In this document: positions 1-64,000 of the stretch, one piece after another
How positions within the stretch are numbered: position 1 is the stretch's first letter
How the letters are laid out: every line of letters starts with the position of its first letter
NCBI GenBank assembly: GCA_944390105.1
Contig: CALXOV010000060.1
Coordinates: 1-64,000, forward strand
DNA length: 64,000 nucleotides
Origin: an uncultured Succinivibrionaceae bacterium
GTDB lineage: Bacteria; Pseudomonadota; Gammaproteobacteria; Enterobacterales; Succinivibrionaceae
Direction of reading: 5' to 3'
Made by a program: the position numbers and the translations under genes
Notes under the pieces: model-generated
Told to the model about the DNA's origin: nothing
Databases searched by the model: none
Seen by the model: only the letters and a program-made list of their open reading frames with translations

Positions 1-2
1 CC

Positions 3-350
3 GATATCGCGAGCTCCAATGTGGATGAGCTTTCGGTCTTCTCCATTCCGGTGGGCGTGACCTTATCGAAGGACTTTGCCACGGCCTCAGGCTGGAATAT
101 TAAGCCGGCCTTAGACTTAGTCGTGACTGCCAACACGGGTGACGATGAAGTGGATAGCGATATCACCTTCAACGGTGTGGATTACAACACTGACCTCTCG
201 ACAGAGTTCATGGACAGCGTGACCTACGATGCCACCTTAGGTCTGCAGGTGCAGAAGGATGCCTTCCAGTTTGGTTTAGGCGTCAACTACACCGGCTCTG
301 AGAACACTGACGAGTACGGCGTAACCGCCAATGCCCGCTTTACCTTCTAA
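3..350 (+). CDS. C-terminal end of an outer-membrane beta-barrel (autotransporter-type) protein, 5' truncated by the window
   Basis: The frame is open from the first bases, so the gene starts outside the window; about 115 residues remain. They show alternating hydrophobic/polar strands separated by acidic turns (for example VTANTGDDEVDSD) and end in an aromatic residue, ARFTF, as expected of the last beta-strand read by the BAM machinery. This fits the end of an autotransporter or porin-like barrel in the outer membrane. The passenger or function cannot be inferred from this piece. A GC-rich hairpin follows 40 bases downstream. Confidence 0.75.
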   Translation, partial: DIASSNVDELSVFSIPVGVTLSKDFATASGWNIKPALDLVVTANTGDDEVDSDITFNGVDYNTDLSTEFMDSVTYDATLGLQVQKDAFQFGLGVNYTGSENTDEYGVTANARFTF

Positions 351-1328
351 GCGGCAGGCAATTAATTACTAGGCGCTGCTGAGCGCACGCCGCCGTAATA
401 ACGCGGCGGCTAATAGCCACGGCGAGAGCGAACAACAGCCTTAGTAATCATCAAAGGCTCCGTAGCCGCAGGGCGGCGGGGCAGTTGATGCCACAGAATT
501 AACACCATGACGAGGTGGCTTTTGGCAAGAGCAAGAACCTGGGAGCTCAAGGTTTTTAGCTGATTCCCAAAAACACAACGTCAGTGCGGGTTTCTCAAAG
601 CCCTTGCTGCGCATCTCCCTAAACCAACGAGGCGCAGCAAGACTCACAACAATTCAAGCTTCATGATGACCCGCACTTCTTGCCGCCATCTGCGGCTACG
701 GTCTAGACCGTGCATAATCTTAGTCTGATTTATCCTTGAAGTGATTTGCTAACAAAGCCTGTTTCCTGCAGGTAACTTGCCTTTCTGCATGACAAAATCT
801 CCCGTCTGGCTTTATCTATTGATGCTACCTGCCTGTGCGTCTTTACTGGCGCTGCATGTGACCGTATTGCCGTCAGCACTGACGCCAGACACAGAGGCTA
901 TTCCGCTGCGTGCGCAACTTGAATGCCAGGCAGTATATGCCCATGTGGCACTCTTAGCGGCCACTAAAGATTTTTCCTGAGGTTTTAGCGTCAGCTAGCT
1001 AGGTGCGAAAAATAGTGCTGCTATCAGGTTGCATGCCGCTATTGACGAACTCTTGTCATCTAAATTAAGCGTGCTCTTCAGGTAGTCATGCGGTTGACAA
1101 AAGCACGTATTACCAGAGAGGCTTGCCGTTTGCAGGCGCGAATTTTCTTTTTGAGATTTGGCGGTGGGTTGCTTCTTGCTGCGCGCTGCTGGGAACTTTT
1201 CGCTACAAGCTGATACCTAAAAAAGTAAACCTAACTGCTGATTTTTTGCAGGACAATGCAGGCTGAGCATTTTTGTAATAAAATACACGAGTGTTTGTAA
1301 AATTTTTCGATTGCAGGTTAGAGGCTCC
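351..1328. other. Gene-poor interval of almost 1 kb
   Basis: I find no convincing gene. Short frames on both strands lack ribosome sites, family resemblance or consistent composition. It holds the hairpin at 389-410 and a 14-bp perfect palindrome at 698-711. The bases just before 1329 carry the lpxC ribosome site. It may contain decayed genes or a non-coding RNA. Confidence 0.5.
389..410 (+). terminator. GC-rich hairpin after the barrel gene
   Basis: The 7-bp arms GCCGCCG and CGGCGGC enclose an 8-base loop. No U-tract follows, so it may stabilise the transcript end rather than act as an intrinsic terminator. Confidence 0.4.
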
Positions 1329-2267
1329 ATGATTAAGCAGCGCACGATTAAAACCGCGTTCTCCGCAGCCGGTATCGGTCTGCATTCCGGTTCTAAGGTC
1401 ACGGTCAGCTTCCGTCCGGCTCCCGCAGATACGGGACTTATCTATACACGTACCGATTTAAATCCACCGGTGACGATTAAGTGCGCGCCGGAGGCGGTGC
1501 GTGATACGCAGCTGTGTACCGCTTTGGTGAACCTAGACGGGGTCAGAATTTCTACCGTTGAGCATTTAACTGCAGCTTTATCGGCTTTGGGCATTGATAA
1601 TCTGTATATTGACGTCAATGCGCCGGAAGTTCCAGTGATGGATGGTTCAGCGCAGCCTTTTATCTATTTGTTTGAGGCCATTGGGGTACAGGATCTGCCT
1701 GCGCCTAAGCGCTATCTGCGGGTGGCGCGTAAAGTTAGAGTCGAAGACGGCGAGAAATGGGCCGAGCTTAATCCTAGCGCCAGCGGCTTCCAGCTTGATC
1801 TGACCATTGATTTCAATCATCCGGCGATTGAACGCGATCTGCAGCATTTTTGCTTTAATTTTACCGGGCGCGGCTTTGCCTCGGAGCTGTCGCGGGCGCG
1901 CACTTTCTGCTTCATGCGCGATGTTGAGTACATGCATGCGCACAACTTAGCTTTAGGCGGATCTTTGGAAAATGCGGTGGTGCTCGATGACTACCGTGTG
2001 GTCAACCCTGATGGCTTGCGCTATCCCAATGAGTTTGTGAAGCACAAAATGCTTGATGCTATCGGCGATCTGTATATGTCGGGTCACAGTATCTTAGGTG
2101 CATTTAAGGCCTTTAAGACCGGGCATAAGCTCAATAATATGCTGTTGCGGGCTTTCTTAAGCGACGCTAAGAACTACGAGCTGATTTCCTTTGCCGACAG
2201 CAAGGCGCCGCAACAGGCGACCGCTTTTGAGTTCATTGATGCGCGTACAGCCGAACTTGCAGGTTAA
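1329..2267 (+). CDS. lpxC: UDP-3-O-acyl-N-acetylglucosamine deacetylase LpxC
   Basis: This is the committed, Zn-dependent step of lipid A synthesis: removal of the N-acetyl group from UDP-3-O-acyl-GlcNAc in the cytosol. The 312-residue product matches the usual length (305 in E. coli). The zinc site is visible as ISTVEHL (first His) and HKMLDAIGD (second His and Asp), with further landmarks [13 protein letters not shown] and [11 protein letters not shown] chose the ATG at 1329 (MIKQRT, as in E. coli) over an upstream TTG at 1311; AGAGG lies just before it. The usual fts/mur cell-division neighbours are absent, and ampD follows with overlap. Confidence 0.97.
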
Positions 2268-2829
2268 TTTTCCGCCATCACAGCTGCGCGTCGTTGCCGG
2301 CTGGGTGCAGGGGGTACGGCAGGTCCCGACCTGCCGCTATGGTCCACGGCCACAGCCTATCGATATTTCCCTGATTGTCATTCACGGCATTTCTCTGCCG
2401 CCTGGCAGCTTCGGCGGGCCGTACGTCGATGACATATTTCTCAATACTTTAGACCCAAGCGCCCATCCGTATTTTGCTAAGGTGGCCGGGCTTGAGGTAT
2501 CGACGCATTTTTTCCTTAACCGTGAAGGGCGCATTACGCAGTATGTGTCCTGTCTTGACCGCGCGTGGCATGCCGGGCGTTCGCAGTATCAGGGCCGGCT
2601 TGAGTGCAATGACTATGGCATCGGCATTGAGCTTGAGGGCACCGATGATCTTCCGTACACCCACGCCCAATATCATCAGCTGCGTGCGCTGATTGCTGCG
2701 CTGCAGCAGGCCTACCCTGCTATCGGCGGGCGCATTGCCGGGCATAGCGATGTGGCGCCTACACGTAAAACCGATCCCGGGCCGGCCTTTGACTGGGGGC
2801 AGCTGCGCGACCTTATGGCTGGAGAATGA
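2239..2829 (+). CDS. ampD: 1,6-anhydro-N-acetylmuramyl-L-alanine amidase AmpD
   Basis: A cytosolic zinc amidase of peptidoglycan recycling that cleaves the peptide from anhydroMurNAc; in enterobacteria its loss induces AmpC beta-lactamase. It is an amidase_2 domain of about 185 residues. The zinc ligands fit [10 protein letters not shown] (His), AGHSDVAP (His) and [10 protein letters not shown] (Asp). The motifs SQYQGR and IGIELEGTD are typical. The start is uncertain: ATG 2239 lies within the end of lpxC (29-base overlap) and a TTG at 2257 is also in frame, while the conserved domain begins near [15 protein letters not shown]. It is probably co-transcribed with lpxC. Confidence 0.93.
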
Positions 2830-2867
2830 ACAATCTGACGCACTTACGCGTGAGATGTCGAGAGATC

Positions 2868-2891
2868 GGTGCTTTACTTTTAGTAAGCACC
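2868..2891 (+). terminator. Hairpin downstream of lpxC-ampD
   Basis: A ten-pair stem with one bulged T (GGTGCTTtACT against AGTAAGCACC) and a tiny T-rich loop lies 39 bases after ampD. There is no run of T after it, so the terminator role is tentative. Confidence 0.35.
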
Positions 2892-3369
2892 CACTTCTAG
2901 GCGCTTACGGGAATATCAACAATGCTCCCATCAGGTAGGAGCAACAAGCTTGTCCCTGAACTCTTAGATGTTTTGCGCCTGATCAAAAAGTGCTGTGCCA
3001 GCCGTTTACATCCTCAAGCTTATGCAAGGGAAATTGCACGGTAATAAGTTAAAAGCTTCACTTTGCATTGCAGAATACGGTGCTTAGCCTGTGCTGTGAG
3101 TAAATCCCCAAGCTCCATAGATGGCAGCCTGCGCGGCAAGCATCGTAGCTTTGCTAATACTTTTGCTAATACTTTTACTAATGCCTTCTCACAGATGATA
3201 CGCAAACTGCCGCACCAGTCCATGGACCTTGATGCCCGTTTGTGGTGCAGTGTGGAGCAGGTGTCATTCCCGTGACGCAAAGCGCGCCCAGCTTAGTGTT
3301 ACAATCAGCATAACATGATTATTTTGCAGGCCTTTTTAGGCACTTTTTCGGCTAGGTGAGGCAATTACG
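2892..3369. other. Interval upstream of acnB with a short tandem repeat
   Basis: No gene is supported. Bases around 3150-3185 contain three near-perfect copies of an 11-12-base unit (TTTGCTAATAC). Frames across it (for example 3063-3275) lack a ribosome site and family similarity. The last about 60 bases are AT-rich and probably hold the acnB promoter. Confidence 0.45.
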
Positions 3370-5928
3370 ATGACAATAGAGAGCACCGGACTTCCCGGTT
3401 ATGATGCAATGGTTCAGGAGCGTGCTCGCGTCGGAGCGGCGCCGCTGCCGCTGAATGCTGAGCAGACCCGCCTGCTAGGTCAGCAGTTGCATGAAACTGC
3501 CGATCCGGTCAAGGCGCGTAGTCTACTGACGCTACTGCGCGATCGGGTTCCGGCTGGCGTAGACCCCGCCGCTGAGATAAAGGCGCAGTTCCTGCGTCAG
3601 ACGGCTTTAGGCGAAATTACCGTGCCGTGCTTAAGCCCCACCGAGGCAATCCATCTGTTAGGTAGTATGAAGGGCGGTTATAACGTGGCGGTGTTACTTG
3701 AGCTATTGCGCCATCACCCGCAGCATGCAGCAGCGGCCGCCGAAGCTTTAAGCCGCACTTTATTGATTTATGATGCTTTTGACGAGCTGTGTGCCCTTAG
3801 CCAAGAGGGCAATGACGCTGCGAAGCAGGTACTGCAGTCCTACGCAGACGGACAGTGGTTTACCTATCGCGATCCGCTGCCTAAGAGCGTGACACTGCGC
3901 GTGTTTAAAGTTGCAGGAGAAGTGACCACCGACGATCTGTCGCCGGCTACCGATGCGTGGTCGCGCGCGGATATCCCGCTGCATGCCCTAGCCATGTTTA
4001 AAAACTCTCGCCCCGACCTTAAGGCTGATGTCGAAGGCGTGCGCGGGCCGATGGAGCTTCTTGATAAATTGAAGGCCGATGGCCTACCCTTGTGCTACGT
4101 CGGCGATGTGGTCGGAACCGGTTCGTCGCGCAAAAGTGCGGCCAATTCCCTGCTGTGGCATATCGGTCATGACCTGCCCGGCATCCCGAACAAACGCGGC
4201 GGCGGTTTCGTGCTCGGCGGTAAGATTGCGCCGATTTTCTACAATACTTTAGAGGATAGCGGTGCGTTGCCGATAGAGTGCCCGGTCGAGGCCTTTACTA
4301 CCGGCATGGTAATTGATTTGCTGCCTTATGAGGGTAAGGTGCTCGATCATGCCACCGGCAAAGTCTTGACCACCTTTACGCTGCGCCAGACGCTCCTTGA
4401 TGAAGTGCGTGCCGGCGGGCGCATTGAATTGATTGTCGGTCGCAGCCTGACCGCTAAAGCACGCGCCTTCTTGGGTTTACCGCCCTCTGAGCTGTTTGCT
4501 ACTAAACCTGCTGTGCAAGCAGCGGGAGGCTTTACCCGTGCGCAGAAGATCATCGGTCGCGCCTGCGGCAAGGAAGGGGTGCGTCCCGGCGAGTACTGCG
4601 AGGTGCAGGTCACTACCGTAGGCTCGCAGGATGCCACCGGTCCGATGACGCGCGATGAGCTTACTGATCTGGCCTGTCTTAAATTCCAAGCCCCGCTGGT
4701 GATGCAGTCTTTCTGTCATACCGCAGCTTATCCGCGTGCGGTGGATATTAAGATGCAGCACAGTCTGCCGGATTTCATTACCGCGCGCGGCGGTGTGGCG
4801 TTGCGCCCGGGCGACGGCGTCATTCACAGTTTCTTAAATCGCATGTGCCTGCCTGATACCATCGGGACCGGTGCTGACAGCCATACCCGCATGCCGCTGG
4901 GCATTTCCTTTGCCGCAGGCTCAGGTCTGGTCGCCTTTGCTGCTGCTACTGGATCAATGCCGCTTGACGTTCCGGGCTCAGTTTTGGTGCGTTTTGTCGG
5001 TACGCGCCGTCCCGGCATTACGCTGCGCGACTTAGTGCATGCCATTGCCTACTGTGCCAAAGAGCAGGGGCTGCTGACGGTAGAAAAGCAGGGCAAGCGC
5101 AATATCTTCAATGGGCGCATCTTAGAGATTGAGGGCCTTGAAGATCTGCCGTGCGATCAGGCCTTTGAGCTGTGCAATGCCTCTGCTGAGCGCTCGGCTG
5201 CTGCCTGTGCGATTGCGTTAAAGCCCGAGCGCGTCAAAGAATATCTGCGCTCTAATGCATCCTTCCTGCGCAAGCTTGCCGCAGCGGGATATAACTCGCA
5301 AGAAGCGCTGCTGCGCCGCGCTGCGGTGATGGATGAGACCGCCGAGAACTTTGTGCCGCTTACGGCCGACCCTGACTGCAGCTACGATGCGGTGCTGACC
5401 ATTGATATGGACACCATCACCGAGCCGTTGCTGTGCGTGCCGTGTGATCCCGATGATGTGCATAAGCTCTCTGAGCTTGCAGACACCAAGCTTGATGAAT
5501 GCTTTATCGGCTCGTGCATGACTAATATCGGTCATTACCGCGCCGCTGCCGAAATCTTTAGCCATAGCCAAGGCCAGGCTCCGGTTCGCCTGTGGCTGGC
5601 CCCGCCGACGCGTATGGACCAAGATAAGCTCAAAGAAGAGGGGTGCTTCTCAGCCTTTGCTAAAGTTGGGGCCCGCGTTGAAGTGGCCGGATGTTCACTG
5701 TGCATGGGCAATCAGGCGCGGGTGCGCGATAATGCGGTGGTGCTCTCCACTTCAACGCGCAACTTTAAAAATCGCCTAGGTACTGGCGCGCAGGTGTATT
5801 TAGGCAGTGCTGAGCTGACGGCGGTCAGCGCGACTTTTGGGCGCCTGCCAAGTGTAGAGGAGTATTTTGCGGCATTGAAGCCGGTAGCTGACAAAGGTGC
5901 AGACCTCTATCAGCCGCTTACCTTCTAG
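3370..5928 (+). CDS. acnB: Bifunctional aconitate hydratase 2 / 2-methylisocitrate dehydratase AcnB
   Basis: A [4Fe-4S] enzyme interconverting citrate and isocitrate. At 852 residues it is close to E. coli AcnB (865) and collinear with it: N-terminal HEAT-like domain (about 1-160), swivel domain in the AcnB-specific early position (FKVAGEVTTDDLSPATDAWSR, GDVVGTGSSRKSA), then the catalytic core. Cluster cysteines are recognisable in MQSFCHTAAYP, IGSCMTNIGH and GCSLCMGNQAR. It stands alone between ampD and mdh and is followed by a strong terminator. AcnB proteins can also act as iron-sensing RNA binders when the cluster is lost; nothing here tests that. Confidence 0.97.
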   Translation: MTIESTGLPGYDAMVQERARVGAAPLPLNAEQTRLLGQQLHETADPVKARSLLTLLRDRVPAGVDPAAEIKAQFLRQTALGEITVPCLSPTEAIHLLGSMKGGYNVAVLLELLRHHPQHAAAAAEALSRTLLIYDAFDELCALSQEGNDAAKQVLQSYADGQWFTYRDPLPKSVTLRVFKVAGEVTTDDLSPATDAWSRADIPLHALAMFKNSRPDLKADVEGVRGPMELLDKLKADGLPLCYVGDVVGTGSSRKSAANSLLWHIGHDLPGIPNKRGGGFVLGGKIAPIFYNTLEDSGALPIECPVEAFTTGMVIDLLPYEGKVLDHATGKVLTTFTLRQTLLDEVRAGGRIELIVGRSLTAKARAFLGLPPSELFATKPAVQAAGGFTRAQKIIGRACGKEGVRPGEYCEVQVTTVGSQDATGPMTRDELTDLACLKFQAPLVMQSFCHTAAYPRAVDIKMQHSLPDFITARGGVALRPGDGVIHSFLNRMCLPDTIGTGADSHTRMPLGISFAAGSGLVAFAAATGSMPLDVPGSVLVRFVGTRRPGITLRDLVHAIAYCAKEQGLLTVEKQGKRNIFNGRILEIEGLEDLPCDQAFELCNASAERSAAACAIALKPERVKEYLRSNASFLRKLAAAGYNSQEALLRRAAVMDETAENFVPLTADPDCSYDAVLTIDMDTITEPLLCVPCDPDDVHKLSELADTKLDECFIGSCMTNIGHYRAAAEIFSHSQGQAPVRLWLAPPTRMDQDKLKEEGCFSAFAKVGARVEVAGCSLCMGNQARVRDNAVVLSTSTRNFKNRLGTGAQVYLGSAELTAVSATFGRLPSVEEYFAALKPVADKGADLYQPLTF

Positions 5929-5949
5929 GGAAGCTAAACCTCTCTTTTT

Positions 5950-5992
5950 AAGCCGCTGCCTTTGCCAATGCAGCAAGCGGGAGCGGCTTTTT
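5950..5992 (+). terminator. Rho-independent terminator after acnB
   Basis: AAGCCGCT pairs with AGCGGCTT across a loop that itself has weak pairing, and is followed by a run of Ts. It lies 21 bases after the acnB stop. Confidence 0.8.
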
Positions 5993-6137
5993 CCTTAGTT
6001 TTGAGCTCAGCTCACGCTTTTGTCGGTGAAAAAGTAAAGCCGCGCGGGCTTAATTTGTGCTAGCATGAGTTCAATTAAGCCTTTGCGCTTATATGAAAAA
6101 CTTTAACGTATGGAACTTCGGTTTGAGGAGTAAAAAC

Positions 6138-7097
6138 ATGAAAGTAACCGTGTTAGGCGCCGCAGGTGGCATTGGTCAGCCTTTATCTCTGCTGCTCAAG
6201 AACAATCTGCCGGCTGGCTCTAAGTTAAGCCTGTTCGACGTTGCCCCGTTCACTCCGGGCGTGGCTAAGGACTTAAGCCATGTGCCGACTGATGTGTGTG
6301 TTGACGGCTACACCGGCGATGATCTGCCCAAGGCTCTGGACGGTGCTGATGTAGTAGTGATCCCGGCCGGCGTCGCCAGAAAGCCGGGCATGACCCGCGA
6401 TGACCTGTTCAACATCAATGCCGGCATCGTGGCTAACTTAGTCAAGAACTGCGCTAAGGTATGCCCGAAGGCCTGCATCTGCATCATCACCAACCCGGTG
6501 AACTCCACCGTTCCGCTTGCCGCTGAAGTGTTAAAGGCCGAAGGCGTCTACGATGCTCACCGTCTGTTTGGCGTGACCGTCCTTGATGTGCTGCGTTCTG
6601 AGACCTTCTTAGGTGAAGAGTTAGGCCTGTCTAAGGCTGCGATGTATGTTCCGGTTATCGGCGGCCACAGCGGCAACACCATTCTGCCGCTGCTCTCGCA
6701 GGTGGTCGGTGCTGAGAAGATCTCCGCTGAGCGCGTTGATGAGCTGACCAAGCGCATTCAGAACGCTGGTACTGAGGTGGTTGAGGCAAAGGCTGGTGCC
6801 GGCTCTGCTACCCTGTCCATGGCTTGCGCCGGTGCGCGCTTTGCTTTAAAGGTGGTGCGCGGCCTGTTAGGTGAGCCGGGTGTTTCCGAGTACGGCTATA
6901 CCGAGGGCGGCTCAGGCTACACTCAGTTCTTTGCGCAGCGTTTAGTCTTCGGCAAGGGCGGCTGGGAGAAGACCTGCGAGATCGGCTGCCTGTCTGACTA
7001 CGAGCAGAAGTGCTTAGATGAGTTAAAGCCGGTGCTTGAAGGCAACATCAAGAAGGGTGTTGATTTCGCTCAGAAGTGGCTGCAGGAGAACAAGTAA
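6138..7097 (+). CDS. mdh: Malate dehydrogenase (NAD-dependent)
   Basis: Interconverts malate and oxaloacetate. In a succinate-forming fermenter it runs reductively to supply fumarase and fumarate reductase. The 319-residue product aligns with E. coli Mdh throughout: Rossmann motif GAAGGIGQ at the N-terminus, substrate-binding region [19 protein letters not shown] contact ITNPVNST, and catalytic His in [14 protein letters not shown]. The start is the ATG at 6138 (MKVTVLG), preceded by GAGGAG; an in-frame ATG at 6093 lacks a ribosome site. Codon use is strongly biased, suggesting high expression. Confidence 0.97.
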
Positions 7098-7145
7098 TTT
7101 AGCTTGTGCTCGTTGCCTGCCGTGTGACGGCATGGCACCATAAAT

Positions 7146-7188
7146 TCAGCCGGGAGTGCTTTGCAGTGCTTCCGGCTGATGCATTTTT
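7146..7188 (+). terminator. Terminator after mdh
   Basis: TCAGCCGG and CCGGCTGA form the outer stem, with internal repeats of AGTGCTT, followed by TGCATTTTT. Confidence 0.65.
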
Positions 7189-7342
7189 AGACTATAGCTT
7201 AGCCCTTAAGTTTTTCCTAAGTCCTGCCGATAAATAAGCTGCAGGTACCTAAAATTAGGTAGCACTGTACCCGATGCCGTTGCCTTTGCCTTTACGGCAT
7301 AAGCTTTAGTTGGTAGGTTTTCTTTTGGTCGATGAGGTGCTT

Positions 7343-8065
7343 ATGCTGCGCGCACGCATTTTAGCTGCCACGCTGCTTTTAATCTGCAGCTGCGTTAGTA
7401 CGCAGGCGGCTGCGCCGTCGCGCTATGACATGGTCACGGATGCGCGTGCTAGGGCCGCTACGCAGGCGCTGGAGCGCAATTTTGCTGATTATCATAATGA
7501 AACCGCGACGATATCGACCTATAACGCGATGCAGCTCAATGCGCTGATTGAGGAAAATCAGCATTTGAAAGTAATTGGCGAGCGCGATCAATGTCAATTT
7601 ACTCCCGATATTGAAGCGCGAGCGCGCAAGTTGCATATTCCGCCTTTTGAGTATGCGTGGGCGGATATGCTGATTCACGGTGTGTGTGTAAAACAGGACG
7701 TGAATGTCGGGCTTGATTATCTAAAAAGCGCAATGGATCATGCCTACGCTCCGGCTTTAATGCGCATGTCGCGTTTTTATGAAACCGGCTTTATCGTGCG
7801 GCAGAACCGGGAGCTGGCCATGGCCTACATGAAGACCGCCGCGCAGTTGGGCTCTTCCTTAGCACGCCTGAACTGGGCCGATATGCTGGTGCGCGGCTAT
7901 GGTGGCCCGGCGCAGTATGAGCAGGCTTACGGCTGGCTGTATGCCACGCATTTTACCGATCACTATCTGCAGGAAAAGAGCAATTATCTGCAGCGTAAGC
8001 TGGAAGAACGTATGCCGCCCAACATCATTGCACGGGCGCGTAGCATGTCGCTTGCCTTCAATTAA
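7343..8065 (+). CDS. motX: Sodium-type flagellar motor protein MotX (Sel1-repeat periplasmic protein)
   Basis: MotX forms, with MotY, the periplasmic T-ring that recruits PomA/PomB stators to Na+-driven polar flagella. The 240-residue product has a signal peptide (MLRARILAATLLLICSC...), a linker, then Sel1-like repeats: FEYAWADMLIHGVCVKQDVNVGLDYL, YAPALMRMSRFYETG and LNWADMLVRGYGGPAQYEQAYGWLY, ending with LEERMPPNIIARA, which resembles the end of Vibrio MotX. The two mature cysteines (DQCQF and GVCV) match the disulfide pair of MotX. The start is the ATG at 7343 after GAGGTG. A generic Sel1 protein is the alternative, but the collinear similarity favours MotX. Confidence 0.85.
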   Translation: MLRARILAATLLLICSCVSTQAAAPSRYDMVTDARARAATQALERNFADYHNETATISTYNAMQLNALIEENQHLKVIGERDQCQFTPDIEARARKLHIPPFEYAWADMLIHGVCVKQDVNVGLDYLKSAMDHAYAPALMRMSRFYETGFIVRQNRELAMAYMKTAAQLGSSLARLNWADMLVRGYGGPAQYEQAYGWLYATHFTDHYLQEKSNYLQRKLEERMPPNIIARARSMSLAFN

Positions 8066-8080
8066 GCCCACACCTTAAGT

Positions 8081-8086
8081 TATAAT
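8081..8086 (+). promoter_or_regulatory. Probable -10 box for ffh
   Basis: A perfect TATAAT lies 36 bases before the ffh ATG. The best upstream partner with an 18-bp spacer is TTCAAT, a weak -35. Confidence 0.5.
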
Positions 8087-8121
8087 CCACAGTTAAATGC
8101 CAAATTGACTGTGGATATGCC

Positions 8122-9513
8122 ATGTTTGAAAACCTTACCGCGCGTCTTAACCGCACCCTGAAGAACATCAGCGGCCAGGGACGCATTACTGAAGAGAATA
8201 TTAAAGATACGCTGCGCGAGGTGCGTACCGCCTTGCTTGAGGCCGATGTGGCGTTGCCGGTGGTTAAAACTTTTACCGCCAGAGTAAAAGAGCGCGCTTT
8301 AGGTCAGCAGGTAAGCTTAAGTCTCACCCCGGGGCAGGAATTCATCAAGATTGTCTACGATGAATTAGTTGCCGCCATGGGCGGGGATAATGCGGCAATC
8401 AACTTGGCCTGTCAACCGCCGGCGGTCATTCTGTTGGCCGGTCTGCAGGGTGCTGGTAAAACCACTTCCGCCGGCAAATTAGCGCTGTTTTTAAAAGAGC
8501 GCTTAAAGAAAAAAGTGCTAATGGTATCTGCTGATACCTACCGTCCAGCCGCTATTGAGCAGCTGGCCTTGCTTGGCAAGGAGACGGAAACGGAAGTGTT
8601 TCCGTCCGATGTCAGTCAGACGCCGCGGGATATTGCCGCCGCGGCGCTGGATCATGCCAAACGCTATGCTTTTGATGTGCTGATTGTCGATACGGCAGGT
8701 CGTTTGGCGGTAGATGAGGATATGATGCGCGAGGTGCAGGAACTGCACCGCATCTTAAATCCTATCGAAACCTATTTCGTCGTGGATGCGATGACCGGTC
8801 AAGATGCGGCCAATACCGCCAAAGCTTTTGGTGAGGCGCTGCCGCTTACAGGCGTCATCCTAACTAAGGCCGACGGCGATGCGCGCGGCGGTGCTGCGCT
8901 TTCCGTGCGCGAGGTTACCGGTAAGCCGATTAAGTTTATTGGTCTTGGCGAAAAAATAAAGCCCCTAGAGCCCTTCTACCCTGAGCGCATTGCCTCGCGC
9001 ATCTTGGATATGGGCGACCTCTTGTCCTTAATTGAGACTCTGCAGCAGGGGGCGGATGCAGAAAAAGCTGCTGATCTGGCCGATAAGATTAAAAAGGGCG
9101 GCTTTGATCTGGAGGACTTCAAGCAGCAGCTGCAGGAAATGCGCAAGATGGGCGGTGCGGCTAAGCTGATGTCTATGCTTCCGGGTGCAGGGGCGATGGC
9201 CGAGCAGCTTAAAGACAAGGTCAATGATAAGCAGATGGCGCATTTGGAGGCTATCATCAATTCGATGACGCCCAAGGAGCGTGCGCATCCTGCCATCATC
9301 AAAGGCTCGCGTAAAAAGCGCATTGCTGCCGGCGCGGGAGTGCAGGTCTACGAGGTCAATCAGCTGCTCAAGCAGTTTGAAACTATGCAGCACATGATGA
9401 AGAAGATGAGCAAGGGCGGCGTGCGCAAGATGGCCGGTGCGATGCGCGGCATGATGGGCAGTCTGGGCGGTATGGGCGGCTTAGGGGCTTTAGGCGGGAT
9501 GCGCCGCCGTTAA
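8122..9513 (+). CDS. ffh: Signal recognition particle protein Ffh
   Basis: The SRP54 GTPase, which binds 4.5S RNA and targets ribosomes making membrane proteins to FtsY. The 463-residue protein has the N domain (about 1-90), G domain with P-loop GLQGAGKTTS, VDTAGRL and TKADGDARGG, and a Met-rich M domain (about 300-435) that binds signal peptides and RNA. The tail is unusually Gly/Met-rich (GAMRGMMGSLGGMGG...), common for Ffh. The ATG at 8122 is the natural start. It precedes the ribosomal-protein operon, as in many proteobacteria, although a broken element lies between them. Confidence 0.97.
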   Translation: MFENLTARLNRTLKNISGQGRITEENIKDTLREVRTALLEADVALPVVKTFTARVKERALGQQVSLSLTPGQEFIKIVYDELVAAMGGDNAAINLACQPPAVILLAGLQGAGKTTSAGKLALFLKERLKKKVLMVSADTYRPAAIEQLALLGKETETEVFPSDVSQTPRDIAAAALDHAKRYAFDVLIVDTAGRLAVDEDMMREVQELHRILNPIETYFVVDAMTGQDAANTAKAFGEALPLTGVILTKADGDARGGAALSVREVTGKPIKFIGLGEKIKPLEPFYPERIASRILDMGDLLSLIETLQQGADAEKAADLADKIKKGGFDLEDFKQQLQEMRKMGGAAKLMSMLPGAGAMAEQLKDKVNDKQMAHLEAIINSMTPKERAHPAIIKGSRKKRIAAGAGVQVYEVNQLLKQFETMQHMMKKMSKGGVRKMAGAMRGMMGSLGGMGGLGALGGMRRR

Positions 9514-9534
9514 CGGAAGTTAAGCTAAGGCTTA

Positions 9535-9557
9535 ATGCCGGGGCACGTCCCCGGCAT
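9535..9557 (+). terminator. Perfect hairpin after ffh
   Basis: A 9-bp perfect stem, ATGCCGGGG / CCCCGGCAT, with loop CACGT, 21 bases after ffh. No U-tract follows. Confidence 0.5.
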
Positions 9558-9648
9558 CGCCGTATAGCGCAAGTGCTGCCTTTTCCCGCAGACATATTGC
9601 CCTAGCTGCAGGTTGGGTCATCGGTGAAAAACAGTGTGCCTCACCGCA

Positions 9649-10300
9649 TTAAGCCTCGGGCTTTAAGCTTGTCTGCAGCTTTTGCACCTCATCCTCACTG
9701 ACATGGGCTAAGGCGGCGATTTTGGCAATAGCCATGCCATCTTTCAGCATGTTAATAATTATTTCGGCCTTACCTTCGGATTTTCCTATTTCAATGCCTT
9801 TAGCAGTACCAATTTCAATGCCTAATTCTTTGGCATTATTGAAAGAGGCCTTGGCATCTTTGATTTCTTTTTCTTTAATTAGATATTGCAAAAGCTCGGC
9901 AGAGTTAGCAAATGCATCTAACATGGTTTCATAGTCCTCAAGCTCAGAGTCGTCTTTAGCCCATTTCTCAATCAGTGTATCATCAGCTTTACTCAGCAGA
10001 ATGAACCATTTGTATAATTTTTTACGTTTAATTTGGCCTGATGCATAGGCATTACGAAAGCGCGGCAATTCTAGGTTATATATGTCAAAGGCATTCGGCA
10101 TCCTCTTGTTCGTATGCTTATTAGATACAGTAAAGCTGCTAAGCCACTCATCATCACCACCGTCATGCTGTTCTATGTAATCCAAAAGATTAATCATGAT
10201 GATGTGAGGTATTTTGTTGTAATCTTCACCCTTGCCTAATGAGCTCACCATGCTTAGTGCTGCATAATATAAGCTGCGTGGCAGCATCTCAGTAGGTTTT
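9649..10300 (-). pseudogene. Remnant of a Rpn/PD-(D/E)XK-family transposase-like nuclease, N-terminal part missing
   Basis: The reading frame (212 residues from the ATG at 10287) matches the C-terminal two thirds of PDDEXK_2 (Rpn-type recombination-promoting nuclease) proteins: RSLYYAALSM...LGKGEDYNKIPHIIMINLLD, then a repetitive EIGTAKGIEIGKSEGKAE segment and the terminal helix-turn-helix-like tail IAKIAALAHVSEDEVQKLQ. Homologous sequence (KADKPTEMLPRS) continues upstream of the ATG to an in-frame stop near 10315, and the N-terminal nuclease core, normally another 80-100 residues, is not present. It is AT-richer than its neighbours and sits antisense between ffh and rpsP. I read it as a decayed acquired gene. 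Confidence 0.75.
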
Positions 10301-10465
10301 ATCAGCCTTAAATTACGGTTGGCTTTGTAAAAAATAATAATTTTTCATACTAAACTTAAAGTCTATCCATCGAGTTAGTGGTATTTGTAATATCTGTCAC
10401 TACGTGAACTTGTGAGTTGCGGCGACGGATTTGCATGCAAAGCTTTTCTTTTGCAAATTTTCTTG

Positions 10466-10471
10466 TATAAT
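10466..10471 (+). promoter_or_regulatory. -10 box of the rpsP operon
   Basis: A perfect TATAAT, 71 bases before the rpsP ATG, preceded by TTG. The -35 region (around 10443-10448) is weak. The leader of about 65 bases is long enough to hold a translational control element, though I see no clear structure. Confidence 0.6.
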
Positions 10472-10542
10472 CGTCCAACTGTATTTCATCACGGACAGTT
10501 CCTTGGGGGATCTGTTCATTAAATTTTATAGGTAAATACGAA

Positions 10543-10905
10543 ATGGTAGTCATTCGTTTACGTCGCTTAGGCGCTAAGAAGCGTCCTTTCTATCACGTAG
10601 TGGTAGCGGATTCCCGTTTTGCTGCTACCGGCCGTTTTATTGAGCAGTTAGGTTTCTTCAACCCGATTGCCCGCGGTAACGAAGAGCGTCTGCGTCTTAA
10701 TGCTGAGCGTGTACAGTACTGGCTGTCGGTAGGTGCGCAGCCTTCTGATCGCGTACAGTGCTTAATTAAAGAAAATGAGATGGGGCCTGAGGCCGCCGCT
10801 AAGCTGCGTGAGGAAAAGCGCGCTGCTAAGGCTGCCGCTAAGGCTGAGGCCAAGGCCGCCGCTGCTGCAGCTGCCGCTGAAGGCGCTGAGGCAGCTTCTG
10901 CCTAA
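10543..10905 (+). CDS. rpsP: 30S ribosomal protein S16
   Basis: A small-subunit assembly protein. Residues 1-80 are canonical ([25 protein letters not shown]...GFFNP...[12 protein letters not shown]). The product is 120 residues, about 40 longer than E. coli S16, because of a Lys/Ala/Glu-rich tail ([15 protein letters not shown]), a low-complexity extension also seen in other proteobacteria. It is the first gene of rpsP-rimM-trmD-rplS. Confidence 0.97.
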
Positions 10906-10913
10906 TCATCTGC

Positions 10914-11444
10914 ATGGCAGGTGATGTACCACGCTCCATGGGCAGACTGGGTGCTGTCTATGGCTTGAAGGGCTATATTAAAGTACAGTCCTTTACCGAG
11001 CGTCCTGAAAACCTTTTTGACTACTCGCCATGGTTTATTCGCCGGCGTGGAGAAGATTGGCGTGAGGTTTCAGTGACGGCTTGGCAGCCTCATCAGCAAG
11101 GCTTTATTGCCAAATTAGATGGGGTTGATACCCGTGAGCAGGCAGTACTGTATACGGGTATGGATATTGGGATCAAGCGTTCAAGCTTGCCCCCGACCTC
11201 AGAGGATGAGTTTTACCTAGCCGATTTAGAAGGCTGTACGGTAATCGGTCTTAATGAGGTTTGTCTTGGCGTAGTGTCAAGAGTTGTGGATCACGGAGCT
11301 GCTCCCATTATGGTAGTGTCTCCCTCTGACCTGAAAAAGGATGGCCCGAAAGAACGGCTGATTCCTTTTGTAAAAGGCCCGATAGTCAGCGCAGTTGATC
11401 TCGATGCGCGGATAGTCAGGGTAGAGTGGGGCGAAGATTACTGA
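10914..11444 (+). CDS. rimM: 16S rRNA processing protein RimM
   Basis: Assists maturation of the 30S head by binding S19. The 176-residue protein has an N-terminal RimM barrel ([21 protein letters not shown]) and a C-terminal PRC-barrel ([14 protein letters not shown]...RLIPFV). The start is the ATG at 10914, eight bases after rpsP. Its stop codon overlaps the trmD start (TGATG), indicating translational coupling. Confidence 0.95.
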
Positions 11445-12187
11445 TGTATTTCGGTGTCATATCGCTCTTCCCGGAAATGTTTAAGGCGGTAACCGAGCAG
11501 GGGGTTACGCGGCGGGCAGTTGAGCACGGTTTAATTGAAGTGCACTGCTTTAATCCGCGCGACTTTACGCTCGATAAGTACAAGACTGTGGATGACCGTC
11601 CATATGGCGGTGGTCCCGGCATGCTGATGAAGGTTCAGCCCTTGTACGATGCCATCTGCGCGGCGCGCAGAGATGCCCCTCCGGGTACGAAAGTTGTGTG
11701 CATGTCGCCGCAAGGCCTGCCGCTTAACCACTCACTGGTCACGAGAATCCATGGCTGGGGTTCGGTTATCTTAGTAGCGGGACGCTACGAAGGTATCGAT
11801 GAACGCCTCCTTCAGAAAGAAGTCGATCTGGAGGTTTCGATCGGTGACTACGTGTTGTCGGGCGGCGAACTCCCCGCAATGTGTATTATCGATGCTGTAT
11901 CACGGATGGTACCGGGTGTGCTCGGCGATATCCGTAATGCAATGGAAGATAGTTTTGCAGATGGGTTGCTGCATTATCCTCAGTACACGCGACCTGAGGA
12001 GATTAATGGCATGAAGGTGCCGGAGATTTTATTAAGCGGCGACCATGCAAAGATTAAGCGCTGGAGACTGATGCAGTCCTTGGGCCGAACCTATGACAAA
12101 CGGCCGGATCTGCTCCGCTCCCGCAAGCTTAGCACGCAGGAACAGGCTCTACTTGATGAGTACCTGCAGTGTAAGGCTGAGGCTTAA
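11444..12187 (+). CDS. trmD: tRNA (guanosine(37)-N1)-methyltransferase TrmD
   Basis: Uses SAM to make m1G37 in tRNAs with G36, preventing +1 frameshifts. The 247-residue product has the SPOUT trefoil-knot elements [12 protein letters not shown] and [14 protein letters not shown], and the catalytic-Asp region of the C-terminal domain in [13 protein letters not shown]. The start [13 protein letters not shown] begins at 11444, overlapping the rimM stop; an upstream in-frame GTG at 11426 is unlikely. Confidence 0.97.
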
Positions 12188-12224
12188 AGGTTTAAACTTT
12201 TTTATACAGGGTAGGTAAATTATT

Positions 12225-12575
12225 ATGGCCAGCCATCCGATTATCGACGCTCTGGAGAAAGAGCAGCTTCGCAGTGATATTCCGGAGTTTAACCCGGGCG
12301 ATACCGTGCGCGTGGAAGTGCGCGTGGTAGAAGGTGACAAGAGCCGTCTGCAGGCTTTTGAGGGTAATGTGATCGCTAAGCGCAATCGCGGCCTCAATTC
12401 TTCCTTTACCGTACGTAAGATGTCCTCCGGCGAGGGCGTGGAGCGTGTGTTCCAGACTCATTCTCCGCTGATTGCCTCGGTTAAGGTTACCCGCCGTGGT
12501 GACGTGCGCCGCGCTAAGCTGTACTACCTGCGTCAGCGTACCGGCAAGGCCGCGCGTATTCGCGAGAAGGTCTAA
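12225..12575 (+). CDS. rplS: 50S ribosomal protein L19
   Basis: A bridge protein at the 30S/50S interface. The 116-residue product is canonical ([53 protein letters not shown]). Last gene of the operon, followed by a strong terminator. Confidence 0.97.
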
Positions 12576-12627
12576 GTTGCAGATGGAGCCGCAGTTGCAT
12601 ACTACAGCTGCGGTTTAGCTGTATTGC

Positions 12628-12668
12628 AAAACCCGCCTGTTTCAGTCTTTGTGCTGTCGGCGGGTTTT
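12628..12668 (+). terminator. Terminator of the rpsP-rplS operon
   Basis: A perfect 10-bp stem, AAAACCCGCC / GGCGGGTTTT, with a 21-base loop. The A-run/T-run symmetry lets it serve both strands, stopping rplS and the convergent TetR gene. A smaller hairpin (CCGCAG / CTGCGG) precedes it. Confidence 0.85.
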
Positions 12669-12683
12669 GTGCATTCTAGAATG

Positions 12684-13313
12684 TTAAGGCATGGCTTTTA
12701 GCAGTGCAATCAGTCGCGCTGCAGCATGCGGATGCTGCAGTACCGGCTCAGCCGGAGCTCCCACCAAAGTATTGTTCAGATTTGCTGTAAGACAGCTGGC
12801 AATGATGCTCGCACCCCAGGCTGGATCAAAACTAGGCGGCAGTTGCCCCTTGTTTACCGCGTTGTAGAGTACGCGGAGCAGTTGATGTTGTCGGCTGGCT
12901 ATCAGCTCGGCACAGGCTTGATTAAGCGCTACACTGTTACTTACCTGTGCGCAGCTTTGCAGATATAGCAAAATACGCCAGGCGCCTTGTCCTGCTATAT
13001 CGTGATTATCCGGACAAGCAAACATCCGCAGTACCTGCTCAAGTTTACCTAAAGGATCAGGCTCGGTAGGGGCTGATGCCTGTTCTAGCAGACGATAGAT
13101 TGACGTTTTTTGCGCGAGAAAATGGCATAAGGCACACATGAGGCCAATACGACCATCAAATTGCGCGTAAATTGAACTTCGCGACACTCCGGCATGGCGG
13201 GCAATGCTGCTGATGCAGGTCTTATCAATGCCTTGTTGCTCAATAACAGCACATGCACTCGTCAGCACCTTGAGGCGCAGCTCTTTGATTTGGTCTTTAG
13301 TTTTATTGGTCAT
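12684..13313 (-). CDS. TetR/AcrR-family transcriptional regulator
   Basis: A 209-residue TetR-type repressor. The N-terminal helix-turn-helix is clear (VLTSACAVIEQQGIDKTCISSIARHAGVSRSSIYAQFDGRIGLMCAL), with the usual ligand-binding all-helical C-terminal part whose ligand cannot be read from sequence. The ATG at 13313 places the HTH at the usual position; a TTG at 13352 would add 13 residues. It lies 77 bases downstream of a small exported-protein gene on the same strand. Members of this family often control efflux or stress genes, but no pump is adjacent. Confidence 0.88.
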   Translation of the reverse strand: MTNKTKDQIKELRLKVLTSACAVIEQQGIDKTCISSIARHAGVSRSSIYAQFDGRIGLMCALCHFLAQKTSIYRLLEQASAPTEPDPLGKLEQVLRMFACPDNHDIAGQGAWRILLYLQSCAQVSNSVALNQACAELIASRQHQLLRVLYNAVNKGQLPPSFDPAWGASIIASCLTANLNNTLVGAPAEPVLQHPHAAARLIALLKAMP

Positions 13314-13390
13314 ATTATTGCAAAAAGTGCGCCTAAAGCGGCGCACATTCAATGTCAGAGGATGTCTTTACACCATTTAGGTTTTAGCAC

Positions 13391-13765
13391 TTAACCTTTC
13401 TTGTAATAGCTTACGGTAATATCGTACACTTCGTAGCCGGTAAAGTATTTACCGCCATGTTTAAGATCATCGGCGGTGGCATTGCGCACATCACGCAGCG
13501 GCGCGACACTGCCGCTATGTTTCCTAGCCACTACCGCAAGATCGGCTTCCAGCTTTGTGCCTAAATCTTCGATCGCTTCCGAGGTGTCGCCGGGGTAGAG
13601 ATTAGGCTCGAGTGCGGTGAAGTTTTTAGTTTCCAATAGTACGTAGCCCTGAGCTTGCAGTTCATCCTTGGAGATCTGCTGCGCTGACACAACTTCGGCA
13701 GCTTGAGCCAGAGAGCATGACAGGGAGCAAGCGAGAATTAACGAAAATAAATTGCGTAATTTCAT
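13391..13765 (-). CDS. Small exported YdgH/BhsA/McbA-like (DUF1471) protein
   Basis: A 124-residue protein with a clear signal peptide (MKLRNLFSLILACSLSCSLAQA, cut before AEVV). The mature part resembles the DUF1471 fold (SAQQISKDELQAQGYVLLET ... EAIEDLGTKLEADLAVVARKHSG ... GGKYFTGYEVYDITVSYYKKG); such periplasmic proteins are stress-induced and affect biofilm or envelope permeability in enterobacteria. The start is the ATG at 13765, behind an excellent ribosome site (TTAGGAGGTAA). It precedes the TetR gene and may share its transcript. The family call rests on pattern resemblance only. Confidence 0.65.
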   Translation of the reverse strand: MKLRNLFSLILACSLSCSLAQAAEVVSAQQISKDELQAQGYVLLETKNFTALEPNLYPGDTSEAIEDLGTKLEADLAVVARKHSGSVAPLRDVRNATADDLKHGGKYFTGYEVYDITVSYYKKG

Positions 13766-13992
13766 AAAATTACCTCCTAAGAAAAAGTTTATGCGTATTG
13801 TATGGAGGTAACTTTTGCGGTGCTGCACACAACTTGTAAATTGTCCAATTATCTGCAGGAATTATCGTTCTTCCTATAGCGCGAGCGTACATGCAACTAG
13901 CATCATTGATGATTAGTCAGCAGGCTTGCATAATCCATGCTGACCGTTAAGTGATAAAAAATAATAAGTTATATCTGACTATTAAGTGCAGG

Positions 13993-16900
13993 TTAAAAGG
14001 CATAGCCTGCCTGCAGCTGCCAAAAGAGACTCTTTGTGTGGTCAAAGCCGGCCTCGCCGCCTAATGTCAGCTGCACGCTAAAGCCTGACGGGGTGTGCAC
14101 ATTGAAGCTGCCGCTCAGGCGCAGACCAGACCTGTCGCTGTCGGTGGATGCTCCTGCAAAGCTGGAGCTGCCCACGCCCCTAAAGGCGGCCTCACCACTG
14201 TCTCTATTTATGCAGTCATAGTAGAGTTCTGGGGTCAGGCTCAGCTGTAGCTGGGTTGGAGCTGACATGGTATTGCCAGCGCTGGTACCATCGGTAAAAG
14301 CCGCATGCTGATAGTCAAGTTGCAGGCCCAAGCTCAAAGGCAGGCTGTCATAATACTGCGCGTCGAGCGTCAGGGCGCTGCCATTGCCGCTCTCACTGAG
14401 ACCTGGGCGGTAGAGGCCGATATACTGCGCGCCTATTTGCGGCCTTATCGTGAGGCTGTCACGCTCGCTGTCTCTCATGGCAAAGCCATAGCCTATGGTG
14501 GTCTGTAAAACGCCATGATACTCGCCCCAGGAGCTCTCGTGTTTTTGCTCGTAGGCGGCTGCGCGAACATGGCGCTCCATATCCACATCGCTAAACCCTA
14601 GACGCACGGCGTTGTGGGTATAAAAGCCCGTATCTGCTGGCCGATAGCTTAATGAGGCGCCCAGATAGAGGCTGTTGCCCTCGGCAGTGGCATGACTTAC
14701 GTCTGTGGTATCAGTCTTATAGTGCGCCGCTAACAGCTGTGCGCCCACAGCCAAGCCGTTTCCCAGCGGCTTGATAATGCCGGCCATGAGGCTGGTATCA
14801 TCGCGCTCATAGCCGCTGACGCCCTGGGTCTTGTCGCCATCGCCGTTGGTGTAGGCGCCGTTTAGGGTGACAAAGGCCTGGCTTTTATGTGAGGTGAGGG
14901 CGTGAGCGGCGGTGGCGTCAAGCTGCTTTGTAAGCAGGTGGGAGTAGAGCTGCTCCTGCATCAGCTGCGCAGCAGCAATGGCATCAAAGCTTGTTGGGCT
15001 CAGGGTGTTGAGGGCGGCTCCGATCTCGGAGCCGTCCGGGGCTGAGAAGTCGAGAGCGCCTAACAGCGGCGCTAAGTCACGCTCACCTGCGGCGGCCAAG
15101 TGATCTAAAGCTGTGCCCACTGCCGCGCTGCTTTGATTGCGGGCGTACTGACTGTAGGCCTGCGCACTTCTGTTAAAGGTGGCGGTGATGTTGTAGCTGC
15201 TGCCGCTCAAGCTGCCTTGTGTGACCGCATCAAGTGTCGGTGAGAGGCTGGCATGAATCTCATTAAAATCACCGCTGACATTACGGCTCTCCAGCTGCAA
15301 CTGCCAGCTCACCTGTTCACCGTTAGCATAAAAGCGCTGCTCCGGCAGCATGGTCAGGCTGCCGCCCAACTCCACCTCTGGGGCGCTGATGGTAGCATTG
15401 TCTGCCAATGTCAGATGGCTGCCTGTATGCAGGCTGATCTGCTCCTGCGCCTTTATAACGCTACCGCCCGTGCCGTCATTGGATGTGTCCCGGGCTGTCG
15501 GCGAAGTTTGTGAAGCTTGGTTGCCCGAGTCCGGTAGCAGTATGAGATTACCGTAGTTGCTGAAACTGTAAACATCGATATTGCCTAGGAGGTCCAAGGT
15601 AGCCTCGGGGGTGATGGTCATTTTGATGCTGTCAGCGCCATTGATGTTGCCCCGCCAGTTGACGGTTGCGGTGTCGGTACCGGGATTGATGCTGAGGTGG
15701 GTGTAGAGATCGGGCTGGTAGGTGTTGATATACTCGTAGTCGAGGTCGGGATTGTGGGGATCCCAGTTAGAGGTGAGGTCGCCGACGATGAGAGCGCCGC
15801 CATTGACGTCAATGTTTTGCACCAGGGCCATGTCGGCGATATAGATGGCGCTGTCAGTAGCGAGCAGCGTACCGTTAATCTCCACCCTGTCCATCAAAGG
15901 GCCGTCCAGGTTGAGCTCAAAGCCGTAGCCGTCATCGTTATCCTCAAGGCGGGCGTGGTGAACAACTCCACTTTCGTCAACCCACTCATAGTGGGAGTAG
16001 AGGCCAGTCCAGATGTAGGAGCCTCTAAACTGATAAGCATCATCGTTCATAGAGTGGCCAAAGTCAAAGCGCAGGGCTATGCCGTCCTGGCCTAAGGCCT
16101 GTACGCGTCCGTCTACAATAAGCTCGCTTTCCTTGCCGTAGGCAAAGAGGATGCCGGTACCGTACTGCCCGTCAGCGGCGATGGTGGTGTCGGACGTGAT
16201 GTAAAGACTGGTGTCGGTGCCGTCAACGCGCACGCCCACCCCAGCCACGCCGCCTGCTAACAGGTCAGCCTCCTGATAGATGGTGTTGTGCTTGCCGTAA
16301 ACATGCAGTCCGATGCCCAAAGTAGCGGTGTTGGGTACGCCCTCTATATAGGCGGTGCCGGTATCGTTGCGGGCGTAATAGCCATGATTGTTGTGGATGG
16401 TCTGCCCGTCGCCTAACACTGTGCGCCCGTAGAAATTTTTGCGGTCGATGGTATAGCCCAAATCCTGTAAAAAGGCGAGCTCCAACTCCATCGGGTGGGT
16501 GTAGGAGATATAGGACTGATGGCTAAACACTGAGTGCTCTAACTCGAGGTGAGACATCTCGGCCACGCCGTTTTCAAAGCCGTTGATCGGAATACCGGGG
16601 AAGGCAAAATTTTGTCCTGCAAGCACCTCATCGACATGCTCCCCGCGAAAGGTTACTCCGCTAAAGGAGTACTCGCCGGCGATAAAGGCCCGGCCTATGA
16701 GGGATGACAACTCATCGTCAGTCAGATAGTAGATGTTATAGCGCTTCATGCCCGGCTCAAAGTGGGTGCCAAAAAAGTCGTAGAGGTGGTCGTTGTAGGC
16801 CATGATGGTGCCGGTATCATAAAAGTTGAGCCCGAGCAGGTGGTAAAACTCATGGGCAAAGAGGCTCTGTGCCGACATGGCCTCAGTCTGCGGCAGCGTA

Positions 16901-17517
16901 AACAGGTGCTCTTCTAGCTCATAATTGTAGCTGGTAAAGTAAAACCAGTTGTAATCGTTGCTTATCTGTCCCAACACTAGGCTGTCGTAAAGCGAGGTAT
17001 GTGGACTGCGCATTCCTGTGACCATATCCTGATTAAAGCCGGCAATAGTGGCGGCTGTAGCGCCATAGTTGTTGCCGGTATCGCGGCTGTAAAGATAAAA
17101 CTGCGCCAGCGGCAGTCCGTCAAAGCCCACGGCAAAGCTGAGATCCCGCTCCAACAGCTCCGCAAAATAAGGCAAGGTCGTCACCGCAGCCTGCAACAGC
17201 TCTGGATCCAAATCCTCCTCAGCCCGGGCAGTGAGCAGCATCTGGGCTGACTCCTCCTCACCGTAAATATCGGTGTTGATAGGCGCCATTTCCCCTGCGT
17301 CAAGGACATTGATCACTATAAACGGCCTGCCTTTATAGTAGACTAACTGCTGACTCTGCGCATGCGACCCCGTGCTCAGGCCAAGCACCGCCGTCACCGC
17401 TAGGGCAAGCGCACTGCGCCTCAGCGTGCGCCGTTGCTTGATGCTGTGACTGTAGCTGCAGTGTTTATCCCCGCTCTGATGAAGCTTGTCCTGCGGTAGT
17501 TGTCTTATATTGCCCAT
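13993..17517 (-). CDS. Large autotransporter with metzincin-like HExxH passenger
   Basis: An 1174-residue type Va secreted protein. It has a long, basic extended signal peptide (cut near residue 53 after SHA), an N-terminal globular region (about 55-340), a beta-helix-type passenger (about 350-830) and a C-terminal beta-barrel (about 880-1174) ending QAGYAF. The globular region contains HEFYHLLGL (His222, Glu223, His226, Gly229) followed by a Met-turn-like GTIMAY (236-241), the pattern of zinc metzincins; the expected third His is Phe232, so metal binding may use another residue (Asp234, Asp243 or His244) or be lost. It is monocistronic, on the minus strand, downstream of no obvious secretion partner. 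Confidence 0.85.
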   Translation of the reverse strand: MGNIRQLPQDKLHQSGDKHCSYSHSIKQRRTLRRSALALAVTAVLGLSTGSHAQSQQLVYYKGRPFIVINVLDAGEMAPINTDIYGEEESAQMLLTARAEEDLDPELLQAAVTTLPYFAELLERDLSFAVGFDGLPLAQFYLYSRDTGNNYGATAATIAGFNQDMVTGMRSPHTSLYDSLVLGQISNDYNWFYFTSYNYELEEHLFTLPQTEAMSAQSLFAHEFYHLLGLNFYDTGTIMAYNDHLYDFFGTHFEPGMKRYNIYYLTDDELSSLIGRAFIAGEYSFSGVTFRGEHVDEVLAGQNFAFPGIPINGFENGVAEMSHLELEHSVFSHQSYISYTHPMELELAFLQDLGYTIDRKNFYGRTVLGDGQTIHNNHGYYARNDTGTAYIEGVPNTATLGIGLHVYGKHNTIYQEADLLAGGVAGVGVRVDGTDTSLYITSDTTIAADGQYGTGILFAYGKESELIVDGRVQALGQDGIALRFDFGHSMNDDAYQFRGSYIWTGLYSHYEWVDESGVVHHARLEDNDDGYGFELNLDGPLMDRVEINGTLLATDSAIYIADMALVQNIDVNGGALIVGDLTSNWDPHNPDLDYEYINTYQPDLYTHLSINPGTDTATVNWRGNINGADSIKMTITPEATLDLLGNIDVYSFSNYGNLILLPDSGNQASQTSPTARDTSNDGTGGSVIKAQEQISLHTGSHLTLADNATISAPEVELGGSLTMLPEQRFYANGEQVSWQLQLESRNVSGDFNEIHASLSPTLDAVTQGSLSGSSYNITATFNRSAQAYSQYARNQSSAAVGTALDHLAAAGERDLAPLLGALDFSAPDGSEIGAALNTLSPTSFDAIAAAQLMQEQLYSHLLTKQLDATAAHALTSHKSQAFVTLNGAYTNGDGDKTQGVSGYERDDTSLMAGIIKPLGNGLAVGAQLLAAHYKTDTTDVSHATAEGNSLYLGASLSYRPADTGFYTHNAVRLGFSDVDMERHVRAAAYEQKHESSWGEYHGVLQTTIGYGFAMRDSERDSLTIRPQIGAQYIGLYRPGLSESGNGSALTLDAQYYDSLPLSLGLQLDYQHAAFTDGTSAGNTMSAPTQLQLSLTPELYYDCINRDSGEAAFRGVGSSSFAGASTDSDRSGLRLSGSFNVHTPSGFSVQLTLGGEAGFDHTKSLFWQLQAGYAF

Positions 17518-17607
17518 ATACCCTTACCCTAAGTCCAATGAGTGAACTATAGCACGCGTCTAGATCGAGCCCAAATCTTGCAGTCTTGGTAAAATCGACC
17601 TATAAAA

Positions 17608-17862
17608 TTATCTGACTATTTCCTTTGCAGCCTTGTGCAAATCATCGCCATGAGGCTTAGGGGCTTTGCCTCCAATATTTGCCGGTGCCGCATCTTTTTC
17701 ATAATGCGTCATCGGCGGCTTCACCCCAAATAGCTCCAGGGTTTCACGCTGAGCTTTAGACAGATGACTTACCACAATCAAATGTTTGCTCTTGATGGGG
17801 TACTGGCTGATACTGTAAAGCTCATCTAAACAGGTGGCGACGCTATGGTGCGGCAGAGCCTC
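17608..17862 (-). pseudogene. C-terminal scrap of an IS transposase (IS1634/IS4-like)
   Basis: The minus strand encodes about 84 residues with no start and an in-frame stop just upstream. The segment LPHHSVATCLDELYSI...HLIVVSHLSKAQRETLELFGVKPP resembles the end of IS1634-type transposases, which typically finish with a helix and TxxQxxxLxxLGxKPP. A short Gly/Pro-rich tail follows. No intact ends or inverted repeats are evident. It lies between the autotransporter and tRNA-fMet, and suggests a past insertion there. Confidence 0.5.
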
Positions 17863-17988
17863 TTATTTTGCCGAAAATACAGGTGGATGGGAAAATTATT
17901 AAAAATACGTGTACCGCATGGTTCCCGATCTTACAGTTGAATTAAATTGATTTTACCAAGAACGTAAGATTTGGGTCTGAAGGAAAAA

Positions 17989-18065
<77 letters not shown>

Positions 18066-18079
18066 GTTGGAATGGCGAC

Positions 18080-18108
18080 ATGATAGATAAAAGTTTGAGC
18101 TGTGTCAA
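18080..18108 (-). promoter_or_regulatory. Promoter of tRNA-fMet
   Basis: On the minus strand TTGACA (18108-18103), a 17-bp spacer and TATCAT (18085-18080) precede the tRNA by 14 bases. Directly upstream is CAAAAAGC, shared with the tRNA-Val promoter at 45807. Confidence 0.8.
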
Positions 18109-18405
18109 GCTTTTTGCGAAAAATATTTTAGATGGCATCATTGCACGACTCATCACTGAGCAAAAGCGCACGGTCCTGTGCCGTCACAGCTTACCGTAAA
18201 CGTTTATGGACTGTAAGCGTGATCTGCATCGCTAAAAAAGATTTCAGCAGTTCGGTGAGGTGGGCTATCCTGAGTGAACTACGCGGCTCCTATAGACGGC
18301 CGTGTCGGCATACAGGACATTAAAGGAACTGCAGTAAAGTGCTTTGTGTAGAACGCAAGCCTAGCTGCAGGCTGCAGCGGCGGTTTCTTTAGAGGGGAGT
18401 GTCTT
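18109..18405. other. Interval between tRNA-fMet promoter and an orphan gene
   Basis: No gene is supported; a 63-codon frame at 18132-18323 has no ribosome site or recognisable product. The end of the interval carries AGAGGGGAGT, the ribosome site for the next gene. Confidence 0.45.
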
Positions 18406-18852
18406 ATGACGAAGTTTTTATCTTTAAGTAATCTGCAGCTGGGCGCTTTTCACATTGACAGTCGCCTGACTCTGCCGACTACTGAGTCTAATGCTGCGGC
18501 TGCAAAATTAATTGACGGCCATTTTGAGTTGATTAAGGATGTGCGCGGCAGTGACAGTACGCTAGGCTACAAACGTCTGCGTTTGGAGTGCAGTTACCGC
18601 GTGTTGTGTGTGCGCGATAAATTGCTGCTTTTAAGTCTCAATCTGTGTCCCGATGGCACCATTGTGCGTTTGACCTCAGATGGACTTACTGAGCTTAAGG
18701 TCGATACCGTATACACGATTGCGGATGTGTCGGCCCGAGCGCAGCGCGCTATTCACTTAAATTTGCTCAGTGATTTGGTCGATCAGGATCTACTGACGCG
18801 CTATCTTTGCGATAAGCACGCCAAACTCATCACCTACGCGCACGCGGCCTGA
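18406..18852 (+). CDS. Conserved-looking hypothetical protein, 148 residues
   Basis: I do not recognise the family. The gene has a good ribosome site (GAGGGGAG, 8 bases before ATG), codon use like its neighbours and its own terminator, so it is probably real. The product is soluble, with no signal peptide or membrane segment, and mixes beta-rich hydrophobic stretches (RLRLECSYRVLCVRDKLLLLSLNL, DGTIVRLTSDGLTELKV) with a helical C-terminus. It converges on the Maf-like flagellar gene; whether it serves flagella is unknown. Confidence 0.6.
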   Translation: MTKFLSLSNLQLGAFHIDSRLTLPTTESNAAAAKLIDGHFELIKDVRGSDSTLGYKRLRLECSYRVLCVRDKLLLLSLNLCPDGTIVRLTSDGLTELKVDTVYTIADVSARAQRAIHLNLLSDLVDQDLLTRYLCDKHAKLITYAHAA

Positions 18853-18862
18853 GCTTGCTTAC

Positions 18863-18892
18863 TGCCGCCTAAGCTTCAGGCGGCAAGTTTTG
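18863..18892. terminator. Bidirectional terminator between the 148-residue gene and the Maf-like gene
   Basis: TGCCGCCT and AGGCGGCA form a perfect 8-bp stem with a 7-base loop, followed by AGTTTT on the plus strand. It lies in the 54 bases between convergent stops. Confidence 0.7.
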
Positions 18893-18906
18893 ATGGTAGC
18901 TGCGAA

Positions 18907-21381
18907 TTAAGAATAGCGCTTAACAAAGGGCGTACGCTTGACCTGTGCGAGTGTTTCTTCAGTGATCACTTCCTGCAAAGGCGGGCTGTTCGGCGCCTTA
19001 TCGTTGCCATGATCGTAGCCTATCTTATAGTCCGTGAATTTTTGATGCTGCCCAATGCAGTAATCGGGCAGGAAGCGATACAGCTTGCCGGCATCCTCAA
19101 GGAATTTTTGATAGATGTCGGCAATCGCGTTGGCAAAACGCAGTCCCTGCTCTTCATCGGCGCTTTGATAGAGTGCGCGCAGCATTAAGATAAAGAAGGT
19201 ATTCATCGAGCCGTCAAGCAGAAAACCGATAAAGCGGTTGAGATGATGCGTGATATCAGCGATGAGCTCGGCATGACTTTCCAAACGCTGCGTAAATTCA
19301 AGACGCGTTGCGCCACGCGTAGCTAAATGCTGGTGCAAACGCTCAATAATGGCGTCAAAGGCATCGGCATCACTGAGCTTGGCAAAATCCTCACGGGTAA
19401 AGGCGATGTTAAAGGTCATGTCGCGCTCAATTGCCCCGAGAAGTGATGCTTTATCAACAGCGGGAAGATTGGCAAATTGCGCTGCGACGTCCTCACTGTG
19501 CACACTTTGCGTATGCTCAAGCTTCGCACCGTCTGAACAATTAAACACACAGGATTCTTTATAAAACTCACAGATAAGTTCCATATTGCGCCGCGCCAGA
19601 CGATACATGCCGTTGCAGTGAATTTCACCGCCGAAATTGCCGGGCACTACTTCAGCAGGCGATATGGGTTTGGCTTCGTAGAACAGTGTCAGTTCAGGAT
19701 GGCCGCTTTCCTGCAACGTGTGAATCTGCTTATTAACCGCCTTAATATAGGCATGAAATTTTTCGATATAGCTTTCGGTGCGTTGTACTTTCTCTTCATC
19801 GGATAGTGCGCGTCCGTCAGCATCGATATTGGACTCCTGCGGCCACGGCATATCTGGGATAGTGGGGTCAAGCTCCTGTAGCATTTGGATTTTGGTGTTT
19901 ACCGTCTGCAATATGCGTTTGAAGGTTTCGCGGTAAATGCCCGACAGCTCGGGATGATAAGCGGCGGTGCCTAATTTACGTCCATTATCAACGCCGAAAA
20001 GATAGACTTGCTTGAAGCCTAAATTTAAAGCCGCGGACAGACCTAAGTTGCCCACGAGAGGATTCATTAAATATACCGGACGCCAGCGATAAGCCTCATC
20101 CCGATTAAATAACATCATCAGCCAGAAGAAAGGTTCATCGGCTTTAGAGAAAATGCAGCAGTGTTTAAACAGCTCCACGGTGGAGGGGTGAATTACATCG
20201 CTGGCAAGAAGCATGACCTTATCTAAATACTTAGGATCCGGCAGATAACGCAGGGTATTGCGCAGCTGCGGAATACGCTCAGTGGCTGCGTAAAAATCAG
20301 CCTGAATGCCGGCGTTGTACAGGGTCTCAATGGCTGTACCGCAGGAGAGGATCAGCGCTTTATCCTGAAAGCGGCGCAAAAACGGCAGGTCATGGGTCAG
20401 CGACGGCCCGTTGGCGACGACGAAAATGGGCACTTCATCCGCACTGCGGCCGGGCAGTTTACCCTCACGCAGCGCCAGGCGCGCCTTATGCTCCAGCACA
20501 TGTACGCCATGGGAAATACCGAACAGATGATCGTCAAAAAAGCCCATAGCGGCGTACGGGCGGCTATAGTCTTTAAGCACCGCCTGGGTCAGTTCATCGA
20601 TTTCCTTACTGCGATAGTGCACGAAATTCCAGAAAAAGCCGGCGATAAAGCGCCCATGTTTTAAATAGAACTTCTCAAGATCTTCGGCAATATGCTCTTT
20701 ATCGGCGCCAATGAGCAGATAGAGCGCGTAATGATTCTCCTTGAGAAATTGCAGCAGCGGCCCCCACTCAAAAGTATGTAGCGCGGCAAAGAACAGATCG
20801 TTATCGGGCTCTATTACTATCAGATTGGCCACTTCAATGCGCGAGTATAAATGCTCAAGCACGTAGCCAAGTCCAAGGCCGAAGATCATGCAACAGGGCA
20901 CCGAGCCTGAGAGCAGCGGGGTATCGGCCTTTAATTGATAGTCCTTTAACACATTAACCGCTTCATTCATGTAGCGGTGATGAATCTGCCCAAAGGGGTC
21001 GTATTCATTGCTGTAGCGTACCTGATAGAAGCTTTGATTCTGCAGCAACAGTTCAATTTGGCGGCGGCATAACGCATTGGGGTCTAGCGCATTGTAGAAA
21101 ATGCGTTTATCCTCGACCCACATTAAATTTGGCGCGCCGCCGGGGGCACAGAAAAACTCCAGACTCTTAGTCGGCCGGTAGTTGCGGAAGGCGGCAGCAA
21201 TTTCTGGCATGAAATCTTCAAAGGCAGCGATATTGCGCGCAAAACGAGCAATTAGCTCATCGGCCATCTGGGCCTGCAGTGCCACTAGTTCATTGATGCT
21301 TTTAAGGTCAGACGGGGTGAGCTGCATCCCTAATTCTTGACTTAAGGTATTCAAGTCAGCGCTGTGCGCGGTTTGCGCCAT
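18907..21381 (-). CDS. Maf-like motility accessory factor (flagellin glycosylation, MptE-like/DUF115 domain)
   Basis: An 824-residue cytosolic protein of the Maf family, thought to transfer nonulosonic acids (pseudaminic or legionaminic acid) to flagellin in polar-flagellated bacteria. It carries the DUF115/MptE-like fold near residues 170-500: a Rossmann-like CMIFGLGLGYVLEHL...IVIEPDNDLF and the signature VANGPSLTHDLPFLRRFQDKALILSCGTAIETLYNAGIQADFY, then LGLSAALNLGFKQVYLFGVDNG. The C-terminal 250 residues are helical. It is followed upstream by fliT-like and fliS genes on the same strand, a typical flagellar context. No sugar-synthesis genes (pse/neu) are in the window. Confidence 0.88.
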   Translation of the reverse strand: MAQTAHSADLNTLSQELGMQLTPSDLKSINELVALQAQMADELIARFARNIAAFEDFMPEIAAAFRNYRPTKSLEFFCAPGGAPNLMWVEDKRIFYNALDPNALCRRQIELLLQNQSFYQVRYSNEYDPFGQIHHRYMNEAVNVLKDYQLKADTPLLSGSVPCCMIFGLGLGYVLEHLYSRIEVANLIVIEPDNDLFFAALHTFEWGPLLQFLKENHYALYLLIGADKEHIAEDLEKFYLKHGRFIAGFFWNFVHYRSKEIDELTQAVLKDYSRPYAAMGFFDDHLFGISHGVHVLEHKARLALREGKLPGRSADEVPIFVVANGPSLTHDLPFLRRFQDKALILSCGTAIETLYNAGIQADFYAATERIPQLRNTLRYLPDPKYLDKVMLLASDVIHPSTVELFKHCCIFSKADEPFFWLMMLFNRDEAYRWRPVYLMNPLVGNLGLSAALNLGFKQVYLFGVDNGRKLGTAAYHPELSGIYRETFKRILQTVNTKIQMLQELDPTIPDMPWPQESNIDADGRALSDEEKVQRTESYIEKFHAYIKAVNKQIHTLQESGHPELTLFYEAKPISPAEVVPGNFGGEIHCNGMYRLARRNMELICEFYKESCVFNCSDGAKLEHTQSVHSEDVAAQFANLPAVDKASLLGAIERDMTFNIAFTREDFAKLSDADAFDAIIERLHQHLATRGATRLEFTQRLESHAELIADITHHLNRFIGFLLDGSMNTFFILMLRALYQSADEEQGLRFANAIADIYQKFLEDAGKLYRFLPDYCIGQHQKFTDYKIGYDHGNDKAPNSPPLQEVITEETLAQVKRTPFVKRYS

Positions 21382-21390
21382 GGTTGCTCC

Positions 21391-21759
21391 TTAGCCGCGG
21401 GTGCGGCGTACCTGCTGATAAGCGCTTTTGCCGGTCTGTCCATGGCGCAGGGCCAAAAGCTCTGCGCGCGTAGCATCGCGCTGCGCCTGCATAGCGGCGA
21501 CAGTTTGTTCGCCGTGCTCCTTAAGGGCGCGGGCAAAATTCTGCAGTTCCTGTTTCTGCCCCACATCATCGGAGGCATGGTAGGTCGCCACCATCAGTTT
21601 AATTAAGCCATCACGCTCTTGATTGAGTTCGTCAGCAGCGGCATAATCCTCAGCCTCCAGAGCATCAGTAATGGCATTTTCCACCGCGGTTAAGCGGTCA
21701 ATTAATTGCTCGGGCGTCAAATTTTCAGCAGGCGCGGCAGCAGATACATTCTCATCCAT
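21391..21759 (-). CDS. fliT: FliT-like flagellar export chaperone
   Basis: A 122-residue, almost entirely helical protein (ENLTPEQLIDRLTAVENAITDALEAEDYAAADELNQERDGLIKLM ... QNFARALKEHGEQTVAAMQAQRDATRAELLALRHGQTGKSAYQ). Length, coiled-coil character and place directly after fliS match FliT, the chaperone of the cap protein FliD; the terminal Q..KSAY pattern is common in FliT-like proteins. Start is ATG 21759 (MDENVS), 18 codons inside a longer frame. Sequence identity within this family is low, so the call leans on context. Nine bases separate it from the Maf-like gene. Confidence 0.7.
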   Translation of the reverse strand: MDENVSAAAPAENLTPEQLIDRLTAVENAITDALEAEDYAAADELNQERDGLIKLMVATYHASDDVGQKQELQNFARALKEHGEQTVAAMQAQRDATRAELLALRHGQTGKSAYQQVRRTRG

Positions 21760-21862
21760 ACGGCATCCTTGATTTTTTTTGTGAAGGCGGCAGCCGACAT
21801 ACTGCCGCAGCATACGCTAATTTTAGCGAAAAATGCCGGAGCTTGACCGGCGCGGATAAGGC

Positions 21863-22330
21863 TTAAATGGTGCCGCGGGCTAAGGATGCGGTATTTTGGA
21901 ACTCGACGCTGTCGGCATCTTGACTGCGGATAGCGGCCGCTTCTTGCTGCGCGGCCAGCGGAATATTGTCCCAAGCCTGCTTAATGGGCAGAAAGATCTG
22001 CAAGGCTTCATCAATCGGTTTTGGATTGATCATGACCGCGGCATCGGCGATGCGCTCTAACATATAATCGTAAATGTCGGAGAAATTTTGCGCAATCGCT
22101 GCATTGCGCTTGAAATCTAGGGTATTTTTTAAATTCTCAATGATGGCGGTGGCTGATGACAGTTTTTTAGCCTTAGTTTCCAGATCGCCGCGCTCAATGG
22201 CGCCTTTGGCCTGAGCCAGACGTTCAAACACCCCCTGATAGAGCATTTTAGTTAGAACATAAGGATCGGCTACGGCAATCTCAGCTGAAACTGAGGTATT
22301 GCGGTAGGCGCGCAGATTACGTCCGTACAT
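21863..22330 (-). CDS. fliS: Flagellar export chaperone FliS
   Basis: A 155-residue FliS: it binds the C-terminal D0 helix of flagellin in the cytosol, preventing polymerisation before export. The N-terminal motif MYGRNLRAYRNTSVSAEIAVADPYVLTKMLYQGVFERLAQAKGAIERGD and the helix bundle NTLDFKRNAAIAQNFSDIYDYMLERI are characteristic. The ATG at 22330 has AAGGAG upstream. It heads a fliS-fliT-maf block; flagellin and fliD genes, normally adjacent, are not in the window. Confidence 0.93.
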   Translation of the reverse strand: MYGRNLRAYRNTSVSAEIAVADPYVLTKMLYQGVFERLAQAKGAIERGDLETKAKKLSSATAIIENLKNTLDFKRNAAIAQNFSDIYDYMLERIADAAVMINPKPIDEALQIFLPIKQAWDNIPLAAQQEAAAIRSQDADSVEFQNTASLARGTI

Positions 22331-22418
22331 GGCATCTCTCCTTAAAAGCGGCAAAATCTGCCGCACTTTTAGTAATGCTTACTCTAAAGCAAGGAGCATG
22401 CCAAATGGCGGAAAGGAG

Positions 22419-22556
22419 CTACTGCTCTAGCTCTTGGCGGAAAAATACCCCGCGCCGATGCAGCTGGCGCTTGCGGATGATTTTAATGAGCTTGCGTCTT
22501 CTCTTGATGCGCCCTAAGGAAATGTTATGGCGAAAACGATGGCGTAAACGCTGCAT
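22419..22556 (-). CDS. Candidate 45-residue arginine-rich small protein
   Basis: An ATG frame of 45 codons lies upstream of fliS on the same strand, with AGGA 9 bases before the start. The product is very basic (MQRLRHRFRHNISLGRIKRRRKLIKIIRKRQ at the N-terminal part; about 16 Arg/Lys) with a hydrophilic tail ending RQELEQ. I know no family for it. A nucleic-acid-binding or ribosome-associated peptide is possible, but the frame could be chance in GC-rich DNA; the opposite strand also has an open frame here. Confidence 0.35.
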   Translation of the reverse strand: MQRLRHRFRHNISLGRIKRRRKLIKIIRKRQLHRRGVFFRQELEQ

Positions 22557-22880
22557 GATGTCGATCCTGTGGTTTGTAAAACTATTGTCTAAAAAGGTCG
22601 GGCGGTGAGCGCACGATGGGGCACTCTATTTTGCCGCAATCCGCCGTTATTGTACTATTTTTTACCTACGGTGCTGTTGTTGCGGCGCGTAGAGATTGAC
22701 CTAGGCGGATGGATTTCATTTAGCTGTTACCTGACTTTATGGCGTTCGGCGGCGTCTTGTGCGCTTGTCAGTGCGCAGTCGGGCGGCTTTTTTCTAGGTT
22801 TATGCATCATTTTGGCTTAAAATATAGTGTTTATCACATTGTTTCTTTCCACCGCATTAGCTTGCAAGGCAGAGTAACTT
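22557..22880. other. Divergent promoter region between the fliS side and purL
   Basis: No gene is supported. It must carry the purL promoter (the AAAATATAGTG segment near 22818 is a plausible -10 area) and possibly a leftward promoter. I do not see a clear PurR operator. Confidence 0.4.
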
Positions 22881-25800
22881 ATGGAAATTTTGCGCGGCTC
22901 TTCAGCTTTATCCGATTATAAGATTGAAAAGTTAAGGGCAGCTTTGGGGCAGGCCGGGGTTTCGGTCAGCTCCATTGCCGCCTGCTATGTTCATTTAATT
23001 GACCTAAAAGCCCCGTTAGATGAGGCAGAACAGCAGGTCTTAAGCAAAATCTTAACTTACGGTCCCACGGGCGTTGAGGTTAAAGAAGAGGGCGCGCTGT
23101 TTTTAGTGATCCCGCGTGTCGGCACGATCTCTCCTTGGGCCTCCAAAGCAACTGACATCGCTAAAAACTGCGGCTTAAGCCAAGTGCACCGCATTGAGCG
23201 CGGTATTGCCTATTATATTCAAAGCGCAAACGGGAGTGCCTTTACCTCTCAGCAGCGGGCAGCTATACAGGCGTTAATTCACGATCGCATGATGCAGACG
23301 GTGCTGTCCTCATTTGATGAGGCTGCAGCGCTGTTTGAGGCACAGGAACCTAAGCCTTTTAAGACGGTGGCGCTGACCTCCGGCGGACGTGCGGCCTTAG
23401 AGCAGGCTAATGTGGATCTTGGCCTCGCGCTCTCCTCCGAGGAAATGGATTATCTGTTAAAGTCCTTTGCGGATTTAGGGCGTGATCCGACAGACATTGA
23501 GCTTTACATGTTCGCGCAGATGAATTCCGAGCACTGCCGTCACAAGGTATTCAATGCCAGCTGGGAAATTGACGGCAAGGCGGAAGAGAACTCACTGTTT
23601 GGCATGGTGCGCAATACCTTTGCTAAGACTCCTGACTATGTACTGTCGGCATACAAAGACAATGCCGCGGTCATGGAAGGTTCTAAAGCCGGGCGTTTTT
23701 ACCCGGACAGAAAGACCTTGGAGTGGAGCTATCACCATGAAGATCTGCCGATTTTAATGAAGGTCGAGACGCACAATCACCCGACAGCTATTTCGCCTTT
23801 CCCGGGGGCGGCCACGGGCTCTGGCGGTGAAATTCGTGATGAAGGTGCCACCGGCGTCGGCTCGAAGCCTAAGGCCGGCATCTGCGGCTTTACCGTGTCC
23901 AATCTGCGCATTCCTGGAGCGATTGAACCGTGGGAACATGATTTTGGCAAGCCCAGCCGTCTGGCCTCGGCCCTGGATATCATGATTGAAGGCCCTCTGG
24001 GGGCGGCGAGCTTTAATAATGAGTTCGGACGTCCCAATCTGTGCGGTTACTTTAGAACCTATGAGGAGGAAGTAACCTCCTTTAACGGCAAGGAAGTGCG
24101 CGGCTATCATAAGCCAATCATGTTAGCCGGCGGCTGGGGCAATATTCGCCGTGAGCACATCATTAAAGATCATATTGAGCCGGGGGCTAAGCTGATTGTG
24201 CTCGGCGGTCCGGCCATGAACATCGGCTTGGGCGGCGGCGCCGCTTCCTCCATGAACTCTGGCGCCTCGAATGAAGATTTAGACTTTGCCTCGGTACAGC
24301 GCGGCAATCCGGAAATGCAGCGGCGCTGTCAGGAAGTGATTGATGCCTGCTGGCAGCTGGGGCCTGACAATCCCATCATGTTCATTCATGACGTGGGCGC
24401 AGGCGGTCTGTCCAATGCCATGCCGGAGCTGGTGGCTGACGGCGGGGTCGGCGGGCGCTTTGAGCTGCGCGCCATCCCCAATGATGAGCCGGGCATGTCC
24501 CCGCTGCAGATTTGGTGCAATGAGTCGCAGGAGCGTTACGTGCTGGCTGTGGCCGCAGATAAATTCTCGGTTTTTGAGAACTTCTGTAAGCGTGAGCGGG
24601 CACAGTATGCGGTGATCGGTGAAGCTACGGCTGAGCGCCGCGTGGTGCTGCATGACAGCCGCTTTGACAATAATCCAATTGACCTGCCGCTTGACGTCCT
24701 TTTAGGTAAGCCGCCGCGTATGCACAAGCAGGTACAACGCCTAGAGCAGCACAGCCCGTGCTTTAATACCTCTGGCATCAGTGTGCAGGATGCCTGCGAG
24801 CGTGTACTGCGTCTGCCTACGGTGGCGGAAAAGACTTTCCTCATCACGATAGGCGATCGCACCGTGACCGGATTAGTAGCCCGCGATCAGATGGTAGGTC
24901 CGTGGCAGGTTCCGGTATCGGATGTTGCAGTGACGGCAGCTTCGTATGACAGCTATTACGGCGAAGCTGCAGCTATGGGCGAGCGTACTCCGGTGGCGCT
25001 GTTAAACCATGCCGCTTCGGTACGCCTTGCTGTAGCTGAGGCGGTGACCAATATCGCTGCTGCCTATATCGGGGACTTAAACCGCGTGAAGCTCTCGGCC
25101 AACTGGATGGCCGCGAATGGACATCCGGGCGAAGATGCCGGACTATACGAAGCCGTACGCACCTTAGGCATGGAGCTGTGCCCGCAGCTGGGCATCACGG
25201 TGCCGGTGGGCAAGGACTCTATGTCGATGAAGACTACCTGGCAGCAAGATGGTCAGAACCGTAGCGTTACGGCGCCGCTGTCACTCATCATTTCGGCCTT
25301 TGCACGCTGTGAAGATATTCGCCGCACTTTAACCCCGCAGCTGCGTACTGATAAGGGCGAAACCTGCCTTATCTACGTCACTTTAGGCGATCGCCGCAAC
25401 CGTTTAGGCGGCTCGGCCTTAGCGCAGGTTTACTCGCAGTTGGGGGCTGAACCGGCTGATTTAGATAATCCGCAGCGCTTAAAGGGTCTGTTTGATGCAG
25501 TGCAGTTCTTAAACCAAAAGGATATGGTGCTCGCTTACCATGACATCTCCGACGGCGGTCTGTTCGTTACGGCCTGCGAAATGGCCTTTGCCGGCCATTG
25601 CGGTGTCACCCTGCGCATGGATGAACTGGGGCAGGATGATTTGGCGGTGCTGTTTGCCGAAGAGCCGGGAGCGTTGCTGCAGGTGCGCGTAGAGGATAAG
25701 GAAAAAGTCCTCAATATTCTGTCAGGTCACGGCCTTGCCAGCTGCTCCTTTGTCGTCGGTGCGCCTAATGATAGCGATCACATCATCTTTACGCGTGAGG

Positions 25801-26777
25801 GTAAAGAGGTGGTTAACGCGCCGCGCAGCCATCTGCGCACCATCTGGGCGAAGACTACCCATGAAATGCAGCGTCTGCGCGACAATCCGCAGTGCGCCGA
25901 TGAAGAGCATATGCTCAAGGGGCAGCCGGATAACGGCTTATTCGTCAAGTTGACCTACGATGTCAATGAAGATGTCGCTGCGCCGTACATTGTCGGTGCC
26001 AGCGCGCCGAAATTGGCGGTGCTACGCGAGCAGGGCGTCAACTCGCAGGGCGAAATGGCCGCAGCCTTCAATCGCGCTGGCTTTAACTGCATTGACGTGC
26101 ACATGTCCGACATCTTAAGCGGGCGCCTTTCTTTAAAGGATTTTAAGGGCTTTGCCGCCTGCGGCGGTTTCTCCTACGGTGACGTCTTAGGTGCCGGTGA
26201 AGGCTGGGCAAAGTCGATTCTCTTCAATGCCCGCGCTCGCGATGAATTTGCCGACTTCTTTGCGCGCAATGACACCTTCGCCTTAGGCGTATGCAACGGC
26301 TGTCAGATGATGTCCACCTTAAAGGACTTAATCCCGGGGGCCGAGCTGTGGCCGCGCTTTGTGACCAATCGCTCCGAGCGCTTTGAGGCGCGCTTGGTTG
26401 AGGTTGAGGTGGTCAAGAGCCCGTCGGTGCTGTTTGACGGCATGGCAGGATCCATGATGCCGATCGCCGTGTCCCATGGCGAAGGCCGTGCTGAGTTTAA
26501 GGACGATAAGCACTTAGCCGATTTCTGTGCTGCCGGTCTTACCGCCGCACGCTATATCGATCATGACGGCAAGGTGACGGAACTGTATCCGTTAAACCCC
26601 AACGGCTCGCCGCAGGGTATTACCGCACTGTGCAACCGCGACGGTCGCTTTACCATCATGATGCCGCATCCTGAGCGCGTCATGCGTGCGGTAGCCAACT
26701 CATGGCATCCCGATGAGTGGCGCGAGGACGGCGCATGGCTGCGCCTATTCCGCAACGCCCGCCGCTTTGTGGGTTAA
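22881..26777 (+). CDS. purL: Phosphoribosylformylglycinamidine synthase PurL (single-chain)
   Basis: Fourth step of purine synthesis: ATP- and glutamine-dependent conversion of FGAR to FGAM. The 1298-residue product is the fused gammaproteobacterial form (1295 in E. coli): N-terminal PurS-like domain, linker, two AIRS-like halves ([50 protein letters not shown]) and a C-terminal class I glutaminase with nucleophile [10 protein letters not shown] and [10 protein letters not shown]. Preceded by AAGGCAGAG. Transcribed alone and closed by a terminator. Confidence 0.98.
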
Positions 26778-26792
26778 GCGCTAAGCGCACTC

Positions 26793-26823
26793 AAGCCGCC
26801 TTAGCTCTAAGCCAAGGCGGTTT
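26793..26823 (+). terminator. Terminator after purL
   Basis: AAGCCGCCTT and AAGGCGGTTT form a near-perfect 10-bp stem with an 11-base loop, followed by AATTATT. Confidence 0.8.
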
Positions 26824-27009
26824 AATTATTTAAGAGCTCGCCGCTTGCGGACTTAGTCGTGCCGCGCGGCTGAGGATGGAATTCAACGCTTTTCTTACAG
26901 GGATAAAGGCAGCAGCCAAGCTCGATTGGATGGTACCCGCTGCAACAGCTGCGGCTTATCTGACCGTGAGTAGCTGGTGACTGGCTGCGCAATGCCTTTA
27001 CATAAAGTT

Positions 27010-28383
27010 ATGGCAAGACAAACCTGGTCTTCACGGCTTACTTATGTGCTGACGGTAGCCGGTGCTACCATAGGCTTCGGCGCCACCTGGCGCTTTCCTT
27101 ATCTGGTGGGTGAAAATGGCGGCGGCGCTTACGTGCTGGTTTTTGTGTTGGTTATGGCCTTAGCCGGCGTACCCATTATCTTAGTGGAAAATGTGATTGG
27201 TCGGCGTGCGCACAGTGACAGCGTAACCGCTTTTGAAGGTTCAGCCTGCGGCAAGCCGACTCCGCGCTTCTGGAAAATCATCGGTTATAGCGGACTTATC
27301 GGTGCATTCGGTATTCTAGCTTACTACATGGTGCTCGGTGGCTGGGTAATAGCCTATATTGTTAATGTCTTTACTGCCATGCTGGGGCTGCCTGGGCTCG
27401 ATCTTTCCGTTCCCATCGGTAAGGATATTACGGAGGCCTTCTATGCCGAGCATATTGAAGATGCACCGTGGTCAATCACCTTTTATACCTTTATTTTCGT
27501 CATCATTAATTATCTGATTCTGCGCAAGGGTATCATTCAGGGCATTGAGCGCGCGGTGAAGTATTTAATGCCGCTGCTCTTTATCTGCCTCATCATCATG
27601 GTGATCCGCAACCTCACTTTGCCCGGGGCAGGTCAAGGTGTAGCCTTCTATCTGATGCCGGATTTCTCTAAGCTCACTCCGAAACTGTTTTTGGATGTGT
27701 TGGGGCAGGTATTCTTTGCGTTGTCACTGGGCTTTGGCGTGATGATCACCTTATCTTCCCATCTGTCAGCTAAGGAGGATATGGTAAAGACTGCCGTCAT
27801 TACCGGCGTCATCAATACTTTAATTGCCGTTTTAGCCGGCTTTATGATCTTCCCGTCGCTCTTTAGTGCAGGTCTCTCACCTGATTCAGGTCCGTCGCTG
27901 GTGTTTAAGACCCTGCCGATTGCTTTCTCGGAGTTAGGTGGCGGTAATTTCTTTGCCTTAGTGTTCTTTGTGCTCTTGATTGTGGCGGCGCTGACCACTT
28001 CTCTGACCATCTATCAGGTGATTATTTCGGTGCTCTATGAGCGCTTTAAAATCCGTGCCGCCGGTGCTATTAACCTTACGTTGCTGGGCGTTTTTATCCT
28101 CGGTAATCTGCCGTGTGTGTTAAGCTCGGGGCCGCTTAAAGAGGTTACCATTGCCGGGCGCAGCATTTTTGACACCTTTGATTTTGTCAGCGGTAATATC
28201 TTCTTTGTGCTGACGGCCTTAGGCTGCACGCTGTTTGCCGGCTGGGTGCTGAAGGAAGAAGCTTTAAATGAAATCAGCAATCAGCATACGCTTAAAAGCC
28301 GCTTTATTAAGCTGTGGTATCCGTACGTACGCTACGTGATCCCGCTGCTTATTGCCGCGATCTTCATTTACGGCATAGTTTAG
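27010..28383 (+). CDS. Neurotransmitter:sodium symporter (NSS/SNF) family transporter
   Basis: A Na+-coupled importer of the LeuT fold, probably for an amino acid. The 457-residue product has about 11-12 membrane segments. The family signature is at the N-terminus: TWSSRLTYVLTVAGATIGFGATWRFPYLVGENGGGAYVLVF, which includes unwound TM1 with its Na+/substrate backbone. The alignment start (M-x-x-x-W-S-S-R) favours ATG 27010; ATGs at 26992 and (in the longer frame) 26977 are possible. Substrate cannot be assigned. A convergent AGCS Na+/alanine symporter lies 500 bases away. Confidence 0.92.
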   Translation: MARQTWSSRLTYVLTVAGATIGFGATWRFPYLVGENGGGAYVLVFVLVMALAGVPIILVENVIGRRAHSDSVTAFEGSACGKPTPRFWKIIGYSGLIGAFGILAYYMVLGGWVIAYIVNVFTAMLGLPGLDLSVPIGKDITEAFYAEHIEDAPWSITFYTFIFVIINYLILRKGIIQGIERAVKYLMPLLFICLIIMVIRNLTLPGAGQGVAFYLMPDFSKLTPKLFLDVLGQVFFALSLGFGVMITLSSHLSAKEDMVKTAVITGVINTLIAVLAGFMIFPSLFSAGLSPDSGPSLVFKTLPIAFSELGGGNFFALVFFVLLIVAALTTSLTIYQVIISVLYERFKIRAAGAINLTLLGVFILGNLPCVLSSGPLKEVTIAGRSIFDTFDFVSGNIFFVLTALGCTLFAGWVLKEEALNEISNQHTLKSRFIKLWYPYVRYVIPLLIAAIFIYGIV

Positions 28384-28500
28384 TTCATAGGCGGATACAT
28401 CACCGTACGCCAGATGATGCAGCCGATCGGCACGGCTGCGTTATCCCTTTTACCTGCGCTTAACTGCTTTAATCGGTTTAGTCATAACCAAAAGGATTAA

Positions 28501-28653
28501 ATGCACCTTGGCCTATTTCACCTCAGGAAACAGGCGTTTTTGTGGGAAGTTTCCCCGTTGGGGTTTGTGGTCTTGCTTCTTGGCGGCTTTTTGCACCAGC
28601 TCTGTGCTGATTTATTAATCAATGCGGCAGGCGACAGCAGATTTCTATCGTGA
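28501..28653 (+). CDS. Candidate 50-residue small membrane protein
   Basis: A short frame begins at ATG 28501 behind AAAAGGATTAA, a good ribosome site. It encodes MHLGLFHLRKQAFLWEVSPL then a hydrophobic helix (GFVVLLLGGFLHQLCADLLI) and a short hydrophilic end, which would be a single-pass peptide. It lies 118 bases after the NSS transporter on the same strand. Some NSS transporters in other phyla need a small one-helix partner (MetS), but I see no sequence similarity to that. It may be chance. Confidence 0.35.
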   Translation: MHLGLFHLRKQAFLWEVSPLGFVVLLLGGFLHQLCADLLINAAGDSRFLS

Positions 28654-28856
28654 GCGGCACTCATAGCTAAATTAACTCAAGCTAAGCTCTTGGCTAAAGC
28701 AGGCGGGAAAAACTTGTCCAAAAAATTTCTGCCAACCTATTTGACGCTGGTTTTGACGTGTTGATACTGCTGTGAGCTGATAGAACTGACAATGAACTTA
28801 AGCGCAGATGTGCTCTTGCAGCGTCGTCACACGCCAACGTCTTGGCTTTGAAGTAG

Positions 28857-28884
28857 AGTTCTGCCGTCATCAGACGGCAGAACT
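28857..28884 (-). terminator. Perfect 12-bp hairpin after the AGCS gene
   Basis: AGTTCTGCCGTC / GACGGCAGAACT with loop ATCA lies 11 bases past the stop of the minus-strand AGCS gene. It lacks a clear U-tract but is too strong to be chance. Confidence 0.65.
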
Positions 28885-28895
28885 GCAGTAGCAGC

Positions 28896-30344
28896 TTAGC
28901 TGCGGGATGCTTTCTTGGCTTTGCGGTGGTGATCCTGAATTTTGGCAAAGCGGCCGGTGAGGCTGTCGCTGGAGCCAAACAGCGGACGTTTGCCTTCAAG
29001 GAACTTGCTCTCGTAATCATTGACGGCCCGCATTACCAAACGGTAAAGGCCGATGACCGCGATGATATTCGGAATTACCATCAGGCCGTTGAACATGTCA
29101 GCAAGCTCCCATACTAAATCGACTTTAAGGAAGGAGCCTAGCATTAAGAAGCACAGCACAATCACCGAGAAGACATTAACTACCTTGGTACCGAACAGGT
29201 ATTTGACGTTCTGTTCGGCAAAGAAGTACCAGCCGACAATAGTGGTAAATGCTGCAAAGAATAAGCAGATGGCCACGAATCCGGAACCTGCCTCGCCCAT
29301 GCCTTTAATAAAGGCATTTTGCGTCAGTATAATGCCGGTGGCCTGACCATCCAGCGAGCCGGTGACTAAGATTACGATGGCGGTGGCATTAAGCACCACA
29401 AAGGTATCAACGAAAAGGCCAATGAAGGCAGCTAATCCTTGTTCAGCCGGATGACGCACGCGTGCAATGGCGTGAGCATGAGGGGTCGAACCCATACCGG
29501 CTTCATTGGAGAAGAGGCCGCGAGCAACACCGTAGCGGATGGCTTCCTTGACCGAGGCTCCGATCACGCCGCCGGTCGCCGCTGTCGGATTAAAGGCACC
29601 AACTACAATCTGCTCTAAAGCTGGCAGCAGCATGTCAATGCATGAGACAACAATGTAGAGCGAACCTAAGACGTAGACGGAGGCCATCAGCGGCACCATC
29701 TTTTCGGCAAAACTGGCAATGCGCTTGACGCCGCCGATGAAGATAAATCCGGCAATTAAAATAATGAATAGGCCCGAGACCCATGTTGGAATGTGGAAGG
29801 CACTGTCAAAGGCGGTAGAAATGGAGTTGGCCTGCACCATATTGCCGATAAAGCCCAAGGCAATAATGATAAGGAATGAGAAAATCATGGCCAGTGGCTT
29901 GCTGCCCAGGCCTGCTGAAATATAGTAAGCCGGGCCGCCGGTAATATGGCCGCTAGTATCGCGCGTACGGTAAATCTGCGCCAGAATAGCTTCAGCGCAG
30001 ATGGTGGCCATGCCGAAGAAGGCCGCCAGCCACATCCAGAAAATAGCTCCGGGACCTCCCATCGCCATAGCGGTAGCAACGCCGGCTAAGTTGCCGGTGC
30101 CGACCTGCGCCGCCACCGCGGTGGCCAGTGACTGGAAGGATGACATACCGTGCTTGCCTGCACGTGCACCGTTGAGCGAAAACGCGCCAAATACATGTTT
30201 AAACGCACGGCCGAATTGTCTGATTTGAATGAAGCGTAGTCTGAAGGTAAAGAAGATGCCAGTGCCGACTAAAATGGGGATTAGACACCACGGCCCCCAC
30301 AGAATGGAGTTGATGTCCCTTACGATTAAAGTAAGCTGGTCCAT
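28896..30344 (-). CDS. Alanine/glycine:cation symporter (AGCS family)
   Basis: A Na+- or H+-coupled importer of alanine, glycine or similar amino acids, in the inner membrane. The 482-residue protein has about 10-11 membrane segments and family motifs: GTGNLAGVATAMAMGGPGAIFWMWLAAFFGMATICAEAILAQIYR, ITGGPAYYI and RGLFSNEAGMGSTPHAHA. The C-terminal tail is basic and cytosolic (RFAKIQDHHRKAKKASRS). The ATG at 30344 follows AGAGGC. Related to AlsT/DagA-type carriers; exact substrate unknown. Confidence 0.94.
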   Translation of the reverse strand: MDQLTLIVRDINSILWGPWCLIPILVGTGIFFTFRLRFIQIRQFGRAFKHVFGAFSLNGARAGKHGMSSFQSLATAVAAQVGTGNLAGVATAMAMGGPGAIFWMWLAAFFGMATICAEAILAQIYRTRDTSGHITGGPAYYISAGLGSKPLAMIFSFLIIIALGFIGNMVQANSISTAFDSAFHIPTWVSGLFIILIAGFIFIGGVKRIASFAEKMVPLMASVYVLGSLYIVVSCIDMLLPALEQIVVGAFNPTAATGGVIGASVKEAIRYGVARGLFSNEAGMGSTPHAHAIARVRHPAEQGLAAFIGLFVDTFVVLNATAIVILVTGSLDGQATGIILTQNAFIKGMGEAGSGFVAICLFFAAFTTIVGWYFFAEQNVKYLFGTKVVNVFSVIVLCFLMLGSFLKVDLVWELADMFNGLMVIPNIIAVIGLYRLVMRAVNDYESKFLEGKRPLFGSSDSLTGRFAKIQDHHRKAKKASRS

Positions 30345-30503
30345 AAGATTGCCTCTTGCGCCGCTTAGTTAAAAGTTGAAATGGATTGGCGCATTGTGGA
30401 TGTTTTTGGGGCAAAAGGCAAAAATAGACCGCAATGCACTAAAGTAGTGCTAAAAGGCGGCGCTAGTGCACTGCAACGGCTCTGCCGCTGCAGTTAAAGG
30501 CGC

Positions 30504-31277
30504 TTATGGGGTGTCTTGTTTGACTGTATCCGCGTCTGATTTGGCAGCAGGTGCCGGTTCGGGGGCTGGGGCCGGGCTCTTAGTAGCGGCAGTATGCGCC
30601 GCAGGCGCAGTTAAGCTTTTTGCCGCGGCAAGGGTTTCCGTGCTGGAAGTATCCTCTTCAGCAAAATGCTGATTCATCTTGGCGTGTAGGCGCTTTTTTA
30701 AGTAGATGCCGAGCACAATCAGCACAATGACGCCGAGAATTAAGTAAATCACGCGTTGCACATCGCCGACGTATTCCATTAATAGATCTAAGTTGTCGGC
30801 AAAGAAGAAGCCTAAGTACACCCAAATCGGCACCGAAATTAATGCCGCAAAGCCGTCCATGGCAATAAAGGTCCAATAGGAAATGCGGCGGCTCATGCCG
30901 GCAACTAGGAAAATCGGGGAGCGCAGTCCGGGGAGGAAGCGGGCCACGAACAGTAGCCCGAGACCATATTTCTTGAATTTGCGCTGAATGCTTGAAAAAC
31001 GGCGCGGCGACAGGATTTTGCGGAAGGTTTTAATGCGCTGAATGCGATAACCGAAGATGCGGCCCAAGAGGAACATGGTGCTGTCTCCGACGAGTACGCC
31101 GGCTAAGCCCACCGCGAGCATCCAATGCGGATTAGTAAGCCCAAGGCCGGAAATCACGCCGCCGGACACTAAGGTGATGTCCTCTGGGATGGGCAGACCA
31201 AATCCGCAGGCGATTAAAATAACGAAAACTGCCCAATAACCGTAATCAGTAAAAAATCCAATCAGAAAATCTAACAA
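30504..31277 (-). CDS. DedA-family membrane protein with a long Ala/Pro-rich tail
   Basis: DedA/SNARE-associated proteins are inner-membrane proteins needed for envelope homeostasis; several act in recycling undecaprenyl phosphate or phospholipids across the membrane. The 257-residue product has the core signatures GFGLPIPEDITLVSGGVISG and FVARFLPGLRSPIFLVAG with the conserved Glu, Asp and Arg residues. After the last membrane helix (VIYLILGVIVLIVLGIYLKKR) it carries a 55-residue hydrophilic, Ala/Pro/Lys-rich tail (AAATKSPAPAPEPAPAAKSD) not usual in the family. It lies 160 bases upstream of the AGCS gene on the same strand. Confidence 0.92.
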   Translation of the reverse strand: MLDFLIGFFTDYGYWAVFVILIACGFGLPIPEDITLVSGGVISGLGLTNPHWMLAVGLAGVLVGDSTMFLLGRIFGYRIQRIKTFRKILSPRRFSSIQRKFKKYGLGLLFVARFLPGLRSPIFLVAGMSRRISYWTFIAMDGFAALISVPIWVYLGFFFADNLDLLMEYVGDVQRVIYLILGVIVLIVLGIYLKKRLHAKMNQHFAEEDTSSTETLAAAKSLTAPAAHTAATKSPAPAPEPAPAAKSDADTVKQDTP

Positions 31278-31689
31278 ACTGCGCCTTCCTGCATGTATAG
31301 CCGCTTCGCGGCTTAATTAAATAATCCTTTAAAGTTTAGCAAAAATTTGCCAGAAAGATAGTTAAAGATTTGAGCAAATGCACAGGTCTTAGGCTGCAGG
31401 GTAAATGGATTGGGGAATGAAGCAAGCTTTGGCATCACCAATTATCAGCATTAAGCAAGCGGGATGGGCTGACGATAATGCTGGGCTTATTTTGCCAAAA
31501 GCTCAAGCGTGCGGCCACCGCGCGAAGAGTGGGGGCAGCGCGGTGAGCCTACTTGCAGTTATTATCGTTAAGCGGTCAAGATACAGCGCAGGCATGACCC
31601 TAGATAAAAATTTAGTATGAACGTTCTTTTGCTGCTCCTTACTATAATTGGCTTAAAAACTATTCTGAGCAAACTTAAGGAATAATGCT
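31278..31689. other. Divergent promoter interval between dedA and the SUMF1-flavodoxin gene
   Basis: No gene is supported. A perfect TATAAT near 31642-31647 is a likely -10 for the rightward gene, whose ribosome site AAGGA follows at about 31678. The dedA-side sequence is AT-rich. Confidence 0.45.
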
Positions 31690-33102
31690 ATGAGGGATAT
31701 GAGGGAGGGGGCGCGGCCTTTTAGACGGAGCTTGTGGCTAGCGTCGTTATTGACTGCAGTCTGGATCATGGGAACTGCACCGGTCAAGGCTGTGGCGCTC
31801 AATGACGGCTTGCTACTGCTTGATGGCGGTACCTTCACGATGGGAAGTCCACTAAGTGAGCGGCAGCGGCAGGATGATGAAATGCTTCATGAGGTTACAG
31901 TAAGTGCGTTTTACGTTGACCCTTACGAGGTGACGCAGCAGGACTATGCAGCGCTTATGGGTAAGAATCCTAGCACTTTTAGCGGTGATCGTCTGCCCGT
32001 GGAGGGCGTGTCTTGGTACGATGCCATCGCCTACTGTAATGCATTAAGTACAAGTCGCGGGCTAAAGCCTGCCTATATTATTGAAGGCAGGGACGTAATG
32101 TGGGATCGCAGTGCCGATGGTTATCGCCTTTTAACCGAGGCAGAATGGGAATATGCCGCCCGTGCCGGTAGGCAAACGATATTTTATGAAGGCGCTCAGA
32201 TCACCAGTGACCATGCCAATTTTGAGGGTACGTATCCGTATTTAATTGAAGAAAATTATGTAAGCCGTCATAACCCGGAGGTAGTGCAAAGCCGTAATCG
32301 TGCCACTACCATAGCCGTCGACAGCCTAAGCCCGAATGCTTTTGGTCTCTACAATATGGAGGGCAATGTATCCGAGTGGGTGTTTGACTATTATGGCCCT
32401 TACGATATTAAGGATAATGTAGATCCGCATGGTCCACTGTCAGGCTCGCTGCGCGTAAACCGCGGAGGTGGTTGGAATGATTTTGCCAAGCAGTTAAGGC
32501 TGGCCTATCGCTCGGTGACTACCCCAGATACGGTAGAGCAGAATCTAGGCTTTCGCATCGCGCGCAATGCCGCGTCGCAGTCTGGGATAGTTAAGACTGT
32601 ATATGACCTTAAGCTTGAGCATAAGGCTGATCCCAAGTTGTTGGTAGCTTATTTCTCATGGACGGGCAATACCCGTGGCGGTGCGGAGTTTTTAGCGCAA
32701 CGCCTGAATGCCGATTTGTTTGAGATCACAATGGCGCAACCTTATACCGGTAATATTTACGAGGCATCGCAGCGCGATCTGAATGCAAACGCTAGGCCTT
32801 CCTTAGCCGCCAAAGTGCCTAATATCGCTGACTACGATATGATCCTGCTGGGCTATCCAACGTGGTGGAGCACGATGCCGATGCCGCTTTTCACCTTTTT
32901 GGAAACGCATGATTTAAGCGGCAAGATTATCTTGCCTTTCTCAAGTAACGGCGGTACGCGTTTTGGTGACAGCATCTCGGATTTGAGGAAACACGCTCAG
33001 CGTGCTTACGTTGCTCAAGGTTTTGAGTATTACTACTCAGGTGGCAGCGAGCTTGAAGATGAGCTCTTAGATTGGGTGCGTCGGGCGGGAATAGAGCTTT
33101 AG
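31690..33102 (+). CDS. Exported SUMF1-like domain fused to a flavodoxin domain
   Basis: A 470-residue protein with a signal peptide (RRSLWLASLLTAVWIMGTAPVKAVA), a SUMF1/EgtB/PvdO-type domain (about 40-300: GGTFTMGSPLSERQRQDDE, VDPYEVTQQDYAALMG, LTEAEWEYAARAG, GLYNMEGNVSEWVFD, LRVNRGGGWNDFA, LGFRIARN) and a flavodoxin domain (about 312-470: LLVAYFSWTGNTRGGAEFLAQ for the FMN phosphate loop, YDMILLGYPTWWSTMPMPLFTFLE). The cysteine pair of formylglycine-generating enzymes is absent (WND in place of WxC), so it is not an FGE. It probably acts in the periplasm with the cytochrome-like protein encoded one base later. Confidence 0.85.
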   Translation: MRDMREGARPFRRSLWLASLLTAVWIMGTAPVKAVALNDGLLLLDGGTFTMGSPLSERQRQDDEMLHEVTVSAFYVDPYEVTQQDYAALMGKNPSTFSGDRLPVEGVSWYDAIAYCNALSTSRGLKPAYIIEGRDVMWDRSADGYRLLTEAEWEYAARAGRQTIFYEGAQITSDHANFEGTYPYLIEENYVSRHNPEVVQSRNRATTIAVDSLSPNAFGLYNMEGNVSEWVFDYYGPYDIKDNVDPHGPLSGSLRVNRGGGWNDFAKQLRLAYRSVTTPDTVEQNLGFRIARNAASQSGIVKTVYDLKLEHKADPKLLVAYFSWTGNTRGGAEFLAQRLNADLFEITMAQPYTGNIYEASQRDLNANARPSLAAKVPNIADYDMILLGYPTWWSTMPMPLFTFLETHDLSGKIILPFSSNGGTRFGDSISDLRKHAQRAYVAQGFEYYYSGGSELEDELLDWVRRAGIEL

Positions 33103-33103
33103 T

Positions 33104-33751
33104 ATGGACCGACGGCTGAGAATAAGTCTCGACTTATTGGTGTTGGGGCTGTTTTGCTACCTGCTTGCGTATCGTCCGGGAGCCGGCTTGTACCGTCACG
33201 GCATACTCGGAGTGATTCTGCTGATCCTTTTCATGGTTCATCTGCTGGTCAATCGCCGTTTTTTTACTTCGCTTTGCAAAGGACGCTATACGGCCCGGCG
33301 CATCTTGACTGTGACGTTGGATGTCCTGCTGCTGTTGAGCGGGGGCTTGATGCTAATCAGCTCAGTCCTGCTGTCAGGGGATGTCTTCGATTTTTCGCCA
33401 TTTAGCCAAACGCAGTTGGCGCGCGAGCTGCATGTCAGCGCTGCAGCTTGGATGCTTCTGTTGCTGTTTCTGCACGCCGGACTGCATACTGCAAATTTTT
33501 TGCAGCGAATTTTTTATAGGCTATCGCGGCTTGGGCGGGTGGTAGCTGGGGTAATCTTTGGGACAATTTTGCTCAGGGGACTTTATTGCTTCTTTGTAAG
33601 TTCTTGGTTTGATAAGCTTTTCTTTGAGATGGTTCGCCCGGGACCGGCAGGGCAGGCCTATATTTTCTATGGGGAAATTCTTCTAATGGGCGCAGCTTTA
33701 GTCGAGCTCATGTTTTTGCGGTGGTGGGGGTTAAAACGCCGTGGACGCTAA
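33104..33751 (+). CDS. DUF4405-like (flavinylation-associated cytochrome type) membrane protein
   Basis: A 215-residue membrane protein with four core helices plus two more. Histidines sit as in di-haem membrane cytochromes: His32 and His46 on one side of helix 2 (YRHGILGVILLILFMVHLLVNRRFF) and His110, His124 and His128 on another (ELHVSAAAWMLLLLFLHAGLH). DUF4405 proteins are found with extracytoplasmic flavoproteins. It starts one base after the SUMF1-flavodoxin stop, so the two are surely co-transcribed. I infer that it passes electrons between the quinone pool and the exported flavodoxin. Confidence 0.72.
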   Translation: MDRRLRISLDLLVLGLFCYLLAYRPGAGLYRHGILGVILLILFMVHLLVNRRFFTSLCKGRYTARRILTVTLDVLLLLSGGLMLISSVLLSGDVFDFSPFSQTQLARELHVSAAAWMLLLLFLHAGLHTANFLQRIFYRLSRLGRVVAGVIFGTILLRGLYCFFVSSWFDKLFFEMVRPGPAGQAYIFYGEILLMGAALVELMFLRWWGLKRRGR

Positions 33752-33756
33752 ACTTG

Positions 33757-33783
33757 AAAAACTGCGTCGGGCAGCGCAGTTTT
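33757..33783 (+). terminator. Terminator after the flavodoxin/cytochrome pair
   Basis: AAACTGCG and CGCAGTTT form a perfect 8-bp stem with an 8-base loop and trailing T. It begins 6 bases after the stop codon. Confidence 0.7.
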
Positions 33784-33872
33784 CCACAGAAACAGCTAAA
33801 TCGCGCCGAAAGACTCAGGCGCTTTTAGCCATGATTAGCAATTAAGCCAGCGGCTTTTTGGATATTAAGAAG

Positions 33873-33897
33873 ATCTCCTGAGCTGATTAATCAGGAG
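33873..33897 (-). terminator. Hairpin downstream of trmL
   Basis: CTCCTGA and TCAGGAG enclose an A/T-rich loop, 24 bases after the trmL stop on the minus strand. Confidence 0.5.
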
Positions 33898-33920
33898 CCC
33901 ACTCACTTCTTGCTTTTATT

Positions 33921-34403
33921 CTAGGCTGGCGCCTGTAGATGCTTGGCTCCCACATACTGCAGCTGCTGCCATGCCGCATACGCGACAACCGCCACAGAAT
34001 TGGCCAAATTGAGGCAGCGGCTTTGCGGCACCATTGGAATGGTAATGCGCAACGCAGGATCAATACTGTCCATCACTTCGCACGGCAGGCCGGAGGTTTC
34101 GCGCCCGAACATGATGTAATCATTATCCTGAAAGGTAAACGCAGTATGAATGACTTGGCCCTTGGTGGTGGATGCAATTAAACGGCGCGGCTTTTCTTCG
34201 GCCATGAAGTGCTCAAAGGAAGTGTGGAACTTTAAGTTGGCAATTTCGTGATAATCAAGCCCAGCGCGCAGCATGCGTTTATTGTCCAAATAGAAATCCA
34301 ACGGGCCGATGAAATGCAGCGGAGCCCCGATATTAGCGCTCAGGCGAATGACATTACCGGCGTTTTCCGGCATCTGCGGGCGATAGAGTACCAGATGAAA
34401 CAT
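33921..34403 (-). CDS. trmL: tRNA (cytidine(34)-2'-O)-methyltransferase TrmL
   Basis: A SPOUT methyltransferase that 2'-O-methylates the wobble base of leucine tRNAs. The 160-residue product has the family's N-terminal MFHLVLYRPQMPENAGNVIRLSANIG and the knot motifs MFGRETSGLP, ITIPMVPQSRCLNLANSVAVVAYAAW. The ATG at 34403 follows GAGGAAT; longer upstream frames are not supported. Transcribed alone, opposite to ftsK. Confidence 0.94.
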   Translation of the reverse strand: MFHLVLYRPQMPENAGNVIRLSANIGAPLHFIGPLDFYLDNKRMLRAGLDYHEIANLKFHTSFEHFMAEEKPRRLIASTTKGQVIHTAFTFQDNDYIMFGRETSGLPCEVMDSIDPALRITIPMVPQSRCLNLANSVAVVAYAAWQQLQYVGAKHLQAPA

Positions 34404-34734
34404 GCTATTCCTCAACAAAACTAATGTGGACGGCAAAGTTTACTGCAATTGTCCCGGGACTTGCTAGGGGCGCGTCCGTTGCGCTTGAGGCTTGACGCTT
34501 AATATTCTAAACTTAGCGCAGTTTACGGCATATCGCCCAGCGCCGCAGCGGCGGGTAAGCGGTCTGCCGCACCATACACAAGATTAAGCTGATTAAGGTA
34601 ACAGTCGGCAGCTCGTTGCTGTTCTCTTTTCTGCCGTCGTGGCTGCATAATGCAGTTATCACGCGCGGTTTCGCGGCGTGCCTGCGCCTTGTCCCTGCAG
34701 GACGCCGCTGCGGCTGTTATCCTGCGGAGGTTAT
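34404..34734. other. Divergent trmL-ftsK interval
   Basis: Contains the promoters of both genes by position; no clear boxes or genes are visible. It ends with the strong ftsK ribosome site GGAGG. Confidence 0.4.
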
Positions 34735-37700
34735 ATGTTGTCGCGCCCTCAGTCCGCCCCATGGTCCTTAGGCGGCTGCAGCCGTTTCAGACTGTTCTTA
34801 TTTGCCCTGTGCCTTATACTGGCACTGTTGGGCTATTATCTGTTGCTGGATTTTAAGCACAGCAATGCAGCAGCCTTGACCGGTGAGCTGACTTTAGATG
34901 GCGGCGCGCAAACCCAGGTGCTGCAGGGTAATGCGTTGCTGGCCTTTTTATTTGATTACTGCGGTGCTTTTGTCTATCTGCTGCCGGTGCTTGGACTGTA
35001 TATTGCCGGCAGTCTGATTTTGCTGCGCATTAACATTAAAGAAGTTAATTTCTTTGTTTTAGGCTTGCGCTTATTGGGCTTTAATACCTTAGTGTTAGGC
35101 GGGACGGCACTTTTGTCGGTGCTGCACCACAGCGGCGGCATTTTAGGCGATTTTTTGCAGTTGATTTTAAGCGCGCTGCTGGGGGCTAATCTGACTACGC
35201 TGACGGCAGTGGGATTGAGTGCCGCCGGTCTGTTTTTATTTATTGGGCGCAATCCGCTGCAGCTGTGCGAGCTTATCGGCGCGCAGTGCTTCTTCTTGAT
35301 CGATAAGTTGCGCGGCAGCGCTCCTGTGGCGCGTCCGTCCACAGAGCAGACACCGCGCGGGGATGAGCAAGCTGCAGCAGCGCAGAGCTCTGCGCCGCTT
35401 GCTGGAGCTGCGGTCTTTGGGGTCGGGCGCGTTACTGAACTGCCTACCGGCAGTCGGAGTGAGGTATCTACAGGCGCTCGTGCCGAACCGTCTTTTGGCG
35501 AGACGCAACCTGTCGCGCCTAACTTAGGGCTTGGCGCAGCGCAGAACGCCGCGCCGCAAATGGCGACGCACGGGGCTGAAGCTAAGTTAAATGGGCGTCT
35601 GGCGCGGCAGGAGCCTGACTTTGGTGATAGCATGTCGTCGCATGTGGCGATGCAGCCTACTGTGGCAGCAGTTCCGGAAGCTGCCGTCCACGCTCGCACT
35701 GTGGAGGTTAGGACTGCCGGGGCAGATCAGGATGTGTCTGCAGATGCGCCTGCTGCGGCGCAGGTATCTACCATTATTACCCGGGGGCCGGCGACTGTTC
35801 AGGCCGCGGCGCTGTTTAGCGCTCCGCCCCCGGCGCAAGGCGCTACGCCCTTTACGCCGCAGACTGAAGAAGCGACGCGCGCGGCGCAACAGCCAGAGGA
35901 TGGCGTGGCTACCATTATTACCAAGGCCAGTGATCTCCAGAAGGCAGTCAGCGCGCCACCTCAGCCGTCATCCGATAATGCGTCGGATGACGGTGAAACT
36001 CACACCGTGATCACTTATCATCAAGCTCCTACCGCTGCCCCGAGCGGGGCGGCAAGTGAGCCTGTAGCTGAGGTGCATACCCATATCTTTACTACTCCGG
36101 CCGCGGCCGCGCAGCTGCCAGAGAATGTGCAGCCGCAGGCTAGTGCCGCTGCCGGGCGCGTGTCGCTGCCGGATGACGTGCGGCCCCGCGATAGCGCGCA
36201 CCCGGCGCTAGAGCAAGAAAGTGAGCTGCCGTTAAACAATCAGTATGCACCCTACGAACAGCCGCCTGCACCAGTGGAAAGTTACGGACCTACCGAGGTA
36301 AAAACGGTGCCAAGCGGCGGACGCATTTTGAGTTTTGCCGATATTGCCAAAGAAGAAGCGCAAGCCGCTGCGCGGACGGCTAGCTTTGAAGTCAACGCAC
36401 TTCCCCCGGGCATCAGTGCGCAGGCTGCAGATGGACTGCGCGATGACAAAGAACATGTGTCAGAAAAAGATTTAGCGTTGCGCTTCCCCAGTGCCAGCCG
36501 TGGCGTGTTAAGCCAAAGCGTAAGCCAGAATGCTCCGTCTGTTACAGGGGGCCAGACTGCAGCTGCCGCCGGGGGAGAGGAGAGCCACGCTCCTGCAGCG
36601 GCGCCGGCGTCGGCGCTTGACACTGCGCCGCTGGGCGACAGCAGTGTGCCTCAGCGGATGCCGAGCATGGCCGTTCAAGGCAGCAACAGCAATACCTCCA
36701 ATCTGCCGACTTATCTGCAAAATAGTGATAGCGGCAATCCGACGGTGGGAGTGGATAACGGTGAGACTTTCAGCGTTCCGCTGAAGGTGGACTGCATCCC
36801 CAGCTCCATTTCTGCGCCGCACCATTTTTATGACAGCTGGCGTCCTGGGATTGAGCTGCTAACTCCGTCGCCGCAAAGCGAGGCTATCGATCAGCACATC
36901 TTTGATGAGATGTCGCAGCGCATTAATTCCTTCTTTGCTGACTTTAAGATTAAAGCGCAGGTAGTCGGGCATCGCGACGGTCCGGTGATCACCACTTACG
37001 CCTTAGAGCTGGCCCCGGGGGTGCGCTTTGCCTCGATCCACAATTTAGTTGATGATTTGTGCCGCATCCTGAAGGTGCCACCACACTCGGTGCGAGCATT
37101 AAGCTCGCTGCCGGGAACCATTTATGCCGGGCTGGAAGTGCCATCGCCCAAGCGGCGCTTAATTTCGCTGCATGATGTGGCGCAGAGCACGGAATTTCAG
37201 CAGACTAAGGCTGAACTGCCAATTTGCTTGGGGCAAAATGTTGAGGGCAATCCGGTGATCGTTGATTTAGCTGCCGCGCCTCATCTGCTGATTGCCGGCA
37301 CCACCGGTTCAGGCAAGTCCGCGGGCTTAAATTCTATGCTGATATCGTTGTTGCTCAAACGCTCACCGGCTGAATTGCGCCTGATCTTAATTGACCCCAA
37401 ACGGCTTGAGTTTGCGCTGTACAACAATCTGCCGCACTTAATCACACCGGTGATTTCTGATGTGGCGGAGAAGACCGGCGCGGCGCTGCAGTGGTGCGTT
37501 GATGAAATGGAGCGGCGCTATCGCTTAATTGAGGCTTTCTCGGTGCGAAAGCTCAGCGAGTACAACGATATTATTGAAAAAGCTCAGTTAAACGGCGATG
37601 AAGTGATTGACCCGGCGTGGTCGCCGGAGATGGGGGGCACTCCGCCTACGCTGCGCAAGCTGCCTTATATCGTGGTGGTAATTGAGGAGTTTGCCGACTT

Positions 37701-38322
37701 AATGGCACAGACCAATGGCCGCGGCAAGAAGAGCGGCGATACCCCGGAAATGGCGATTGCCCGTCTGACCGCTAAATCGCGCGCTTGTGGCATTCACATT
37801 ATTCTAGCCACCCAGACGCCGCGCGCCGAAATTTTAACCGGCACCATTCGTGCCAATATGCCATCGCGGGTGGCCTTTACCGTGCAAAGCGGTATGGAGT
37901 CGCGCATTATTTTAGATGAAACGGGGGCTGAATGCTTGCTGGGGCTCGGCGACATGATCTGCAAGTTTAACGGCTACAACCGCAATGCTACCTTCCGCGC
38001 TCACGGCGCTTTTGTCTCCAATAGCGATGTGCTGCGGATTGTGGAAAATTGGCAGGCTCACGGTGAGGCTGAATATGTTGACGGCGTCACTGAGCTGCCG
38101 CCAACGGAAGATGAGGATAATAGCAGCGACAGTGAGGCGGCTGCCCCGCAGCGTCTTGATCCGCTGTTTGATAAGGTAAAGGAATACGCGCTAGATTATT
38201 ACGCGCGCCGGCAGAAGAATCTGCCGACTTCGGAGATTCAAAGTATCTTCGGGGTAGGCTATCCGCGGGCTAAAAAGATTGCCTATCAGTTAGAGCGCGA
38301 AGGCGTATTTGATAATTACTAA
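34735..38322 (+). CDS. ftsK: DNA translocase FtsK
   Basis: A septum-anchored pump that clears chromosome ends during division and activates XerCD at dif. The 1195-residue protein has four N-terminal membrane helices (about 20-180), a long Ala/Pro/Gln linker (about 190-690), then the alpha/beta motor with Walker A GTTGSGKSAG (about 855) and Walker B YIVVVIEEFADLM (about 978), and a C-terminal winged-helix gamma domain (LDPLFDKVKEYALDYYARRQKNLPTSEIQ...) that reads KOPS sites. The ATG at 34735 follows GGAGG; the GTG at 34678 is not favoured. The linker shows a repeated TIIT/TVIT motif. Followed directly by lolA. Confidence 0.97.
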   Translation: MLSRPQSAPWSLGGCSRFRLFLFALCLILALLGYYLLLDFKHSNAAALTGELTLDGGAQTQVLQGNALLAFLFDYCGAFVYLLPVLGLYIAGSLILLRINIKEVNFFVLGLRLLGFNTLVLGGTALLSVLHHSGGILGDFLQLILSALLGANLTTLTAVGLSAAGLFLFIGRNPLQLCELIGAQCFFLIDKLRGSAPVARPSTEQTPRGDEQAAAAQSSAPLAGAAVFGVGRVTELPTGSRSEVSTGARAEPSFGETQPVAPNLGLGAAQNAAPQMATHGAEAKLNGRLARQEPDFGDSMSSHVAMQPTVAAVPEAAVHARTVEVRTAGADQDVSADAPAAAQVSTIITRGPATVQAAALFSAPPPAQGATPFTPQTEEATRAAQQPEDGVATIITKASDLQKAVSAPPQPSSDNASDDGETHTVITYHQAPTAAPSGAASEPVAEVHTHIFTTPAAAAQLPENVQPQASAAAGRVSLPDDVRPRDSAHPALEQESELPLNNQYAPYEQPPAPVESYGPTEVKTVPSGGRILSFADIAKEEAQAAARTASFEVNALPPGISAQAADGLRDDKEHVSEKDLALRFPSASRGVLSQSVSQNAPSVTGGQTAAAAGGEESHAPAAAPASALDTAPLGDSSVPQRMPSMAVQGSNSNTSNLPTYLQNSDSGNPTVGVDNGETFSVPLKVDCIPSSISAPHHFYDSWRPGIELLTPSPQSEAIDQHIFDEMSQRINSFFADFKIKAQVVGHRDGPVITTYALELAPGVRFASIHNLVDDLCRILKVPPHSVRALSSLPGTIYAGLEVPSPKRRLISLHDVAQSTEFQQTKAELPICLGQNVEGNPVIVDLAAAPHLLIAGTTGSGKSAGLNSMLISLLLKRSPAELRLILIDPKRLEFALYNNLPHLITPVISDVAEKTGAALQWCVDEMERRYRLIEAFSVRKLSEYNDIIEKAQLNGDEVIDPAWSPEMGGTPPTLRKLPYIVVVIEEFADLMAQTNGRGKKSGDTPEMAIARLTAKSRACGIHIILATQTPRAEILTGTIRANMPSRVAFTVQSGMESRIILDETGAECLLGLGDMICKFNGYNRNATFRAHGAFVSNSDVLRIVENWQAHGEAEYVDGVTELPPTEDEDNSSDSEAAAPQRLDPLFDKVKEYALDYYARRQKNLPTSEIQSIFGVGYPRAKKIAYQLEREGVFDNY

Positions 38323-38340
38323 TAGGATTGAGAGGTGGCA

Positions 38341-38970
38341 ATGGCAGGATTAACTTGGCTTAAGGCTGGATTGAGCGCTGGCATATTGTTAAGTGTTGCA
38401 GTGCAGGCCGAGCCTTTAATGGACAAGCTGCAGGCCCTGACTGCGTTACGGGCTGATTTTACGCAGACGGTGCTTAATGCCGATGGCAAGGAGGTGGCAT
38501 CGGCGGCAGGGCATCTCGCGCTGCAGCGTCCGCAGTCTTTTATGCTCCATACTACGGCCCCCGATGAACTGTATCTCTATACGCGTCCGGATGGGGTGTA
38601 TTATTACGATGCCTTTATTAATCAGCTGACCATCATGCCGCTAGATACCCTGCAGCGCTCCCCGTTTGCGCTTTTGCTGCAGGATAAGTCCGGAACGGCG
38701 TGGCAGGATTGGTCAGTTAAAGAGGTCAGCGCCGGGAGCTGCTATGAGCTGCGCCCCCAGCCCGGCTCAGCTGCCGCCGCTTCAGGCGGCGCAGCTGCTG
38801 TAAGCTCATTGCAATTACAGTTTGCCGGGGCGTATTTAAGCGCGGTTACGGTCTATTTTGCTGACGGCAACTGCAATCGTTATACCTTAAGTGCCCAAGA
38901 ATTGCGTGCCGAGGCGGAGGATTTTGCCTGTACCATCCCGGCGGATGCGGAAGTGTCGGATGAACGCTGA
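38341..38970 (+). CDS. lolA: Outer-membrane lipoprotein carrier LolA
   Basis: A periplasmic chaperone carrying lipoproteins from LolCDE to LolB. The 209-residue precursor has a signal peptide ending near VAVQA and the LolA half-barrel ([72 protein letters not shown]). A Ser/Ala/Gly-rich insert ([13 protein letters not shown]) interrupts the C-terminal half. The ATG at 38341 follows GAGGTGG. It lies 18 bases after ftsK and overlaps rarA by 11 bases, the ftsK-lolA-rarA order seen in enterobacteria. Confidence 0.93.
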
Positions 38971-40438
38971 GCACAGTGAAGATTTGTTCGCAACGCTGCC
39001 GGAGAGCCAGTCTTCTGCTGACGGTGTAGACGATGCGGCGGCGGCAACTCTGGCGGCAGACAATGGGTCGCGCATTGACTGGTCAGTGCCGCTGGCCGCC
39101 CGTTTGCGTCCGCACAGCCTTGAGACTTACATTGGGCAGAGTCATTTAGTCGGTCCGGGCCGTCCCTTACGTCAAGCGCTGGAGCGCAGACAGGCCTATT
39201 CGATGATTTTCTGGGGACCGCCGGGGGTCGGCAAAACCACTTTAGCCCTGATCATTGCCGGTACTATTCATGCAGTCCTTGAGCAGATTTCTGCGGTGAC
39301 TGCCGGGGTGAAGGATATTCGCGCCGCTATTGAGCGCGCAGCGCGGCGCAAAGCGCAGGGAGTGCGCACTTTATTATTTGTCGATGAAGTTCATCGCTTT
39401 AATAAAGCGCAGCAGGATGCCTTTTTGCCGCATATTGAAAATGGCACTATCACTTTTATCGGCGCTACTACTGAAAATCCGTCTTTTGAGCTCAACTCCG
39501 CTTTGCTTTCGCGCTGTCGCGTCTATGTCTTAAAAAAGTTCACCCATGAGGAACTTGCCAGTTTAATTGATTTGGCTCTCAACGCGCCGCAGGGGCTGCA
39601 GCCATTGCACTTAGTTTTATCAAAAGAGGTGCGTGCTGCGGTGATCTCACTTGCCGACGGGGATGGCCGCTATCTGCTCAATACTTTAGAAATGCTGGCT
39701 GACCTTGCTGCTGAGGACAAGCAGGGACAGCGTGTTGTGACTTTGGCGATGGTTGGCGCGGTCGCGGGGCGACGGCTGATTAACTACGATAAAGGCGGGG
39801 ATGCCTACTACGATTTAATTTCGGCCTTTCACAAATCGGTGCGCGGGTCTGCTCCAGATGCAGCCTTATACTGGTACAGCCGCATTTTAAGCGCCGGCGG
39901 CGATCCGCTGTACGTCGCGCGCCGTCTGCTGGCAATTGCTACAGAGGATGTTGGACTTGCAGATCCGCGGGCGATGCAGGTAGCGCTCAATGCCTGGGAT
40001 ATTTACGAGCGTGTCGGTGCCGCTGAAGGCGAGCGGGCAATTGCGGAGGCTGCGGTGTATCTAGCTTTAGCGCCTAAAAGTAATGCGCTGTATCTTGCCT
40101 TTGCCCAGGCTAAAGAGGATGCAACTAAGCTACCGTCGTTTGAAGTGCCGCTTTATCTGCGCAATGCTCCGACTAAACTGATGGACAGTTTGGGCTATCA
40201 TCAGGGCTATCGCTACGCCCATGATTATCCTGGGGCCTATGCAGCCGGAGAGTGTTTTATGCCAGAAGAACTGGATGGCCGTAGCTATTACTCGCCCAAT
40301 GAGCGCGGTCTTGAGATACAGCTTAAAAAGAAAATGGATTATCTTAAAGAGCGCGATGCGCAAAGCAATGAGCCACGCTACCCTCCTGAGCATAAGGCGC
40401 AGATGAAGAAGCAGCGCGCCAAGGAATTTTGCCACTGA
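38960..40438 (+). CDS. rarA: Replication-associated recombination protein A (RarA/MgsA)
   Basis: An AAA+ ATPase at stalled forks that interacts with SSB. The 492-residue protein (447 in E. coli) has the N-terminal [21 protein letters not shown], Walker [11 protein letters not shown], Walker [25 protein letters not shown], sensor 1 [18 protein letters not shown] and the C-terminal tetramerisation region ([21 protein letters not shown]). The extra length is an acidic N-terminal tail. The ATG at 38960 lies inside lolA; an ATG at 38945 is also in frame. Confidence 0.95.
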
Positions 40439-41902
<1,464 letters not shown>

Positions 41903-41903
41903 C

Positions 41904-42407
41904 ATGCTTACCATTGCAGACTGGGCTATTTTAGTCGTAATTGGCGGATCAGCCGTGCTTTCGTTATGGCGCGGCTTTCTGCGCGAGGCGATTTCGCTCG
42001 GCGCGTGGGTCGGTGCATTTGTGGTTACCGGCAAATTTTACGCTGAGCTGGCCCCTAAGCTTACGTATTTTCAAGATGGTCTGACGCGTAATGCGCTGGC
42101 TATCTTTATTTTATTTGTTGCCACGCTGCTGGTGGTTGGTACGTGCGGCAATATTCTGCGCTCATTAGTCAGCAAGGCAGGCCTGTCAGGGACCGATCGC
42201 CTGCTGGGTGCGGCTTTCGGTGTGCTGCGCGGCGTGCTGATTGTCTGCGCCATTTTGGCGTTACTGCAGATTGGCTTTAAATTCGGCATTTTAAGCTTTC
42301 TTGCCAGTAAGCCGCTGTACGCCGATTCGCTCTTTATTCCCGAGCTGCAGCGGATCGTCAATTGGTTCTTCCTCTATCTATCCACCCCTTTGACTTCAGG
42401 AGCATAA
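41904..42407 (+). CDS. cvpA: Colicin V production protein CvpA
   Basis: An inner-membrane protein of 167 residues with four helices ([66 protein letters not shown]). It is needed for colicin V export and envelope integrity in E. coli; biochemical role unsettled. The ATG at 41904 follows the serS stop by one base, and purF begins one base after its stop, reproducing the common cvpA-purF pair. Confidence 0.93.
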
Positions 42408-42408
42408 C

Positions 42409-43920
42409 ATGTGCGGTGTAGTCGGCTTAGTCGGTTTCAGTCCGGTCAATTTAGCTTTATACGATGCGCTGACGGTGCTGCAGCACCGCGGGCAGGATGC
42501 AGCCGGCATCATTACGCTTGACGGCGATAATTTCAGGCAGCGTAAGGCCAATGGGCTGGTGCGCGATGTATTTGAGCAAAAGCACATGCGGCGTCTGCGC
42601 GGCCATATCGGTATCGGCCATGTGCGCTATCCGACGGCCGGCTCCTCGTCAGCCGCTGAAGCGCAGCCCTTTTACGTCAACTCGCCTTACGGTATTGCGC
42701 TGGCCCACAACGGCAATCTGACCAATGCCCGTGAGCTTACTAAGTTGTGTGAGCGGGTGCATCGTCATGTCAATACCACCTCGGACTCCGAGTGTCTGCT
42801 CAATATCTTTGCCTGGCAGTTAAGTCAGTTTGACTGCGCGCGTCCGGGGCCACAGGAAATCTTTGCTGCCGTGCGCGGGGTAAACCGTGAAATTAAGGGC
42901 GCTTATGCGGTGGTGGCGCTGATTATCGGTGCTGGGCTGGTAGCTTTTCGCGATCCAATGGGCATTCGTCCGTTGGTGTTGGGTAGCCGCGTAGATGAAG
43001 AAGGCCGCCGCGAGTACATGGTAGCCTCCGAAAGCGTGGCGTTAGATGTAGCCGGCTTTAAGCTTGAGCGCGATGTGCGTCCTGGCGAAGCCATCTTCAT
43101 CACCAAGGAAGGAGAGCTGTTCTCGGATATTTGTGCCGAGAATGTACGTCTGCAGCCGTGCATTTTTGAATACGTGTATTTTGCTCGCCCCGACAGCATC
43201 ATGAACGGCGTATCGGTGTATGCCGCGCGCGTGCGCATGGGCACTAAGCTGGCTCGCCAGATTGAGCGCGATTATAAAGATCTCGATATTGATGTGGTGA
43301 TCCCGATCCCGGAGACTTCGTGCGACATTGCCGTGCAGATTGCGCGCATCTTAGGTAAGCCGTATCGTCAGGGCTTTGTGAAGAATCGCTATATCGGCCG
43401 CACCTTCATCATGCCAGGGCAAAAGCAGCGCAAGAAGTCAGTGCGCAATAAATTAAATCCAATCCCCGCGGAATTTGCCGGCAAGAAAGTATTGCTGGTG
43501 GATGATTCTATCGTACGCGGCACTACTTCCGAGCAGATTGTGGATATGGCGCATGAGGCTGGAGCTAAGGCAGTGTATTTTGCCTCGGCGGCTCCGGAGA
43601 TTCGCTATCCGAATGTCTATGGCATTGATATGCCCACTGCGCGCGAGCTGATTGCTTATGGCCGCGATAAGGATGAGATCTGCCGCCAAATTCACGCCGA
43701 TGCGCTCATCTACCAGACTTTGGACGATTTGCAGGATGCAGTACGCGAGGAAAATCCGGAACTTACGGATTTTGAGACCTCGGTGTTCTCGGGGCAATAC
43801 ATTACCCCAGGCGTCGATGAGGCGTATTTTGCGTATTTAGATCAGCAGCGCTCGGATGACGCCAAGGCGGATAAAGCGTGGAATGAGGCCAATGAAGATC
43901 TGGAGCTTTACAATATTTAA
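42409..43920 (+). CDS. purF: Amidophosphoribosyltransferase PurF
   Basis: First committed step of purine synthesis, forming phosphoribosylamine from PRPP and glutamine. The 503-residue product has the N-terminal nucleophile Cys2 ([10 protein letters not shown]), glutaminase loop HRGQDAAGI, and the phosphoribosyltransferase PRPP motif [14 protein letters not shown]. The length is close to E. coli PurF (505). End of the serS-cvpA-purF run, followed by a strong terminator. Confidence 0.98.
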
Positions 43921-43999
43921 TTAAGCACGCTTCATTGCAGCGCAGTTACATCAATAGGCGCGCTGGCCTTAAGACAGCATACGACTAAATTTAGCATTG

Positions 44000-44032
44000 A
44001 CGCCGCCCCTAGGGGCGGCGTGTGCTTTTCTT
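44000..44032 (+). terminator. Terminator after purF
   Basis: A perfect 22-bp palindrome, ACGCCGCCCCT / AGGGGCGGCGT, followed by GTGCTTTTCTT. Confidence 0.85.
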
Positions 44033-44178
44033 ATCACCTTGCCGATAGTTTTAGGCAAATGTCTGCAATTTTTGTCTAACTGTCGGGGCTGAGCTATCGC
44101 TACAATGGCAACACCTATAGTCTGCTCTATAGCCTATGGCGCAGCTTAATGGATAATGTTTTTGAGGAGATGAGGGTA

Positions 44179-45042
44179 ATGGAGTATGTAACGCTGAACA
44201 ATGGCGTCACCATGCCAAAATTAGGTTTTGGTGTGTATCAAATTAGCCGGGAAGAGTGTGAGCGCTGCGTGCGCGAGGCTTTGGACATCGGCTATCGGCA
44301 CATTGATACGGCGCAGGCCTACTTTAATGAGACTGAAGTAGGTAAGGCGGTGCGGGGGAGCGGCATTGCGCGTGAGGAAATTTTCATCACCTCTAAGGTG
44401 TGGGTGTCAAATTACGGCTATGAAAAGACCAAGGCTTCGGTGGAGCATTCGCTTAGCCTCATGGGGCTGGATTACCTTGACTTAATGTTGCTGCATCAGC
44501 CGTTTGCCGATTACTATGGGGCGTATCGGGCGCTTGAGGATCTGCAAGCTGAGGGTAAACTGCGCGCCATCGGTGTGAGCAACTTTTATCCGCGGGCACT
44601 GGCGGATATAGCTGCCTTCGCGCGTACGGTACCGCAGGTAAATCAAGTTGAGGTCAATCCGCTGCATCAGCAGGTTGAAGCTCATGCATTGATGGATAAG
44701 CTTAAGGTACAGATTGAAGCGTGGGCGCCTTTTGGCGAGGGGCGCAACGGCATGTTTACGCAGCCGGTGTTGCTGCAGATTGGCCGTAAGCACGGCAAAA
44801 GCGCAGCTCAGGTGATCCTACGGTATTTGATGCAGCGTAATGTGGTCACTTTGGCTAAATCCACTCATCGTGAGCGGATGGCCGAAAACTTTGCTATTTT
44901 CGACTTTATGCTGGATGCCGATGATCTTAAAGCGCTGGCGGATTTAGATACAAAGCAGAGCCTGTTTTTCGATCACGCGTCTGTTGACGCTGTTTATCTT
45001 TTTGCCAAGTTTACGCAAGAGGTAGGCCGGCAGCTGGTTTAG
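44179..45042 (+). CDS. Aldo/keto reductase
   Basis: An NADPH-dependent TIM-barrel reductase of about 287 residues, of the 2,5-diketo-gluconate reductase/YvgN-like type. The catalytic tetrad is visible: Asp and Tyr in YRHIDTAQAYFNE, Lys in ITSKVWVSN, His in LMLLHQPFADYYG. Late motifs VTLAKSTHRERMAENF bind the cofactor (the usual P-K-S is A-K-S). Several ATGs are possible (44149, 44170, 44179); GAGGAGATGAGGG favours 44179. Substrate unknown. Confidence 0.9.
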   Translation: MEYVTLNNGVTMPKLGFGVYQISREECERCVREALDIGYRHIDTAQAYFNETEVGKAVRGSGIAREEIFITSKVWVSNYGYEKTKASVEHSLSLMGLDYLDLMLLHQPFADYYGAYRALEDLQAEGKLRAIGVSNFYPRALADIAAFARTVPQVNQVEVNPLHQQVEAHALMDKLKVQIEAWAPFGEGRNGMFTQPVLLQIGRKHGKSAAQVILRYLMQRNVVTLAKSTHRERMAENFAIFDFMLDADDLKALADLDTKQSLFFDHASVDAVYLFAKFTQEVGRQLV

Positions 45043-45074
45043 GCCGTAAGCGTAAGGCACTGTGGTAAGATGCC

Positions 45075-45737
45075 GTGTCATTAGAAAAACTGCAACCGCT
45101 GCGCGATGCCAGAGCCATCGCTGCGTTGCTTCGTGATGTGTGGCAGTTTGGACCGGCTGACGTGCGCTGCTTTGCGCTGCAGCAGCGGCTGCTGGCACTG
45201 CGCTACGTTCTTAAAGAACTTACGTTGTGCGCGGAGGGCTTGGTGCTGCGCAAGCACGGTGCGCTACAGGGAGTAGTGCTGACGGCAAGTCCGCAGTGCC
45301 GCCTGCCCCTGGGGGTGCGTGTATGCTGCATATTGTGGCGCGCGGCCTGCAGCTTAGGGTTGGCGCTACTTGGTCATCGCTTTAAATATGATTATGGCAA
45401 TTTTGAGGCGATAGCGCAGGCTAAGGCTAGTACGGCTTGGCAGTATGAGCGGCAGCGCGCAGGTCAGGTGCTGCTGTTAGCGCTGCATCCTAGCTGTCAT
45501 GGGCATGGTTTGGGCCGTTTGCTCCTGCAGGCTGGATTTGAGCGGCTATCCGCCCGCGGCTGCCGCTGCGCTTTTCTTTTTACCGACAGCTTCTGCAATT
45601 TTTCTTTTTATGACGCCTGCGGCATGACGCGGGCGGTTGATATCGTCGTGCCAGGCAGATTTGGACCGCGCTCTGAAGATCATCTGGCAGTGCGCTTTTT
45701 GGTGTATACGCAGGATTTAAATCTGGCAGTTTCTTAG
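45075..45737 (+). CDS. GNAT-family N-acetyltransferase
   Basis: A 220-residue protein beginning at GTG 45075. The acetyl-CoA-binding motif is recognisable in VLLLALHPSCHGHGLGRLLLQAGFERLSARGCRCAFLFTD, followed by NFSFYDACGMTRAV, the usual GNAT C-terminal strand. The N-terminal half is less conserved and contains a hydrophobic stretch (VRVCCILWRAACSLGLALLG). Substrate cannot be read. It lies 32 bases after the aldo/keto reductase and may share its transcript. Confidence 0.82.
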   Translation: MSLEKLQPLRDARAIAALLRDVWQFGPADVRCFALQQRLLALRYVLKELTLCAEGLVLRKHGALQGVVLTASPQCRLPLGVRVCCILWRAACSLGLALLGHRFKYDYGNFEAIAQAKASTAWQYERQRAGQVLLLALHPSCHGHGLGRLLLQAGFERLSARGCRCAFLFTDSFCNFSFYDACGMTRAVDIVVPGRFGPRSEDHLAVRFLVYTQDLNLAVS

Positions 45738-45806
45738 TTAGTTTGCTGTTATTTAATAAAATTTTAATTTAGGTAAAAAATCTTCGTGAAAAAATTTACA
45801 AAAAGC

Positions 45807-45834
45807 TTGCCATCTGAGATTTTGCTGATATAAT
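45807..45834 (+). promoter_or_regulatory. Promoter of the tRNA-Val pair
   Basis: TTGCCA, 16-bp spacer, TATAAT; 20 bases before the first tRNA. An A/T-rich stretch upstream (ACAAAAAGC preceded by A and T runs) looks like an UP element. Confidence 0.85.
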
Positions 45835-45853
45835 GGGCACCGTTTTCTGACAC

Positions 45854-45930
45854 GCGCCTTTAGCTCAGCTGGTTAGAGCATCACCTTGACATGGTGGGGG
45901 TCGGTGGTTCGAGTCCACTAAGGCGCACCA
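45854..45930 (+). tRNA. tRNA-Val (GAC)
   Basis: A 77-base cloverleaf with encoded CCA. The acceptor stem is GCGCCTT/AAGGCGC and the anticodon loop TTGACAT carries GAC, reading GUC/GUU. Very similar to E. coli tRNA-Val(GAC). Confidence 0.97.
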
Positions 45931-45960
45931 GATAAACAAAATTCAGTAAATCTTTCCTTT

Positions 45961-46037
45961 GCGCCTTTAGCTCAGTTGGTTAGAGCATTACCTTCACACG
46001 GTAGGGGTCGGTGGTTCGAGTCCACTAAGGCGCACCA
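45961..46037 (+). tRNA. tRNA-Val (CAC)
   Basis: A 77-base cloverleaf with encoded CCA, nearly identical to the preceding gene except the anticodon arm: loop TTCACAC carries CAC, reading GUG only. It probably arose by duplication of the GAC gene and shares its promoter, 30 bases downstream. Confidence 0.95.
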
Positions 46038-46568
46038 ATTCTTTACTTCTTTTCCTAAATATATTTTCCGCCGTGAATTGCCCGTTAAGTTGTGCTTTGC
46101 GTGCGCTCTTGCAGGTGTTGTAGGCTAAAATCCAGTTTTTTTGCTTAATTGTTTGTAGTATCGGTCTTTATTGTGCAGAAGCAGCGGGCGGCTTATGATT
46201 TTTCCGTACAGGACTACTGATTTTGCTTTGGCGTATGCTATAATTAATCTACGCATATAGAGATCATGCGTTGTCGCTACATAGCCAGTAGGGAGTGCGG
46301 TTGCCGGTATGTACCCGGCTGCGCGCTCAGGTCTGAGCGAAGAAGTCAGAACTCCGCCTTTTGTTTGATCAGGCGCACATTTTTTAGTATGGTGCCGATG
46401 AACCAAACCTTTTCCCTGACTACCCTTTGACTATTAGGGATAATGCCTGTATCTTAATGCTGACTCCGACTTTTTTGCTGTCGTATTTTGGACAGCTGAA
46501 GTAGCGGTTAGGGAGCACCGCTCCCTTGATATTGACGCCTGAGAATAATAAGAACCAAAAGAGGCTAT
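46038..46568. other. Long structured non-coding interval upstream of hfq
   Basis: More than 500 bases without a gene, containing an extended -10 promoter (46236-46244) and several hairpins: GCCGGTA/TACCcGGC (about 46302), CGCTCA/TGAGCG with loop GGTC (about 46325-46340), CCCT/AGGG near 46420, and GGGAGC/GCTCCC near 46510-46524. A frame on the minus strand (46125-46406) is not convincing. It is likely a long hfq leader or a separate small RNA. Confidence 0.5.
46236..46244 (+). promoter_or_regulatory. Extended -10 promoter in the hfq upstream region
   Basis: TGCTATAAT, an extended -10 (TGn-TATAAT), lies 325 bases before hfq. The -35 is weak, as expected of extended -10 promoters. It could drive a long hfq leader or a small RNA. 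Confidence 0.6.
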
Positions 46569-46895
46569 ATGAACAAGGGTCAAGCAACCGAGAAAAATCT
46601 CGAAGGACACAAGCTAAGCAAAAGATCGCTTTCATCAGCTTTTATGCTAGATGGCGGTCAGAACGCTGCTTTGCAGTGGCTGGTGGACACTAAAGCGCCC
46701 ATCTGTGTATTTCTGATCACCGGAGTGAAATTCGAAGGCGTGATTGAAGCCTTCGATCAGTATACGATTTCCATTAAGGATATTAAAAACCGACAGCAAC
46801 TCATCTACAAAGATAAGATTTCTACCCTGTCAGTTAAGCGCGGTGCCGGTCCAGTTAATATCCAGCTGCACGAACGCCGCACACAAAATCGCTGA
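46569..46895 (+). CDS. hfq: Divergent RNA-binding protein Hfq with N-terminal extension
   Basis: An Sm-like ring protein that pairs small RNAs with mRNAs. The Sm1 motif (APICVFLITGVKFEGVIEAFDQYTISIK) and Sm2 region (LIYKDKISTLS) are clear in the 108-residue product. Relative to E. coli Hfq it has a 23-residue N-terminal extension and a 2-residue insertion before Sm2. The proximal-site Gln8 and Lys56 are kept (Gln31, Lys81), but His57 is Asp82. The rim patch Arg16-Arg17-Glu18-Arg19 becomes Val39-Asp40-Thr41-Lys42, and distal Tyr25 is Phe48. miaA, the usual upstream neighbour, is absent. Confidence 0.88.
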   Translation: MNKGQATEKNLEGHKLSKRSLSSAFMLDGGQNAALQWLVDTKAPICVFLITGVKFEGVIEAFDQYTISIKDIKNRQQLIYKDKISTLSVKRGAGPVNIQLHERRTQNR

Positions 46896-46925
46896 GCCGC
46901 ACTGATAGTTCCGTGCCAGCGACTT

Positions 46926-46947
46926 ATCCCGCGCGGCTGCGCGGGAT
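46926..46947. terminator. Bidirectional terminator between hfq and the HAD gene
   Basis: ATCCCGCGC and GCGCGGGAT form a perfect 9-bp stem with loop GGCT, between convergent stops. Confidence 0.7.
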
Positions 46948-46955
46948 CAAATGGT

Positions 46956-47591
46956 TTATGACTGCAGTTGCAGGTTAGCATTGTGAAAATAGTTCATAAG
47001 CTCACCGTTAAGCACTTCCACACAGTCCATGCCGCCGTTTTTGGCTGCAGCCAGGCCGACCGGGCCATCATCAAATACTAAGCATTCCTCGGGTTTCAGC
47101 CCCATCAGGGTGGCTGCTTTTATAAAAGTATCGGGATGGGGTTTATGGCGTGCTACATCATCGCACGAGACTACGGCATCAATGAGCGTGCTTAGATGAT
47201 GGCGGCGCACAATATCGTCGGCATTAATGCGTTGCGTGCCAGTGCCGATGGCGCATTTTAGTCCGCGCGCTTTGGCCTCACGCAAAATGTCTGCAATCGG
47301 GGCAAACAGCTCAATATCATCGATATGCTCGCGATAGAGTGCAATCTTGCGCTGTACAAAGGCATCAATATCGCCAACGGCATGCCCTTGTTCTTTAAAG
47401 TGCACTACGATATTGCGGCTGGCCATGCCGCCTAATTGATAAATAATCTGCGGATCAATCTTAAAGCCGTGTTCCGCGCATACCTGCACCCAGGCTTTGA
47501 CATGCCACGGCATTGAATTGATCAAGGTTCCGTCTAAATCAAAAATCAGACCGCGGTAGCGGCAGATTTCATCCATGCTGATTGCACTCAC
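46956..47591 (-). CDS. HAD-superfamily phosphatase/phosphoglucomutase-like (YqaB type)
   Basis: A 211-residue HAD hydrolase of the beta-phosphoglucomutase/fructose-1-phosphatase subgroup. Motif I is GLIFDLDGTLINSMPWHVKAW (nucleophile Asp and acid Asp), motif II CAIGTGT, motif III HKPHPDTF, motif IV CLVFDDGPVGLAAAKNGG. The helical cap follows motif I, as in subgroup C1. The closest named protein I can suggest is E. coli YqaB. The substrate is probably a sugar phosphate. Starts at 47591 or 47576 are equivalent. Confidence 0.88.
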   Translation of the reverse strand: MSAISMDEICRYRGLIFDLDGTLINSMPWHVKAWVQVCAEHGFKIDPQIIYQLGGMASRNIVVHFKEQGHAVGDIDAFVQRKIALYREHIDDIELFAPIADILREAKARGLKCAIGTGTQRINADDIVRRHHLSTLIDAVVSCDDVARHKPHPDTFIKAATLMGLKPEECLVFDDGPVGLAAAKNGGMDCVEVLNGELMNYFHNANLQLQS

Positions 47592-47740
47592 GCTGTTTAC
47601 TCCTTCACTTCAAGGCAAAATGTGCGCACTGCGCTCCCTTTAAGTTTAACAAAAAGCAGCTGCCGCGCACTTGCTGCCGTGCAGTTTGCTATTTGTCGGT
47701 TTTGTCCTTAAGATCGTGACAGTTAAGAAGAAGCGACATC

Positions 47741-49162
47741 ATGGAAACGACTCATTTAGACTGCGATGTTCTGATTATCGGCGCCGGCAGCGCCGGTATT
47801 GAAGCCTACAAGGCGGCCAGTGCAGCAGGAGCTTTTTGCATCTTAGTCGAGCGCGGCCCGTTAGGCACTACCGCACAGCGCAGCGGTGATATTCCCACGG
47901 CGCTACTGCAAAGCGCCGGGGCCTGCTTAAGCGCGCTTAAAGATGCGTCGGCCTGCGGCATCAGTCTGAACAGCTTTGCGTTTGACAACAGCGAGGTGCT
48001 CAATGCACTGCGCCAAGTCCGCGCCCGCAGTACCACCGAGGTGCTGTCCTTTATTTACAAGATACCCGAAAAACAGCGTTTGATGGGCACGGCGCGTTTT
48101 TTGGACTATAACCGCGCTGCGGTCAATGATGAATATATCATCTCCTTTAAATGTGCGGTGATAGCCACCGGCTCAAGTCCGCTGATTCCCTTTGAAATTG
48201 GCCGTTTAGGCGGAGTGCTGACTGCCAGTGACTTTTTTGAACAAGATAGGCTGCCCAAATCCTTGGCGGTGCTGGGCAGCGGCATGATTGGTCTTAGCTT
48301 AGGGCAGGCCCTGGCGCATTTGGGAGTTGAAGTTACGGTGCTTGGTCATGAGCGCTTGTGGCAGCTTACCGATGAGCAGGTCGCTGTCGCTGCGCGCACG
48401 CAGCTGCAGCGTGATTTTGCCCTTGAACTGCAGGCTGAGCTGAGCGCAGTGGAAAAACTGCCTGATGGTTACGGCATTTATTATTTAGATGAAAATCATT
48501 ATGAAAATTATTTAAAGACCGAGCGCGTGCTGTGCGCTGAACTGCGCCAGCCCAATTTAGATAAACTAAATTTAAAGGCTTTAGATCTGCAGTTAAATCC
48601 CCACGGTCTGCTGCCTTACAATGAGCGCACCATGCAGACGCGCTTAAGCCATATCTTTGTGGCAGGCGATGCTGCCGCGATGAGCATGAGTACGGCAGTA
48701 GCTAAACGGCAAGGGCGCTTGGCGGGGCATAATGCTGCGGCCTATCCCAATCTGTGCGAGGAGCTGCCGCGGGTGCATATTGCCTTGACGACAACTAATC
48801 CTGCCTTGGCGATGGTGGGACTTAATTTAGAGCAGATGAAGGCGCGGGCGCGGCAAGGGCATCACTTTGTGGCGGCTGAGGCTCCGCTGCCTGCAGGACG
48901 CCATACGCCGCGGCGTGACGGCGGCATTATGCGTTTGTACTGCGATGAAGCAACCCATCGGCCGCTGGGCGCCGAGCTCTGCGCCATCGGCGGCGAGCAT
49001 TTGGCACACTTTTTAGCTTTAGCCATCGAAAAGCAGCTCACGGTGGAAGAGCTGAGTGCATTTGATTTTTATCATCCGAGTCTTGAAGCAGGAATTGCGC
49101 AAGCCTGCGCGTTTGCCTGCAAGGCTCTGGCACGTACGGGAAACCATAGTTATGGCATCTAA
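47741..49162 (+). CDS. Dihydrolipoyl dehydrogenase-like flavoprotein lacking the redox disulfide
   Basis: A 473-residue FAD/NAD(P)H oxidoreductase of the pyridine nucleotide-disulfide family. It keeps the FAD site (DVLIIGAGSAGIEAYKAA), the second Rossmann motif (LAVLGSGMIGLSLGQALAHLG), the FAD site GDAAAMSMST and the C-terminal His/Glu pair region (FYHPSLEAGI). The redox-active CxxxxC is lost: both cysteines are replaced (Ala45 and Asp50 in GTTAQRSGDIP). It therefore cannot do the usual dithiol chemistry and may act as a different NAD(P)H oxidoreductase. It precedes rdgB with an 11-base overlap. Confidence 0.85.
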   Translation: METTHLDCDVLIIGAGSAGIEAYKAASAAGAFCILVERGPLGTTAQRSGDIPTALLQSAGACLSALKDASACGISLNSFAFDNSEVLNALRQVRARSTTEVLSFIYKIPEKQRLMGTARFLDYNRAAVNDEYIISFKCAVIATGSSPLIPFEIGRLGGVLTASDFFEQDRLPKSLAVLGSGMIGLSLGQALAHLGVEVTVLGHERLWQLTDEQVAVAARTQLQRDFALELQAELSAVEKLPDGYGIYYLDENHYENYLKTERVLCAELRQPNLDKLNLKALDLQLNPHGLLPYNERTMQTRLSHIFVAGDAAAMSMSTAVAKRQGRLAGHNAAAYPNLCEELPRVHIALTTTNPALAMVGLNLEQMKARARQGHHFVAAEAPLPAGRHTPRRDGGIMRLYCDEATHRPLGAELCAIGGEHLAHFLALAIEKQLTVEELSAFDFYHPSLEAGIAQACAFACKALARTGNHSYGI

Positions 49163-49763
49163 CATTATTGTGCTGGCATCTTCTAATGCCGGTAAAGCGC
49201 GTGAATTTAGTAAGCTGTTAAGCCCGCTAGGCTACGAAATTCGTCTGCAAAAAGCATACGGCGTCAGCGATGCTGAGGAAAACGGCGCTAGCTTTTTAGA
49301 AAACGCTTTAATCAAGGCCCGTCATGCTGCGGCCTGCACCGGACTGCCGGCCCTTGCTGATGATTCAGGCATTTGCGTGGAGGCTTTAAATGGGGCTCCG
49401 GGAATTTTATCTGCGCGTTTTGCCGGCGAGCACGGCAATGATGCGGCCAATAATGCCAAGCTGCTTGAGCTGTTGCAAAACTATCCGCGTCCGGAGCAGC
49501 GCCGCGCGGCCTATGTGTGTGCGTTAGCCTTGGTGCGCCATGGCAATGATCCTCTGCCTTTGACGGCGGTGGCGCATTGGGATGGCAGTATCGGCGCTGA
49601 GCCTTTAGGTCAGGGCGGTTTTGGGTACGATCCGCTGTTTGTGGTGCAAGGACGCGGCCTTACTGCCGCGCAGCTGCCGGAGGAGGTTAAAAACTTAATT
49701 TCACATCGTGCGCGAGCGCTGTGCAAGCTCACCGCGCTTTTGGAGCGTTATCCCCTTGTCTAA
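49152..49763 (+). CDS. rdgB: dITP/XTP pyrophosphatase RdgB
   Basis: Cleans the nucleotide pool by hydrolysing non-canonical purine triphosphates (dITP, XTP). The 203-residue product has LASSNAGKAREFSKLL at the N-terminus, the metal/base motif ALADDSGICVEALNGAPGILSARFAG, and FGYDPLFV. Start is ATG 49152, inside the upstream flavoprotein; hemW follows with overlap. Confidence 0.96.
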   Translation: MASNIIVLASSNAGKAREFSKLLSPLGYEIRLQKAYGVSDAEENGASFLENALIKARHAAACTGLPALADDSGICVEALNGAPGILSARFAGEHGNDAANNAKLLELLQNYPRPEQRRAAYVCALALVRHGNDPLPLTAVAHWDGSIGAEPLGQGGFGYDPLFVVQGRGLTAAQLPEEVKNLISHRARALCKLTALLERYPLV

Positions 49764-50946
49764 GCTGCCGCCGCTTGGCTTGTACGTTCATTACCCCTTT
49801 TGTCAGCGTAAATGCCCGTACTGCGATTTTAACTCTTATACCAAGGCGCGCTATGCGTTACAGGTAAGTGATAGCGCCTATACGCAGGCTTTGCGGCTTG
49901 AATTAATTGCCGCCAAGCCTTTATTAAGCGGGCGGCAGTTTGCTTCCGTCTTTATTGGCGGCGGCACTCCGTCGCTGTGGCCGCTTGAGGAGGTAAATTG
50001 CCTGCTGACGACGCTAAAGGCGCACGATCTGCTACTGCCTGACGCCGAGATTTCCCTTGAAGTAAATCCCGGTACGGCAGCAGATGCAGCGTATTTTGCC
50101 AAACTGCGCGCCTGCGGCGTCAATCGCCTGAGTATCGGTGTGCAGAGCTTTAATGATGATCATTTAAAACGTCTTGGGCGCATTCATGACAGTGCTGTAG
50201 CTAAGCGTTCGTGTGCGGCAGCGCGTGCTGCCGGCTTTACTCAGCTAAACCTTGATATCATGCACGGTCTGCCGGCGCAGAGCGTGGCGCAGGCGATGGA
50301 AGATCTGGCCACTGCCGCGCAGTATGCCACGCACTTATCGTGGTATGAGCTTACCTTAGAGGAGGATACGGTCTTTGGGCAACATCCGCCAAAGCTTCCG
50401 GATGAGGATACCCTCGCGGAAATTGAAGCGCACGGCTTTGCCTTGTTGCAGCAATTGCAGTTCAAGCGCTATGAAATCTCCGGCTTTACGCGCGCTAAAC
50501 CCTGTGTGCACAACCTGAATTATTGGCGCTTTGGCGATTATTTAGGCCTGGGTGCCGGAGCTCATTCAAAGCTCTCGCAGTGCGATGCATCCGGGCAGCT
50601 GCAAATACTGCGCCGCGCCGATCCGGCGCTTCCTGAGGCATATCTTAAGGCGGCGCTTAATAATGCAACTGCGCTGTTGTATCAGGGGGAATATGCGCTG
50701 ACGCAGGTCGCAGCTGAAGATCTGCCTTTTGAGTACATGCTAAATCGCCTGCGTTTGTTTGAGCCCGTACCGCTTGCTGAGTATTGTGCGCTAACCGGTT
50801 TGTCTTGTGATACGGTATTGCCGGCGCTGCAGCCTGCCTTTGAGGATGGGCGCCTGCAGCTTGCGCCCGATGGCAAGACGCTTAGTGTCAGTGCGTATGG
50901 GCATTTGATGCTCAATTCAATTTTAGAGCTCTTGTTGCCGCGTTAA
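49756..50946 (+). CDS. hemW: Radical SAM haem chaperone HemW
   Basis: A coproporphyrinogen oxidase-like radical SAM protein acting as a haem chaperone for respiratory enzymes. The HxxxCxxxCxxC cluster motif is VHYPFCQRKCPYCDFNSY. SAM-binding landmarks include FIGGGTPSLW and NRLSIGVQSFND; the C-terminal part (YWRFGDYLGLGAGAHSKL) is HemN/HemW-like. The start is uncertain: TTG 49756 with GGAG upstream (8-base overlap with rdgB) or GTG 49708. It lacks the N-terminal Cys of true HemN. The rdgB-hemW order is classical. Confidence 0.94.
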   Translation: MSKLPPLGLYVHYPFCQRKCPYCDFNSYTKARYALQVSDSAYTQALRLELIAAKPLLSGRQFASVFIGGGTPSLWPLEEVNCLLTTLKAHDLLLPDAEISLEVNPGTAADAAYFAKLRACGVNRLSIGVQSFNDDHLKRLGRIHDSAVAKRSCAAARAAGFTQLNLDIMHGLPAQSVAQAMEDLATAAQYATHLSWYELTLEEDTVFGQHPPKLPDEDTLAEIEAHGFALLQQLQFKRYEISGFTRAKPCVHNLNYWRFGDYLGLGAGAHSKLSQCDASGQLQILRRADPALPEAYLKAALNNATALLYQGEYALTQVAAEDLPFEYMLNRLRLFEPVPLAEYCALTGLSCDTVLPALQPAFEDGRLQLAPDGKTLSVSAYGHLMLNSILELLLPR

Positions 50947-51012
50947 GCTTGAGTGCCTGCAAGATAGCGGGCTTAGCCATCGCTTTGCGATGGGTATAAG
51001 CTCTAGATACAA

Positions 51013-51041
51013 CTCAGCCCGGCACCTGAGCCCGGGCTGAG
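51013..51041. terminator. Terminator between hemW and pyk
   Basis: CTCAGCCCGG and CCGGGCTGAG form a perfect 10-bp stem with a 9-base loop between convergent genes. Confidence 0.7.
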
Positions 51042-51081
51042 CGCTGTTGACGCTAAACTTCTGCCTAGCCTAAAGCCGCGC

Positions 51082-52503
51082 TTAGATGGTGTGCAGCGAG
51101 AAGGTATTGGTGGTGCCGGAGGGCACTAAGGCCCCGGAGACCATCACGATATTGTCGCCTTGCTTGGCAAGCCCTGTCTCAAGGGCGAGCTTCTTGCCTA
51201 AAGCAAAGAACTCATCTGTGGAATTGATGCGATTGACCAGCTGAGGGATCACGCCGCGCACTAAGCACAGCTGACGTGCGGTTTTCATATGCGGGGTCAA
51301 CGCTAAGATATGGGCATGCGGGAAAAATTTACGCAGCGCACGCGGCGAAGATCCGCGCTCGGTGGCTACCACGATAAGCGGAATGTTTAAACTTTCCGCA
51401 GCTTCCACTACGCCCATGCAGATAGCATCGGTAATGGCGGCGGTGCCGGCGGTGGCGAGCTTGGCGCGGCTTAAGCGCGGCTCAACTTCGCGATCGGTTC
51501 GCTGGCAGATGGTGGACATGGTGCGGACGGCTTCAAGCGGGTACTTACCCTTGGCCGACTCACCAGACAGCATTACTGCATCGGAGCCGTCTAAAATCGC
51601 ATTAGCCACGTCGCCCGCCTCGGCGCGAGTAGGACGCGGATTCTTAATCATCGAATCAAGCATCTGGGTGGCGGTAATGACGATCTTGCCTTCTTCATTG
51701 CAGCGCTTAATGATATGCTTCTGGGCAAAAATCACTTCCTGCACCGGGATCTCGACGCCTAAATCACCGCGCGCTACCATGATGCCATCGGCACACTGCA
51801 GAATTTCCTCGAAGTTATCGAGGCCTTCTTGGTTTTCAATTTTGGCGATGATCTTGATGTCTTGTCCACCGTTGGCGTCTAAGAACTCACGGATATCCAT
51901 GACATCGCGGCGATTGCGGGTAAACGAAGCGGCGATGAAATCGACATTACGCTTAATGCCAAATAACAGATCATTCTTGTCATGCTCGGATAAAAACGGC
52001 ATGGTGATGTGAGTATTGGGCAGATTGACGCCTTTCTTCTCACCTAAAATCCCGTTATTGAGCACTTCGCACTCCACTTCAGTAGCGGTAGTAGCTAAGA
52101 CTTTTAAGGCAATTAAGCCGTCATCAAGCAGGACGGTATCGCCCGGCTTTAAATCCTTAGCTAAATCGGCATAGGTAACCGCGATGCGCTGGCGATTGCC
52201 CACTACGCTGCTGTCGGTGGTGATGGTGAGCTTCTGGCCGGTAACCAGCTGAATTTCCTGCCCCCCCTCTAAGGTGCAGGTACGGATTTCTGGGCCGCGG
52301 GTATCTAGCAGCACGGCAAAGATGCGCCCGCTTTCTTGCATGATAGTCTCAAGATTGGTAATACGGCCGCCGTGCTCTTCAAAATCGCCGTGGGAGAAGT
52401 TAAGACGCATGACATTCATGCCGCTGTTGAGCAGCTGTTCCATCATAGCGCGCTGTTCAGATTTCGGTCCGATGGTACACACCATCTTAGTTTTCTTTAG
52501 CAC
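51082..52503 (-). CDS. pykF: Pyruvate kinase (PykF type)
   Basis: Last step of glycolysis, making ATP and pyruvate from phosphoenolpyruvate. The 473-residue protein has [27 protein letters not shown], active site [25 protein letters not shown], and [21 protein letters not shown]. The C-terminal allosteric domain is complete. In a PEP-to-oxaloacetate fermenter it competes with the succinate branch. Transcribed alone, followed by the terminator at 51013-51041. Confidence 0.95.
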
Positions 52504-52721
52504 TGATAGTCCCCTCTAAAGTGATTTGCGTGCCCTAGGCGTGACGGCACTTTTTTTATGTGATTAATACGCGCGCGCATTATAGCAAAAAGGGGATTTA
52601 AATGCTGAAAAAGGACGTTAAGCCCAGCAAAAGGGGCCGTTTGGCGAGTTTAATGTAAGCAAGCCGTAAGCGGCAGGCAAAGCTGCAGTAAATAGGTAGG
52701 AAAAGGCAAGAATGAGGGGCT

Positions 52722-52755
52722 GAAAAAAGGAAAAGCGGAGCTGATGCTCCGCTTT
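52722..52755 (-). terminator. Terminator of frdABCD
   Basis: AAAGCGGAGC and GCTCCGCTTT form a perfect 10-bp stem with loop TGAT. Read on the minus strand it is followed by a U-rich run (complement of AAAAAAGGAAA). Confidence 0.9.
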
Positions 52756-52775
52756 ACCATTTGCTTGCCTGAAGC

Positions 52776-53147
52776 TTAGAACAGCTTGCAGTAAATTAAG
52801 AACTGCAGCGCTAACGCGGCAAAGGACAGCGCGGCAGCCAGGCCGTAGAATACGAACCAGTGCAGCTTAGTCACATGCACAGTTAAGTCGTGCAGGGTGT
52901 GGTAGATGCGGTGGCAGGCATGCCAAACTACCAGGAAGATAGTACCGAACAGGCACAGGCTCATGAACCAATTGCCCAGAAGACCCTTGACCTGATTGAA
53001 GTTCAACAGGCCAGCATCAATGGTCGGCGATGAGAAGCCTGCGGCCAGCAGAACTAACAGCACGGCCGGGATCGCAATGCCCAGCACCATGCCGCCGGCA
53101 CCGAAAAGCAGCCAATAAATAGGCTCGTCAGAACGGGGTGAATGCAT
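52776..53147 (-). CDS. frdD: Fumarate reductase membrane anchor FrdD
   Basis: A 123-residue, three-helix anchor that with FrdC binds menaquinol and holds FrdAB to the membrane. Segments are WLLFGAGGMVLGIAIPAVLLVLLAAG, WFMSLCLFGTIFLVVWHACHRIYHTLHDL and WFVFYGLAAALSFAALALQFLIY. The HRIYHTLHDL motif is the conserved FrdD signature. Start ATG 53147; last gene of frdABCD. Confidence 0.95.
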   Translation of the reverse strand: MHSPRSDEPIYWLLFGAGGMVLGIAIPAVLLVLLAAGFSSPTIDAGLLNFNQVKGLLGNWFMSLCLFGTIFLVVWHACHRIYHTLHDLTVHVTKLHWFVFYGLAAALSFAALALQFLIYCKLF

Positions 53148-53160
53148 CTTCAGATCTCCC

Positions 53161-53610
53161 TTACATGGTGGCAAAAGCCACAACTAAGATGACGACAGTG
53201 GCACCAGCCAGCGCGCCGTAGCAGCCGCCTAACATGAAGTAGTCCGGCACTAGATCGGTGGTGTTTTTGTTCATGAACACGCGCATCGACTTCGGCATTA
53301 AGGCGAAGAAGGTGACGGCATGGAACAAGCTTGCACCTAAGGCCGCTAAGTTCAGCAGCATCACGATCGGATTGCCGACGAAGGAATTAACCCACCACAG
53401 ATACGGGGCTACATCGGCCTCAGTCGGGTTCTCCACCAGATTGCACATGGCAAACAGGAACACGCCTAAGATGAGCTCGCAGGCAACAAACAGCGCCATG
53501 AAGCAGGTGCCTTCACGCACCATGTAGCGGGTCAGGTACGGAACCTTAGTCCACCAGTTCCACTCCACTTTAGGAGTGTAGGGCTTGCGGTATGATTTTA
53601 CTTCGCTCAT
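53161..53610 (-). CDS. frdC: Fumarate reductase membrane anchor FrdC
   Basis: A 149-residue anchor with three helices. It starts with a hydrophilic stretch and the signature WWTKVPYLTRYMVREGTCFMALFVACELILGVFLF, as in E. coli FrdC. An extra acidic loop (NLVENPTEADVAPYLWW) lies between helices 1 and 2. Three bases separate it from frdB; frdD begins 13 bases after its stop. Confidence 0.95.
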   Translation of the reverse strand: MSEVKSYRKPYTPKVEWNWWTKVPYLTRYMVREGTCFMALFVACELILGVFLFAMCNLVENPTEADVAPYLWWVNSFVGNPIVMLLNLAALGASLFHAVTFFALMPKSMRVFMNKNTTDLVPDYFMLGGCYGALAGATVVILVVAFATM

Positions 53611-53613
53611 TTT

Positions 53614-54363
53614 CTACTCCGGCTTAAACATTCTGATGACGTAGTCGGTAGCGCTCATCTTCTTGCCAAGGAGCAGCGCCGCAGACGGATCGACGTGCTT
53701 GGGGCAGACTTCAGAGCAGTAGCCGACCGAAGTGCAGCTCCACACGCCTTCTTCGGCATTCATATACGGCATACGCAGCGCTTTGCCGCCGTCACGATTG
53801 TCGATGTTGTAGCGGTACAGCAGGGTCAGCGCAGCCGGACCGATGAAGTCCTTATTGAGCTTGTACTGCGGGCAGGCTGCGTAGCAGCAGCCGCAGTTAA
53901 TGCATTGGGCAAACTGGCGATAAGCTTCCATCTGCTGCGGGGTCTGACGATATGCCTTGGTAAGCGGCATATTTTTGTCTTTCTCCGCCGGGATGATGTA
54001 GGGCTTAATGCGCTCAATCTTCTCAATTAAGTCCGAGATGTCCACAACTAAGTCGCGCTCAATCGGGAAGTTATCAAGCGGCGCAATGTGCATCTCTTTG
54101 CCTTCATAGTCGCGCAGGAAGGTCTTGCAGGCCAAATGCGGCACGCCGTTGACCATCATGCCGCAGGAACCGCACACTGCCATACGGCAGGACCAGCGGA
54201 AGGACAGCGAAGGCTCAAAATGATCCTTAATATAGAAAAGAGCTTCTAAGACGGAAGTCTCGTGGATGTAGGGAACATCAAACGTCTGTTCCCACGGCTT
54301 CTCGTCCTGCTCCGGACGGTAGCGCACCACGGTGATCTTCATGGTTTTCTTTGACTGTTCCAT
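53614..54363 (-). CDS. frdB: Fumarate reductase iron-sulfur subunit FrdB
   Basis: Carries electrons from menaquinol to the flavoprotein through three clusters. Ligands are visible: [2Fe-2S] in [15 protein letters not shown] and the preceding loop, [4Fe-4S] in [12 protein letters not shown], [3Fe-4S] in [17 protein letters not shown]. The 249-residue length is normal. Its ATG overlaps the frdA stop by one base (TAATG), so translation is coupled. Confidence 0.97.
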
Positions 54364-56186
54364 TATTTAGCAGCCTCCTTGGTAGTCTCCTTGGCCTTGC
54401 GTGCGGCTTCTGCAGCCTCAGCTTCCGCACCGTAGACGCGCTTGGCCGGCTGGAAGGTCGTGATCTTGACGTCGCTGTAGGAAATATCAGGCAGACCGGT
54501 TTCCTTATTTAAGATAGCCAGGGTGTGCTTGAGGAATTTCTTATCATCACGCTGCGTGTAAGCACCGTTCGGACCGTCTAAGCGCTGATGCGAGCCGCGG
54601 GATTCCTTACGGTTAATCGCGGAGTACACCATCGTCTGCGCACAGTCTAAGGTATAGCCTAACTCAATTAAGTTCATCCACTCAGTGTTGAACACGCGAC
54701 CACGATCGCTCAGCGGGATCTTCTTGAGGCGCTCTTTGCAGTTCTTTAAGACCTCAATGGTTTCCTTCATGGTGGTTTCTTCACGGTAAATACCGACGCC
54801 CTTTTCCATGCTCTCGCCCATATCGGTGCGTACTTTGTACTGCGATTCGTCGCCCTGGACATCAAACAGCGACAGAGCGCGCTTCTCTGCTTCAGCGGCC
54901 TGACGATCGAGCTCCTTGCTGTCGAAGTCTTCCATGCTTTCAGCACGCTTGGCGGCTTCATCGCCGGCCACCTTGCCAAAGACCACGGTCTCAACTAAGG
55001 AGTTAGAGCCTAAGCGGTTAGCGCCGTGGATACCCACTGAGGCGCATTCACCGGCGGCATACAGACCCGGCATGCGGGTTGCAGTCTTGCCGTCAGTTTC
55101 AATACCGCCCATGGTGTAGTGCACTACCGGGCGTACCGGCACCGGCTGCTTGACAGGATCAACGCCAGAGTAAGTCTGAGCTAACTCACAGATGAGCGGC
55201 AGACGCTCGTGTAGGTACTTCTCGCCTAAATGCGTTAAGTCTAAGTGGACGGCCTCGCCTAACGGATACTTAATGGTACGGCCCTTCTTGGACTCCTGCC
55301 AGAAAGCCTGGGAGACACGGTCACGCGGACCTAATTCCATGTACTTGTTCTTCGGGTGGCCTACCGGAGTTTCCGGGCCTAAACCGTAGTCCTGCAGGTA
55401 GCGGTAACCATCCTTGTTGTACAGCACACCGCCTTCACCACGGCAGCCTTCAGTCATCAGAATGCCGCAGCCGAGCAGACCGGTCGGGTGATACTGCACG
55501 AATTCCATATCGCGAATCGGTACGCCGTGACGATAGGCCAGCGCAATGCCGTCGCCGGTCACGATGCCGCCATCGGTATTGAAGATATAGGCACGGCCAG
55601 CACCGCCCGTGGCGATAACTACGGACTTGGCATTGATCTGACGGAAGATGCCGTTCTGCAGGTCGTAGCACACCACGCCGCGGCAGACGCCTTCTTCAAC
55701 TAACAGATCGAGCACAAAGTGTTCGTCAAAGCGCTTGATGGACGGGAATTGGATCGAGGCCTGGAAGAGGGTGTGCAGCATGTGGAAGCCGGATTTATCC
55801 GCAGCGAACCAAGTGCGCGGCACCTTCATGCCGCCAAAGCGGCGTACGTTGACGTCACCATCAGGCTTACGGCTCCACGGGCAGCCCCAGTGCTCTAGTT
55901 GGAACAGCTCTTCGGTGGTGTGACGAACGAAGTATTCAACGACATCCTGTTCGCACAGCCAGTCGCCGCCGGCAACGGTATCCTCAAAATGCTTCTGATA
56001 TGAGTCGTCATCGCGGATCACGCCGGCAGCGCCGCCTTCAGCGGCTACGGTGTGACTGCGCATCGGGTAAACTTTGGAAATGAGTGCAATGCGAAGCGAG
56101 GGATTAGCCTGGGCTACTGCAATAGCAGCGCGCAGACCGGTACCGCCCGCACCGACGATCGCAACGTCAGTTTGAATTTTTTCCAC
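54363..56186 (-). CDS. frdA: Fumarate reductase flavoprotein subunit FrdA
   Basis: The catalytic subunit, reducing fumarate to succinate with covalent FAD; the terminal reductase of anaerobic respiration on fumarate. The 607-residue protein has the FAD fold [19 protein letters not shown], the flavinylated His motif [28 protein letters not shown], the active-site region [10 protein letters not shown], and [12 protein letters not shown]. The start codon is GTG (56186) behind TTAGGAGA. First gene of frdABCD; a palindrome sits in its promoter. Confidence 0.97.
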
Positions 56187-56274
56187 GTGTATCTCCTAAG
56201 CTTCAAAAACCGTCTCTCGGGGAAAAGCAGACCCCTGTGAGCTGGCTTCAAAACAGCAAGCAAAAAACACTTTT

Positions 56275-56304
56275 AGTATAAACCAAAACGATAAAATTTA
56301 TCGT
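56275..56304 (-). promoter_or_regulatory. Candidate frd promoter with overlapping palindromic operator
   Basis: On the minus strand a TATACT (56280-56275) lies about 90 bases before frdA. Upstream, ACGATAAAATTTATCGT (56288-56304) is a 17-base perfect palindrome overlapping the -35 area, where a repressor or a class II activator would bind. It is not an FNR consensus (TTGATnnnnATCAA). Confidence 0.5.
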
Positions 56305-56807
56305 GACGTGCTTTAAATAATCGGAGCTTGCGTTGCCATATAGGGCTAGATTTTTAACTGAAAGCCGCGAAATTCCCCATGCGTCAGCTCGGGGATGAAA
56401 ACGGCACGGGCGATGCTGCATCGGCCGTTGTTGCTTACTGATATCTCGTTATATGATCTCTGTATTCGCATCAAGGTTATACCAGATACATGGCAGCATA
56501 AATCTTGCAAGAAAAGAGCGCGGCGACGCATGGTTAGTTTTGCTCAAGCTGATGGGGCTTAGTGGACAAGCCCGCAGTGATGCGGGAGCTGCACGCTAAG
56601 TTAGCTTGTGCATCGCAGCAGGCAAGGAGCGATATGGAATTGAGAGCAACGACAAAGGATCGCTGACGGATACCGTTTAATATAAAAGCAGATCTTTTGG
56701 TTAAATAATAAATCATGCTCTTAAGTCCGCATGCGGTAGTTCATAGTGTAGTAGCAAATTTAGCGCTGATTTAGCCTAAAGTGGCGCGGTCTGCTCCGCC
56801 TTAGGTT
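56305..56807. other. Interval between frdA promoter and the EAL gene
   Basis: No gene is supported. Short minus-strand frames (56346-56531, 56534-56716) lack ribosome sites. The sequence is moderately AT-rich and might include the terminator of the GGDEF-EAL gene, which I could not define. Confidence 0.4.
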
Positions 56808-58949
56808 TCAGCAATCAGTCAGTGGGGCAGGCGGTGCATCGCACAAGGTGATGAAATCGTGCAGCGGGAGAGGTTTACTAAAATAAAAGCCCTGCAGATA
56901 ATCAAAGCCTAGATCTTTTAGCATTTGCACTTGTTCGCGGCGCTCGACCCCCTCAGCTACCGCCTTAATGCCGCGCTGATGCACGAGTGTTAAAAAGCTT
57001 TTGACGGTGGTATAAGCGTTATTGCCCACCGTCAGCGCGTCGATGATTTTCTTGTCAAACTTGATGGTGGTCATCGCCAGATTAGCAAAGGTCAACAGAT
57101 TGGCCGAGCCTACGCCATAATCATCCACGGCTACTTTAAAGCCCTTGTCAGTCAGTGCGTGCGTGACATCAACTAAGGTCTGATGCTCGCGTTCCTCAAT
57201 TGATTCCGTGACCTCAATATAGACCAAGCCGGGGTCAATGCAGGTTTGCTTAACAATTTCCTCCAGTTTTTTCACAAAGTCAGGCGCAGTTACGGTAAAG
57301 CGCGAGAAATTAGTGGCCAGCGGCACAATGTTTAAACCTTGTGTAAGCCGGGATTTAATCAGTTCACAGGTTTTTTTGAACATATAAAAATCAATCTCAC
57401 CGGTCATATTCATTGCTTCAAGCAAAGGAATAAAACGCACCGGTGAAATGAAAGTGTTGTGGTAGTTGAGGCGTACTAAAGCCTCACCCTTGGCCAAATG
57501 TCCCTGCGTATCAAAAATTGGCTGAATATAGGCCGTAAAAGCGCCATGTTGTAATAAGGTCTTGATGGTATGTGGCTGCGACAGCCGCTGCAGGATCTGA
57601 TCGGAGCTGGGACGATAGCGCGGGCGTAGCGGATGCGTGTGATAAAAATGCTGCTTTTGCACCAGCATCTGGGTGGAAGCATTAGTGATAAGCTGTTGGT
57701 AGTCGTTGGCATTGCCTAAGGCGCCGCCGACCGAAGCGCTAAAGCCTAAACCGCCGGCAAAGGTGGAGCGGATAGTAAAGCGCGCTTCATCGAACATGCG
57801 CGCGGAGATATTGGAAAAAGTTACCGCAAATTCATCATCGCCAAGGCAATAGCATTGCTCTAAGCCGTACAGCTGCGTCAGTACGGAGGCGGTTTTCTTT
57901 AAGATGTCATCGCCCTGCGCGTGTCCGGCGTCATCGTTAATTGCTTTCAGACCGTTGATGTCAACAATAATGATGCCTAAGTTGGCACGCCGTTCGCAGC
58001 TTTGTTCGAGATCCTTCATGAAGCAGGCGCGGTTATACAGACCGGTGCGGGCATCGTGGTAGAGTATGTGTTCTAAGGAAGTCTGATGCTTTTGCCGGTA
58101 CAAGCTGCCGGCGAGCAGGGCCGCGATATTGTGCAGTTTTTCGCGATGTTTGGCCAAGGCCAGCGCATCGGGATTATCAATGATAAGCAGTCCTTGGCGA
58201 CGCCCTTCAAAGAATAAAGGGTGGCAGTAAAAGGAGGTAATGCCATTTTCCCTGTAGAAAGCAGCTGAGTTGGGAAAACCGGCAGCCGCTTGCTGCGGAT
58301 CTTGAACTAAGATATCACGCCGCCCCTTAAAGCGCTTTTCCCAGGTACGCACAAAATCCATGTTTTGTCTAAGCGCAAAATTAACTATTTCGACAGTACC
58401 CTTGGCAGTTTGCTGCGCACAGGAGGTAGTTTGCGTATCTTCTTCAGTGTAGCTGTAGACTCCGATGCGTTTGCCGTGCATCAGCTTAAGCAGCTGGGCT
58501 AACACGGTGTTTAAGATGGTGGTAAAGCGGATATGGCGGCAATTTAACAGGTTGATGAGATTGCGGTAAATTTTGTTGATATCGCGCTCATCACGCCGCG
58601 CTTCATGCAGATCGATAAAATCGGAGATGTCTGAGGCAATCTCAATGCGTGCTAAGCGGCCGTTAAACTCAATCAGCGAATCGCTGACCTTGTAGACGCG
58701 GTTTAGCAGGCGGTTGTGGGTGGTCCAAGTATAAAATTTACTTGGGCAGAGTTTGGCATTGGTGCAGAACTCACAGGGCCGGTCGAAGCCCATGATGACT
58801 TCATAGCATTTGCGCCCGATGACATTGGAACGGTGCATGCGGAAGGCCTTGAGCATAGCGTTGTTGACATAAAGAAGCTCGTAGGTATCAATATCTGCAA
58901 CGTAGACCAGTTCATTGATAGCTTCTAGGATGCTCTTGTGTAAAGGCAT
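56808..58949 (-). CDS. PAS-GAF-GGDEF-EAL c-di-GMP phosphodiesterase
   Basis: A 713-residue signalling protein. Domains: PAS (about 8-105) with four cysteines (Cys48, 59, 62, 68, from KCYEVIMGFDRPCEFCTNAKLC) that could bind a metal or sense redox; GAF-like (130-290); GGDEF (about 300-440) degenerate at the active site (CLGDDEFAV instead of GGDEF); EAL (about 465-705) with catalytic residues intact: GEALVRL, TNFSR, YIEVTES, AVDDYGVG, IKFDKK, AEGVE and YLQGFYFSKP. It therefore probably degrades c-di-GMP. Cytosolic; the ATG at 58949 has AAGGAG upstream. c-di-GMP lowering would favour flagellar motility. Confidence 0.92.
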   Translation of the reverse strand: MPLHKSILEAINELVYVADIDTYELLYVNNAMLKAFRMHRSNVIGRKCYEVIMGFDRPCEFCTNAKLCPSKFYTWTTHNRLLNRVYKVSDSLIEFNGRLARIEIASDISDFIDLHEARRDERDINKIYRNLINLLNCRHIRFTTILNTVLAQLLKLMHGKRIGVYSYTEEDTQTTSCAQQTAKGTVEIVNFALRQNMDFVRTWEKRFKGRRDILVQDPQQAAAGFPNSAAFYRENGITSFYCHPLFFEGRRQGLLIIDNPDALALAKHREKLHNIAALLAGSLYRQKHQTSLEHILYHDARTGLYNRACFMKDLEQSCERRANLGIIIVDINGLKAINDDAGHAQGDDILKKTASVLTQLYGLEQCYCLGDDEFAVTFSNISARMFDEARFTIRSTFAGGLGFSASVGGALGNANDYQQLITNASTQMLVQKQHFYHTHPLRPRYRPSSDQILQRLSQPHTIKTLLQHGAFTAYIQPIFDTQGHLAKGEALVRLNYHNTFISPVRFIPLLEAMNMTGEIDFYMFKKTCELIKSRLTQGLNIVPLATNFSRFTVTAPDFVKKLEEIVKQTCIDPGLVYIEVTESIEEREHQTLVDVTHALTDKGFKVAVDDYGVGSANLLTFANLAMTTIKFDKKIIDALTVGNNAYTTVKSFLTLVHQRGIKAVAEGVERREQVQMLKDLGFDYLQGFYFSKPLPLHDFITLCDAPPAPLTDC

Positions 58950-59236
58950 GCTCACTCCTTGCCGACAAGAGCGCAGAGCGCGTCCGTATCGAGCATATTA
59001 TTATGATTTATAGTCTTAACAGTATAAGGTTAAATTTCGGCAGAAGTCGCTGAGTTGCCGCAAAATTTTTGATGATGAGAGCAAAAAATTTGCGGCTGTC
59101 GCTGATCACGCCCCCTAAGCGCAGCCCTTTAGTAGTAAGCGCGCGGAGAAGAGCGGTACTTAATGATGAGCTTTGCGGAAAATGGAGGCGACATGGTAGG
59201 CTTAATCTCGGCGCATACACTTAAGGGGGGAAGCTT

Positions 59237-60148
59237 ATGCACTCACCGCTATTATCGCGGCAATTGGAGAGTTTTTTAGCCTGTGCCCGGCATGGCAGCT
59301 TTGCACAAGCTGCGGCGGCGCAGTATATTTCTGTCAGTGCATTGATTGAGCAGATTGAGCGCCTAGAGTTCAAGCTTAAGCTAAAGCTGTTTGTACGCTC
59401 GCCACGTGGACTTACGCTGACCCCAGCGGGCCGGCAGCTACAGACGGCAGCAGTGGAGCTGACCGCGCTTGCCGATAAGACCCTCCGCGAGCTGATGGCA
59501 GCCCAGCTACGGGAAAAAACCGTGCACTTTGGTTCCTCGCCGATAGTCAGCGGTACGCTGGGTTTGGAGCTTTTTAATGCAGTGCACTATCAAATTCCTG
59601 AGGTTTTTGCTGCAATTGTGCCGTTTAATAATGTAGAGCGTGAGGCGCGGGACATTTTGACGCATTTGGGCGACAGCATTGACATCGTACCGGGACTGTA
59701 TGATGAACGATTTTTAGCCGCATGCGGCTGCACGGCACTGCCAGTGCGCATGACGCAGTTTGGATTGTCAGTCCCGCAGGATCTGCCGTTGGCGCAACGG
59801 CCTTATCTTAGCTTGGCAGACCTTAAAGATTTTAAAATCGCTATACAGCCAAGCGGTACATTAGAAGTGACCGATAATGTGCGCGCGGCTTTAAGCCAAG
59901 TCGGACTTGGCGCTAATATCGTCGAAACAGGATTTATGAGCATCGATGCCTTCAATCGGGCCTACCACGATAAGACTTTAGTGCTCAACATTCGTGAGTG
60001 GGCGGGAGCTCATCCTTTTTTCCGTTTTGTTCCATTAAAACCGGTGTTTACCGGCACTTTTGGGCTGATTCATGCAGTAAAACCGCGCCCCTGTGTGCAA
60101 CGCTTTTTGCAGGCAGTTGCCGCCTACCTTAAAAACTCCAAGCTTTAA
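59237..60148 (+). CDS. LysR-family transcriptional regulator
   Basis: A 303-residue LTTR with the N-terminal winged HTH (LLSRQLESFLACARHGSFAQAAAAQYISVSALIEQIERLEFKLKLKLFVRSPRGLTLTPAGRQL) and a substrate-binding domain of the periplasmic-binding fold (about 90-300). The ATG at 59237 follows GGGGGGAAG. It precedes a secreted alpha/beta hydrolase on the same strand, which is the likely target; a 10-bp inverted repeat lies just at the lysR stop. Confidence 0.92.
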   Translation: MHSPLLSRQLESFLACARHGSFAQAAAAQYISVSALIEQIERLEFKLKLKLFVRSPRGLTLTPAGRQLQTAAVELTALADKTLRELMAAQLREKTVHFGSSPIVSGTLGLELFNAVHYQIPEVFAAIVPFNNVEREARDILTHLGDSIDIVPGLYDERFLAACGCTALPVRMTQFGLSVPQDLPLAQRPYLSLADLKDFKIAIQPSGTLEVTDNVRAALSQVGLGANIVETGFMSIDAFNRAYHDKTLVLNIREWAGAHPFFRFVPLKPVFTGTFGLIHAVKPRPCVQRFLQAVAAYLKNSKL

Positions 60149-60189
60149 GGTTTAAGGGTAAAACCTTAAACGTATACCTAATTTTAGGC
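60144..60189 (+). promoter_or_regulatory. Inverted repeats upstream of the hydrolase
   Basis: TTTAAGGTTT (60144-60153) and AAACCTTAAA (60161-60170) are perfect 10-bp inverted repeats with a 7-base spacer, followed by the palindrome CCTAATTTTAGG (60178-60189). They overlap the end of lysR and precede the hydrolase promoter, so they may be LysR operators; the first could also form a transcript hairpin. Confidence 0.5.
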
Positions 60190-60248
60190 TTCTATAAGCG
60201 CTTTTGTGACCGTATAGTGTAGGCATTTCTTATATGGAGATTTTACAG

Positions 60249-61451
60249 ATGAACCATAAATTGCCTACTTTTATTAGCGCGCTGAGCGCGGCTTTAATTA
60301 GCCTGCAGGCTGCAGCATATGATCCGGCCTTAGCGGTCAAACCTGCAGCTGATGAACCTTTAGTGTTGCGCACTTTAGGCAGCTTTGCCTTCGGCGGCAG
60401 CGTAGACTATCGTGAGGACGGTACCACCTTTCATGGCGATCACGGCTATGCTCAGTACATTATTCCGGCGCATTCCCGGCATCTGCCGATCGTGATGTGG
60501 CATGGTATCGGCCAGTCTGGCAAAACCTATGAAACTACCCCCGACGGGCGTGAGGGGTTTCAGACGCTGCTGCCGCGGGCGGATTGGTCGGTGTATGTCG
60601 TCGATCAGCCGCGCCGCGGTCGTGCCGGCTATACCAATGCAGTTAAAGCAGGGCCCAGCATCCCCACGACGGCCAGCGAAGCTGGCGTGTGGGAGGCTTT
60701 TCGCAATGGTCCGTGGACGGCAGGTGAGGATGCAGCGCTTTTTGCCAATTCTGCCTTCCCTTTAAGCCCAAGTGCGGTAGAGCAGTTTTTCCGCCAGCAG
60801 ACCCCGGATACCGGTGAAGAGCCGCAGAGCGCGTCCTATCGCTGCTTTATGGGAGAGACCGGTACAGCTTTATTTGAGTCAATCGGCGATGGCATTTTAG
60901 TTACTCACTCCAATTCCGGACAATACGGTTGGGAAATTGCGATGCATTCAGATAAAGTCAAAGCTGTTATTGCTTTTGAGCCGGGGGCCTGCGCCTTCCC
61001 TGCAGGCAATCCGCCGGAGGATTTCGTCATTGCCAATGAACTGGTGCAGAACCGTTTAGCTCCGCGCCTGGTGCCGAATGAAAAATGGCAGCGGCTGCTC
61101 AATATTCCGATCTTAATTGTCTTTGGCGACAATATTGCTGACACTCCCAATGCTCAGTCTTTTAATGCCGAGGTGTGGCGGGTGGCGCTGCAGCGGGCCA
61201 AGCAGTTTGCCGCCCAAATTAATCAAGCTGGCGGCGACTGTCAGGTCATTGAGCTGCCCGCGCTTGGCTTGCACGGCAATACACACGCGATGTTTGCCGA
61301 TAAGAACAATCGTGAAGTGTTAAAGGTAGTGGAGGATTTTCTTGCCTACAAGGGCCTTGATGGCTATGCAGCGCCGCATGTCGGTCCCATGATGCCGCAG
61401 GTGGATGACTATACACTGCCCTTATCACCGATCCGTGCGACGGGGTGGTAA
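60249..61451 (+). CDS. Secreted alpha/beta-fold hydrolase
   Basis: A 400-residue exported hydrolase. The signal peptide MNHKLPTFISALSAALISLQ is followed by a mature domain with the oxyanion-hole strand LPIVMWHGIGQSGKTYE, the nucleophile elbow LVTHSNSGQYGWEIA (a variant of GxSxG), and a late His in LGLHGNTHAMF. The substrate is unknown; related enzymes are annotated as esterases. ATG 60249 follows GGAGATT (an upstream ATG at 60234 is unlikely). It is probably regulated by the adjacent LysR protein. Confidence 0.85.
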   Translation: MNHKLPTFISALSAALISLQAAAYDPALAVKPAADEPLVLRTLGSFAFGGSVDYREDGTTFHGDHGYAQYIIPAHSRHLPIVMWHGIGQSGKTYETTPDGREGFQTLLPRADWSVYVVDQPRRGRAGYTNAVKAGPSIPTTASEAGVWEAFRNGPWTAGEDAALFANSAFPLSPSAVEQFFRQQTPDTGEEPQSASYRCFMGETGTALFESIGDGILVTHSNSGQYGWEIAMHSDKVKAVIAFEPGACAFPAGNPPEDFVIANELVQNRLAPRLVPNEKWQRLLNIPILIVFGDNIADTPNAQSFNAEVWRVALQRAKQFAAQINQAGGDCQVIELPALGLHGNTHAMFADKNNREVLKVVEDFLAYKGLDGYAAPHVGPMMPQVDDYTLPLSPIRATGW

Positions 61452-61460
61452 AACTGTTCA

Positions 61461-61480
61461 GGCCGGGGATATCCCCGGCC
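61461..61480. terminator. Perfect palindrome between convergent hydrolase and psd
   Basis: GGCCGGGGAT / ATCCCCGGCC is a 20-bp perfect palindrome between the stops at 61451 and 61487. It likely stops both genes, though no U-tract is present. Confidence 0.65.
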
Positions 61481-61486
61481 GGCTAC

Positions 61487-62326
61487 TTAATTGGTCAGAG
61501 CGGTGCGCACCAAAACGGACTGTCCGACGGTAAGCTCGGCGCGTGGGGCAGGCGCACTGCTAGGCCACAGCGTTATTACAGTAGAGCCGTATTTAAACAG
61601 TCCGATTTCATCACCTTGCTTAAAGCTGGGCGCATTATCGTTAAAGTAGGTTACTTCAATATTGCTGCGTCGCACCACGGTGCCGCCCCAGACGGTGGCA
61701 ATGCTGCCCACTAATGCCGCACCGACTAAGATGACGGCAAAGTCGCCCACTGAGCCTTTAAAAAAGCACACTAAGCGCTCGTTTTTGGTGTAGAGATCTT
61801 CAACATATGCAATATTGCGCCGTCCTACCGGAAAGAGGCGCCCGGGGATATGCACGGTCTTAACTAAGATGCCGTCAGCGGGGATGTGCACGCGATGATA
61901 GTTAGCCGGGGACAGGTAGACCGTGGCATACCAGCCGTGGGCAAAAGGTGTGGCATCGTCCTTCAGACCGCCTAGCAGCGAAAGCAGTGAATAATCAATG
62001 CCCTTGGCCTGAATTAAACGGCCAGAGGTCACTGGACCTGCCATGCCTAAGGTACCGTCTGCCGGCATGGTTAAAGCACCGCTGCCCAAAGGGCGGGCGC
62101 CGTCTTTAAGTTTACGTGTAAAAAACTCATTGAAGGTCGCGTAATGCGTCGGATCAGGATCGGCGCATTCCGTTAAGTCAATTTTAAACTGCTTAATAAA
62201 GCTTTTGATTAAAAACTGGGTCAGAGCGCCTAATTTGGCGTCAGTGAGCTTAGCTGACAGCGAGGTTAAGGTGGTAAGCGGGGTCAGGCGCTGCATGGCG
62301 CTAAGCAGGATTCCGGCAAAGGTCAT
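61487..62326 (-). CDS. psd: Phosphatidylserine decarboxylase
   Basis: Makes phosphatidylethanolamine in the inner membrane using a pyruvoyl group formed by self-cleavage. The 279-residue proenzyme has YATFNEFFTRKLKDGARPL, MPADGTLG (catalytic Asp), YLSPANYHRVHIPADG (His) and the cleavage site FKYGSTVI. E. coli has LGST here; the Leu is Tyr, while the cleaved Gly-Ser is kept. Transcribed alone on the minus strand. Confidence 0.95.
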   Translation of the reverse strand: MTFAGILLSAMQRLTPLTTLTSLSAKLTDAKLGALTQFLIKSFIKQFKIDLTECADPDPTHYATFNEFFTRKLKDGARPLGSGALTMPADGTLGMAGPVTSGRLIQAKGIDYSLLSLLGGLKDDATPFAHGWYATVYLSPANYHRVHIPADGILVKTVHIPGRLFPVGRRNIAYVEDLYTKNERLVCFFKGSVGDFAVILVGAALVGSIATVWGGTVVRRSNIEVTYFNDNAPSFKQGDEIGLFKYGSTVITLWPSSAPAPRAELTVGQSVLVRTALTN

Positions 62327-62564
62327 GGTATAACTCGATTATTTACAGGTGGTAGATCATAGAACTAAGTTAGAAAAACAGGTTAATACTAACATGTTAA
62401 TGTCAGGTTGATGTAGTTCAGAAGTGAGGATCCGCAGTGAAACATTGTAAATGATGCGAGGTGTTGAAAAATAAGTATAAAATTATTTTAATTTATAATG
62501 AATCAAGCATAAGGATTGAGCTATACTAAATTGTAGCGATATAGTGTAATTAAGATAATAAAAT
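62327..62564. other. AT-rich divergent promoter region at an island boundary
   Basis: Composition shifts abruptly to A/T-rich after psd. TATAGTG near 62540 is a plausible -10 for the ATPase gene. No repeat, integrase or tRNA marks the boundary. Confidence 0.5.
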
Positions 62565-64000
62565 ATGCCAGAAAAGATCCTTGAGCCAAGAGTAGACGCG
62601 TTAATTAGTTCGTTAAGAAGTGTTGGCTACTCTTTGAATACTGCAGTAGCGGATATTATTGATAATTCGATTAGTGCTCATGCCAAGAAGATCTATCTCT
62701 ATGTTCAGCAGGAAGCAAATAAACTGCCGTTTTTTGTGTGCATTGATGATGGGGATGGTATGACTGCGGATCAATTGTACGAAGCAATGCGTTTGGGTTC
62801 ACATTCCCCAGATGACCAGCGCTCAGAAACAGACCTCGGGCGTTTTGGCTTAGGACTTAAAACAGCATCATTCGCCATGTGTAAAAAATTTACGTTGCTT
62901 TCTGCGATTAATGGCAATGTCTGCGCGGCATCATGGGATATTGACGAAGTAAAGCGACAGCAAGCATGGAAATTGCATATCCCAGAAAAAGAAGAATATA
63001 TACATTTACCACTCTTTGAAAAAATGCCAGAAACAGGAACTATGCTGGTATGGCATCAGATAGATAGGCTGGCAAGTCAGCAGACAAGCAATTTTAATAA
63101 AGAGCTTATTAAACTTAAAAACCATTTAGAACTTACATTCCATCGTTATTTAGCGGGAGATGCAACGGTAAAAATTGACATTTACTTAAATGGCCGTTCA
63201 CTCAAGGCTTTTGATCCTTTTAGAGTCGATAGCTACGCTACACAATCATTGGACATTGAAAAAATTCAAATCGGTGAAGGGGAAGAGGACTGTATTACGA
63301 TAACTCCATATATTTTACCGAGCAGATGGAAGTGTAGTAGTGAAGATGATTATAAAAAATACGCCGGAGATGGAGGCTACTTGGCAAATCAAGGTATTTA
63401 TGTTTATCGCAACAAACGTTTAATTAGTCATGGCTCGTGGTTCAGATTGGCACAAATCGATAATGCATATCAGTTAGCTCGGGTAAAGATAGATATTCCG
63501 AATTTCGTTGATAATGAATGGCAGGTTGACTTTAAAAAATCAACGGTGAAACTTCCGGAGAAGGTAAAAAATCGCTTAAAGAAAATTATCGGCGAGATTA
63601 CAAATAGGGCAGCAATGACTTATCGATCTTGTGGCAGTATGGTAAGTAGTAATAATCATACAAATAAAGAAGATAATAAAAATTTTTGGAAATTATATAT
63701 ATCGGATAAAGAAAAATTTTTTAGGATTAATAGGGAAAATTACTTAATTCGGCTAATAGGTAATAATTTATCAGAACAAGACAGTCTAATCTTTGAACAC
63801 TTACTTAGACTCATTGAGGAGGATTTAAAACAAAATCAATCGCTACTGTTAAGTAATTTATCCAATAATAATTTATCAGATATAGAGAATGAAGAATCTA
63901 AGTCACGAGAGGAACTAATAGAAGAAGGGGTAGCACTGTATCAAGATATGCTCGAGATTATAAATAGTGCGCAGGCTACGCTCGATTATATAATGGAACT
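62565..64000 (+). CDS. MORC-like GHKL ATPase, 3' truncated by the window
   Basis: An open frame of at least 478 codons runs to the window edge. The N-terminal Bergerat ATPase fold is explicit: N-box AVADIIDNSIS (Asp30, Asn34), G1 CIDDGDGM (61-66), G2 lid DLGRFGLGLKTASF (90-103). An S5-like second domain follows (QGIYVYRNKRLISHGSWFRL ... NEWQVDFKKSTVKLP). This matches the bacterial HSP90-like/MORC ATPases often encoded in restriction-modification-like and defence operons. The gene is AT-rich with AGA/ATA/AAT codons, unlike the GC-rich housekeeping genes around it, suggesting horizontal acquisition. Start is the ATG at 62565. Confidence 0.85.
   Translation, partial: MPEKILEPRVDALISSLRSVGYSLNTAVADIIDNSISAHAKKIYLYVQQEANKLPFFVCIDDGDGMTADQLYEAMRLGSHSPDDQRSETDLGRFGLGLKTASFAMCKKFTLLSAINGNVCAASWDIDEVKRQQAWKLHIPEKEEYIHLPLFEKMPETGTMLVWHQIDRLASQQTSNFNKELIKLKNHLELTFHRYLAGDATVKIDIYLNGRSLKAFDPFRVDSYATQSLDIEKIQIGEGEEDCITITPYILPSRWKCSSEDDYKKYAGDGGYLANQGIYVYRNKRLISHGSWFRLAQIDNAYQLARVKIDIPNFVDNEWQVDFKKSTVKLPEKVKNRLKKIIGEITNRAAMTYRSCGSMVSSNNHTNKEDNKNFWKLYISDKEKFFRINRENYLIRLIGNNLSEQDSLIFEHLLRLIEEDLKQNQSLLLSNLSNNNLSDIENEESKSREELIEEGVALYQDMLEIINSAQATLDYIME

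Follow-up and report, generated by a model that had tools for sequence, protein, structure and literature searches.

We analyzed a window of 64,000 nucleotides, the first part of a contig of 104,453 bases whose numbering continues that of the window. Its right edge cuts into an AT-rich island of 11.4 kb (62.3-73.8 kb) with seven genes between psd and nrdB, and these genes have 32-43% GC against about 52% in the surroundings. The left boundary gene, psd (61487-62326, minus strand), encodes phosphatidylserine decarboxylase and lies outside the island; the AT-rich intergenic stretch at 62327-62564, between psd and a divergently oriented MORC-family ATPase gene, forms the left edge of the island and presumably holds the promoter of the operon that the MORC gene opens. 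This gene is followed on the plus strand by genes for a Z1 helicase, a DUF4420 nuclease and an AIPR protein. Convergent to the operon run the genes of an EcoRII endonuclease and of two C5-methylases, here called M1 and M2, and beyond M2 lie nrdB (73807-74847, minus strand), which marks the right boundary, and then nrdA. All genes after the MORC gene are located beyond the window. Two known kinds of restriction machinery share the island: one is the four-gene system of the MORC ATPase, the other a classic EcoRII pair. A search for signatures of integration revealed neither a tRNA nor an integrase nor repeats at the boundaries.

An earlier note on this DNA had suggested that the ATPase gene, sharply richer in AT than its surroundings, opens a defense or restriction island. 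Both points are borne out by the full contig: the MORC gene has 36.7% GC, a value to which none of 366 segments of 1.5 kb elsewhere on the contig falls (minimum 44.7%, median 52.3%), and extension to the right reveals restriction-modification (R-M) and defense-type genes up to nrdB. The gene had also been said to begin directly after psd, which is indeed the next gene leftward, but stands on the opposite strand, divergent and 238 bp away. As for the expected neighbors, methylases, a Z1 protein and nucleases are present in the island, but the Z1 protein is an SF2 helicase/ATPase rather than a nuclease, and there is no Vsr.

The first gene of the operon (62565-64058, plus strand; within the window to 64000) encodes a MzaB-like protein of 497 aa, with a reading frame that is open to the window edge and a stop at 64058 in the contig, 58 bases past the window. 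The protein matches Pfam HATPase_c_3 (E=1.6e-33), and residues of the N-box (D30..D33-N34), G1 (D61-G63-M66) and lid (G92-R93-F94-G95..K99) are invariant in an alignment of 17 homologues. When a profile of this alignment is compared with the PDB, the best matches are human MORC2, MORC4 and MORC3, with SMCHD1 and MutL ranking behind. The acidic residue of the N-box, D30, is Asp in all 17 aligned bacterial homologues; MutL has Glu at this position. The S5 motif specific to MORC proteins, G-h-X-h-h-p-X-X-R-h-l (Iyer 2008, PMC2292703), is satisfied by GIYVYRNKRLI. Carrying both the GHKL motifs and the S5 motif, the product is a true MORC-family GHKL ATPase, in agreement with the identification made earlier from the window.

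The four genes of the operon touch or overlap one another, as expected of a single transcription unit. The Z1 SF2 helicase gene (64058-66808, plus strand; 916 aa) shares one base with the MORC gene, the gene for the DUF4420 PD-(D/E)XK nuclease (66777-67802, plus strand; 341 aa) overlaps the Z1 gene by 32 nt, and the AIPR gene (67809-69935, plus strand; 708 aa) follows after a gap of 6 nt. The motifs of the Z1 protein are intact (Walker A GEVQSGKT, DDEAD, TATP and DALLQMGRWFG), and E154, D184 and E193-x-K195 of DUF4420 are invariant in 22 homologues. AIPR matches the PADLOC AbiU model (9e-30), and its NNG and IVNGGQTT motifs are strongly conserved. No solved homologue of AIPR was found; its AlphaFold model has a mean pLDDT of 85, and the best PDB matches, MspJI and ParB-N, have E >0.1 and TM about 0.1.

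The EcoRII frame (70063-71295, minus strand) aligns with EcoRII (1na6) over both domains, the KTTCKDRWRQ motif included, and this EcoRII-N/EcoRII-C endonuclease adjoins M1 (71311-72420, minus strand), a methylase of the M.EcoRII class. In domains and neighboring methylase the pair is like the EcoRII R-M system, and the single difference noted is an N-terminal extension of about 45 residues in M1. Four other EcoRII pairs occur in the family (L079, L114, L115 and L116), each with one M1-class methylase, 61-71% identical to M1, and no M2. EcoRII as a regular partner of the MORC core was rejected because the two co-occur too rarely: EcoRII-C is found in 22 of 398 phylum genomes, only one of which besides our own also has a MORC match, on another contig. 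Within the genus, one congener has MORC and EcoRII 5 kb apart. Congener G002 (locus L079, contig C76) carries a second cluster of MORC, Z1 and DUF4420, divergent in sequence and accompanied by a gene for an HNH nuclease, 5-6 kb from an EcoRII and M1-class pair; the contig breaks off within DUF4420. Ratios of observed to expected sites on the contig were 0.68 for CCWGG, 0.59 for GGWCC, 0.62 for GANTC and 1.02 for GCSGC; site avoidance was dropped as a sign of methylase specificity, since other palindromes are as low as CCWGG.

The presence/absence difference after psd that the earlier note had anticipated is seen in congener G001, where no other gene separates nrdA, nrdB and psd and the gap from nrdB to psd measures about 230 bp. 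The source genome therefore has all 11.4 kb of the island in addition, a difference at the level of species rather than strains, as the congeners are different species. Nor is the ATPase conserved at this site in all relatives: three of the four congeners have no MORC match, and the fourth has a 38%-identical MORC at another site. The frdA-psd side of the window is variable as well, given that frdA directly adjoins psd in congener G004; here, the stretch between them (56808-61451) holds a GGDEF/EAL-type gene, a LysR-type regulator and a secreted hydrolase-like gene that has no Pfam match.

More widely, MORC matches occur in 6 of 57 family genomes and in about 8% of the 398 phylum genomes, and a scan of named relatives with a single MORC sequence gave one weak match only. 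We read the neighborhoods of 28 other MORC genes, which together with our own make 29 loci. The full core of MORC, Z1, DUF4420 and AIPR is present in 23 of these, our own included, and a C5-methylase lies within 5 kb in 21 of the 23, the two exceptions being near contig ends; no C5-methylase was found in 35 control loci (198 kb). An annotated copy with the order dcm-MORC-Z1-PD-(D/E)XK-AIPR resides on the conjugative plasmid pASPHE302. MORC genes are also carried by 44 viral or prophage-like IMG/VR contigs (L119-L162), many of which have a methylase as well as the complete core, and the system thus travels on mobile elements. At L080 (genome G029, 6512-10647) a MORC core stands in one row with an M2-type methylase and a protein that contains a FokI cleavage domain, and MORC systems may thus have a FokI-type nuclease as an additional partner. 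Gene content, linkage and absence from relatives together support the reading of our locus as a putative defense island.

Which of the two systems the second methylase serves is less obvious from its position. M2 (72536-73609, minus strand) shares no more than about 28% identity with M1 and stands in tandem with M1 and EcoRII on the same strand (gaps of 115 and 15 nt), away from the MORC operon, so that it could be transcribed with EcoRII. This arrangement is what speaks for M2 being part of the EcoRII operon, either in a two-methylase EcoRII system or as a stray methylase, with the MORC operon having none of its own. We regard that as unlikely, because the family's EcoRII pairs make do with a single M1-class methylase, because M2-type genes elsewhere are never paired with EcoRII, and because a C5-methylase accompanies almost every MORC core. 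M2-type methylases are found in 5 of the 57 family genomes, our own and four others, in which they are 54-59% identical to M2 and closely alike in their target-recognition regions; outside our island, none in these genomes is beside EcoRII. As in our island, they accompany MORC cores in L077 and L080, and in these two loci they lie directly upstream of the core; in L112 and L113 their neighbors are R-proteins (PLD-B3) and N-proteins (DEAD-Z1) as in CglI and NgoAVII, the L113 R-protein matching solved R.NgoAVII (4rct) at 5e-30. Because M2-type methylases in other family genomes are linked only to MORC cores or to CglI/NgoAVII-type systems, M2 is probably the self-mark of the MORC system. The nearest methylases come from L077 and L080, yet the MORC proteins of these loci are 34% identical to ours, as compared to 43% for L089; methylases therefore appear to move between cores.

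The explanation we favor joins three parts and is, in our estimate, moderately probable: the MORC/Z1/DUF4420/AIPR operon is a restriction-type defense operon that came in with the island inserted between nrdB and psd, M2 is its own self-marking methylase, and EcoRII with M1 is a separate, classic R-M pair co-resident in the island. This division, with M2 assigned to the MORC system and EcoRII and M1 to another, is a modest addition to what was known. Since CglI and NgoAVII methylases recognize GCSGC and that of the related BceSIV system GCWGC (PMC4267653), homology predicts a GCNGC-class site as the target of M2.

Some related loci also carry DNA-reading proteins of the B3 type; VP1/RAV (B3) proteins were already noted in such neighborhoods by Iyer et al. 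(PMC2292703). The MORC operon of L077 encodes a 208-residue protein equivalent to an NgoAVII-type R-protein reduced to its B3 half, with the nuclease half missing; it shares 54% identity with the B3 portion of the R-proteins in L112 and L113 and matches PDB 4rd5 at 1e-15. A stand-alone B3 protein of the EcoRII-N type is present in eight MORC loci that have no Z1 (L086, L101, L144-L147, L149 and L150), which mostly have Vsr too and sometimes AIPR. An M.EcoRII-class methylase occurs in 8 of these 8 loci and in 3 of 45 others, an association that Fisher's test (1.9e-7) overstates, as the eight are mutually related. New here is that the class of the nuclease-less B3 reader matches the class of the methylase at related MORC loci. 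A stand-alone B3 reader of the kind seen in L077 is absent from our own island. Tentatively, MORC restriction systems might combine a common ATP-driven MORC machine with an exchangeable cassette, made up of a C5-methylase writer with or without a matching restriction-derived B3 reader; in our island, the reader would have been lost or replaced, and EcoRII would have moved in. It is conceivable, with similar reserve, that within such cassettes EcoRII-N-type readers go with M.EcoRII-class writers, and readers of the NgoAVII B3 type with M2-class writers.

The way the MORC system works is likely a methylation-sensitive, ATP-driven restriction, a view that combines two precedents. In CglI and NgoAVII, DNA-dependent ATPase activity is proven for the DEAD-Z1 protein, which drives the cutting of sites that lack methylation (PMC4267653): B3 binds the unmethylated site, the Z1 ATPase hydrolyzes ATP, and cleavage by the nuclease follows (PMC4267653, PMC5737866), with translocation by the ATPase a proposal (PMC5737866). 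DNA looping by MORC was proposed by Iyer et al. (PMC2292703). From these we infer an order of events in which M2 would mark a short site in the host's own DNA, predicted to be of the GCNGC class, with 5-methylcytosine, and the complex would assemble on unmarked foreign DNA. The Z1 SF2 motor may then spend ATP on translocation, and a MORC dimer may clamp or loop the DNA, coupling recognition to a cut made, we presume, by DUF4420. AIPR might be an accessory recognition or abortive-infection part.

A stronger role for AIPR would make the four-gene operon mainly an abortive infection system, which senses invading DNA and has AIPR stop or kill the cell rather than simply cutting. The homology of AIPR to AbiU-type proteins and the strong conservation of its two motifs are in keeping with this, but the enzymatic activity of AIPR is only putative, with fold matches at E >0.1, and the intact nuclease and the methylase linkage of the operon are typical of restriction; we therefore hold it to be somewhat unlikely, if a little less so than placing M2 in the EcoRII operon. 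Far less probable still is a DNA-repair module of the MutL/Vsr kind: MORC ATPases are relatives of MutL and Vsr occurs at many homologous loci, but our island has no Vsr, and the system is patchily spread, absent from most relatives, and associated with plasmids and viral contigs as well as with restriction enzymes. For restriction by the MORC system, the sharing of M2-type methylases with the biochemically studied CglI and NgoAVII makes both the target site and the self/non-self rule measurable, which bears on the role, in connection with DNA methylation, of bacterial MORCs as proposed ancestors of eukaryotic chromatin MORCs.

The suggestion that the system may be new is not supported by comparison with known ones. 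With MORC, Z1, DUF4420, AIPR and a C5-methylase at one locus, it has the gene set that the predictions of 2008 and 2022 describe, and it resembles mzaBCDE; annotated copies exist, such as that on pASPHE302. The type 3 MORC operon of Iyer, Abhiman and Aravind (2008, PMC2292703) shares the MORC ATPase, an SF2 helicase with a D-h-h-Q-x-u-R-h-F-G motif (here DALLQMGRWFG), the RE-fold nuclease and C5-methylases, and AIPR was noted in type 3 operons too; our island differs by the added EcoRII R-M pair and by having no Vsr. The 'Type II' of Miller et al. (2022, PMC9523054) shares Z1 (about 925 aa), PD-(D/E)XK, C5-methylase, AIPR and MORC, usually without MzaA, whereas our methylase is on the opposite strand, beyond the EcoRII R-M pair. 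Anti-phage activity is a prediction for both (PMC2292703, PMC9523054).

Miller et al. describe their predicted 'Type II' as reminiscent of mzaABCDE, with about 20% identity (PMC9523054). Compared with mzaABCDE (Gao et al. 2020), as represented in NCBIfam, PADLOC and PMC9523054, our operon has homologues of MzaB, C, D and E in the same order, but not the sigma factor MzaA. There is no sigma gene in the island, and the MzaA profile, which also fires in 10 of 14 control genomes, matches only three unlinked sigma-factor loci. Filing the system as MZA was rejected on account of this absence, of scores well below the NCBIfam equivalog cut-offs for MzaB-E (265/850, 443/1500, 70/420 and 304/1050 bits), and of its position outside the sigma-bearing clade: in a quick tree, in which our own branch is long, a single supported clade unites the six sampled MORC loci that carry an ankyrin-sigma MzaA and leaves ours out. 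CglI and NgoAVII (PMC4267653, PMC5737866) likewise combine a Z1-bearing SF2 ATPase with a C5-methylase, and M2-type methylases occur with both kinds of system, but those systems cut with a PLD-B3 nuclease and lack MORC, DUF4420 and AIPR. Conversely, the PLD-B3 R-protein and the short DEAD-Z1 N-protein are absent from our island, and an R-protein query found nothing in the source genome. Our core is a sigma-less cousin of mzaBCDE, and the locus is an example of known systems whose core is widespread, predicted since 2008 and mechanistically unsolved.
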